Source of the DNA: an uncultured Lachnospiraceae bacterium
Lineage (GTDB): Bacteria; Bacillota; Clostridia; Lachnospirales; Lachnospiraceae
Direction: 5' to 3'
Length of the DNA stretch: 39,057 nucleotides
Assembly: GCA_946623875.1 (NCBI GenBank)
Contig: CAMORO010000018.1
Location: 1 to 39,057 of the forward strand
A program made the translations under genes and the position numbers. This document shows, one piece after another, positions 1 to 39,057 of this stretch (the first letter of the stretch is position 1; every line of letters begins with the position of its first letter). The notes under the pieces were generated by a model. It was not told the origin of the DNA. It ran no database searches and was given only the letters and a program-made list of their open reading frames with translations.

Positions 1-87
1 GGGGCATATTTTATAAATATATGTATTGGATGAATCCAAAACAGCGAAAAATACGCAGTATTTTGAGCCTGTTCTGAATAGTTACAA
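1..87 (+). repeat. Edge-truncated copy of structured interspersed repeat
   Basis: This stretch aligns closely with the minus strand of the element at 18521-18654. It holds a weak AT hairpin (5-23), a stem-loop TTGGA-TGAA-TCCAA (26-39), a stem-loop AAAATAC-GCA-GTATTTT (48-64) and the tail TTCTGAATAGTTACAA (72-87). Against the other copy, each of the two good stems differs by one compensatory pair (T-A to C-G; A-T to G-C), which favours RNA structure. The 5' arm of the outer stem, expected as ACTATTCAGAAC, would lie just before base 1 and cannot be seen. No gene is supported here; a 61-codon frame across it is judged spurious. Confidence 0.6.
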
Positions 88-193
88 TATATGTTGTATA
101 AATACCTGTTCCGGGCTGAATTCCAAGACATCCGGACGGCAATTTCAACAATTTCATATACTGAATTTTGTTAGTTTTTTTATGAAGAAAAAT

Positions 194-222
194 GTCACAA
201 ACGAGGTTTAATGTGTTATAAT
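194..222 (+). promoter_or_regulatory. Extended -10 promoter for yjfB
   Basis: TGT-TATAAT at 214-222 is a perfect extended -10 element. The -35 region near 194-199 (GTCACA) is weak, as is usual when an extended -10 is present. It lies about 45 bases before the yjfB start. No flagellar sigma-D type promoter (TAAA-N15-GCCGATAT) is visible, although yjfB relatives are often under that sigma factor. Confidence 0.55.
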
Positions 223-268
223 GTTTTCACACGGAAGGGAAAAGAAGGCCACATAAGGAGGTGGGGCT

Positions 269-463
269 ATGGAAATAACACCGATGATCGATATTCCGTC
301 ATTATCAATGGCAATGTCACAGAACAAGGTGATGAGTGATGTATCGGTTGCAATGCTTGACACTTCACTTGATGTATTCAAGGATGCAGGCGAATCGATG
401 ACGAAGATGATGGAACAGTCAGTTAATCCGAATATAGGCGGAAATATTGATATTTCCGTTTAA
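269..463 (+). CDS. YjfB family putative motility protein
   Basis: A 64-residue protein that matches the YjfB family by its pattern: a short N-terminal MEITPMIDIPSLSMAMSQ, a middle helix with alternating V/A and D/S, then a C-terminal MMEQSVNPNIGGNIDISV. Family members are short, lack a signal peptide, and are named for a presumed motility link seen in Bacillus; their biochemical role is not known. The ribosome binding site AAGGAGGTGG sits about 7 bases before the ATG. It is a single-gene unit with its own extended -10 promoter and a strong terminator after it. The identification rests on recognised sequence character only. Confidence 0.8.
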   Translation: MEITPMIDIPSLSMAMSQNKVMSDVSVAMLDTSLDVFKDAGESMTKMMEQSVNPNIGGNIDISV

Positions 464-498
464 ACGCAAATATAATTCTCTATCAAAACATCCTCTTT

Positions 499-526
499 AA
501 AACAGCCGGGTCGCGCCGGCTGTTTT
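499..526. terminator. Bidirectional terminator between yjfB and CPBP gene
   Basis: An 11-bp perfect stem, AAAACAGCCGG (499-509) with CCGGCTGTTTT (516-526) and a six-base loop. It is followed by T residues on the plus strand and preceded by A residues, so it can serve both convergent genes. Confidence 0.85.
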
Positions 527-544
527 TACTTGCATCGGATCCCG

Positions 545-1507
545 TTACATAAAGAAGTCGAGCACCATGTCCAGAAGAAAGATCACAAACAGGCACAGAA
601 CTATGGCAACATATCCCGCAGCACTCAGTACATGCGGTTTGGCCGCTTCCTCATCATCTTTCCTTTCCGGCTTGCCAAACATTGACACCACATGTTCAAG
701 CCGCCCCTGATTCTTGCAAATAAAAATATATACACCGGCCGCAAGCGCTGTACAGAACAATGACATTACAAGCAATATACCGATAGCCTGCAGCTTATCA
801 TCCAGAGTCACCTGATCATTTACTCCTGACAGGATATCTATTCCCATTGCCGAATACATCTTATCGGCGGCGAGCATCAGCAGGACATTCCATGTGTTTA
901 TCACCATATGTGCCGTAACGGATGCCCAAATGCTTCCTGTTCCTTCGATCAGCATTCCAAACACAACACCGAGAACAAGCGCATAGCTCAACTGATTGAG
1001 ATTAAGATGCATAAGCCCGAAAAACAGAGCGCTTAAAACAGCAGCGGCAAAGATATATCCGGATCTTCTTAAGCCTCCGAAAATAACACCCCTGAAGGTG
1101 AATTCCTCACAGAACGGACCAAGTATTCCAACCATAAAAATGATCATCGGCACAGACAGACCGTCGAACCTGCTCGAAAGCTCGATCGCAGCATTGGTCG
1201 TAAAAAGCTGTGAAAAAACGTTTATAAGACTTATGAAAGGCATGATCAGAAAAGTAAAAACTATAACAAGCAGGACAGTACTTATTTTGATCCGCCTAAA
1301 CTGCATCCATTCGATGAGATCCACATTATGAATGAGTATAAAAATAAAGGACGGAACCAATATAAGGAGCTGTGTCAGACACAGCGTCCCCATGATCCCG
1401 ATCCCTATACCGCCATAACTAAGCGTCGATATAAGTATCGACGCCGTTAAATGCAATATTATCAAACACAGAAAAAATCCGTTAACTCTCTTACTGTCTT
1501 TATTCAT
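545..1507 (-). CDS. CPBP family intramembrane glutamic endopeptidase
   Basis: A 320-residue polytopic membrane protein of the CPBP/CAAX protease (Abi) family. All three family motifs are present: EExxxR as E134, E135, R139; the FxxxH motif with H167; and HxxxN with H200 and N204. At least seven hydrophobic segments are seen, with a charged stretch (about 276-290) before a final membrane segment. Bacterial members process prenylated or membrane peptides, or act in bacteriocin immunity; the substrate here is unknown. It follows the 77-residue gene by 21 bases in the same direction, so the two are probably co-transcribed. Confidence 0.88.
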   Translation of the reverse strand: MNKDSKRVNGFFLCLIILHLTASILISTLSYGGIGIGIMGTLCLTQLLILVPSFIFILIHNVDLIEWMQFRRIKISTVLLVIVFTFLIMPFISLINVFSQLFTTNAAIELSSRFDGLSVPMIIFMVGILGPFCEEFTFRGVIFGGLRRSGYIFAAAVLSALFFGLMHLNLNQLSYALVLGVVFGMLIEGTGSIWASVTAHMVINTWNVLLMLAADKMYSAMGIDILSGVNDQVTLDDKLQAIGILLVMSLFCTALAAGVYIFICKNQGRLEHVVSMFGKPERKDDEEAAKPHVLSAAGYVAIVLCLFVIFLLDMVLDFFM

Positions 1508-1528
1508 ACTCCTATGGGTCTTTTCCCT

Positions 1529-1762
1529 TTATGCATTAACCATAAAGTTAACGATCTTGTCGATATCCTCGGGCTCATAAGCAACTATCTCAAGCTCCTC
1601 AATAGTACCGTCCGAAAAGATATTTGCAAGTGAAACATACTGTGACAGCTTGGATTTAAGATTAAGACGGTCTCCCTCACCTGTAACCAGCTCAACCTTA
1701 CCCTTGCATCCGTCTACTACCGAAAAAAACTTCTCAATGTCATTAATCTTTGTAACCTTCAT
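1529..1762 (-). CDS. Small conserved protein of unknown function (77 aa)
   Basis: I do not recognise a function. The protein is 77 residues, acidic, without signal peptide or membrane segment, and reads like one small alpha/beta domain (KVTKINDIEKFFSVVDGCKGKVELVTGEGD at the start, an acidic EPEDIDKIVNFMVNA end). A clear ribosome binding site AAAGGAG stands 7 bases before the ATG, which supports real translation. I have an impression that close relatives occur in other Lachnospiraceae, some carrying a doubtful 'polyA polymerase' label, but the sequence shows nothing of that enzyme. It probably shares a transcript with the CPBP protease gene 21 bases downstream. Confidence 0.7.
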   Translation of the reverse strand: MKVTKINDIEKFFSVVDGCKGKVELVTGEGDRLNLKSKLSQYVSLANIFSDGTIEELEIVAYEPEDIDKIVNFMVNA

Positions 1763-1841
1763 AATATACTCCTTTCATGATCAACTCAATTTATCATTAC
1801 ATCTGTTCATTTCAAACGCTCACAACATATAAGGCTCATGA

Positions 1842-2222
1842 TCACTTAAGTGCAACAGCCTCAACCTCGATAAGCACATCCTTCGGAAGCCTTGCAACCT
1901 CAACGCAGCTCCTTGCAGGATAACTTCCATGTGCAAAAAAACCGGCATATACCTCATTGACCTTCGCAAAATCATTCATATCCTTAATGAACACAGTTGT
2001 CTTGATAACCTTGTCCATACCGCTGCCCGCTGCCTCAAGCAATTCCTTCACGTTGGTAAGCGCCTGCTTCGCCTGCGCTTCTATCCCGCTTACTATCTCA
2101 CCCGTTGCAGGTATCACGGGTATCATACCCGATGTGTAGATACAGCCACCTGCCTCAACTGCCTGTGAATAAGGTCCTATTGCAGCCGGAGCTTTATCGG
2201 TGCTTATTATCTTTTTCTCCAC
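1842..2222 (-). CDS. ridA: RidA family reactive intermediate/imine deaminase
   Basis: A protein of about 126 residues matching RidA (YjgF/UK114), which hydrolyses reactive enamine/imine intermediates such as 2-aminoacrylate released by PLP enzymes. Family landmarks are APAAIGPYSQAVEAGG near the start, the GMIPVIPATGEIV loop, and PARSCVEVARLPKDVLIEVEAVA at the end, which includes the conserved arginine of the active site. Two GTG starts are possible. I choose the one at 2222 because AAAGGGG lies 8 bases before it; the GTG at 2231 would abut that site and add three residues. It has its own promoter and is not part of the cvfB operon upstream. Confidence 0.9.
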   Translation of the reverse strand: MEKKIISTDKAPAAIGPYSQAVEAGGCIYTSGMIPVIPATGEIVSGIEAQAKQALTNVKELLEAAGSGMDKVIKTTVFIKDMNDFAKVNEVYAGFFAHGSYPARSCVEVARLPKDVLIEVEAVALK

Positions 2223-2302
2223 TCCTGTCACCCCTTTCGTCCATAACAGCCTCTCCTGCGCTGTCCTGTGATATTTCTTCTCTTTTCTCTGTGTCAGACT
2301 AC

Positions 2303-2331
2303 GTTATAACACGTTTTAGGCTTTTTGTAAA
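2303..2331 (-). promoter_or_regulatory. Sigma-A promoter for ridA
   Basis: On the minus strand TTTACA (2331-2326), a 17-base spacer, then TATAAC (2308-2303) with an extended TG before the -10. It sits about 80 bases before the ridA start and just beyond the end of cvfB. Confidence 0.7.
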
Positions 2332-2341
2332 CCCACTTATA

Positions 2342-3181
2342 CTACAGTCTGCGAATGGACTTATCGGTGATCTCTATCCTTCTTTCCTTATACAGCCTGC
2401 CCACCGCACGTTTGAATTCATTCTTACTCATATTGAATTCGCGTTTAATGGTTTCGGGGGAAGCCTTATCATTGAATGGCAGTACCCCGTCAAAAGCCTC
2501 TATGACCTTCATGATCTTTTCGGCATCCTCATCCATCTGGATATACGCCTTCTTGCGGATGCTCAGTGTCAGCTTGCCGTCATCCCTGATCCCGGTGATC
2601 CTTGCATGTATCTTCTGCCCCTCTCTTACATCGCCGAAGAGTTCCTTCTTCGGAATAAGTGCCGAATACTCGTCATCCACCGCAACAAAGGCTCCGAAAT
2701 TGTCGCTGATCAGATACACCCTTCCCTCTACCTCTTCACCGACCCTGTAATTGTGATCGGTATCAAGGTAATCATAAACATTCATGGTAAGACACAGCCT
2801 TGAACTCTTGTCAATATACAGTGCAACAAGGCACTCATCACCCGGATGCAGCCTGTATGTCTGTTCCCTGTACGGAAGCAGCAGATCCTTCTCAAGTCCC
2901 CAGTCAACAAAGGCACCTATCTTACCTACTTCCTTAACCTTAAGTACGGCAACCCCGCCCTTCTTTATAAGCGGTGTATTTACGGTCGCTATCAGCCTGT
3001 CCTTACTGTCCTTATAAATAAACACATCTATTTCACTGCCGACCCTTGTACCCTCCGGCACCTGCTTTATCGGAAGAAGTATCCTCTCATCACGCGAACC
3101 GGCCTCCGTATCCGCCAGATAAGCACCGTGATCGGCAATCTTAACAACTCTCAGCAGTTGATTCTCACCCAGATTAAACAT
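2342..3181 (-). CDS. cvfB: CvfB-type S1 RNA-binding protein
   Basis: A 279-residue cytosolic protein matching CvfB/YitL: tandem S1-like OB folds in the N-terminal two thirds (for example the KVKEVGKIGAFVDWGLEKDLLLP and FGAFVAVDDEYSALIPKKELFGD strands) and a winged-helix C-terminus (MSKNEFKRAVGRLYKERRIEI). The length is normal for the family (about 280-300). Relatives bind RNA and influence virulence-factor expression in Staphylococcus; the molecular target is unclear. It begins 9 bases after prs and is the last gene of the dnaD-dnaI-prs-cvfB run. Confidence 0.88.
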   Translation of the reverse strand: MFNLGENQLLRVVKIADHGAYLADTEAGSRDERILLPIKQVPEGTRVGSEIDVFIYKDSKDRLIATVNTPLIKKGGVAVLKVKEVGKIGAFVDWGLEKDLLLPYREQTYRLHPGDECLVALYIDKSSRLCLTMNVYDYLDTDHNYRVGEEVEGRVYLISDNFGAFVAVDDEYSALIPKKELFGDVREGQKIHARITGIRDDGKLTLSIRKKAYIQMDEDAEKIMKVIEAFDGVLPFNDKASPETIKREFNMSKNEFKRAVGRLYKERRIEITDKSIRRL

Positions 3182-3190
3182 AATCAGTTC

Positions 3191-4381
3191 CTACTGTACC
3201 ACTTCACCCGCATTATATCTGTTTACAAGACTGTGAATACGCTCAAAAGGATCGAGCAGATCCGAGATCGACGTATCATGATTGAGGGTATCGATTATAT
3301 AAGCAATATACTTACTCATATCACAGCTTATGTAATAAGGCTTCTCAAGAAGCTCCGGCATCTGATAAACGAGATTGGTCGTCAGTACCTTGTCAAACAG
3401 TCCTTCTTCATATGCGTCATCAAAAACCTTAAGACCCTTCGTGAACAGACCAAAGGTTGCCGCAATGAATATCCTTCCGGCCTTACGCTTCTTAAGCTGT
3501 CTTGCCACATCGAGCACGCTTTCACCCGAAGATATCATATCATCAACCACAAGTACATCCTTACCTTCTACCGAGGAGCCAAGGAATTCATGACTGACTA
3601 TGGGATTACGCCCGTCAACTATCTTGGTGTAGTCACGTCTCTTATAAAACATTCCCATATCAAGTCCAAGCATATTCGCAAGATAGATGGCTCTTGACAT
3701 ACCTCCCTCATCGGGACTTATCATCATCATATGCTCGGAATTTATCTTAAGGTCATGTACACTTCCGAGAAGTCCCTTTACGAACTGATATGCAGGCCTT
3801 ACGGTTTCAAATCCGGACAGCGGGATCGCGTTCTGCACTCTCGGATCATGCGCATCAAAGGTGATGATGTTGTCTACACCCATCCTGACCATTTCCTGAA
3901 GAGCAATCGCACAGTCAAGGGATTCCCTTGCGCTTCTCTTGTGCTGGCGGCTCTCATACAGGAAGGGCATTATTACCGTGATCCTTCTTGCCTTACCGCC
4001 TACCGCGGCTATTATCCTCTTAAGATCCTGATAATGATCATCCGGGGACATATGGTTCTCATGACCGCACAGCCTGTAGGTCAGGCTGTAATTAGTGATA
4101 TCCACAAGTATATACAGATCCGTACCGCGTACCGACTCATTTATCACGCCCTTGGCCTCGCCGGTCCCGAACCGGTTTATCTGGGCATCAAGTATGTATG
4201 ATTCTCTCTGGTATCCGGCAAAAGGAAGCGAATCCTTATGTTCATTTTCCCTTTCCGTCCGCCACTTGACCAGATAATCGTCGATCTTGTGTCCCAGATC
4301 TATGCATCCCTCCAGCGGTATCATGCGGAGAGATCCTACAGGGATCGATTCCAGGTTACGTTTTTCCTCACGGTTAGGCAT
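3191..4381 (-). CDS. prs: Ribose-phosphate pyrophosphokinase, long form
   Basis: It makes PRPP from ribose 5-phosphate and ATP for nucleotide, histidine and tryptophan synthesis. The PRPP-binding loop DVLVVDDMISSGES and the substrate segments YESRQHKRSARE and FDAHDPRVQNAIP are clear. At about 396 residues it is some 80 longer than the usual 310-320 form; the extra length is an N-terminal addition and small insertions, a form I associate with Lachnospiraceae. A GTG at 4393 overlaps the dnaI stop, but I prefer ATG at 4381 because GAGG lies 6 bases before it. It sits tightly after dnaI, so it is translationally linked. Confidence 0.9.
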   Translation of the reverse strand: MPNREEKRNLESIPVGSLRMIPLEGCIDLGHKIDDYLVKWRTERENEHKDSLPFAGYQRESYILDAQINRFGTGEAKGVINESVRGTDLYILVDITNYSLTYRLCGHENHMSPDDHYQDLKRIIAAVGGKARRITVIMPFLYESRQHKRSARESLDCAIALQEMVRMGVDNIITFDAHDPRVQNAIPLSGFETVRPAYQFVKGLLGSVHDLKINSEHMMMISPDEGGMSRAIYLANMLGLDMGMFYKRRDYTKIVDGRNPIVSHEFLGSSVEGKDVLVVDDMISSGESVLDVARQLKKRKAGRIFIAATFGLFTKGLKVFDDAYEEGLFDKVLTTNLVYQMPELLEKPYYISCDMSKYIAYIIDTLNHDTSISDLLDPFERIHSLVNRYNAGEVVQ

Positions 4382-4389
4382 GAATATCC

Positions 4390-5364
4390 TCACTTTCTGC
4401 TTGAAGCTCTCTTAATCTTAATCCTCAGATCCTTAATGCTTGGTTTTATCATCCTGTATTTACCGTAAATCCTTGAGAAAGTCCTCTCCGAATATCTCCC
4501 GGAAATATCCTCAATGGACAGATTGGTCGATATGATCGTTGCCCTGTTCCTGTTATCACGTTCATTGATAATCAGAAACAACTGGCTCTGGACAAACGAA
4601 TTGGTCATCTCCGTTCCCAGATCATCTATGATCAGCAGATCACAGTCAAAAATATCCTCGTGCATCCGGTTTATATCCTCGCTGACCTCACCGGACCTGA
4701 ACGCATACTTAGCAAGTGTATCAAATAATTGATAAGCTGTAAAGTAAATAACCGAGTGTCCCTTCTTAAGCAGTTCGTTGGCGATGCAGTTAGTCAGGAA
4801 GGTCTTTCCCACACCCACTTCGCCGTAAAACAGCAGATTCTCGTATTTACTGTCAAAATCATTTACATATGCCTTGCAGTTGTCGATAATGGTCTGCATT
4901 GCCGGAAGTTCCGTATCATCATAATAATCCATGCTCAGAGTGTCGAAATTCTCACGTTTAAGAACATTTTCTATATTGGACTGCGAATACAGATGCTTTA
5001 TTATGGCCTGCTTAAGGCAGTGACACCTGACACCGTCCACATAGCCCGTATCCCCGCATTCCTTACATTCATATACGGGTTCAAGGTAATCCTCGGGGAA
5101 CCCCGCTTCCCTCATAAGCTCCTTTTTCCTTGCGGATATATCCCTGATCGTCTGTCTTAACGCATTTAAGGCACTTACATCTCCTCCGATAAGCTTCCTT
5201 CCCTGTTCTAAGGAGATTTCAGCCACACGCCGGTCAAGTGCCTCATATTCCGGTATCCTGTCATACACCTCACGCTTTCTTTCCATGGTAAGGTGTCTTG
5301 CTCTATTCTGTTTTTCTTCGTATGTACGCATTATTTCATCGTACTGCGCATTAGATATCGACAT
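4390..5364 (-). CDS. dnaI: Helicase loader, DnaC/DnaI-type AAA+ ATPase
   Basis: A 324-residue protein of the DnaC/DnaI family, which loads the replicative helicase onto DNA. The N-terminal half has a coiled-coil region and a zinc-binding cluster C100, C103, C114, C116. The AAA+ core has Walker A GEVGVGKT (181-188), Walker B LLIIDDLGTE and an SNLS sensor-like segment. It lies 9 bases after the DnaD-domain gene, a pairing known for primosomal loaders in Firmicutes, which supports chromosomal replication rather than a phage role. The symbol follows function; in many Clostridia it is labelled only ATP-binding protein. Confidence 0.9.
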   Translation of the reverse strand: MSISNAQYDEIMRTYEEKQNRARHLTMERKREVYDRIPEYEALDRRVAEISLEQGRKLIGGDVSALNALRQTIRDISARKKELMREAGFPEDYLEPVYECKECGDTGYVDGVRCHCLKQAIIKHLYSQSNIENVLKRENFDTLSMDYYDDTELPAMQTIIDNCKAYVNDFDSKYENLLFYGEVGVGKTFLTNCIANELLKKGHSVIYFTAYQLFDTLAKYAFRSGEVSEDINRMHEDIFDCDLLIIDDLGTEMTNSFVQSQLFLIINERDNRNRATIISTNLSIEDISGRYSERTFSRIYGKYRMIKPSIKDLRIKIKRASSRK

Positions 5365-5373
5365 ACATTATCC

Positions 5374-6477
5374 TTAATTCGTAAGTGCATCCTTTTCAAG
5401 CTCGGCATAATCATACTTCCTCTGGGAGAAATTATTGAAATCCGATGACTGTGATGCCGCACCGTTTGTCCGTCCCGAAGGAGCAGGCCTGGCAGCCTTC
5501 TTTGATCTCTTCATGGAATGAGCAGCATCAAGCTTATCTATATCCTTAAGCTCCTTAACGCCTGCCTCCTTCCAGTTCGAAAGTATCGAATCCGCATATT
5601 CAAAGCTTGCGCTGTGAATGTTCATTATTGTCCTGTTACATGCCTCGCAGATGATATCAATGCCAAAGCCGTATACCCTGTTCCATTTGCACACATATGA
5701 TATTTCCGGCTCGATCGGATTCCTTCCGCTTATACCGAAGGCCCTGAACACCTCATATACTTCCTTCGGAGCATTTCCCGTTCGTGCTTTGGCTTCATCC
5801 ACGGATGTTATACCTGTTTCCACCCATGTTTTCGCAACCGACTCGATGTATTTGATATTTTTCTTTTTATTGTTTGCACAATACTCGATAAGATACTCGA
5901 TAAGGTCGGGCTCAAAGCCGTATTTATCGTACATAAACAGTATTGAACTTATCTCATCCGGTCTTAAAGTCTTGGCCAGATACGTTTCCGCAATAAAGAG
6001 AAGCTGGCTTATCTCAGGCCTGCTCTTAAACTGCATGAGCTCCTCTGCCGTATATGAGCTCTTATTCGAAAAATCGATCACCTTGACTCTGCCTCCGTCA
6101 CCGGGGATGTCCATGCCCTCGTTAGGATCACCGTATCCCGGATCCATCTCATTTACCGGATACACGGAAGCCGGCATACCGGAGCGGATGTCAAGCAGCC
6201 TGATACCCGTAAGACTTCCCATGGAATTAAAGCTTAATGAAATAACCCTTTTGATATCCCAGTACTTAAGCGCCCTGAGAACATCCTTCTCGGTATAATT
6301 GAAATGATCCGCAATATCTTCAACGGATATATCCGCACCCGTGTTAATATATCTCAACAGGTATAAATATACCTTTATCTGAGCATCATTGGCTTCCGTC
6401 ATGTAATTGTCAATGAAGATGTTACTCACCACCGTAACATCCGAGGAATAATCCATGCTTATGGCTATACTTCCCAT
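5374..6477 (-). CDS. DnaD-domain replication initiation protein
   Basis: A protein of about 367 residues with an N-terminal winged-helix DnaD domain (roughly 10-100: NDAQIKVYLYLLRYINTG and DIADHFNYTEKDVLRAL) and a C-terminal DnaB_2/DnaD-type domain (about 165-245: YDKYGFEPDLIEYLIEYC, then YIESVAKTWVETGI). A charged, low-complexity tail follows. Such proteins remodel the origin and recruit the helicase-loader complex. ATG at 6477 is chosen over GTG at 6486 because AGGTG lies 7 bases before it. It is the first gene of the operon with dnaI, prs and cvfB. Confidence 0.87.
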   Translation of the reverse strand: MGSIAISMDYSSDVTVVSNIFIDNYMTEANDAQIKVYLYLLRYINTGADISVEDIADHFNYTEKDVLRALKYWDIKRVISLSFNSMGSLTGIRLLDIRSGMPASVYPVNEMDPGYGDPNEGMDIPGDGGRVKVIDFSNKSSYTAEELMQFKSRPEISQLLFIAETYLAKTLRPDEISSILFMYDKYGFEPDLIEYLIEYCANNKKKNIKYIESVAKTWVETGITSVDEAKARTGNAPKEVYEVFRAFGISGRNPIEPEISYVCKWNRVYGFGIDIICEACNRTIMNIHSASFEYADSILSNWKEAGVKELKDIDKLDAAHSMKRSKKAARPAPSGRTNGAASQSSDFNNFSQRKYDYAELEKDALTN

Positions 6478-6608
6478 TAACCACACCTGCCGTCAGTTAT
6501 TCCCCTTATACTCTCCCCTGATCTGTCACAAGTTATACCCTTATGACCGTTCGCTGTCTCTTGATCCTTTCCTTGCCACACAAGGATCCCAAGAACTTAG
6601 CAATAGGG

Positions 6609-6637
6609 ATTATAGCACAGAAAACCGGCAGAGGAAA
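6609..6637 (-). promoter_or_regulatory. Candidate extended -10 promoter for dnaD operon
   Basis: The minus strand reads TGC-TATAAT with the hexamer at 6614-6609. No good -35 is seen, so this depends on the extended -10. It would give a leader of about 125 bases, which includes a possible CCTTG/CAAGG hairpin near 6570-6585 without a T run. Confidence 0.4.
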
Positions 6638-6682
6638 CAAAATCTTATGCTCAGAAAACCCGTTCATTTTGTATGATTTTAC

Positions 6683-6844
6683 TGTGGATAATAACGAAAC
6701 CCTGTACGTTTTTTGTTATGGATACCTCATAAACCCCAAAACATAAGAGGTCATTAAATTCCCTGTAACTTTTTACGTCAACCAAAAAATCCACAACCCG
6801 ATTTGGGATAAATCCCCTCATCCGGTTGTGGATATTGTGGATAA
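6683..6844. promoter_or_regulatory. Group of DnaA-box-like sequences in the dnaD-murC gap
   Basis: The 368-base gap between dnaD and murC has two perfect 9-mers TGTGGATAA (TTATCCACA on the other strand) at 6683-6691 and 6836-6844, an 8/9 match at 6827-6835 and 7/9 matches at 6787-6795 and 6803-6811. The two central ones coincide with the arms of the murC terminator and may be by-products of it. DnaA is known to bind upstream of replication-loader genes in Bacillus; DnaA control here is an inference. Confidence 0.4.
6784..6832 (-). terminator. Terminator after murC
   Basis: On the minus strand a long hairpin pairs TCCACAACC (6832-6824) with GGTTGTGGA (6798-6790), continues through one mismatch and three more pairs, and has an inner GGGAT/ATCCC stem. 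Six T residues follow (6789-6784). It lies directly after the murC stop codon. Confidence 0.8.
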
Positions 6845-8254
6845 CTATTCCTTAAGAAGATCCTCGCCGATATTTACTACATCTCCGGCTCCCATGGTTA
6901 TCAACAGATCCCCACGCAAAGTTTTTTTTCTGAGGAACTCCTCTATCTCTTTAAATGTGGAAAAGCAGTATGCCTCACGCCCCTGTTTCTTAAGTGCATC
7001 ACATATTAGCGAAGAACTCATTCCCAGAGTATCCTTCTCCCTTGCGGCATATATTTCGGCCAGAACAACCACATCCGCAAGCTTAAGAGCATCTACGAAT
7101 TCATCAAACAATGCTTTCGTCCTTGTATATGTATGCGGCTGAAATACGCATACTACCCTGTTATGCGGATAATTCCGGGCTGTTTTAAGGGTTGCCCTGA
7201 TCTCGGTAGGATGATGTGCATAGTCATCTATTATGGTCACTTCTCCCATCCTGCCCTTAAACTGAAAGCGTCTGTCTGTACCCTCAAATCTTTCAAAGCC
7301 ACGTACTACCGCGTCCCTGTCTATGTTAAGATGCTCTGCAAGCGCTATTGCCGCAAGCGCATTTCCTATATTGTGCTCACCCGGGACTTTCAGCCCTATC
7401 CTCACATCATTCAGAAGCGCAGAGTCACTGTCCTTTTCTTTTCTGACCTTAACATCAAAAGAAGCGCATCCGAGATCATCATATGAAATATTTAAGGCCG
7501 TCAGATCAGCATCCGTTCCTTCATTATGCGATACGGTCATTACCCTGCACTTAAGTCCCTGAGTGATCTCCTCATATCTTTCTATATCTGCATTGATTAT
7601 TAGCAGTCCGTCATCGGGAAGAAGCTGTGCAAACCGCCTGAATGATGCCCTGATATCATCGATATCCTTGAAAAAGTCAAGATGATCCTCATCAATATTA
7701 AGAATGATATCGACTGTGGGATTGAAACTCAGAAAGCTGTTGGTGTACTCACAGGCCTCGGTGACAAAGTTGCCCGAATGCCCGATACGTATATTTCCGC
7801 CTATTTCTTTAAGCATGCCTCCGACAGATACAGTGGGATCCATTCCCGCTTCCATGAGTATATCCGTAACCATTGAAGTTGTGGTTGTCTTTCCGTGTGT
7901 ACCTGCCACCGCAACAGCCAATTCGTAGTTGCTCATTATCTGTCCGAGAAGTTCAGCCCTTGTAAGTTCGGGAATACCCCTTCTCCTCACCTCGGCAAGC
8001 TCCTCATTGTCATCTTTTATCGCTGCCGTATAAACGACCAGCTCAATATCATCACTTATATTAGCCGCACACTGCCCGTAATATACGGTAATACCCTTTT
8101 CTTCCAGTGTCTTTGTAAGCTCCGATTCCCCTCTGTCGGAACCCGACACCTTAAACCCACGGTCAAGCAGTATTTCAGCAAGACCGCTCATACTGATACC
8201 ACCGATCCCGATGAAATGCACCCTGACCGGAGCACTGTAATCAATCCTGTACAT
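6845..8254 (-). CDS. murC: UDP-N-acetylmuramate--L-alanine ligase
   Basis: A cytosolic ATP-dependent ligase that adds L-alanine to UDP-MurNAc, the first peptide-forming step of peptidoglycan synthesis. A Rossmann-type GIGGISMSGLAEILL lies at the N-terminus, the ATP loop GTHGKTTTT at 118-126, the DEDHLDFF segment of the central domain further on, and the C-terminal IDDYAHHPTEI and VFQPHTYTRTK motifs are present. At 469 residues it is full length. GGGGAGG-type ribosome binding bases precede the ATG. It follows ahcY by 49 bases in the same direction and ends in a strong terminator. Confidence 0.97.
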   Translation of the reverse strand: MYRIDYSAPVRVHFIGIGGISMSGLAEILLDRGFKVSGSDRGESELTKTLEEKGITVYYGQCAANISDDIELVVYTAAIKDDNEELAEVRRRGIPELTRAELLGQIMSNYELAVAVAGTHGKTTTTSMVTDILMEAGMDPTVSVGGMLKEIGGNIRIGHSGNFVTEACEYTNSFLSFNPTVDIILNIDEDHLDFFKDIDDIRASFRRFAQLLPDDGLLIINADIERYEEITQGLKCRVMTVSHNEGTDADLTALNISYDDLGCASFDVKVRKEKDSDSALLNDVRIGLKVPGEHNIGNALAAIALAEHLNIDRDAVVRGFERFEGTDRRFQFKGRMGEVTIIDDYAHHPTEIRATLKTARNYPHNRVVCVFQPHTYTRTKALFDEFVDALKLADVVVLAEIYAAREKDTLGMSSSLICDALKKQGREAYCFSTFKEIEEFLRKKTLRGDLLITMGAGDVVNIGEDLLKE

Positions 8255-8303
8255 TTATTCCTCTTTCCTCCCCTTTAATAATCCTAGCATTCCGTCAGGC
8301 TTC

Positions 8304-9551
8304 TTACACGGCCGACGAATTAAGATATCTGACCTGCTCCTCAGTCAGCACATCTATATGCTTTCCAAGAAATGCCAGCTTACGTACCGCAACATCATTA
8401 TCGACCTCGCGCGGCACATCGATTATCATCCTGTCAAGCTGTCCTTCATGTTCAACCAGATACTTTGCGGACAGAGCCTGAATTGCAAATGACATATCCA
8501 TGATCTCGGCCGGATGTCCGTCGCCTGCTGCCAGATTGACAAGCCTTCCCTCTGCAAGGATGTATATCCACTGTCCCGTAGGAAGCCTGTATCCCATGAT
8601 ATTCTTTCTCATCTCCCGTGTCTCTACGGCATTGGCCTTGAGCCATGCCATATCTATCTCACAGTCGAAATGACCGGCGTTGCACATAATGGCGCCGTCC
8701 TTAACAACTGCAAAATCCTCTTCATCTATTACTTTTTCGCAGCCTGTCACAGTCACAAAGAAATCCCCGACCTTAGCCGCTTCATTCATAGGCATTACTT
8801 CAAAACCGTCCATTACCGCCTCAATGGCTTTGACAGGATCGACCTCGGTAACGATAACCCTTGCTCCGAGACCCTTTGCCCTCATTGCAACACCCTTACC
8901 GCACCAGCCATAGCCTGCCACAACAACGATCTTGCCGGCAACTATCAGATTGGTGGTCCTGTTTATGCCGTCCCATACAGACTGGCCGGTTCCGTATCTG
9001 TTATCGAAGAAATGCTTGCAGTCGGCATTGTTGACAAGAACCATGGGGAACTTGAGTGCTCCTTCCTTATCCATTGCAAGAAGTCTCAGAATTCCGGTCG
9101 TGGTCTCTTCACAGCCGCCTATCACGTTCGGAATAAGATGTGTAAGCTCCGTATGTATCATATGTACAAGGTCTCCGCCGTCATCGATGATGATATTCGG
9201 GCCTGCTTCCAGTACCGCACGTATATGTGCATTGTACTCCTCCGGTGTTGAATCATACCATGCATGTACCTCAAGCCCTGCCTTAACCAGTGCCGCAGCC
9301 ACATCATCCTGAGTTGACAGCGGATTGGAACCGTTAACATACATATCCGCCCCGCCTGCCTTAAGTACCAGACACAGATAGGCTGTCTTGGCTTCAAGAT
9401 GTACCGACAACGCTATCTTCTTCCCTTTGAACGGCTGTGACACGGAAAACTCCTTCTCAAGGGTCCTTAAAAGGTCACAGTTCCTCTTAACCCACTCTAT
9501 CTTACGTTCACCTGACTCTGCCAGATTAATATCTCTTATCTCACTGCCCAT
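8304..9551 (-). CDS. ahcY: Adenosylhomocysteinase (SAH hydrolase), short form
   Basis: It splits S-adenosylhomocysteine into adenosine and homocysteine, removing the inhibitory product of methylation. The substrate segment NNADCKHFFDNRYGTGQS and the NAD-binding loop VVAGYGWCGKG are clear, as is CNAGHFDCEI. At 415 residues it is the short form seen in Archaea and Thermotoga: it lacks the roughly 40-residue insertion and the C-terminal extension ending KPDHYRY of the classical enzyme, stopping at RYLNSSAV. Some short relatives act on S-inosylhomocysteine, which cannot be excluded. It is the first gene of an ahcY-murC unit with its own promoter and leader hairpin. Confidence 0.93.
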   Translation of the reverse strand: MGSEIRDINLAESGERKIEWVKRNCDLLRTLEKEFSVSQPFKGKKIALSVHLEAKTAYLCLVLKAGGADMYVNGSNPLSTQDDVAAALVKAGLEVHAWYDSTPEEYNAHIRAVLEAGPNIIIDDGGDLVHMIHTELTHLIPNVIGGCEETTTGILRLLAMDKEGALKFPMVLVNNADCKHFFDNRYGTGQSVWDGINRTTNLIVAGKIVVVAGYGWCGKGVAMRAKGLGARVIVTEVDPVKAIEAVMDGFEVMPMNEAAKVGDFFVTVTGCEKVIDEEDFAVVKDGAIMCNAGHFDCEIDMAWLKANAVETREMRKNIMGYRLPTGQWIYILAEGRLVNLAAGDGHPAEIMDMSFAIQALSAKYLVEHEGQLDRMIIDVPREVDNDVAVRKLAFLGKHIDVLTEEQVRYLNSSAV

Positions 9552-9571
9552 ATCTTTTCCTCCTATTATAT

Positions 9572-9599
9572 TGAGTCAGAGGTCTTTTCTGCTGACTCA
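9572..9599 (-). promoter_or_regulatory. 5' leader hairpin of ahcY
   Basis: An 8-bp perfect inverted repeat, TGAGTCAG (9572-9579) and CTGACTCA (9592-9599), extendable by a CT/AG pair of bases across a one-base bulge. It begins at the predicted transcript start and ends before the AGGAGG of ahcY. No T run follows, so it is not a plain terminator; it may stabilise the 5' end or bind a regulator. Confidence 0.5.
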
Positions 9600-9606
9600 C
9601 ACAAAT

Positions 9607-9635
9607 AATATATATAATTTTTCGATTTCATGCAA
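9607..9635 (-). promoter_or_regulatory. Sigma-A promoter for ahcY-murC
   Basis: The minus strand shows TTGCAT (9635-9630), a 17-base spacer and TATATT (9612-9607). The predicted start point falls at about 9600, right at the leader hairpin. Confidence 0.65.
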
Positions 9636-9720
9636 GCCAAACACACATATTTCCACCCTTTCCCTTCTTTCGCTTAAGAAATGTCCATAAATATATTTAC
9701 CCAACAAATTTCATTTTTAA

Positions 9721-9758
9721 TTGCCCTATCCTTTCCATCTGTGATATAATTCATCACA
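9721..9758 (+). promoter_or_regulatory. Promoter with overlapping palindrome for the three-gene cassette
   Basis: TTGCCC (9721-9726), 18 bases, then TATAAT (9745-9750) with an extended TG. The -10 sits inside the inverted repeat TGTGAT-N7-ATCACA (9740-9758), a position where a bound repressor would block polymerase. This fits autoregulation, as in toxin-antitoxin operons, but that is inference. Confidence 0.6.
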
Positions 9759-9787
9759 TCAGGGGAATAATCATAAGGGGAATAAAT

Positions 9788-10090
9788 ATGGGAGTACTTA
9801 CAGGAACCGTATCCAAAGAAAGCAAACGGATCGAATACATGATCAAACGTTACCGGGAAATCAAATCATTTCTGCCCAAAGGTACCATATCACCCAAGAA
9901 GATCGGCAATCAGACCTACTACTATCTCAAATACCGTGACGGAGACCGTATAGTTTCCGACTACATACACAAGGAAGATCTGGAAAATCTTACGGAGCTT
10001 ATAGAGCACCGTAAACATACGGAGCTTATGATACGTACATTAAAGGCTGAGCTGGCAGAGGCGAAGCGATTGCTGAAAAGGAACAGATAA
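9788..10090 (+). CDS. Small unknown protein, first gene of DUF3791 cassette
   Basis: A 100-residue, lysine- and arginine-rich protein whose function I do not know. Its centre has a recognisable pattern, LPKGTISPKKIGNQTYYYLKYRDGD followed by IVSDYI, a compact beta-rich core typical of small proteins near toxin-antitoxin or accessory genes in Clostridia. The C-terminal third (about 65-100) is a charged helix with coiled-coil character. AAGGGGAATAAAT gives a good ribosome binding site. The stop codon ends one base before the next start, so the two genes are translationally coupled. It could be a DNA- or RNA-binding regulator of the cassette. Confidence 0.75.
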   Translation: MGVLTGTVSKESKRIEYMIKRYREIKSFLPKGTISPKKIGNQTYYYLKYRDGDRIVSDYIHKEDLENLTELIEHRKHTELMIRTLKAELAEAKRLLKRNR

Positions 10091-10091
10091 T

Positions 10092-10304
10092 ATGAACAAA
10101 GAAAGCTATCGGGTTATAAGGATACTTCTCATACCAAAGGTTGTGAGCCTTATCGCCGAGGAATTCGGATGGGACGAAATCAAGGCCTGTACTGCCTTTT
10201 ACAACTCCAGACTAAATGAGCAACTGGAGAACGACGACAATGATCTGTGGACCTACAGTGAATACAAGCTCCTCGAACTGTTCCGGAAGGAGATCATACA
10301 ATGA
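10092..10304 (+). CDS. Small unknown protein, second gene of DUF3791 cassette
   Basis: A 70-residue acidic, helical protein without signal or membrane segment. The pattern IPKVVSLIAEEFGWDEIKACTAFYNS, then a two-to-three-aspartate turn and YSEYKLLELFRKE, resembles a small family often placed just before DUF3791 genes in Clostridia; this association is from memory and no function is established. The start lies one base after the previous stop, and its last codons overlap the next start by four bases (ATGA), a sign of tight co-translation. It could be an antitoxin-like partner. Confidence 0.72.
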   Translation: MNKESYRVIRILLIPKVVSLIAEEFGWDEIKACTAFYNSRLNEQLENDDNDLWTYSEYKLLELFRKEIIQ

Positions 10305-10510
10305 CTAAGGAAGGTAACTTCTTAACCTATTGTGTCGAACAGTATAAATACGAAAAAAACATGACAGGCAGACAGGTCATGGATCTGTTTTCCAGATATG
10401 ATGTTCTTCCGTATCTGTACAGCTCCTCTGATCCTCTTCATGAGGCCAAGGCCAAATTCATTGTAGAGGATATAGATATCTACATCGATGCCTGCAAAAA
10501 AGTAATGTGA
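10301..10510 (+). CDS. DUF3791 domain protein
   Basis: A 69-residue protein that is entirely one DUF3791 domain, by the pattern FLTYCVEQYKYEKNMTGRQV, DLFSRYDVLPYL and the C-terminal FIVEDIDIYI. In other Clostridia this domain is commonly followed by a DUF3990 gene, thought to encode an ADP-ribosyltransferase-like toxin, but here a hairpin follows at once and no such gene is present. The ATGA overlap with the preceding gene shows coupling. The function is unknown; an antitoxin or orphan regulator role is inferred. Confidence 0.8.
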   Translation: MTKEGNFLTYCVEQYKYEKNMTGRQVMDLFSRYDVLPYLYSSSDPLHEAKAKFIVEDIDIYIDACKKVM

Positions 10511-10534
10511 GCCGGGAACACTCTCCCGACTCAC
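10507..10534. terminator. Hairpin terminator between DUF3791 cassette and zinc-ribbon gene
   Basis: GTGAG-c-CGGGA (10507-10517) pairs with TCCCG-a-CTCAC (10524-10534), an interrupted 10-bp stem with a six-base loop. It overlaps the DUF3791 stop codon. On the minus strand a run of six T lies five bases beyond, so it best serves the zinc-ribbon gene; the plus-strand T run is poor. Confidence 0.6.
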
Positions 10535-10550
10535 TTAACCTGTGCATATC

Positions 10551-11612
10551 TTACAATTCCTTACCATTGATACTTGTCACATTACCGTTCCTGATCACTA
10601 TATCAGCCCCTTCTCCTATTTGAAGAGATCTCCAGGTATCCTCATCCACTTCCGTGACATAGGATTTATTCTTATCTGTACCGAAAGTTATCTTGTACGA
10701 AGCCGCCCTTCCGCTCTCACGCTCATTATCCTTAAGGGGGGTGTCATCCCAATACGGTTCTTCACTGTTCCCGGATGTTTCAAGTGTATGATCCGGAAGC
10801 CATCTCTCTATTTCATAATAATACTTGGTACGGTAATCGGGAACACTGACATATACCGGCCTCTCCTCTTCTTCGGTATAATATTCCGTCACATATCTTG
10901 GAGTCTCATATGTCCTTTCGGTAAACGTTCCGTCTCCGTTATCAATATATTCCGTATGGGTATCATAACCATCCTGAACCTCTCTTGAGCGCTGTACCTC
11001 AACAGTTTCGTAATGGTCAAGAACCTGATCGTAATGATGTACCTCCCGCCGTTCCTCCGTAACTCTTCCGCCGGAAGGAACAGACCAGTCCGATTCTTCA
11101 ACCGTCCTGTACGCTTCCACCGAAATAACCCGGCCCCATGTCTTGGCCGTAACCTCGGCACTGTAATTCTTCGGTCTGCAGGAAAATGCAATGAAAGCAA
11201 TTAGTATGGCAATTCCAATCAGCAGTGGCAGACGCTTTTTAAGAGAGCCCGTGGATTGCGGGTTGTTATTCATAAACTGCTGCTGTTCCTGCTTCTTCGC
11301 TTCTTCCTTCTTCTTCTGATTCTCTACATTCTCAAAATAGTCCCCACTGCTTTCCTCTCTGTCGGCACCGCAGCCCACACATACTTTTGCATCATAACGG
11401 TTCAGAGCTCCGCAGTAGCTGCAGGTCCAGTCAGCACCCTTGCCGTAATCCTTTGCCTTGTTCTCATCCAGGTACTCCTTTTCCTTTTTCATGTAAAACC
11501 TGGTACCTTCATCCTGAGGATGACCGCATGACGTACAACGCTTGTTAAGTCCGCTTATTCCTTTAGTCCCACAGTAAGGACAATCCCAATATCCCTGCAC
11601 CAGCTTGTCCAT
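10551..11612 (-). CDS. Double zinc-ribbon, single-pass membrane protein
   Basis: A 353-residue protein of unknown function. Two zinc ribbons lie at the N-terminus: C11, C14, C26, C29 (CPYC...CTSC) and C64, C67, C78, C81 (CSYC...CVGC). A glutamine/lysine-rich linker leads to one membrane helix at about 128-144, and the rest (about 150-353) is rich in Tyr, Glu, Arg and Thr, with repeats such as RYVTEYYTEEEERPVYV. No signal peptide is seen, so the zinc end is probably cytosolic and the C-terminal domain outside. The ATG is preceded by AAAGGAAGAGG. It lies downstream of the 13-bp repeat array. Confidence 0.8.
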   Translation of the reverse strand: MDKLVQGYWDCPYCGTKGISGLNKRCTSCGHPQDEGTRFYMKKEKEYLDENKAKDYGKGADWTCSYCGALNRYDAKVCVGCGADREESSGDYFENVENQKKKEEAKKQEQQQFMNNNPQSTGSLKKRLPLLIGIAILIAFIAFSCRPKNYSAEVTAKTWGRVISVEAYRTVEESDWSVPSGGRVTEERREVHHYDQVLDHYETVEVQRSREVQDGYDTHTEYIDNGDGTFTERTYETPRYVTEYYTEEEERPVYVSVPDYRTKYYYEIERWLPDHTLETSGNSEEPYWDDTPLKDNERESGRAASYKITFGTDKNKSYVTEVDEDTWRSLQIGEGADIVIRNGNVTSINGKEL

Positions 11613-11651
11613 GTTGTCCTCTTCCTTTCAAAGATTGATATCGCGTCAATA

Positions 11652-11859
11652 TTTATATATCGCTGTTATGTATCATCGTTATGCATCTTTGTTATGTATT
11701 ATCGTTATGTATTATCGTTATATATCTGCGTTACGCATCGTTGTTACGTATCGATGTTATATAATATTGTTACATTTCAATGATATGTATTGCCGTTATG
11801 CATTAATGTTATATATCACTGTTACATATCACTGTTACATATCATCGCTACGTATCGCT
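11652..11859. repeat. Tandem array of sixteen 13-bp units
   Basis: Sixteen head-to-tail units of exactly 13 bp, starting at 11652 and then at 11665, 11678, 11691 and so on to 11847, fill most of the 251-base gap between the methyltransferase and zinc-ribbon genes. The consensus is GTTAYRYATYNNY (example GTTATGTATCATC). No length changes occur. In 14 of 16 units the seven-base core keeps alternating pyrimidine and purine (TATGTAT, TATGCAT, TATATAT, TACGCAT, TACGTAT, TACATAT), so changes are mostly transitions. An open plus-strand frame crosses it only because the consensus lacks stops there. Role unknown. Confidence 0.92.
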
Positions 11860-11863
11860 GTCA

Positions 11864-13099
11864 TCATTTCTCTTCATCAACCAGCAGCCTGTACAACACC
11901 GGCTTTATCTTCATTTCAGCGAGCATATTCCTGATCTCATCTGACAATGCGGTATAAGGTATCTTCGTATTCTCACCCGGAACCGTCTCCGTGTTCTTCC
12001 CTCTGTCCTTTCTTACCGCCCGTATCAGGATATTCTTAGGCGTATGCTCCATATCTATGAACTCAAGAAGCTGAACATCATATCCGCAGGCTCTCAGCAG
12101 CTCGGCTCTGACGCCATCGGTTATGAGCGCTGACATCCTTTCCTTGATTATACCATATTTCATCACGGGATGAAGGAGAGCCGAATCAATCTGCTTATTT
12201 ACTTCATGCTGACAGCAGGGTACCGACAGGATCACCCCTGCATCCCTGACGACCGCATTATACAGAGCATAATCCGTAGCCGTATCACAGGCATGCAGTG
12301 TTACCATAAGATCAACTGCACTTCTTTCATCGAAATCGGCAACATCACCACACATGAAGTTCAGCTTATCATACCCGTATTTATCCTTAAGGCTGTTACA
12401 CCTGCGTATAACATCTTCCTTAAGATCCAGTCCGGTTATCCGTACATCAAGCCCTTTTATAACGTTCAGATAATGATACATCGCGAAAGTCAGATAGGAT
12501 TTCCCACAGCCAAAATCAAGCACCTTGACTTCCCTGTCCTTCGCAAGTCCGTCAGCCACATCATCTATATATTCAAGAAAACGGTTTATCTGTCTGAACT
12601 TATCATAACCGCCGGCAACTACCTTACCCTCTTTTGTCATCAGACCAAGATCGATAAGAAAATCAACCGGTATTCCTTCCTCAAGTATATATCTTTTCTT
12701 TCTGTTATGCATAAGAGATGTAACAGTATCCTTACCCGAACAGGAACCTGAAGCTTTTTTGTCATCTTTATTGACATTCTTAACCTTCAGCGTTATCTCA
12801 CCCTTACGGTTAACAAGTCCGGTAGCCGACACACAGTCAGAATCAAGCCCTATCTGAACATAATCCCTCTCCATAAGCTTAATCACACGCTCTTTAAGAA
12901 CTTCCTTCGTCACATTCTCGTGAAGCACCTGAGTACCCTTGTATGAAGTAACCTGAAACATGAGCTTTTCTTTTATCATGACAGGCCTCGCCTTAAGCTT
13001 CTTTACCGGATTTGTCTTCTCCCTCGGACGGCTGATTATCAGTCCGATAAGTCGGTCATTTAAATTGTCATTGAGTAATGTGTTCAGATCATTTCGCAT
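11864..13099 (-). CDS. Class I SAM-dependent methyltransferase (Methyltransf_32, METTL25-like)
   Basis: A 411-residue cytosolic protein. The N-terminal 130 residues form a separate conserved region. After HNRKKRYILEEG (131-142) comes a Rossmann methyltransferase fold with the SAM loop LDFGCGKSYL (194-203), the acidic LDLKEDV strand, HACDTATD (269-276) and VPCCQHE (293-299), which together match the Methyltransf_32 family that includes METTL25 and GSTCD. The cysteine pair and histidines are typical of that family. The substrate is unknown; RNA or protein is possible. It overlaps the upstream gene by 11 bases, so they are translationally coupled. Confidence 0.85.
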   Translation of the reverse strand: MRNDLNTLLNDNLNDRLIGLIISRPREKTNPVKKLKARPVMIKEKLMFQVTSYKGTQVLHENVTKEVLKERVIKLMERDYVQIGLDSDCVSATGLVNRKGEITLKVKNVNKDDKKASGSCSGKDTVTSLMHNRKKRYILEEGIPVDFLIDLGLMTKEGKVVAGGYDKFRQINRFLEYIDDVADGLAKDREVKVLDFGCGKSYLTFAMYHYLNVIKGLDVRITGLDLKEDVIRRCNSLKDKYGYDKLNFMCGDVADFDERSAVDLMVTLHACDTATDYALYNAVVRDAGVILSVPCCQHEVNKQIDSALLHPVMKYGIIKERMSALITDGVRAELLRACGYDVQLLEFIDMEHTPKNILIRAVRKDRGKNTETVPGENTKIPYTALSDEIRNMLAEMKIKPVLYRLLVDEEK

Positions 13100-15605
13100 A
13101 AGTCAAAAACCTGTTTCCGTTTACCGCAAACCATGCGCCGGAATCCCTGAGTCCCTTTTTGATAAGATTTCCTTCCTGCGGATCGTATATGGTAAGATTG
13201 TTCTTGTCATAGCCTGTGATAAGCACGGCATTGTCATCTTCAACCATAGCCATTACCGGATATCCGTTTCCGATATAGTACTCCATCGCATCCGTCGAAC
13301 AGCCGGACAGCGCAAGCGGAACCATACCTTCAAGATTATCCTTCATAATATCGAGCGGAGTCACTCCCTTCGCTATCAGATCCTCCGTATCGATATATAC
13401 ACCGGCTGTCTTAAGCATTTCATTAAGGCAGACGGCTATGGTATTCTTATCGGTTGAATAAGATGTTTCAATTCCCTCTACTGAGCATTTATCGAGACGG
13501 TCGTTGTTCTTCCATATATATCTGCACTCCTTATCCACTACCGTTCCGTCTGCTTCCTCGGCTTTATAAACCGCATCCGATGCATCGGTATAGACAGCGA
13601 TGATCTCTCCCTTTGAGAATACGTAATATCTGTCAAGCACATCCTTTACATTCAGATAGAAATTCCTGTTGCCCTCATAGAGCACCTCTTTGGTCGTAAG
13701 CTTCCTGGTATTTGTTCCTGCCTTGGTATTCTTCAGTTCAGTCTGCCATGTTGTTTCCGTCTCTTCCGTAACTACATGCGTATAATGATTAAGCGAAGCC
13801 TCCTTTATCTCATTATTCATTATCTGGTCATCTTCTGCCTGATATATCAGTTCACCGTCTATTACGATGCGTTTGAGATTAACCATATTATCCTTGAACT
13901 CAACATCATTTACATACACTCCGTCATGATGATAGGTCTTGAGGATTTCACCGTTTAAGCTCTGGATATAGATATAATCCATCGGAAGCACTGTCCTTCC
14001 GGTAGAGTCAAGCCTGATATCATTTATTCCCACACTGCCGTAAACAAAATCATGATTGAAGAAGCCAAGCGGGATCAGAACATGTCCCGGTGAGGCATCG
14101 ATCTTAACCGGCTCCATTGCATTAAGTGACATGAAGCTTAAGGAATCATATTCATACAGATTGTCGGCAGGCTGCCACCCTATAACGCTGTTGTCAACGG
14201 AGGAAACAAACCTTGTCTCATTAAGGCCGCTTGCAAGAAGCTCCGATTTCATCGTTTCAAGATTAATGCTGTAAATGGTTCCGTTAAACAGCATATAAAG
14301 CGTGTTATTATGGTTTACATAACACAGATTTTCCACGTCATGTTTCAGTATCTCATATGACTTGGTATACGGAACAAACAGATTCTCCTCTATGGTATTG
14401 TATACCGAATCATAGTAGTAGACCGCAATCCCGGCCTCGCCTTCATGAGTACCACGGTTCATATAACCATATACGGCGAAGTAAATATTTCCAACCTCAT
14501 CAACGTACAAAATCTTAATATTATGCATATTATAAGCAGTTCTTACATCATTATTTTCTTTGTCCCTGAATGAATACACCCTCGTCAGGGAATCTGTATC
14601 CGAATCATAACTGTATAAACTTCTCTCCTGGACAAAACAGTAAATATTGGCATCCTTATTCTCTTTATAATCTATCGGCTCCGACAGTATGCCATGGAAC
14701 ACCTTACCGTTTGCAACAACAACATTGTCGTCATCAATTATCTTGTCCATGGTGCGTTCATAATCTATAAGGTATATTCTGTCGGCACCTCTTGTCAGAT
14801 AGAAATACTCGCGGATATCATACATTTCTCCCTTTGCCGAGACGACATAATCGAGAAGAATAGCCGCATCACGTGTATTGATGTCGAGCAGCCTTAACTC
14901 TTTGTCACTTTCAAGCACAGGCTCAAGCTCGCCCCATGTAAGCTGGTTAAAATTACTGTGGATATTGACATATCCGAAGCTGCTGTTATCGCCTTCGGAA
15001 TTCGACTCCATATATATCTTAAGTTCCTCGGCAGCCTCCTTGTCAAAAGTCTTTGAACTGAAGTTATGAACGAATTCAAGCTTCTCTGTCAGATACAGTT
15101 CTGCCTTATTTATAAATCTGCAGTAATATGAAGCTATCCGCCCGTCAGACATGGTAAGCTTAACTACAAGCATATATTCCTGCTCATCATTTATAAGATC
15201 CTTAACCGGTATGACCGTACTGATCTCATCATTATGGTATTCAAAGGACTGTATTTCCGCATTTTCAAGGAGTCTCTTCATATCGAGGGTCCTTACCTCG
15301 TAGGATACCCCCGTTACTATACTGTCAAAGGTCTTGATCTTGATCGGGATCGTCCTGTCAGCCGACATCGGCGTTATTGCTCCGCGCAAATAACTGCCTT
15401 CCATTTCACTTACGTAACCATGGAGACAGTTGATATATTCACCATTTACATTTACATATATTACAGGCAGTCCGGCTTTCTTCATCTGTGCCGTCATGTC
15501 GGTATTACCCTGATTCACAACACCCGATGTGATAAGTGCGCTGGCAACGAATACCACAAACAGCACAAGAAGCCTTATAAACGCCTTCAGAAGCTTCTTT
15601 CTCAT
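13089..15605 (-). CDS. Large membrane-anchored protein with degenerate C39-like domain
   Basis: An 838-residue protein with a short basic start and one membrane helix (about 9-27), then a long outside region. The middle (about 180-560) has repeated strand patterns such as ANIYCFVQERSLYSYDSDTDSL and NTLYMLFNGTIYSINLETM, suggesting a beta-propeller. The last 120 residues resemble a peptidase C39-like fold (NTIAVCLNEMLK; GYPVMAMVEDDNAVLITGYD; NLTIYDPQEG), but the usual His before the AVxxxGYD strand is Asn and no DCG block is seen, so it is probably not a protease. The gene overlaps the methyltransferase gene by 11 bases. Confidence 0.75.
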   Translation of the reverse strand: MRKKLLKAFIRLLVLFVVFVASALITSGVVNQGNTDMTAQMKKAGLPVIYVNVNGEYINCLHGYVSEMEGSYLRGAITPMSADRTIPIKIKTFDSIVTGVSYEVRTLDMKRLLENAEIQSFEYHNDEISTVIPVKDLINDEQEYMLVVKLTMSDGRIASYYCRFINKAELYLTEKLEFVHNFSSKTFDKEAAEELKIYMESNSEGDNSSFGYVNIHSNFNQLTWGELEPVLESDKELRLLDINTRDAAILLDYVVSAKGEMYDIREYFYLTRGADRIYLIDYERTMDKIIDDDNVVVANGKVFHGILSEPIDYKENKDANIYCFVQERSLYSYDSDTDSLTRVYSFRDKENNDVRTAYNMHNIKILYVDEVGNIYFAVYGYMNRGTHEGEAGIAVYYYDSVYNTIEENLFVPYTKSYEILKHDVENLCYVNHNNTLYMLFNGTIYSINLETMKSELLASGLNETRFVSSVDNSVIGWQPADNLYEYDSLSFMSLNAMEPVKIDASPGHVLIPLGFFNHDFVYGSVGINDIRLDSTGRTVLPMDYIYIQSLNGEILKTYHHDGVYVNDVEFKDNMVNLKRIVIDGELIYQAEDDQIMNNEIKEASLNHYTHVVTEETETTWQTELKNTKAGTNTRKLTTKEVLYEGNRNFYLNVKDVLDRYYVFSKGEIIAVYTDASDAVYKAEEADGTVVDKECRYIWKNNDRLDKCSVEGIETSYSTDKNTIAVCLNEMLKTAGVYIDTEDLIAKGVTPLDIMKDNLEGMVPLALSGCSTDAMEYYIGNGYPVMAMVEDDNAVLITGYDKNNLTIYDPQEGNLIKKGLRDSGAWFAVNGNRFLTYAK

Positions 15606-15666
15606 CTGTTACTTTCTTTTCCGGCAAAACTGTAAACGCTTGGTACAAGCCCAAACAATCAATCCT

Positions 15667-15698
15667 AAAAACGAACGGCCGGAGATAACCCCGACCGT
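15667..15698 (-). terminator. Terminator of the ATP synthase operon
   Basis: On the minus strand ACGGTCGG (15698-15691) pairs with CCGGCCGT (15682-15675) with one G-T wobble, followed by a run of T (15671-15667). It lies about 20 bases after the atpC stop. Confidence 0.8.
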
Positions 15699-15717
15699 CT
15701 TATACACTTCATAAATG

Positions 15718-16128
15718 CTATTTGCCTGCTGCCTCAATACGTGCAACCGATCTCTGAAGCGCCAGCTCGGCACGTTTCATATTGGTCGTGTCAGCCTTCT
15801 CCGCAAGACGCCTCTCTGCCCTCACTCTTGCTTCTTCAGCACGGTTTACATCTATCTCCTCAGGCCATTCGGCGATTTCCGCAAGTATCGTAACACTGTC
15901 CTGCAGTATCTCTACGAAGCCGCTTATCAGTGCAGCAGTCTTTGTTTCCGTATCAGTCTCTTTGATCCTCAAAAGTCCCGGAGCGATCACACAGGTAAGG
16001 GGGATATGATTCTTAAGAACTCCTATCTCACCTTCCGTCGTCCTGAGCTCGACCATAATGGCTTCGCCCTCGTAAAATACTCTTTCCGGTGTGATGATCT
16101 TTAATGCAAATGCTCTTTCATCAGCCAT
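15718..16128 (-). CDS. atpC: ATP synthase F1 subunit epsilon
   Basis: The 136-residue rotor-stalk subunit that couples F1 to the c ring and can inhibit ATP hydrolysis. It has the N-terminal beta-sandwich (LKIITPERVFYEGEAIMVELRTTEGEIGVLKNH) and a C-terminal helical hairpin with paired arginine/glutamate-rich helices (NRAEEARVRAERRLAEKADT). The length is normal. It is the last gene of the operon, 27 bases after atpD and before a strong terminator. Confidence 0.96.
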   Translation of the reverse strand: MADERAFALKIITPERVFYEGEAIMVELRTTEGEIGVLKNHIPLTCVIAPGLLRIKETDTETKTAALISGFVEILQDSVTILAEIAEWPEEIDVNRAEEARVRAERRLAEKADTTNMKRAELALQRSVARIEAAGK

Positions 16129-16155
16129 TTATATGCCTCTTATAATCATACTATT

Positions 16156-17565
<1,410 letters not shown>

Positions 17566-17579
17566 TTAGTTTCTTTATA

Positions 17580-18497
17580 TTAACTGCTGAGCGCCTCTGC
17601 GCCGCCTATGATCTCAGTAAGTTCCTGAGTGATATGACCCTGTCTTGCCCTGTTGTACTGAAGCTCCAGAGTTCCGATCATCTCTTCGGCATTGCTGGTT
17701 GCGGAATCCATTGCCTGCATTCTCGCACCGTTCTCACTGGCTACCGCTTCTATGAGCGCACCATAGATAATGCTTGCCATATACTTGGGGATGATCAGGT
17801 TAAGCGCCTCTGTTTCTTCAGGTTCGTAATTCATCGGCACACTTATCCTTTTTTCATCGGCTGCTTCCGGCGGATCAGATCCCTCAAGCTCAGACGTTCC
17901 GTTGGAAGCGTTGACATCCGCTCTGCTGTTTACATCTACCGGTAACAACCGGAGCAAAGTGGGAACATGGCTGACCGTGTTCTTAAATCCTGTATATGCC
18001 AACCATATTTCTCCTATTTCCTGTGCTTCGTATGCCTTAAGAAGCTCCCCGCTTATCTCCATTGCATCCTTGTACAGCGGTTCATTAACTACCTCTGAGT
18101 AATCAGACTTAATAGTGTATCCACGGCGTTTAAGCACATCCCTGCCCTTCTTTCCCATGGCATACACAAGGATATCATTTCTGTCCCAGTCAGTACCGGT
18201 TACAAGCCTGACGATATTGGAATTGTATCCTCCCGCCAGACCTCTGTTTGATGTTATCACAACAACTGCCTTTTTTTCAGAGGTTCCTTTTATAAGATAC
18301 GGATGATCTGTATTGCCCGTCCTGGCTATTATACGCTTCACGGTATCATACATACAGTTGAAATATGCCTTCGATCGTTCCGCACGTGTTTTGGCTCTCT
18401 GCAGCTTAACCGTTGAGACCAGCTTCATGGCCTTTGTAATCTGCTGTGTACTCTGTATACTGGTCTTACGCCTTTTTATATCTCTCATCGAGGCCAT
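17580..18497 (-). CDS. atpG: ATP synthase F1 subunit gamma
   Basis: The 305-residue central shaft of F1. The conserved N-terminal helix (MASMRDIKRRKTSIQSTQQITKAMKLVSTVKLQ) and C-terminal helix (RMQAMDSATSNAEEMI and YNRARQGHITQELTEIIGGAEAL) are clear. A hydrophilic stretch of roughly 25-30 residues (about 198-228, DVNSRADVNASNGTSELEGSDPPEAADEK) makes it longer than the usual 285 residues. AGGAGAATTAAAT precedes the ATG. The structured repeat at 18521-18654 lies directly upstream and may set its translation level relative to alpha. Confidence 0.96.
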   Translation of the reverse strand: MASMRDIKRRKTSIQSTQQITKAMKLVSTVKLQRAKTRAERSKAYFNCMYDTVKRIIARTGNTDHPYLIKGTSEKKAVVVITSNRGLAGGYNSNIVRLVTGTDWDRNDILVYAMGKKGRDVLKRRGYTIKSDYSEVVNEPLYKDAMEISGELLKAYEAQEIGEIWLAYTGFKNTVSHVPTLLRLLPVDVNSRADVNASNGTSELEGSDPPEAADEKRISVPMNYEPEETEALNLIIPKYMASIIYGALIEAVASENGARMQAMDSATSNAEEMIGTLELQYNRARQGHITQELTEIIGGAEALSS

Positions 18498-18520
18498 ATT
18501 TAATTCTCCTATTTCATGTT

Positions 18521-18654
18521 ACTATTCATAACACGCTCAAAATGCTTCGCATTTTTCGCTGCATCGGATTCATCCGATACATGGATTTTCACCATGTCTC
18601 TTTCGTGCAAGCACGACGATCCATGTTTAAAATCCATGTGCCGTTATGAATAGT
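18521..18654 (-). repeat. Structured 134-bp element between atpA and atpG
   Basis: Read on the minus strand, an outer 12-bp stem ACTATTCATAAC/GTTATGAATAGT (18654-18643 with 18532-18521) encloses three hairpins: CATGGATTTT/AAAATCCATG (18638-18629 with 18589-18580) with an inner TCGTG-CTTG-CACGA (18616-18603); TCGGA-TGAA-TCCGA (18577-18564); and AAAATGC-GAA-GCATTTT (18555-18539). Loops of the CTTG, TGAA and GNA kind are typical of stable RNA hairpins. It fills the gap from the atpA stop, which it overlaps by one base, to just before the atpG ribosome site. A second, partial copy starts the window. No T run follows, so it is not a terminator. Confidence 0.85.
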
Positions 18655-20162
18655 CATTTGACAAACTCTGCCTTGAAATCCTCGATAGCCTTCTTGAGCT
18701 TAGCCTCGGCTTCATCAGACACAACCTTTGTCTCCTTAATGGAAGCCGGAACCTCGGGAATGTTCGTCCTTACATACTCGAAGAAATCATTCTCAAACTC
18801 GACGATCCTTGCCACGGGTATATCAAGCAGATACTTGTTTACCGCAACATAGATGATCATAACCTGATACTCAACCGGCATGGGCTTGTACTGAGGCTGC
18901 TTAAGTATCTCCTTGATACGTTCACCCTGTGCCAGCTTTTCCTTGGTATCGGCATCAAGTTCAGAACCGAACTGCGCAAAAGCGGCAAGTTCTCTGTACT
19001 GTGCAAGCTCTGTACGGATGGGGGCCGATATCTTCTTCATGGCCTTGATCTGAGCGGCACCACCAACCCTCGATACCGACAGTCCGGCATTAACGGCCGG
19101 TCTGAAGCCTGAGTTAAACATCTCAGTCTCAAGATATATCTGTCCGTCTGTAATGGATATTACGTTTGTGGGAATATATGCCGAAACATCACCTGCCTGA
19201 GTCTCTATTATCGGCAGCGCGGTAAGCGAACCTCCGCCGTATTCCTCACTCATCCTGGCTGCACGCTCAAGCAGTCTTGAATGAAGATAGAATACATCAC
19301 CCGGATAAGCCTCACGTCCCGGCGGACGACGAAGCAGCAATGACAGTGTACGGTATGCAACCGCATGCTTGCTCAGGTCATCATAGATAACGAGAACATC
19401 CTCCCCGTTCTCCATCCACTCCTCGCCTATGGCACATCCTGAGTAAGGAGCTATATACTGAAGGGGAGCCATCTCCGATGCAGTGGCTGCAACTACCGTT
19501 GTATATGCCATTGCATTGTATTCCTCAAGAGTTTTTACGATGGAAGCTACGGTGGAAGCCTTCTGTCCTATCGCAACATAGATACACTTAACTCCCTGAC
19601 CCTTCTGATTGATTATTGTATCTATCGCTATCGCGGTCTTACCGGTCTGTCTGTCACCTATGATAAGCTCACGCTGGCCTCTGCCTATCGGGATCATCGA
19701 ATCGATAGCTTTAATACCGGTCTGCAGCGGTGTATCTACCGACTTTCTCGTGATAACACCCGAAGCAACACGTTCAATCTGGCGATATTTATCTGTCTGT
19801 ATCGGACCCTTGCCGTCGATCGGCTGACCAAGAGCATTTACAACACGTCCGAGCATTGCATCGCCGACCGGGACCTCAACAACACGTCCCGTTGTCTTAA
19901 CGGTATCACCTTCGTTTATGTTCCTGTCCGCGCCAAGCAGAACCGCACCGACATTGTCTTCCTCAAGGTTAAGCACCATGCCGAACACTCCGCCCGGGAA
20001 TTCAAGAAGTTCATTCATCATTGCCTTCTCGAGTCCGTGAACACGTGCGATACCGTCTGCAACCTGAATTACGGTACCTACTTCGGATACCTCCAGTTCA
20101 CCGGCATATCTCTTAATCTGATCCTTAATTACAGAACTTATTTCTTCCGGTCTTAAATTCAT
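18654..20162 (-). CDS. atpA: ATP synthase F1 subunit alpha
   Basis: The 502-residue non-catalytic nucleotide-binding subunit of F1. The P-loop GDRQTGKT is at 169-176, [25 protein letters not shown] is intact, and the C-terminal helical domain is complete. The length is normal. It follows atpH by 73 bases. Its stop codon touches the structured repeat that separates it from atpG. Confidence 0.98.
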
Positions 20163-20235
20163 GGATCTGTACGCACCTTTCTATGTTTCTATTGTCGCAG
20201 AGCCCCGGCTTAGTCCGAAGCGCCCTGCAATTCAA

Positions 20236-20781
20236 TTACAACTGTATTGAGACAAGCTCCTTCTTTAATCCCTCAAGCTTGTTCTTTATGCTTGAATCCA
20301 CTACCCTGTCACCTATCCTTATCACCATTCCTCCGATAAGGGATTCATCAATATCGTAATTGATCTCCATTGACACATAGCCGGTAGTATCAAGAAGCTT
20401 TCTCTTAACAGCCTCTTTCTGGCTGTCAGACAGCTTAAGAGGTGTTGTTACATAAGCGATTCCTATCTTCTTATGTTCCTTCACCTTAAGTATAAAATAT
20501 TCAAGTATCGAATCTATCTCAGCATATCTTCTGTTGGTTACGATAATCCTCAGGAAGCCGGTGAACTCGTCACTCAAACGTCCCTTAAACACAGATTCGA
20601 CTATCTGCTCCTTATCCTCCCGAAGGATCTTGGGATGATTCATAAGCCTTGAAAAATCAGGATTGTCCTTAAGTATCTGCTGCACTGCATAAGCTTCGTC
20701 ATAGAGGTTGTCCAGAGTACCGTCCTCTATTCCCGTCTCAAACAATGCATCCGCATAGGTGGCCGATACTAGCTTTGCCAT
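20236..20781 (-). CDS. atpH: ATP synthase F1 subunit delta
   Basis: The 181-residue peripheral-stalk subunit (OSCP) linking b to F1. It has the typical N-terminal helical domain (YADALFETGIEDGTLDNLYDEAYAVQQIL, then FSRLMNHPKI) and the C-terminal IGGMVIRIGDRVVDSSIKNKLEGLKKEL signature. The start lies inside the end of atpF (13-base overlap), so the two stalk subunits are translationally coupled. Confidence 0.96.
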   Translation of the reverse strand: MAKLVSATYADALFETGIEDGTLDNLYDEAYAVQQILKDNPDFSRLMNHPKILREDKEQIVESVFKGRLSDEFTGFLRIIVTNRRYAEIDSILEYFILKVKEHKKIGIAYVTTPLKLSDSQKEAVKRKLLDTTGYVSMEINYDIDESLIGGMVIRIGDRVVDSSIKNKLEGLKKELVSIQL

Positions 20782-21284
20782 GTCTTATCACCTACTTCTC
20801 TAAGCGTCTCTTCCACAAGAGCATCCTGTACAGTGGTATCCATCCTGCCGCCTACAACCTTACCCGCCATCAGTGATGCGATCTCGATCATTTCCTTTTT
20901 GATCTCATCCCTGGCCTTCTCTTTCTCAAGCTCAGCCTCGACATGAGCCTGCTTAATGATCCTGGCAGCCTCTTCCTTGGCTTCGGCTATGATATGATTC
21001 TCATTGGTTGTTGCACGTTTCCTTGCATCGGAAAGTATCTCCTCGGCTTCAGCACCGACATTCTTAAGCCTGTCTTCATATTCAGCCTTAAGAGCACCAG
21101 CATCTTCCTTGTCCTTTCTGGCCGTGTCTATATCATTCTGTATCTTTTCCCTGCGCTTCTTAAGCATCTCATGCACGGGATCAAACAGAAGATAGGACAG
21201 CAGCATGAACAGAAAGAATACCGAAACCGCAGTCAGGACCGCATCGTGCAGCAGTTGGAAATCAAGATTAAATAATCTTTCCAT
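20769..21284 (-). CDS. atpF: ATP synthase F0 subunit b
   Basis: The 171-residue stator subunit. One membrane helix lies at about 10-32 (LHDAVLTAVSVFFLFMLLSYL), followed by LFDPVHEMLKKRREKI and a long charged coiled coil to the C-terminus. The length and layout are normal. It follows atpE by 38 bases and overlaps atpH by 13. Confidence 0.96.
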   Translation of the reverse strand: MERLFNLDFQLLHDAVLTAVSVFFLFMLLSYLLFDPVHEMLKKRREKIQNDIDTARKDKEDAGALKAEYEDRLKNVGAEAEEILSDARKRATTNENHIIAEAKEEAARIIKQAHVEAELEKEKARDEIKKEMIEIASLMAGKVVGGRMDTTVQDALVEETLREVGDKTWQS

Positions 21285-21322
21285 CCAATTATTTGCCTCC
21301 TTCCGGTAATTATCATCTTATC

Positions 21323-21622
<300 letters not shown>

Positions 21623-21664
21623 CTATTCAAAACCGGCTTAAGACAATGCTTCGCCGTTTTGGAT

Positions 21665-22402
21665 TCAACCTTCACCGATGGCATCCGATACATATGTCAT
21701 CGTCAGCATGCAGAATACGTATGTCTGGATAGCTCCGCTGAAAAGATCAAAATAAACATGAAGCACAGCCGGAATACCTATCTTGACAAAAACAGGCAGC
21801 AGTCCGTAATACAGTGCCATCATGACGGTGCCCGATAATACATTCGCAAAAAGACGGAGGGACAAAGAAACAGGTACCGCAAAATCACCTATCAGGTTGA
21901 TCGGAAGCCAGAAAACCCAGGGATCACACAGACCCTTTATAACTCCGCTCACCTTCTGGTGCTTGAACTTGTTAAATGTAATAAGACTGAATGTTATAAC
22001 ACCCAGTGGAAATGTTACACCATAATCGGCTGTCGGCGGACGAAGTCCGAACAGTCCGGATATATTACTGATAAAGATAAAGAAAAACAGAGTAAGGATA
22101 TAATTAACGAACTTGGATGCATTCTTTCCCATTGTGCTGTTGATAACACCGTCAAGAAAATCCATCAGCAGTTCAACAATGTTAAGAAACATTCCCGGCG
22201 CTTCATCCTCGTTTGCTTTCTTGACAGCCTTGCCGGCTATCGCCGCAAATACTACAAGAAGAAGCATTACAATAAGTGTACATACATGGGTTGTCGTGAT
22301 CCAGACCTCATGCCCGAAGCAATTATACGAGAAGATCCCCTTGATCATGAAATCAACATTGCCGGATAAAAGAAGTGTGTAATTACCCATCTGAAGTTTC
22401 AC
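21665..22402 (-). CDS. atpB: ATP synthase F0 subunit a
   Basis: The 245-residue channel subunit of F0. Several membrane helices are present and the essential arginine is R183 in SLSLRLFANVLSG, with FTVPLI-like substitution DFAVPVSL just before it. The end YVSDAIGEG is typical. Its start overlaps the end of atpI by 20 bases. Confidence 0.95.
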   Translation of the reverse strand: MKLQMGNYTLLLSGNVDFMIKGIFSYNCFGHEVWITTTHVCTLIVMLLLVVFAAIAGKAVKKANEDEAPGMFLNIVELLMDFLDGVINSTMGKNASKFVNYILTLFFFIFISNISGLFGLRPPTADYGVTFPLGVITFSLITFNKFKHQKVSGVIKGLCDPWVFWLPINLIGDFAVPVSLSLRLFANVLSGTVMMALYYGLLPVFVKIGIPAVLHVYFDLFSGAIQTYVFCMLTMTYVSDAIGEG

Positions 22403-22802
22403 CTTCCTTATGAATTATCTTTTCTGTCACTTTATGAGTAAAAGGCTGCAGATAAGCTCCTATCTTAAGCCCCATTATTCCCGCAATATATGTAAGCGGA
22501 TTACCTAACTTAAGAAACTGTACCGCAAGAAGCGCCCCGCAGATCACCAGATACCGCAATGAAGATTTCTTCTGAAGATACGCCTTCGCACTCTTCTCAT
22601 CAAGATCAACCGCGACATCAATGGTATCCGCCATATTGGCCGCCACGAGGATGCATACGATAAGTCCCGCCGCAAGTCCCATGGAATGGTACAGCCTTCT
22701 CTGCGTAAAGATCAGCAGCGGTATTTCAAAAAAAGCACAATACATAACAGCTCCGGCTATCAGTTCCCAAAGCGTCCTGTTACTTCGAAGCTGATGTAAC
22801 AT
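22383..22802 (-). CDS. atpI: ATP synthase subunit I (AtpI-like) protein
   Basis: A protein of about 139 residues with four hydrophobic segments (about 14-32, 42-58, 82-98, 104-122) and a charged C-terminus, the pattern of ATP synthase subunit I, which helps assemble the c ring. ATG at 22802 is chosen because GGGGGA lies 6 bases before it; an upstream ATG at 22829 would add nine residues. The gene overlaps atpZ and atpB on its two sides. Sequence identity with known AtpI is weak by eye; position and topology carry the call. Confidence 0.82.
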   Translation of the reverse strand: MLHQLRSNRTLWELIAGAVMYCAFFEIPLLIFTQRRLYHSMGLAAGLIVCILVAANMADTIDVAVDLDEKSAKAYLQKKSSLRYLVICGALLAVQFLKLGNPLTYIAGIMGLKIGAYLQPFTHKVTEKIIHKEGETSDG

Positions 22803-23088
22803 CACTGTCCCCCGTATCCTGTAAGTCATGCTTACCTTTACCGGATCTTAAAACCCTGACCTCGTCATGTACAGGCGGTCTGTCAAATATCTGCTTCGCA
22901 AATATATACACATTCCGCGCGCCTGCTGCCGCGCCTAAGAAAAAAAGGATGATAACCAGAAAGGATGTGTGAAAAAACCTGTCAAGACCAATGCCTAAGA
23001 AGGTGCATATCACGATCGGGACCAGCATATTGATCCCAAACTGCAATATCTGTGTTAAAGAACGGTATACTCCTTTATCATAATTCAC
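22780..23088 (-). CDS. atpZ: AtpZ-type small F0F1-ATPase subunit
   Basis: A protein of about 102 residues with two membrane helices (about 16-32 and 42-60) separated by GLDRFFHTS, matching the AtpZ/AtpI family, small proteins at the head of F-type operons linked to ring assembly or Mg2+ uptake. I take GTG at 23088 as the start because AAAGG lies 8 bases before it; a TTG at 23124 would add a poorly supported 12 residues. It is the first gene of the operon and its end overlaps atpI by about 23 bases. Confidence 0.82.
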   Translation of the reverse strand: MNYDKGVYRSLTQILQFGINMLVPIVICTFLGIGLDRFFHTSFLVIILFFLGAAAGARNVYIFAKQIFDRPPVHDEVRVLRSGKGKHDLQDTGDSDVTSASK

Positions 23089-23139
23089 AACTGTTACCTT
23101 TCGTCCGCAAAGTATTGCCTTCAAATGATTATCGCTATA

Positions 23140-23168
23140 AATATACCAATTTTTTCACCAAATGTCTA
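23140..23168 (-). promoter_or_regulatory. Sigma-A promoter of the ATP synthase operon
   Basis: The minus strand reads TAGACA (23168-23163), a 17-base spacer, then TATATT (23145-23140) with an extended TG. It lies about 45 bases before the atpZ GTG start. No other strong promoter was found inside the ten-gene run. Confidence 0.75.
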
Positions 23169-23270
23169 TATTTTTGATATGTACTTTTATAAATACACAG
23201 ATTTACAGAATACAGCTTCCCAAATCCGTCACTAAATTCCGGACAGACCGGTTCTGTTTTCAGGAATGGT

Positions 23271-23286
23271 TTCTGAATAGTTACAA
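23271..23286 (+). repeat. 16-base tail of the structured repeat
   Basis: TTCTGAATAGTTACAA is identical to bases 72-87, the tail of the structured repeat copy at the window start. The two hairpins of that repeat are not clearly present here, though short CCGG/CCGG and CTG/CAG pairs precede it. It may be a decayed copy; chance cannot be excluded. Confidence 0.4.
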
Positions 23287-23312
23287 CATTTTAAAAATAT
23301 CGCAATAAATGT

Positions 23313-23341
23313 TAGACAATCCCACTCTGTACTGTTATACT
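23313..23341 (+). promoter_or_regulatory. Sigma-A promoter for the DUF402 gene
   Basis: TAGACA (23313-23318), 17 bases, then TATACT (23336-23341) with an extended TG. It lies 33 bases before the ATG at 23374, and an AAGGAGG site stands in between. Confidence 0.75.
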
Positions 23342-23373
23342 TACAGAAAACAGTCCCTATAAGGAGGTTCTTA

Positions 23374-23862
23374 ATGGATAAACCGGTATTCTACAGAAAA
23401 AGGATCATCCCCGAAGAGTGTGTTCTCTTAAAGGATGATGAGATCCTGACCATGAATGATGACTATATCATCACGAAATGGAACACTCTGCATCCCAAGA
23501 AGAATCTCCACCACGGCTATTCGTGTTACTTCCTGAAGGAAGGATACAAGGTAAGTAAATTCCTTAAGGAAGACAATTCCCTGCTGTACTGGTACTGTGA
23601 TATCATAAAGACCGATCACGACAGCACAACCAATACCTATGTATTCACCGATCTTCTTGCCGATGTCATCATGTTCCCCGATGGCTTCGTCAAGGTCGTT
23701 GACATCGATGAGATCGCGATCGCACTGAGAAAAGACAAGCTTCCAACCGAGGACATAATCGCACTTCTGACAAGCCTGGACAAGCTGCTCAAGATCGTAT
23801 ACAGTGAGGATTTCGAACGCTATAAACACATGATCAATGAATTCGCACTCAACGATCAGTAG
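23374..23862 (+). CDS. DUF402 domain protein
   Basis: A 162-residue cytosolic protein covering the DUF402 domain. The family core is visible: WYCDIIKTDHDS, YVFTDLLADVIMFPDGFVKVVDIDE, with its metal-ligand-like aspartates and tyrosine, and the C-terminal helical LDKLLKIVY. DUF402 includes nucleoside tri/diphosphatases of the Ntdp type and phosphohydrolases such as FomD, so a phosphohydrolase role is plausible. It is a single plus-strand gene whose end overlaps sleB, on the opposite strand, by 7 bases with no terminator between. Confidence 0.87.
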   Translation: MDKPVFYRKRIIPEECVLLKDDEILTMNDDYIITKWNTLHPKKNLHHGYSCYFLKEGYKVSKFLKEDNSLLYWYCDIIKTDHDSTTNTYVFTDLLADVIMFPDGFVKVVDIDEIAIALRKDKLPTEDIIALLTSLDKLLKIVYSEDFERYKHMINEFALNDQ

Positions 23863-25031
23863 AAAACATGACCGCCGATGATTATGCCCTGTATCTGCGG
23901 GATCTTGGTCCGAAAGTACAGACAGTTACCTACAGGCTGTGCTCCTGCCATGGCTTCATCGGCCGCACGGTAACATGATTCCGTAGCACCAAGCGATAAC
24001 CGGGTTGCGAGGCGGCCGCTCCTTGCGGGAGTGAACTGACCCTTCTGATATATGACTCCGACCATGGTATTGGGATATGCCGCACTTCTCATACGGTTGA
24101 TAACAACCGAACCTACGGCCACCTGTCCGGTATACGGCTCCCCACCCGCTTCACAGTATATAAGGCAGGCCAGAAGTTCCCTGTCACTTACATCAAAGCC
24201 CAGATCCGCCGCATTACTCCATGACATCGAATTGGCCTTCGCTATCATGGCCTTTTCTTCTTCAAGCTGTTTGTTAAGAGCGGCAAGATTGGCTTCCTGT
24301 ATCTTCAGTTCATCTTCATAGGCCTTTTGTTCGATCTCCGCGGCACTGATGGCACCGCTGGTTGCAGCTATGGTTCCCGAAGTCGAATTAACGAGTGTAC
24401 TCACCTTATTCTTCTCAGCCTTCGAATCATCGTACAGTTCGTTAAGCTGCTCAACCTCTTCGCTTAACACCTTTTCCTTTTCTTCAATGGTCCGACGCTG
24501 ATTGGCAAGAACATCAAACATACCCTGATCGTATTCCTCAATCTTGCTTATATACTGAGCCTTATTAAGAAAATCGGCATAGTTGGAAGTCTTTAAAAAA
24601 GTCTCAAACAAAGACGGATTACCTCTTTCGTAAACCGCCTTAAGATGTCGCTTCATCAGTTCATACTGCCGTTTTTCATCTATCTTTGCCGCTTCTATAT
24701 CAAGCTTGGTCTGAACTATCTCTGTTTCCTTATCCCTGATGCGTTCCTCGATCTTATCCAGATTGTCGCTTATCTGTTCAAGTTCACCGTTGAGCTTGTT
24801 AAGATAATCCTGGAGCTGCTGTTTGGTATCCTCAAGATCCTCTCTCTTCTCATCAACAGCCTTCTTCTGCTCCTCGGTCTCCTTCTTAAGCTCTTCAGCC
24901 TTTTTAATCTTCTCTGAGGTCGTCTCTCCCGCCACATCGGTCGTACACAGACCAAACACAAGGGACAATACAACAAATCCGCATATGAACCTGTGTATTC
25001 TTTTTCCTTTTACCGGATCAACTGTTCTCAC
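23856..25031 (-). CDS. Secreted cell wall hydrolase, SleB type with coiled coil
   Basis: A 391-residue exported protein. A signal peptide (about 11-35: RIHRFICGFVVLSLVFGLCTT) is followed by a long coiled coil (about 37-265) like that of PcsB and CwlO, with a conserved-looking NPSLFETFLKTSNYADFLNK segment. The C-terminus (about 280-391) is a SleB/Hydrolase_2 domain with the catalytic glutamate E294 in YCEAGGEPYTGQVAVGSVVINR. SleB domains are lytic transglycosylases of cortex or cell wall peptidoglycan. The coiled coil suggests control by a membrane partner such as FtsEX. The GTG start overlaps the comEB stop (GTGA). Confidence 0.88.
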   Translation of the reverse strand: MRTVDPVKGKRIHRFICGFVVLSLVFGLCTTDVAGETTSEKIKKAEELKKETEEQKKAVDEKREDLEDTKQQLQDYLNKLNGELEQISDNLDKIEERIRDKETEIVQTKLDIEAAKIDEKRQYELMKRHLKAVYERGNPSLFETFLKTSNYADFLNKAQYISKIEEYDQGMFDVLANQRRTIEEKEKVLSEEVEQLNELYDDSKAEKNKVSTLVNSTSGTIAATSGAISAAEIEQKAYEDELKIQEANLAALNKQLEEEKAMIAKANSMSWSNAADLGFDVSDRELLACLIYCEAGGEPYTGQVAVGSVVINRMRSAAYPNTMVGVIYQKGQFTPARSGRLATRLSLGATESCYRAADEAMAGAQPVGNCLYFRTKIPQIQGIIIGGHVFY

Positions 25032-25516
25032 AGTGTGAGTTCAACCTTTCTGTCTGTGTGTTTATACTGATAATACCGCACACCGGCAGCATCCAGCATC
25101 CTTCTTGATGCAATGGTGCTTGGTTCATTCTCGTACTTATTGCAGTCGTATACTATGGTCTTGATACCCGCCTGAATAATGGCCTTGGCACATTCATTGC
25201 ACGGGAACAGCGTAACATACAGCTTGGCTCCGTCAAGCGTTCCCCCACCCCTGTAATTCAGTATGGCATTCAGTTCGCTGTGGGTTGTGTAGAAATACTT
25301 ATTGTTAAGCGGATCACCTACCCTGCACCATGGGAAATCATCATCCGAGCATCCCTTCGGAAAACCGTTATATCCCATGGACAGTATCTTGTTATCTTCA
25401 CTCACTATACATGCACCGACCTGCGTATTCGGATCCTTGGACCGCATCCCGGACAATATGGCAACTCCCATGAAATATTCATCCCATGAGATGTAATCCT
25501 CTCTCTTATCACTCAT
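25028..25516 (-). CDS. comEB: dCMP deaminase (ComEB type)
   Basis: A 162-residue zinc enzyme that turns dCMP into dUMP for dTMP synthesis. The zinc and proton-shuttle residues are H79 and E81 in THSELNAIL and C106 and C109 in PCNECAKAI. The N-terminal WDEYFMGVAILSGMRSKDPNTQVGA is typical. It lies between rpiB and the cell wall hydrolase gene; the order tsaC-rpiB-dCMP deaminase near an atp operon is also seen in other Firmicutes. The competence name is only by homology. Confidence 0.93.
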   Translation of the reverse strand: MSDKREDYISWDEYFMGVAILSGMRSKDPNTQVGACIVSEDNKILSMGYNGFPKGCSDDDFPWCRVGDPLNNKYFYTTHSELNAILNYRGGGTLDGAKLYVTLFPCNECAKAIIQAGIKTIVYDCNKYENEPSTIASRRMLDAAGVRYYQYKHTDRKVELTL

Positions 25517-25580
25517 AACATCCCACCTCTGATCATATTTTCACTGATCGCACGATTTATTCATAGTGTAACGGTACACC

Positions 25581-26030
25581 CTATCCGCGTTCATTCTCAA
25601 TCTCAGCCACCTGCGACAGACGGCGGACATGCTTCTCCTCGCCCGAGAACTCAGTGGAAAAGAATATATCTACAATGTCAAGCGCAAGATTGGGGCCTAT
25701 AACACCACCTCCGAGAGCAAGTACATTTGCATCATTGTGCATCCTTGTAAGCTTCGCACTGGTACAGTCATTGCAGAGTGCAGCCCTTATGCCCTTCACT
25801 TTGTTTGCAACTATGGAAATGCCTATACCGGTTGTGCATAGAACTATACCCTTGTCACACTCCCCGCTTGCTACCGCTTCGGCAGTTGCCTTACCTATTG
25901 CGGGATAATCGATCGAATTCCTGTCATAGCTTCCGAAATCCTTAATCTCATGTCCCTGTTCCTTAAGGTGCTCCATGATAAGCAGCTTCATATCAAAAGC
26001 GCCGTGATCACATCCAATAGCTATCTTCAT
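25581..26030 (-). CDS. rpiB: Ribose 5-phosphate isomerase B
   Basis: A 149-residue isomerase interconverting ribose 5-phosphate and ribulose 5-phosphate in the pentose phosphate pathway. D8 and H9 in GCDHGAF, the catalytic C65 in GIVLCTTGIGISIVANK and H98 in RMHNDANVLALGG are intact. The start is set at ATG 26030 because AAGGAGAAGG lies just before it and MKIAIGCDHGA is the family's N-terminus; an upstream ATG would add twelve poorly coded residues. The related sugar-phosphate isomerase LacB/AlsB family is less likely from these motifs. Ribose 5-phosphate feeds Prs. Confidence 0.93.
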   Translation of the reverse strand: MKIAIGCDHGAFDMKLLIMEHLKEQGHEIKDFGSYDRNSIDYPAIGKATAEAVASGECDKGIVLCTTGIGISIVANKVKGIRAALCNDCTSAKLTRMHNDANVLALGGGVIGPNLALDIVDIFFSTEFSGEEKHVRRLSQVAEIENERG

Positions 26031-26126
26031 TGTCCTTCTCCTTGTAAATTTATTATTGTGCAACATACCACAGTTATATACAATCCTAAATCATGAGACG
26101 TATCCTTGCAAGCAAAAAAATAACCT

Positions 26127-27194
26127 TCACACCTCTACAACCCTGTGCCCCGCCGCCTTGATAAGACGGTTCATGATCGCCTGCCCGATTCGCGGTGTTG
26201 AGAAATCTTCCGAATAAATGATGTCTATATCTTTATCATCGCATTCACGCAAAACACTGTACAGATGTCTTGCGATCGTTTCCTCATCTTCACGCGAACC
26301 AATGTTTATGATATGTGGCGCTCCATCGTAGCAGTTCTCCGATTCCGAAGCCACTATAACTCCCACTCTCTTTCCCGAAGCCTCTGCAGCGGCAATACCT
26401 TCCCTGATATGACCGATAACCCTCGACTGCTCTCCCTTTACGATGATCAATTCTCCCTTTGGTGCGTAATGCCTGTATTTCATACCGGGTGCCTTGGGGC
26501 GTATCCCCCCCGTTTCTTCACCGAAAACGGCAGGATCGTAATCAACGGATCCCAATGCTTCTCTTATCATCTCCCCGCTTATGTATCCGGGACGCAGGAT
26601 CATGGGAGTCTTTCCGGTCATATCAACAATGGTTGATTCCAGTCCTATCACTGACGAGCCTCCGTCAATTATCATATCTATACGTCCGTTCATATCCTCG
26701 GCTACATGCACTGCCTTTGTCGGTGAAGGTCTTCCCGACAGATTGGCAGACGGGGCAGCTATAAAACCGCCCGAAGCTTCAATAAATCTTAATGCGATCG
26801 GATTATCCGGCATCCTTACCGCAACAGTATCAAGACCGCCTGTGGTTTCATCAGGCACTATGCTCCTCTTTTTAAAAATCATTGTAAGCGGTCCCGGCCA
26901 GTACATTTCAGCAAGCTTAAGCGCTTCCCTGCCAACACCTTCTGCGACCCTGTTCAGATCTTCCATCCTGTATATATGAACTATAAGTGGATTGTCACAC
27001 GGTCGTCCCTTGGCAGTATATATCTTTTGTGATGCCGTGGGATTAAGCGCATCTCCTCCGAGTCCGTACACTGTTTCAGTGGGAAATGCAACCAGTCCGC
27101 CTCCGCGGATTACCTCGCCCGCCTTTTCAAATATCTCCCTGTTATAATTCGTATTAACGTCACCGTCAATTACAGAAATAATCGTTTTCATCAT
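26127..27194 (-). CDS. L-threonylcarbamoyladenylate synthase (Sua5/TsaC)
   Basis: A protein of about 355 residues making threonylcarbamoyl-AMP for the t6A modification of ANN-decoding tRNAs. The YrdC domain (about 18-205) has GLVAFPTETVYGLGGDA, KGRPCDNPLIVH and SGFIAAPSANLSGRPSPT-type motifs (the middle one as SGGFIAAPSANLSG). The C-terminal Sua5 domain (about 225-350) is also present, so this is the long Sua5 form (ywlC-like). ATG at 27194 is used since GGAG lies 5 bases before it; GTG 27200 and ATG 27191 are possible. It has its own promoter. Confidence 0.93.
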   Translation of the reverse strand: MMKTIISVIDGDVNTNYNREIFEKAGEVIRGGGLVAFPTETVYGLGGDALNPTASQKIYTAKGRPCDNPLIVHIYRMEDLNRVAEGVGREALKLAEMYWPGPLTMIFKKRSIVPDETTGGLDTVAVRMPDNPIALRFIEASGGFIAAPSANLSGRPSPTKAVHVAEDMNGRIDMIIDGGSSVIGLESTIVDMTGKTPMILRPGYISGEMIREALGSVDYDPAVFGEETGGIRPKAPGMKYRHYAPKGELIIVKGEQSRVIGHIREGIAAAEASGKRVGVIVASESENCYDGAPHIINIGSREDEETIARHLYSVLRECDDKDIDIIYSEDFSTPRIGQAIMNRLIKAAGHRVVEV

Positions 27195-27218
27195 TATCAC
27201 TCCAAAAAACCATTGTAT

Positions 27219-27247
27219 AGTCTAACATCCACTTATTCCCATGTCAA
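27219..27247 (-). promoter_or_regulatory. Sigma-A promoter for the Sua5 gene
   Basis: The minus strand has a perfect TTGACA (27247-27242), a 17-base spacer and TAGACT (27224-27219) with an extended TG. A 14-bp direct repeat, CAGTTTTTCGYCAT twice (27260-27287), lies just upstream of it. Confidence 0.7.
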
Positions 27248-27308
27248 GAATCGGTCGAACAGTTTTTCGCCATCAGTTTTTCGTCATCACGTTTGATCGA
27301 CTGTATGA

Positions 27309-27337
27309 TTGACCTCGTTGTGATTAACATTTATAAT
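27309..27337 (+). promoter_or_regulatory. Strong sigma-A promoter for the uxs gene
   Basis: TTGACC (27309-27314), 17 bases, then a perfect TATAAT (27332-27337). The predicted leader is about 72 bases and holds the alternative hairpins described at 27349-27391. Confidence 0.85.
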
Positions 27338-27348
27338 TGACTGACATA

Positions 27349-27391
27349 GACCATACGGTCATTACTTCCGGATTCCGCAGACAGACCGTAT
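27349..27391 (+). promoter_or_regulatory. Mutually exclusive leader hairpins before uxs
   Basis: GACC-ATAC-GGTC (27349-27360) is a small hairpin. The second half, ATACGGTC (27353-27360), is also perfectly complementary to GACCGTAT (27384-27391), so only one of the two can form. No T run follows either, so any control would be at translation or by protein binding. It is a short signal and could be chance. Confidence 0.35.
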
Positions 27392-27415
27392 AAAACACGT
27401 TTAAGGAGTATAACA

Positions 27416-28354
27416 ATGAGAAAGAAAAGAGTATTGGTAACAGGTGGAGCCGGTTTTCTGGGTTCGAATCTGTGTGACAGGCTTATAGCCGATGGAAACG
27501 ATGTCATATGTGTAGACAATCTTTTTACGGGAAGCAAAGACAATATACGTCATCTTCTGGGCAATCCCTACTTTGAATTTATCAGACATGATGTCATACA
27601 GCCGATATATGTCGAATGCGATCAGATATACAATCTTGCATGCCCCGCAAGTCCGCTGTGGTATCAGAAGGATCCCATATACACGACAAAGACATCTATC
27701 TACGGAGCCTTCAATACTCTCGGCCTTGCCAAACGCACAGGTGCACGTATATTGCAGACATCTACATCCGAAGTATACGGCGATCCGGAATGTAACCCGC
27801 AGACAGAGGATTACAGAGGGTGTGTCAATACGATAGGACCCCGTTCGTGCTATGATGAGGGAAAACGTGTGGCAGAGACCCTGTTCTTTGATTATCACAG
27901 ACAACACGGAGTAGACATTAAGGTAATGAGGATATTCAATACTTACGGTCCGAGAATGGATATCGGTGACGGTCGCGTGGTTTCGAACTTCATAGTTCAG
28001 GCACTCAAGGGTGAAGATATAACCATTTACGGAGATGGTTCTCAGACAAGGAGCTTCTGTTATGTTGATGATCTGATAGAAGGAATGGTCCGCCTGATGA
28101 ACAGCCGTGATGGTTTCACCGGTCCCGTCAACATCGGTAATCCCGGTGAATTCACCATAAAACAGCTGGCTGAAATAGTAATAGAACTTACAGGTTCAAA
28201 GTCAAAACTCGTGTACAAAGATCTCCCGGTTGATGATCCGACACAGAGAAGACCCGACATCACGCTTGCGAAAAAAGAGCTCAACTGGGAACCCACCGTC
28301 CAGTTAAAGAACGGCCTGGTATCAACCATTGCATATTTCGAAAAATTACTGTGA
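27416..28354 (+). CDS. UDP-glucuronate decarboxylase (UDP-xylose synthase)
   Basis: A 312-residue extended short-chain dehydrogenase that turns UDP-glucuronate into UDP-xylose. The NAD loop GGAGFLGSN is at 10-18; the family-specific [24 protein letters not shown] (115-124, with the catalytic Glu) and SCYDEGKR (Y146, K150) are all present, as is [10 protein letters not shown]. These match UXS more closely than UDP-glucose epimerases. The length is normal. It has a strong promoter and AAGGAG before the ATG. UDP-xylose would feed cell-surface glycans, in line with rfbB further on; UDP-glucuronate supply is not in the window. Confidence 0.9.
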
Positions 28355-28368
28355 TTTTCAAAAATACG

Positions 28369-30087
28369 TTATCTTATACACATCAACATGGCACGTGCCA
28401 ACTGACCGGCCAGGTATTCACCGCGGTTAAGTGTATTGTTTTCAAGGGCACATACAAGGACTCCGAAAATATATCTCCCACTGAAAACCGGGAAGATAAC
28501 GAGACCCTCACCCTTTGATATCTGCCATACTTTCTTAAATATTTCCTCGGCTCTTGTAAGCTGCTTGTCTTTCCCGAATACGAATTGTTTACCGTCTTTG
28601 ACAGCACACTTAAGAAGCAGGGTATCGGGAAATTCCTTAACCGTATCTTCGAAATACTTCACGGGTGTCTCATAAAGATACAGAGCCGCATTCGTAAACC
28701 CAAGCTTGTCGAAATTATTTATCACGCGTTCCAGGGTAATATTTCCCTCACCGTCATAGTCCATTGTCTCGGCAAGGTATTCCTGAACCATATTGCGTTC
28801 GAAGTCACGTTTTCTTCTCTGGTCGGTACGGCTTACCGCCAATGCAAGCATTGCCCTGTCCTTCATCTTTGAAAACAGCTTATTATTCCTGTCCTTAACA
28901 TCACCTTTTTTGACAGCGGCATTCATACCTTCCTGCAGAGTATCAATATTTTTGATATATTTGGTAACATCCGTATAATCCATTGCGTTATTCTCAAAGA
29001 AAATATCAATAAGGCGGCACACCTCATCATATTCCTTATCAATAACCTTCTTTTTCTTGACCGAGCCCAGTATCCTTGATATTATCCCGCAATACAGCTT
29101 TTTCAGATCTATGTCTTTGCTGTCCATGATCTCATATCTGTATCTGTAGAAGGTATCATCAAACAGTTTCGTGATCAATTCCTCATCACCCGACAACAGT
29201 TCCTTAAAGTTGTAATCGAAAGTATTGTAATCCATGGATCCGCGTCCAAACAGGCACGTTGGTATTGTAACAGAGCTTACTTTTTCTCCGTTCATCTTCT
29301 TAAGCAGAAGATTGAGAGCATTCTGCCCCAGAGTCGCTGCATCCGACCCTATGGACGCAAGAGGCGGAACCATCTCAAGCGCAAGTCTTGTATTGTCAAA
29401 ACCAAATACCGTGATATCCTTACCGGGAGTAAGGTTCCTTTTCTTCATTACATCATACAGACCGACAGCCACCAGATCGTTAACACAGAAGACAGCCTGT
29501 ACATCCGGATTGTTGTCAAGAAGTCTTAAAGCTGCATCTGCCGACTTTGAAGTCATGTCTGTCGGTTCGTACTGGTCATTCTCAAATTCAAGATACTTGG
29601 ATCGTAAATATTTAACAAAAAGCCTCTTTCTCTTCTGGGCATCAGCATTGTCTTCTCTTCCACCCAGCATACACAGCTTCGTAAATCCCTTTTCTTCCGT
29701 AAGGAAATCCATTGCCTCCGTGATACCGAGCTTGTCATCATAGTTGATAGTCAGCTCATCGGGATCGTCACAGGCAATAAATACCTTGGGGACACCCGGA
29801 TACATGTCGAACTTCTTATCCTTCATATTGGGAAGCGCTACAATAAGCCCGTCAAACCTGCAATTCTCCTCCATAAGAAAGATTGAATTGTACACAACCT
29901 TATAAAGATGCTGCTTATCATCATTCGAGTCGGTGTCTATATCCTGCCTGCCGGCGATCACAACAAGATCTATATCATCCCTGTTATAGATCGCGTATGA
30001 AACACTGTGTACTATCTCCTTGGGAAAATCAAAAAATACATCCTCGATAAGGAGCCCTATCGTTTTCTTACCATCCATGTTACACAT
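28369..30087 (-). CDS. Cytosolic LacI-type sensor protein without DNA-binding domain
   Basis: A 572-residue protein. Residues about 7-290 form a periplasmic-binding-protein fold of the LacI/PurR sensor kind (KTIGLLIEDVFFDFPKEIV, DNNPDVQAVFCVNDLVAVGLYDVMK and ITVFGFDNTRLALEMVPPLASI). There is no N-terminal helix-turn-helix and no signal peptide. The remainder (about 300-572) is a helical linker and a probable GAF-like end (TNAALYLYETP, KGEGLVIFPVFSGRYIFGVLVCALE). In relatives this position may carry a GGDEF or other output. The start at 30087 has AAGG 5 bases before it; ATG 30078 is possible. It lies 7 bases after the aldo/keto reductase gene. Confidence 0.72.
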   Translation of the reverse strand: MCNMDGKKTIGLLIEDVFFDFPKEIVHSVSYAIYNRDDIDLVVIAGRQDIDTDSNDDKQHLYKVVYNSIFLMEENCRFDGLIVALPNMKDKKFDMYPGVPKVFIACDDPDELTINYDDKLGITEAMDFLTEEKGFTKLCMLGGREDNADAQKRKRLFVKYLRSKYLEFENDQYEPTDMTSKSADAALRLLDNNPDVQAVFCVNDLVAVGLYDVMKKRNLTPGKDITVFGFDNTRLALEMVPPLASIGSDAATLGQNALNLLLKKMNGEKVSSVTIPTCLFGRGSMDYNTFDYNFKELLSGDEELITKLFDDTFYRYRYEIMDSKDIDLKKLYCGIISRILGSVKKKKVIDKEYDEVCRLIDIFFENNAMDYTDVTKYIKNIDTLQEGMNAAVKKGDVKDRNNKLFSKMKDRAMLALAVSRTDQRRKRDFERNMVQEYLAETMDYDGEGNITLERVINNFDKLGFTNAALYLYETPVKYFEDTVKEFPDTLLLKCAVKDGKQFVFGKDKQLTRAEEIFKKVWQISKGEGLVIFPVFSGRYIFGVLVCALENNTLNRGEYLAGQLARAMLMCIR

Positions 30088-30094
30088 CCTATCC

Positions 30095-31213
30095 TTAATC
30101 CAATATTCCCGCCGCTTCCTTCATAAGCTCAATAATGGGAAGATGCTGCGGACACACTCTCTCACACTGGCCGCAGCCGATACAGTCAGAAGCCTTTCCG
30201 CTTCTTTGTATAAGACCGTTGTAGAAGTTCTTGGATCTCCAGTCATCCGGATAACGCCGAAGCGTATTTATCGTACGGAACACATCCGGAATACTTATCT
30301 TCACAGGACATCCGTCACAGCAGTATTTACATGCCGTACAGCCTATCTGAGGTGTTGCGAGCACTTCCTCCGTAACCTTGTTTATAAGCCTGAATTCATC
30401 ATCCGACAACGGCTCAAAATCGGTAAATGTCCTGATATTATCATCCATCTGTTCTTCATTGGACATTCCCGAAAGTATTGTCATTACGCCCGGAAGCGAA
30501 CCGACAAACCTGAGCGCCCATGAAGCCACAGAAGCATCCGGCCGTACAGCCCTGAACTGTGAATTTATTTCTTCACCGAGATCGGCAAGCATTCCACCTC
30601 TTACCGGTTCCATGACAATGATCGGAATATTGCGTTCTTTAAGTATCTCATAGAGCATTTCGGAACGTACCACGGGATTGGTCCTGTCAAGGTAGTTGAG
30701 CTGTATCTGAACGAATTCAGCCTCGGGATGCCTGTCAAGTACCTCCGTCAGAAGCTCGGGACTTCCGTGATAGGAAAAGCCGAAATGCTTTATCTTACCC
30801 TCTTCCTTATATTTAAGACACCGGTTCCAGCAGTCGTATTTCTCATATGTATCATGATTCGAGCCATCCTCTATCGAATGCAGCAGATAGAAATCAAAGT
30901 AATCCACACCCGCTCTTTCAAGCTGTTCGTTGAAAACCCTCTCAACATCCTCTTTCTTCCTTAACTCCCAGGCCGGCAGCTTGGTAGCAAGCATGAAACT
31001 GTCACGCGGATAACGTTTAACCAGTGCTTCCCTTGCCGCAACCTCCGACTTTCCTCCGTGATACACATACGCCGTATCGAAATAATTCATACCTGCCTTC
31101 ATGTATTTATCGACCATACGGCTCACATGAGCAATATCAACAGATCCCTTTACCTCGGGCAGCCTCATAAGACCGAAGCCGAGTTTTGGCATCTTTGCAA
31201 GATCAACAGACAT
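30095..31213 (-). CDS. Aldo/keto reductase with C-terminal 4Fe-4S domain
   Basis: A 372-residue cytosolic oxidoreductase. The AKR barrel carries the tetrad D46, Y51 (FDTAYVYHG), K78 (LATKLP) and H112 (LLHSIED). After the barrel there are two cysteine clusters, CTACKYCCDGCP and CIGCGQCERVCPQ, typical of the ferredoxin-like tail of this Clostridial subfamily; the extra cysteine in the first is unusual. The physiological substrate is unknown. It is probably first in a two-gene unit with the LacI-type sensor protein, whose ligand may be linked to its substrate. Confidence 0.92.
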   Translation of the reverse strand: MSVDLAKMPKLGFGLMRLPEVKGSVDIAHVSRMVDKYMKAGMNYFDTAYVYHGGKSEVAAREALVKRYPRDSFMLATKLPAWELRKKEDVERVFNEQLERAGVDYFDFYLLHSIEDGSNHDTYEKYDCWNRCLKYKEEGKIKHFGFSYHGSPELLTEVLDRHPEAEFVQIQLNYLDRTNPVVRSEMLYEILKERNIPIIVMEPVRGGMLADLGEEINSQFRAVRPDASVASWALRFVGSLPGVMTILSGMSNEEQMDDNIRTFTDFEPLSDDEFRLINKVTEEVLATPQIGCTACKYCCDGCPVKISIPDVFRTINTLRRYPDDWRSKNFYNGLIQRSGKASDCIGCGQCERVCPQHLPIIELMKEAAGILD

Positions 31214-31296
31214 ACACCTCTCCTTTCATCTCCCCATTTATCGATCAGTGTCACATAAGGATTGCCATGTCAATAAGCCTTATTTTACCAGATAAT

Positions 31297-31302
31297 ATTA
31301 TA
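31297..31302 (-). promoter_or_regulatory. Extended -10 promoter for aldo/keto reductase gene
   Basis: The minus strand reads TGA-TATAAT (hexamer 31302-31297). The -35 region is not clear. It lies about 85 bases before the start. Confidence 0.45.
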
Positions 31303-31327
31303 TCACAAACAGACCTTCTTACATACC

Positions 31328-31356
31328 TTGAAATATAAAATTCATTATGTTATCAT
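31328..31356 (+). promoter_or_regulatory. Sigma-A promoter for the DtxR-like gene
   Basis: TTGAAA (31328-31333), 17 bases, then TATCAT (31351-31356) with an extended TG. It lies about 60 bases before the ATG, which has AAGGAGG 8 bases upstream. No clear DtxR-type palindromic operator was found. Confidence 0.6.
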
Positions 31357-31416
31357 TTTATAAAGTTTTAATATATAGGAGACACCATTTATGATAAACC
31401 GGGAAGGAGGCCGGAT

Positions 31417-31800
31417 ATGGGAGAGATTCAGGAATCAGGCGAAATGTATCTTGAGACGATTCTGGTCATCGGCAAAGAAAAACCCATTGTACGTTCGATC
31501 GATGTTGCAGAGCATATGGGCTACTCCAAGCCAAGTGTAAGCCGGGCAATGGGTATTTTGAAATCACACGGATATGTTGTGGTCGAGGATGACGGCAACC
31601 TTAAGCTGACCGAAACGGGACAGGCCATAGCAGAGAAAATATATGAACGTCACACAGTTCTGTCCGAATGTCTCATGCGGATAGGTGTAAGCAAGAAAAA
31701 TGCGATCGATGATGCATGCCGCATCGAACACATAATAAGTGATGAAACCTTTGATGCGATCAAGCGCATCACATCATCCAAAAGAAAGAAGGGATCCTGA
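31417..31800 (+). CDS. DtxR/MntR family metal-dependent regulator, iron-type ligands
   Basis: A 127-residue repressor-type protein: winged-helix DNA-binding domain (about 1-70, with SIDVAEHMGYSKPSVSRAMGIL as recognition region) and a dimerisation/metal domain (75-115). The C-terminal SH3 domain of DtxR is absent, as in MntR. The metal residues look DtxR/IdeR-like, not MntR-like: M10 in EMYLETI, H79, E84, and C101, E104, H105 in ACRIEHIISDE. MntR has Asp at the first place and Glu in place of the Cys. Iron sensing is therefore more likely than manganese. It is a single gene with its own promoter and terminator. Confidence 0.88.
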   Translation: MGEIQESGEMYLETILVIGKEKPIVRSIDVAEHMGYSKPSVSRAMGILKSHGYVVVEDDGNLKLTETGQAIAEKIYERHTVLSECLMRIGVSKKNAIDDACRIEHIISDETFDAIKRITSSKRKKGS

Positions 31801-31813
31801 TGATCCCTTCTTT
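31785..31813. terminator. Bidirectional terminator after the DtxR-like gene
   Basis: AAAGAAGGGATC (31785-31796) pairs perfectly with GATCCCTTCTTT (31802-31813) around a five-base loop that holds part of the stop codon. T-rich sequence lies on both sides, serving this gene and the convergent HD-GYP gene. Confidence 0.88.
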
Positions 31814-31827
31814 TATTAAGGCACTGT

Positions 31828-32919
31828 TCAATGCCCCCTGTGCTTCTCATAAAAGGCTTCAAATTCCTCTCGTGAATTCCGGAACGATTCCAGAAGCTTG
31901 GGAGAAAACACACCGGCTTCTCCTCTTATGATCATATTGAACGCTTCCTCTGTCGAATATGCTGCTCTGTACACGCTTTCGGTAACAAGAGCATCATAAA
32001 CGTCCGCAACCGATTCACACTGAGCCGAGATCGGTATCGCATCACCCTTTATCCCGTCCGGATAGCCCCTTCCGTCGTATCTTTCATGGTGATACCGGCA
32101 TATCTCATAACATATCCTTGCATAATCCTCATCCCAGATACCGCTTATGTTGTTAACAATGTCCGCTCCCCTGATAGTATGACTCTTCATGAACTCGAAT
32201 TCATCATTTGTCAGCTTGCCGGGCTTGTTAAGTATTGAATCCGGTATCGCGATCTTACCTATATCGTGAAGTGCGCTCGCAGATACTATTACCGAGACCT
32301 TCTCTTCATCAAGTCCGGTCTCCGGATAATCCTTAAGCATCCTCTTCGCGATTATTTCCGTATAGCCCTTGATCCTGTTGATATGATCGCCGCTCTCAAG
32401 GCTTCGTCCCTCAACTACTGTCGCAAGAATATCTACGATGTTCTGCTTGCTCTTGGCAAGTGCCGCCTGCTGCATCTTAAGCAGCTTGAACTGCTTGTTC
32501 ATCGTAACGCTCTGTGATTCCACCTTCTGTTCAAGACCTCTCTTGAATATGAACAGGGTAGTCAGGTTGTTTACCCTTCGTCTGACGATCTCGGCCACGA
32601 ATGGTTTGTGAACGAAGTCATACACTCCGATCTGTGTCGACCTGTGCTCAAGCTCGGCTGCTCCCCTTTCGTTGATAAACAGGATAGGCATCCTGCCAAG
32701 CAGACCCATCTTGTCCATTATCTGAAGGAAACCGTTTCCGTCCACATCGGTCATTGTGAAGCGGTAAATGACCGTCGCAATTTCCTTACCTTCTGCTTCA
32801 AGTATTTTCATTACTTCGTCTATGTTTGAAGCAGTCTCAATATCATACGTTCCTTTCAGAATATTCTCTAACTCCCGGATGTTGGCCTCTTCGTGATCGG
32901 CAATAAGTATCTTTTCCAT
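31828..32919 (-). CDS. HD-GYP phosphodiesterase with degenerate receiver domain
   Basis: A 363-residue two-domain signalling protein. Residues 1-120 are a receiver fold (KILIADHEEANIRELE, the conserved lysine K105 in VHKPF) but the phosphorylated Asp is replaced: the strand reads VIYRFTMTDVDG, with R53 aligned to it. Residues about 160-345 are an HD-GYP domain with H218, D219, H277, H278 and GYP (285-287), the metal residues of cyclic di-GMP phosphodiesterases. It follows fapA by 62 bases in the same direction. Control is thus likely phosphorylation-independent. Confidence 0.92.
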   Translation of the reverse strand: MEKILIADHEEANIRELENILKGTYDIETASNIDEVMKILEAEGKEIATVIYRFTMTDVDGNGFLQIMDKMGLLGRMPILFINERGAAELEHRSTQIGVYDFVHKPFVAEIVRRRVNNLTTLFIFKRGLEQKVESQSVTMNKQFKLLKMQQAALAKSKQNIVDILATVVEGRSLESGDHINRIKGYTEIIAKRMLKDYPETGLDEEKVSVIVSASALHDIGKIAIPDSILNKPGKLTNDEFEFMKSHTIRGADIVNNISGIWDEDYARICYEICRYHHERYDGRGYPDGIKGDAIPISAQCESVADVYDALVTESVYRAAYSTEEAFNMIIRGEAGVFSPKLLESFRNSREEFEAFYEKHRGH

Positions 32920-32981
32920 ACACTCCCCTTACTCTCTTATTAGTCTGTTCATTCCATAAATGCGGCTCATCAGAACATGTC

Positions 32982-35165
32982 TCAGATATTAAGCATCTTT
33001 GTTCCGTTCTCATCCTCCATTATGATGATCCCTACCTGTCTCCTCGATGCCAGCCATTTCTTACCGTTTACTTCAACAACAGTGCCTTCATTAACTCCGC
33101 CCTTCATTACCACTCTGGCTTTCTTGGACTGCTCTATCTTTTCATTAACAGCCTTAAGCTCTTCTTCCAGCTTCTTTATATTGTCCTTCTTTGCGATCCT
33201 TGCGCTGTCTATTTTCTTAAACATCTCTATTTCCGCATGAACTTCACGCGGATATAATGCTTCCAGTTCGGAATATGCGGTAGCCAGTGACTCAAGCTCC
33301 TTCTCTATTTTCTTGATCTGATTGGTAATTATTATCTGTTTCTTGATCGTCTCATTGCTTACTCCGACCTTGAGTATTGCCTTGACTCCCGTTTCATTTC
33401 CAACCTCATTTACAACGATCTCCTGCTCCGCATAAACATATCCTCCGATCAGGGAACCGTGTCTTCCGGATATCTCGATCTTACCGTTACATTCAACCTC
33501 GCTTTTAAGAATATAACTTACCTTAATATTTCCTCCGGCCTTAGCCTTCACGTTTTCGAAGAAGCTTCCTTCTATATTGCCTCCGGCCTTTATCATTCCT
33601 CTGTGCTGCGCATTCACACCCTTACGGATAATGATGTTTCCACCGGCTTCAAGAGTCGCTCCCTCCACGAACCCGTCAATGATAAGATCATCCTTGGCAA
33701 CTATCGTGCAGCCATTTCCCACATCTCCCGTTACATATATGTTGCCGTCAAACCTTGTATCACCCATGTAAGCCGTAACATCTCCGAGGGTAAGGAGATT
33801 GGACACGGTGAGCTTGCTGCCGTCAAGCTCCACTATACCATCTACATTGGCTACATATGTCTGTTTATCCTGTTCGACATAAAAACCCTTACCGGTAAGA
33901 ATGCTCTGCTCTTTGCCTCTTATCGGCGGAAATTCCTGTCCGAATACCGTGTAGCCGACGGGGCCAAGCTGTGCCGGATGATAATAGGCCAGCTTCTGTC
34001 CTCTCTTGACCTGCTCGAACCAGTCAATATCCTTATAATCCAGACTGCCATCCTCCAGTATCTTGGGCTCACGCTTAAGCTCTGTCCTGAAGAAGAACTC
34101 GTAATACCCGTCCTCCCCGGGTTCGGATTTACGCCCCTGTGCGATGACCTGAGGCTGGTTACCGGCATTATCCGTAAGTATCATGTTTATAACATCTTCA
34201 TTGATCCCCTTGACTATTCCCCTTTCTTCGAGAGCATTCCTGATAACGCTTCTTGTTATCCCCACTCTCTTTCCGGTCAGCTGGAAATATGCCGTCATCT
34301 GATCGGGCGTGACCTTTATTTCAAAGTTATTGTAGGCGATCGCCTTGCCCTCACCTACACCCTGCGGTTTATCATCAATGATGCCCGCCGCAAGATACGC
34401 CCTCTTGACCGCCATATCGGTTGCCGGATACATAAGACTGGAATATCTCGAAACATCCAGTCCGTCCTCCAGCCCCATCCGGATCTCGCGCATCTGCTGC
34501 CAGTCATACAGAGGGTTAAGATACGCGCGGTAATTAACCTGATGCTCCATACCTCTTCTTATCTCACGCATCTGACGCCATTCGTAATCAAGACCCGCGT
34601 AGTCCTTCACATTGACTCCGCATTCAAGTCCGAGGCGGATCTGTTCTATCGAACTCCCTCTTAATTCATTATTGATATACGGTTTTATATTGATCTTTTT
34701 TTCAAGACAGATGCGGATCTGTTCCAGTTGCTCTTCATCGTAACCTTCTTCAATAAAAGGAGCAATGTCCACACCTGATTTGATCGATTTGCGTAATTCA
34801 CGAAGTGTTCCTGCCGGCAGGCTGAGATATTTAGAGAGATTTATACCTTCCTTAAGTGCCAGCCTAATCTGTCTCATAGTATCAAAGGGAACCCTGGGGT
34901 ATGCGTACAGCCTTACATTAAGCTTGTCCTCAAGTCCCAGCCTTATCTCCTCCATCTGGAACCAGTCAAAGTCCTTCCTTGCATACAGCTCAACCGGGAC
35001 CTCATTCATGAGCCCCAGCCTTATCTCCTTCATCTGCAATGCAAAGAAACCTTTGTCCTCATAAGGTTCGATATCAAGCCCTTCTTCCAGGCCGAGCTTG
35101 ATCTCCTCCACCTGATCTTTGGTGAAGCCCTGATTTAAATACTGCTGCTGTTCCTGCCTTGTCAT
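32982..35165 (-). CDS. FapA (DUF342) family protein with nine N-terminal repeats
   Basis: A 727-residue cytosolic protein. Residues about 14-262 hold nine repeats of 24-26 residues with the pattern QM-x-EIRLGLE-x-GLDV-xx-Y, as in FDWFQMEEIRLGLEDKLNV. The DUF342/FapA region (about 285-600) has the right-handed beta-helix look (GNIYVTGDVGNGCTIVAKDD; AGGNIIIRKGV; AGGNIEGSFFENVKAKAGG). A coiled coil (about 605-690) and a short beta end follow. FapA proteins are linked to flagellar assembly and surface polymer systems; the repeats probably form a helical scaffold. No signal peptide. Co-transcribed with the HD-GYP gene. Confidence 0.87.
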   Translation of the reverse strand: MTRQEQQQYLNQGFTKDQVEEIKLGLEEGLDIEPYEDKGFFALQMKEIRLGLMNEVPVELYARKDFDWFQMEEIRLGLEDKLNVRLYAYPRVPFDTMRQIRLALKEGINLSKYLSLPAGTLRELRKSIKSGVDIAPFIEEGYDEEQLEQIRICLEKKINIKPYINNELRGSSIEQIRLGLECGVNVKDYAGLDYEWRQMREIRRGMEHQVNYRAYLNPLYDWQQMREIRMGLEDGLDVSRYSSLMYPATDMAVKRAYLAAGIIDDKPQGVGEGKAIAYNNFEIKVTPDQMTAYFQLTGKRVGITRSVIRNALEERGIVKGINEDVINMILTDNAGNQPQVIAQGRKSEPGEDGYYEFFFRTELKREPKILEDGSLDYKDIDWFEQVKRGQKLAYYHPAQLGPVGYTVFGQEFPPIRGKEQSILTGKGFYVEQDKQTYVANVDGIVELDGSKLTVSNLLTLGDVTAYMGDTRFDGNIYVTGDVGNGCTIVAKDDLIIDGFVEGATLEAGGNIIIRKGVNAQHRGMIKAGGNIEGSFFENVKAKAGGNIKVSYILKSEVECNGKIEISGRHGSLIGGYVYAEQEIVVNEVGNETGVKAILKVGVSNETIKKQIIITNQIKKIEKELESLATAYSELEALYPREVHAEIEMFKKIDSARIAKKDNIKKLEEELKAVNEKIEQSKKARVVMKGGVNEGTVVEVNGKKWLASRRQVGIIIMEDENGTKMLNI

Positions 35166-35212
35166 GTGCTTTCCCCTTTGATCCCCCGATTTCCATATGT
35201 GTATACGGAGAT

Positions 35213-35218
35213 ATTATA
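35213..35218 (-). promoter_or_regulatory. Extended -10 promoter for fapA-HD-GYP
   Basis: The minus strand has TGT-TATAAT (hexamer 35218-35213), about 48 bases before the fapA start. The -35 is weak. Confidence 0.5.
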
Positions 35219-35280
35219 ACACGCTTCCGTTTATCAATAAATAGCACTTTTTTAATATATCGGTATTCTCTGTTTTTTTC

Positions 35281-35310
35281 TTTACATAGAAGAAATATGC
35301 ATATTATAAT
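35281..35310 (+). promoter_or_regulatory. Sigma-A promoter for the GDSL lipoprotein
   Basis: TTTACA (35281-35286), an 18-base spacer and a perfect TATAAT (35305-35310). An AAAGGAG site precedes the ATG at 35347, with a spacing of about 13 bases, longer than usual. Confidence 0.7.
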
Positions 35311-35346
35311 ACTGTAAATAAATGACTAAAGGAGAATGTAACCTCA

Positions 35347-36186
35347 ATGATCAGAGAAATAACCAAAAGAACACACATCATGGCAGCAATATGTATCCTT
35401 ATACCGGCAGCCATGCTGATGACATCATGCGGCAGTAACACAGCATCACCTGACAGTCCGGTTGCCGCTGTGACAGAAAAGCCTGCGGCCGATGAACCTG
35501 TTATCGTTGTGAACTCAGACGAAGAACAGGATACTGTTGCCCCTGACAATGAGCAGGAAAATGATACCTCTGAAGAAAATAATGACACTTCACCGGATAA
35601 CGCAGAAGAGAACCAACCCCCTGCCGCTTCAAATGCGGAAACTGTTTATAAAGGTGAAAAGGACCATGTGGATGTTGTATGGCTGGGTGATTCCCTGACT
35701 CAGGGTTCACTGGGCTGGGACAATAACAACAAGGACAACCCGCAGGCTCCGTGGAGGGTACTCGCGGACATTTCCGGATGGAACGTAACGGGTGCAGGTT
35801 ACTTCGGATACAAAACCGATGACATCTTCTGGTCATATACCGAATTCGGCGGAGTAAAGGATCCTTCAAGCATATATGTATTCTGGGTAGGTTCCAATGA
35901 CTTTGCCCAGTCTGTTGATAATATAGTTCCTGTCATGGATTCGATCGATCATTTCATGGAAATTGACGGATTGAAAAAATACCTGGTCCTTGGAACCACA
36001 AACCGCGGGGATATGGATCCCAATGCTTATAAAGGTATAAATGAACAATTCGAGAAAAGATACGGTGACAATTATCTGGATATCATGCCTTATGTGGAAT
36101 ACGGCCCCGACAATATCCACCTTACCGAGAATTCGTCAGGGGCTGTTGCCGAAGCCGTATACAATAAACTGAAAGAACTGTATTAA
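35347..36186 (+). CDS. SGNH/GDSL-hydrolase lipoprotein
   Basis: A 279-residue lipoprotein. The signal peptide ends in the lipobox LMTSC with C28 as the lipidated residue. An acidic, proline- and asparagine-rich linker (about 30-98) leads to an SGNH domain: GDSLTQG with S116, GSND with N184, and D255/H258 in PDNIHLTE, completing the catalytic triad and oxyanion residue except that the block II glycine (GAGYFG, about 149-154) is inferred. Such enzymes remove acyl groups from surface glycans or lipids. The substrate is unknown; sugar genes lie nearby. Confidence 0.9.
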   Translation: MIREITKRTHIMAAICILIPAAMLMTSCGSNTASPDSPVAAVTEKPAADEPVIVVNSDEEQDTVAPDNEQENDTSEENNDTSPDNAEENQPPAASNAETVYKGEKDHVDVVWLGDSLTQGSLGWDNNNKDNPQAPWRVLADISGWNVTGAGYFGYKTDDIFWSYTEFGGVKDPSSIYVFWVGSNDFAQSVDNIVPVMDSIDHFMEIDGLKKYLVLGTTNRGDMDPNAYKGINEQFEKRYGDNYLDIMPYVEYGPDNIHLTENSSGAVAEAVYNKLKELY

Positions 36187-36189
36187 TAT

Positions 36190-37209
36190 TTATCTGCCCG
36201 CATACATCTTTTCATAGTAGTTCTGATACTCACCCGATATTATCGGTGCCCACCATGATTCATTGTCAAGATACCAGCGGATGGTCTTTTTGATACCGTC
36301 AGCGAACTTAGTCTCAGGAAGCCATCCGAGCTCACTGTGGATCTTGGTGGGATCGATCGCATATCGCATATCATGTCCCTTACGATCCGTAACATAGGTT
36401 ATAAGGCTCTCCGGCTTGCCAAGTTCCTTGCATATAAGCTTAACTATATCTATATTCTTCATTTCATTGTGTCCGCCGATATTATACACCTCACCGACAC
36501 GACCCTTATGTATAACAAGATCTATTGCCTTGCAGTGATCCTCAACATACAGCCAGTCCCTTACATTAATTCCTTCACCGTATACCGGAAGCGGCTTGTC
36601 ATGAAGCGCATTTATTATCATAAGAGGAATGAGCTTCTCCGGGAAATGATAAGGTCCGTAATTGTTTGAGCAGCGGCTTATAGTCACAGGCAGACCGTAA
36701 GTCCTGTGATATGCAAGTACCAGAAGATCAGCTCCGGCCTTGGATGAGCTGTAAGGGCTGCTGGTATGTATGGGTGTCTCCTCCGTAAAGAAAAGATCCG
36801 GACGATCCAGAGGAAGATCTCCGTAAACCTCATCCGTTGAAACCTGATGATAACGCTTGATCCCGTACTTCCTGCAGGCATCCATAAGGACGGACGTACC
36901 TATTATATTCGTATCAAGAAATACCTGTGGATTTTCGATGGAACGGTCAACATGACTCTCAGCCGCAAAGTTAACCACCATATCCGGCTTCTCTTCTTCA
37001 AACAGCTTATATACAGCCTCCCTGTCGGTAATGCTCTCCCTGACAAACCTGAAGTTCGGATTGTCCATAACAGGTTCGAGAGTGGAAAGATTACCGGCAT
37101 ATGTAAGACAGTCCAGACATATAATCCTGTAATCCGGGTACTTATCCAACATATGAAATACGAAATTGCTTCCTATAAAACCTGCTCCACCTGTAACTAT
37201 GATCGTCAT
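36190..37209 (-). CDS. rfbB: dTDP-glucose 4,6-dehydratase
   Basis: A 339-residue extended SDR enzyme, the second step of dTDP-L-rhamnose synthesis (also first for other dTDP-deoxy sugars). The NAD loop GGAGFIGSN is at 7-15, the diagnostic FAAESHVDRSIENP follows, the catalytic T125, D126 and E127 lie in STDEVYGD, and Y153/K157 in PYSSSKAGAD. The length is normal. AAAGGAG precedes the ATG. The other rhamnose genes (rfbA, C, D) are not next to it. It ends 3 bases from the convergent GDSL gene. Confidence 0.95.
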   Translation of the reverse strand: MTIIVTGGAGFIGSNFVFHMLDKYPDYRIICLDCLTYAGNLSTLEPVMDNPNFRFVRESITDREAVYKLFEEEKPDMVVNFAAESHVDRSIENPQVFLDTNIIGTSVLMDACRKYGIKRYHQVSTDEVYGDLPLDRPDLFFTEETPIHTSSPYSSSKAGADLLVLAYHRTYGLPVTISRCSNNYGPYHFPEKLIPLMIINALHDKPLPVYGEGINVRDWLYVEDHCKAIDLVIHKGRVGEVYNIGGHNEMKNIDIVKLICKELGKPESLITYVTDRKGHDMRYAIDPTKIHSELGWLPETKFADGIKKTIRWYLDNESWWAPIISGEYQNYYEKMYAGR

Positions 37210-37244
37210 AATATTCTCCTTTGCACTTTAATATATTAAACAGA

Positions 37245-38027
37245 CTATGCATTGTCTGTATGCATCCTTCTGTCGGACTCAATCAGCTTCCTCATCGCTT
37301 CAACAGATATCCTCACTGCCGCGGTTATATCCTCACTCATATTTTGATCAAGACCTGCCTTCTCACGTTCCTGATTCCAGATAACATGGAAACATGAACC
37401 AGCCCGGCAGCCGCGCGCAGACGCGATAACAAAAAGTACGGAGGATTCCATTTCCGATGCCTTGACTCCGAGCCTCTTCCAGGCTTCCCATTTACTCAGC
37501 AGTTCACCTGCCACCGGCATACTCTCGGGTGAATGCTGTCCGTAAAACGAATCCTTACACTGCACGACTCCGACATGACAGGTCTTACCCTCTTCATCAG
37601 CCGCTTCCTTAAGCTTATTGACTATATCATAATCAGCCACTGCGGGAAACTCAATGGGAGCATATTCCACTGATGTATGATCATATCTTACCGCGCCCGT
37701 TGCCACAACAATATCACCCGACTGTACATGAAGCTCAATTCCGCCGCATGTACCGCAACGGATAAAGGTGTCCGCACCGATATGATGCAGCTCCTCAACC
37801 GCAATAGCTGTTGAAGGACCTCCGATGCCGGTTGAGCACACACTGACCTTCTCCCCGTTTAAATAACCGGTATAAATATTGTATTCCCTGTTGTATGCAA
37901 CCTGTTTTGCATCATCAAACAGCGATGCAACCAATTCACATCTTCCGGGATCACCTACAAGTATCACATATCTTCCCACATCGCCTTTGACACATTTGAT
38001 ATGGAATTCCCTGTCCAATTCCTGCAT
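37245..38027 (-). CDS. udp: Uridine phosphorylase
   Basis: A 260-residue purine/uridine phosphorylase-type enzyme that splits uridine with phosphate into uracil and ribose 1-phosphate. The phosphate and ribose residues are in [24 protein letters not shown] and [14 protein letters not shown]. The [21 protein letters not shown] stretch fits Udp better than purine-nucleoside phosphorylase DeoD. The length is normal. It lies between prsW (27 bases upstream) and rfbB (35 bases downstream), all in one direction. Confidence 0.92.
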
Positions 38028-38054
38028 AGTTCCCTCACTTTCCTGCTGCGATCA

Positions 38055-38792
38055 CTACTGCTCTTCTTTATAAGCAACGTCAATGACTCCATCACTTATA
38101 GCCTCATCATTTGCCGAATACTTACCTATGTTTTTTATGGTTATTATATACAAAGCTATAATAAATATAAAGAAAACCAGTACCAGCCACCCATTGTCCC
38201 TCATGAGACAATAGTCATAGAAACCGTGGATCACAACCGGGATCCACAGACTTTTTTTCAGAAAACCTTTTACACCCCGTCTGTCACATACGGTCTCACA
38301 CAGCCTGGCGCAGCCATAGTAATATCCCATATACACAGCGAAAACGGCATGACCGGGAACGGATGTCAATGCCCTGAGTATTGCGTTTCCCATACCGTTT
38401 GCCAGTACATATTCGATATTTTCAATTATGGCAAATCCCATTCCGACACTTACCGCATATACTATGGCATCAAAGGTATAATTGAACTCCTCATTTTTCC
38501 ATGTAAACTTCTTTAATACAAAATATTTAACGCCTTCCTCGATCAGTGCCGTGCAAATAAAAGCGTCCCAAAAAACGTACACTTTATCACTAAGCACAAA
38601 CATATCATTGCATCCATCCAGAATAACTCCGGCAATGATCTCAAGAATCAGCACCGGAATAACGGAAACAGCCCCGGCAATAAGCAGCTTTCTTATAAGA
38701 GGTACCGGTTCCTTCTCAATTTTGTCCTGCCTGTATATCTTATATACTATAAAGGCACCGGGTGCAATGGCAAGCGCCAATAAAGTCGACAT
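38055..38792 (-). CDS. PrsW family intramembrane metalloprotease
   Basis: A 245-residue multi-pass membrane protein of the PrsW family. Its four motifs are clear: E85, E86, K89 (IEEGVKYF); E124, N125 (FAIIENIEYV); H148 (PGHAVFAVYMGYYYG); and H189 with D192-like Asp in HGFYDY. At least seven hydrophobic segments are seen. The Bacillus relative cuts the anti-sigma factor RsiW, but no anti-sigma gene is nearby, so the substrate is unknown. GGAGG lies about 13 bases before the ATG, a long spacing. The gene starts just after the tRNA terminator. Confidence 0.9.
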   Translation of the reverse strand: MSTLLALAIAPGAFIVYKIYRQDKIEKEPVPLIRKLLIAGAVSVIPVLILEIIAGVILDGCNDMFVLSDKVYVFWDAFICTALIEEGVKYFVLKKFTWKNEEFNYTFDAIVYAVSVGMGFAIIENIEYVLANGMGNAILRALTSVPGHAVFAVYMGYYYGCARLCETVCDRRGVKGFLKKSLWIPVVIHGFYDYCLMRDNGWLVLVFFIFIIALYIITIKNIGKYSANDEAISDGVIDVAYKEEQ

Positions 38793-38817
38793 AATACTAA
38801 CTCATCCTCCGCTTAAA

Positions 38818-38851
38818 GAAAAAAAGCACCTACCAATTTGCTGATAGATGC
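38818..38851 (-). terminator. Terminator of the tRNA pair
   Basis: The minus strand has an 11-pair stem with wobbles, GCATCTATCAG with TTGGTAGGTGC (38850-38826), followed by seven or more T residues (38825-38818). It lies right after tRNA-Leu and before prsW. Confidence 0.8.
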
Positions 38852-38858
38852 TGTTTTA

Positions 38859-38944
38859 TGCCTCAGACCGGAATCGAACCGGTACGAAGTTTAACCCTCG
38901 CAGGATTTTAAGTCCTGTGCGTCTGCCAGTTCCGCCACTGAGGC
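38859..38944 (-). tRNA. tRNA-Leu (anticodon TAA)
   Basis: An 86-base cloverleaf with a 7-bp acceptor stem (GCCTCAG/CTGAGGC), discriminator A, anticodon loop CTTAAAA giving TAA, a long variable arm as expected for leucine, and a T arm with GGTTCGATTCC. CCA is not encoded. Confidence 0.96.
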
Positions 38945-38950
38945 TTTCCT

Positions 38951-38974
38951 ATTCCCTTAATGTATTAAGGGAAT
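38951..38974. other. Perfect hairpin between the two tRNA genes
   Basis: ATTCCCTTAA (38951-38960) and TTAAGGGAAT (38965-38974) form a 10-bp perfect stem with loop TGTA, filling most of the 34-base spacer between tRNA-Val and tRNA-Leu. No T run follows, so it is more likely a processing signal than a terminator. Confidence 0.6.
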
Positions 38975-38978
38975 AAAA

Positions 38979-39051
38979 TGGGGCCTATAGGGCTCGAACC
39001 TATGACCCTCTGCTTGTAAGGCAGATGCTCTCCCAGCTGAGCTAAGACCCC
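38979..39051 (-). tRNA. tRNA-Val (anticodon TAC)
   Basis: A 73-base cloverleaf with acceptor stem GGGGTCT/AGGCCCC (one wobble), discriminator A, D arm GCTCAGCTGGGAGAGC, anticodon loop CTTACAA giving TAC, and T arm with GGTTCGAGCCC. CCA is not encoded. Further tRNA genes may precede it outside the window. Confidence 0.96.
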
Positions 39052-39057
39052 GTTTGT

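Follow-up and report, generated by a model that had tools for sequence, protein, structure and literature searches.

The target duplications of the Correia (NEMIS), ERIC and RUP repeats are of the TA type. These repeats are approximately 100-200 bp in length and are characterised by inverted ends and base-paired transcripts (PMC2229807), with ERIC and NEMIS serving as precedents for altered mRNA processing in the account of Delihas (2007, PMC2229807). Insertion sequences of the ISBst12 type, a group within IS66, have only one transposase gene, and the transposition of one of its members, ISDge4, is described with an 8-letter repeat, CCTCGATG, and the ends GTGACTACTCAGCA and GTAACTGCTCAGCA (PMC12898284). 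The Clostridiales-1 motif, catalogued in Rfam as RF01699, appears in a 2010 compilation as a probable, non-cis-regulatory RNA (Weinberg et al. 2010, PMC2864571).

The element described here, found in the 39,057-nucleotide window (the whole stretch of DNA that was analysed) between the genes coding for the alpha and gamma subunits of the F1 ATPase, resembles each of these systems in part. Very probably it is a non-autonomous transposable element (MITE) that was inserted here long ago, with ends of the ISBst12 type of IS66 and a folded interior. Size, inverted ends and, by prediction, base-paired transcripts are features it has in common with ERIC, NEMIS and RUP, but the ends of those repeats are different, and the element is distinguished by an 8-bp duplication, a three-hairpin interior and extensive covariation. 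Like the ISBst12-type elements ISGst1 and ISDge4 it has ends starting with GTAACT (GTAACTATTCAG in ISGst1) and 8-bp target duplications, whereas those elements are approximately 1.5-1.6 kb long with one transposase gene and the present element is geneless. RF01699 likewise presents an outer stem enclosing three hairpins on the same strand, in which a GCUUGC tip terminates the first, long hairpin and a GNA loop the last, and each of the two models matches some of the loci of the other. The high-scoring RF01699 members differ, however, in their ends (TGATGCCAGGGTCAAAAG) and 5-6-bp duplications, and the copy at the atp junction falls under the cut-off of that family.

Position and parts of the element

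The element, its parts and its neighbours are as follows:

18518..18657, minus strand (atp mRNA sense): whole element (MITE); 128.5 bits over positions 1-143 of 143 in our own covariance model, this copy being one of the 75 from which the model was built
18641..18657, minus strand: 5' terminal inverted repeat, containing the atpA stop codon TGA (18654-18656)
18579..18639, minus strand: hairpin A, a long stem with the tip GTGCTTGCAC (G(CUUG)C loop); from the fold and pair counts (helices 2 and 3)
18563..18578, minus strand: hairpin B, ATCGGA-TGAA-TCCGAT; from the fold and pair counts (helix 4)
18535..18559, minus strand: hairpin C, GCGAAAAATGC-GAA-GCATTTTGAGC with a GNA loop; from the fold and pair counts (helix 5)
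18518..18534, minus strand: 3' terminal inverted repeat, reading GTTACTATTCATAACAC on the plus strand
18506..18510, minus strand: AGGAG, the ribosome-binding-site-like sequence of atpG, outside the element; from the sequence
18654..20162, minus strand: atpA (F1 alpha); TIGR00962, 838 bits
17580..18497, minus strand: atpG (F1 gamma); TIGR01146, 283 bits
1..85, plus strand: second copy of the element; 73.7 bits in our own covariance model, model positions 59-143, 5' end missing

Profile matches confirm atpA and atpG as the neighbours, and as part of an F1Fo operon. At its gathering threshold Rfam recognises two tRNAs only in the window. An earlier note on this DNA had delimited the structure at 18521..18654, touching the atpA stop codon and filling the entire intergenic gap. 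Its placement at the stop codon is upheld with corrected boundaries (18518-18657), which overlap the codon at 18654-18656; this TGA occupies the position where the ends of most copies have TAA. The gap is not filled, as approximately 20 nt, with the ribosome site in between, are left from the end of the element to the start of atpG. A second copy, formerly placed at 1-87, is genuine but incomplete at its 5' end, since the contig starts inside it. The start of a contig within a repeat copy is as expected of short-read assembly breaking at repeats. Adjoining the stem of hairpin C (18535-18559) is a tandem G-A opposite A-G (GCGA/GAGC), which looks like a structured internal loop; Watson-Crick pairs are found there instead in copies L082 and L156.

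The repeat family and its candidate transposase

Comparison of the element with its own genome (2.8 Mb) by BLAST (E <1e-4) gave 26 matches, including the query and its own inverted arm, approximately 18 of which are near full length and dispersed; the number rises to 39 when matches up to E 10 are counted. Within the genus, the element is matched in 14 of 37 genomes, its own included and two (G007 and G017) with one weak match each, and several genomes hold copies that are 100% identical to the query. The 23-base left end was found in 68 stretches of Lachnospiraceae MAGs, some from goat rumen, a count from which the window's own record may be omitted. The element is 140-143 bp in length and encodes no transposase, and common to the aligned copies, which occur in both orientations, are 17-bp terminal inverted repeats (GTAACTATTCAGAACAG and its complement). 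Among the 54 copies having both ends and flanks, an 8-bp target duplication is exact at 19 sites and at least 7/8 matching at 26, compared with 0.1% exact in a shuffled-partner control, while exact duplications number zero at 5, 6, 7, 9, 10 and 11 bp and two at 4 bp. The same ends were also read at another 20 sites (19 from other genera, many with different interiors); the 8-bp duplication is exact at eight and has one mismatch at six, no separate control accompanying this set. The copy at the atp junction has no recognisable target duplication. Short, geneless and dispersed, with inverted ends and a fixed-length duplication, the element is a small non-coding MITE of rumen bacteria.

For 60 of the 75 aligned copies there was enough flank to determine the arrangement of the neighbouring genes from mechanically called ORFs. 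Between co-directional genes there are 16 copies in sense and 13 in antisense orientation; a further 24 are in other arrangements, six overlap an ORF call and one is incomplete. Divergence of the copies was not significantly related to their orientation (p 0.08 to 1, five tests), and with these counts an orientation bias was discarded as a sign of function.

When up to two mismatches are allowed, the 17-bp end occurs at 141 sites in the genome of the window, compared with 13 when the reversed end is used as control. Numerous ends among them are single; several directly precede genes, and some follow a -10-like sequence (e.g. L058, L052, L063:3362 and L065:622). They may be copies in decay or may constitute a 5' leader motif of their own. 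Single ends were rejected as autonomous elements because the eight partnerless loci lead into other genes or into no convincing gene, and visual inspection of the translations of these eight revealed no recognisable transposase. Longer versions with the same ends are found in L218-L222 (genomes G005 and G008; 189-279 bp), L177, L157, L181, L183 and L186. Enclosed between these ends are additional hairpin modules, one of which has CTTATGAC arms while another is a double hairpin with CTTAG arms, so that the family is modular. Fifteen stretches of viral contigs carry one exact 17-bp end each, but the model of the element matched none of them, and a protein search on these stretches returned no relative.

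Candidates for the mobilising enzyme were sought among the IS66 transposases, genes being filed as ISBst12-type by similarity to ISGst1 rather than to a classical IS66 gene. In ISGst1 of Geobacillus the ends read GTAACTATTCAGCC and the 8-bp duplication is exact. Six of the seven plasmid loci with ISBst12-type elements have ends beginning GTAACT together with an exact 8-bp duplication, with the reservations that candidate end pairs had been ordered by how well their duplications matched and that near-identical relatives of ISGst1 account for three of the six. The ends GTAACTATTCAGCC are present at four of the seven, and GTAACTATTCAG, the end motif of the element, is likewise common to four; at the seventh locus (Halomonas) no GTAACT-type ends were found. 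Within the genus, only parts of an ISBst12-like transposase were seen, at contig ends of the MITE-rich genome G020, one being followed by GTTACAGTTCAGACCC, with four mismatches to the end of the element. An ISBst12-type transposase is encoded at a contig end in G074, 500 bp behind GTTACTGTTCACACCC, and scores above the cut-off of PF03050 and below that of the NCBIfam IS66 model. IS66 transposases (PF03050) are present in three of nine further genomes of the genus and seven of 16 from other genera, with the MITE ends at no scanned locus, and the loci scanned in the genus and other genera did not include a complete autonomous element with GTAACTATTCAGAAC ends. A single classical IS66, comprising three open genes, is present in the genome of the window (contig C135); it was rejected as the direct partner in view of its ends, GTAAGCGTCTAACTTA, with the 8-bp duplication TCTTTTTT, and the ISBst12 type is the better match. 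From the observed ends and duplications of the family we infer an ISBst12-type DDE transposase, which would act in trans on the GTAACTATTCAG ends, generating target duplications of 8 bp.

Folding and the place of the element in the atp operon

The outer stem and three hairpins reported in the earlier note are present. On the atp-sense (minus) strand, the predicted fold of 151 nt has an energy of -57.6 kcal/mol compared with -32.2 +/- 3.4 for shuffled sequences (z -7.5), none of 200 shuffles being as stable. The plus strand folds similarly (-49.7 against -26.3 +/- 3.1 for shuffles), and 261 nt of the minus strand including flanks give a z of -5.0. Across 75 distinct copies 92% of cells are paired, a proportion that falls to 30-47% when partners are slid by 1-3 columns. 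Both sides have changed in 44 of the 59 pairs, against a shuffle mean of 16.7 and none of 500 shuffles as high, although the shuffles do not preserve relatedness among the copies. Two compensatory differences had previously been noted between the two copies in the window, AAATAC/GTATTT versus AAATGC/GCATTT and TTGGA/TCCAA versus TCGGA/TCCGA; both are correct and belong to a larger number of such changes. The junction copy itself has eight compensated and two broken pairs out of 50, where random substitutions would give 0.84 and 14.0, respectively. The fold of the element is thus under constraint, and the further copies across the genome and the genus, together with the pair covariation among the 75 copies, support the claim of the earlier note of a covarying multi-hairpin element.

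Pairing of this kind may be kept at the level of DNA rather than of folded RNA, by hairpin-templated repair or through a cruciform or single-stranded form in transposition, a possibility to be taken seriously even though we consider it the less probable case. Symmetrical changes are also found in the terminal repeats, and in L084 and L186 much of one stem has been swapped with pairing retained, both of which favour such a DNA-level origin. GNA and CTTG loops are, furthermore, stable in DNA also. Against it, albeit weakly as the copies are related, stands the excess of G-U over C-A in the sense orientation, which amounts to 28 vs 8 cells and 17 vs 8 pairs in the inner helices once the variable internal loop is left out. 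Over all 59 pairs the numbers are 85 and 48 cells, and in the variable internal loop there is no excess (18 G-U, 19 C-A). The G-U excess is suggestive of folding as RNA of the atp sense, with the same reservation that the copies are related. The interior of the MITE, approximately 100 nt, would be viewed as a hairpin chain kept either by selection for folding or by palindrome-restoring mutation.

An atpG match was obtained in 36 of the 37 genomes of the genus and the junctions were read at 30 loci. The element occupies the same junction in the genome of the window (G000), G005 and G031, with the atpA stop codon inside its end, and a remnant is found in G009. A short gap of 10 to 70 nt is present instead at 26 of the 30 junctions, and the 16 of these searched with the model of the element gave no match. 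While atpA and atpG are 94.7% identical between G000 and G005, the element junction is 71% identical; between G005 and G031 the genes are 84% and 73% identical and the junction 96%. The identity of the junction contradicts that of the genes, which suggests, on the strength of these sequence comparisons, that the site was exchanged by short-tract recombination or re-invaded by insertion at the one site. The retention of the element at the atp site could reflect tolerance or use.

A special role of the structure in the AtpA:AtpG ratio, raised as a possibility in the earlier note, is not supported. An RNA dedicated to cis-regulation of the atp operon, lowering atpG translation or protecting the upstream message, would be in keeping with the stable fold with and without flanks, the occupation of the same junction in three genomes and its remnant in a fourth, and the diverged junction copy in which the pairs are nevertheless kept. 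In the 261-nt fold model the atpG start codon is, moreover, mostly paired, its partner being atpA-coding sequence. The copies of this MITE are, however, dispersed beside other genes in all orientations, both sense and antisense to their neighbours; the relatives predominantly have a short gap at the junction; and the family generates target duplications, for which reasons an atp-specific regulator was rejected as the main reading. Furthermore, the element does not include the AGGAG of atpG, the bases of which are mostly unpaired (per-base unpaired probabilities of 0.94, 0.89, 0.66, 0.72 and 0.39 in the same model), and the age of copies inside operons is not significantly related to their orientation. 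Such a dedicated regulator is consequently considered very unlikely.

Under the preferred reading as a MITE insertion, the end of the element contains the atpA stop codon and the element stands between atpA and atpG, leaving the ribosome site of the latter outside. Its RNA is predicted to fold in the atp transcript, where it would probably constitute a stable folded spacer with a neutral or mild effect on atpA-atpG mRNA processing, and little or mild effect on atpG may be expected.

Partial kinship with the Clostridiales-1 RNA

The earlier note knew of no named RNA family of this form, but the element is a below-cut-off relative of RF01699. At a permissive threshold, the junction copy matches the full RF01699 model (positions 1-166) on the atp-sense strand with 33.4 bits, the cut-off being 48. 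In the permissive search (E up to 1) five of seven sources were matched, L186 and L211 being the exceptions, while at E up to 0.1 there were matches in two of five copies and none in L005, L088 and L186, the former two of which are consensus-like. In the reverse search, 30 high-scoring RF01699 loci were compared with the 75-copy model. Matches at E <0.01 (best 1e-6) were obtained for 11 and at E up to 1 for 17, with 13 remaining without a match; the 11 stronger matches are on the RF01699 strand and some of the weaker ones on the opposite strand. Nothing was matched by this model in 31 control loci (194 kb). The genome of the window contains five RF01699 matches, three above the cut-off, and two of these three, L284 (59.1 bits) and L285 (56.1 bits), start with GTAACTATTCAGA, the end motif of the element. 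At 17 same-end loci from other genera there is no over-cut-off RF01699 match at the element itself, that of L300 lying elsewhere. With this partial kinship, the element appears to be a divergent RF01699 relative with other ends, its interior being related to the Clostridiales-1 RNA in architecture and loops.

Of 299 sampled Lachnospiraceae genomes, 130 contain RF01699 matches that exceed the cut-off. A recognisable right end is present in 23 of the 30 high-scoring loci (L253-L282), the ends reading TGATGCC...AACATCA, and among these 23 there are 11 exact 5-bp and, at four others, exact 6-bp duplications, compared with 3% and 0% in the controls, three boundary offsets having been tried. The duplications are AT-rich. 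RF01699 thus appears, at least in good part, to be a set of MITEs; no description of either RF01699 or the element as mobile emerged from the open-access papers that were searched. The full-length match on the mRNA strand and the reverse model matches would also accord with the element being simply a member of RF01699 and a stand-alone small RNA gene. This is considered unlikely, given that the junction copy scores below the cut-off, that high-scoring RF01699 members themselves have inverted ends and duplications, and that the sole promoter-like site in 18300-18900, from a simple consensus scan, is on the opposite strand.

A further, tentative and rather doubtful, extension is that the folded interior with the Clostridiales-1 fold is a mobile structured-RNA cassette, carried as payload by unrelated transposon ends, those of the ISBst12 type with 8-bp duplications here and the TGATGCC ends with 5-6-bp duplications in the high-scoring RF01699 members. 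If true, a catalogued 'sRNA' family would be a superfamily of RNA-structured MITEs that switched mobilisation systems, and the Clostridiales-1 fold would be selected while the copies reside in host mRNAs.

Assignment to the MITEs places a puzzling intergenic structure in a known class. RF01699, which is annotated as an sRNA, is suggested to be mobile, and if so its automatic annotation would have to be corrected. With dozens of copies, the element family provides a natural case in which to ask for what reason a multi-hairpin fold is maintained in a transposon by compensatory change, and also what such folds do within essential operons.
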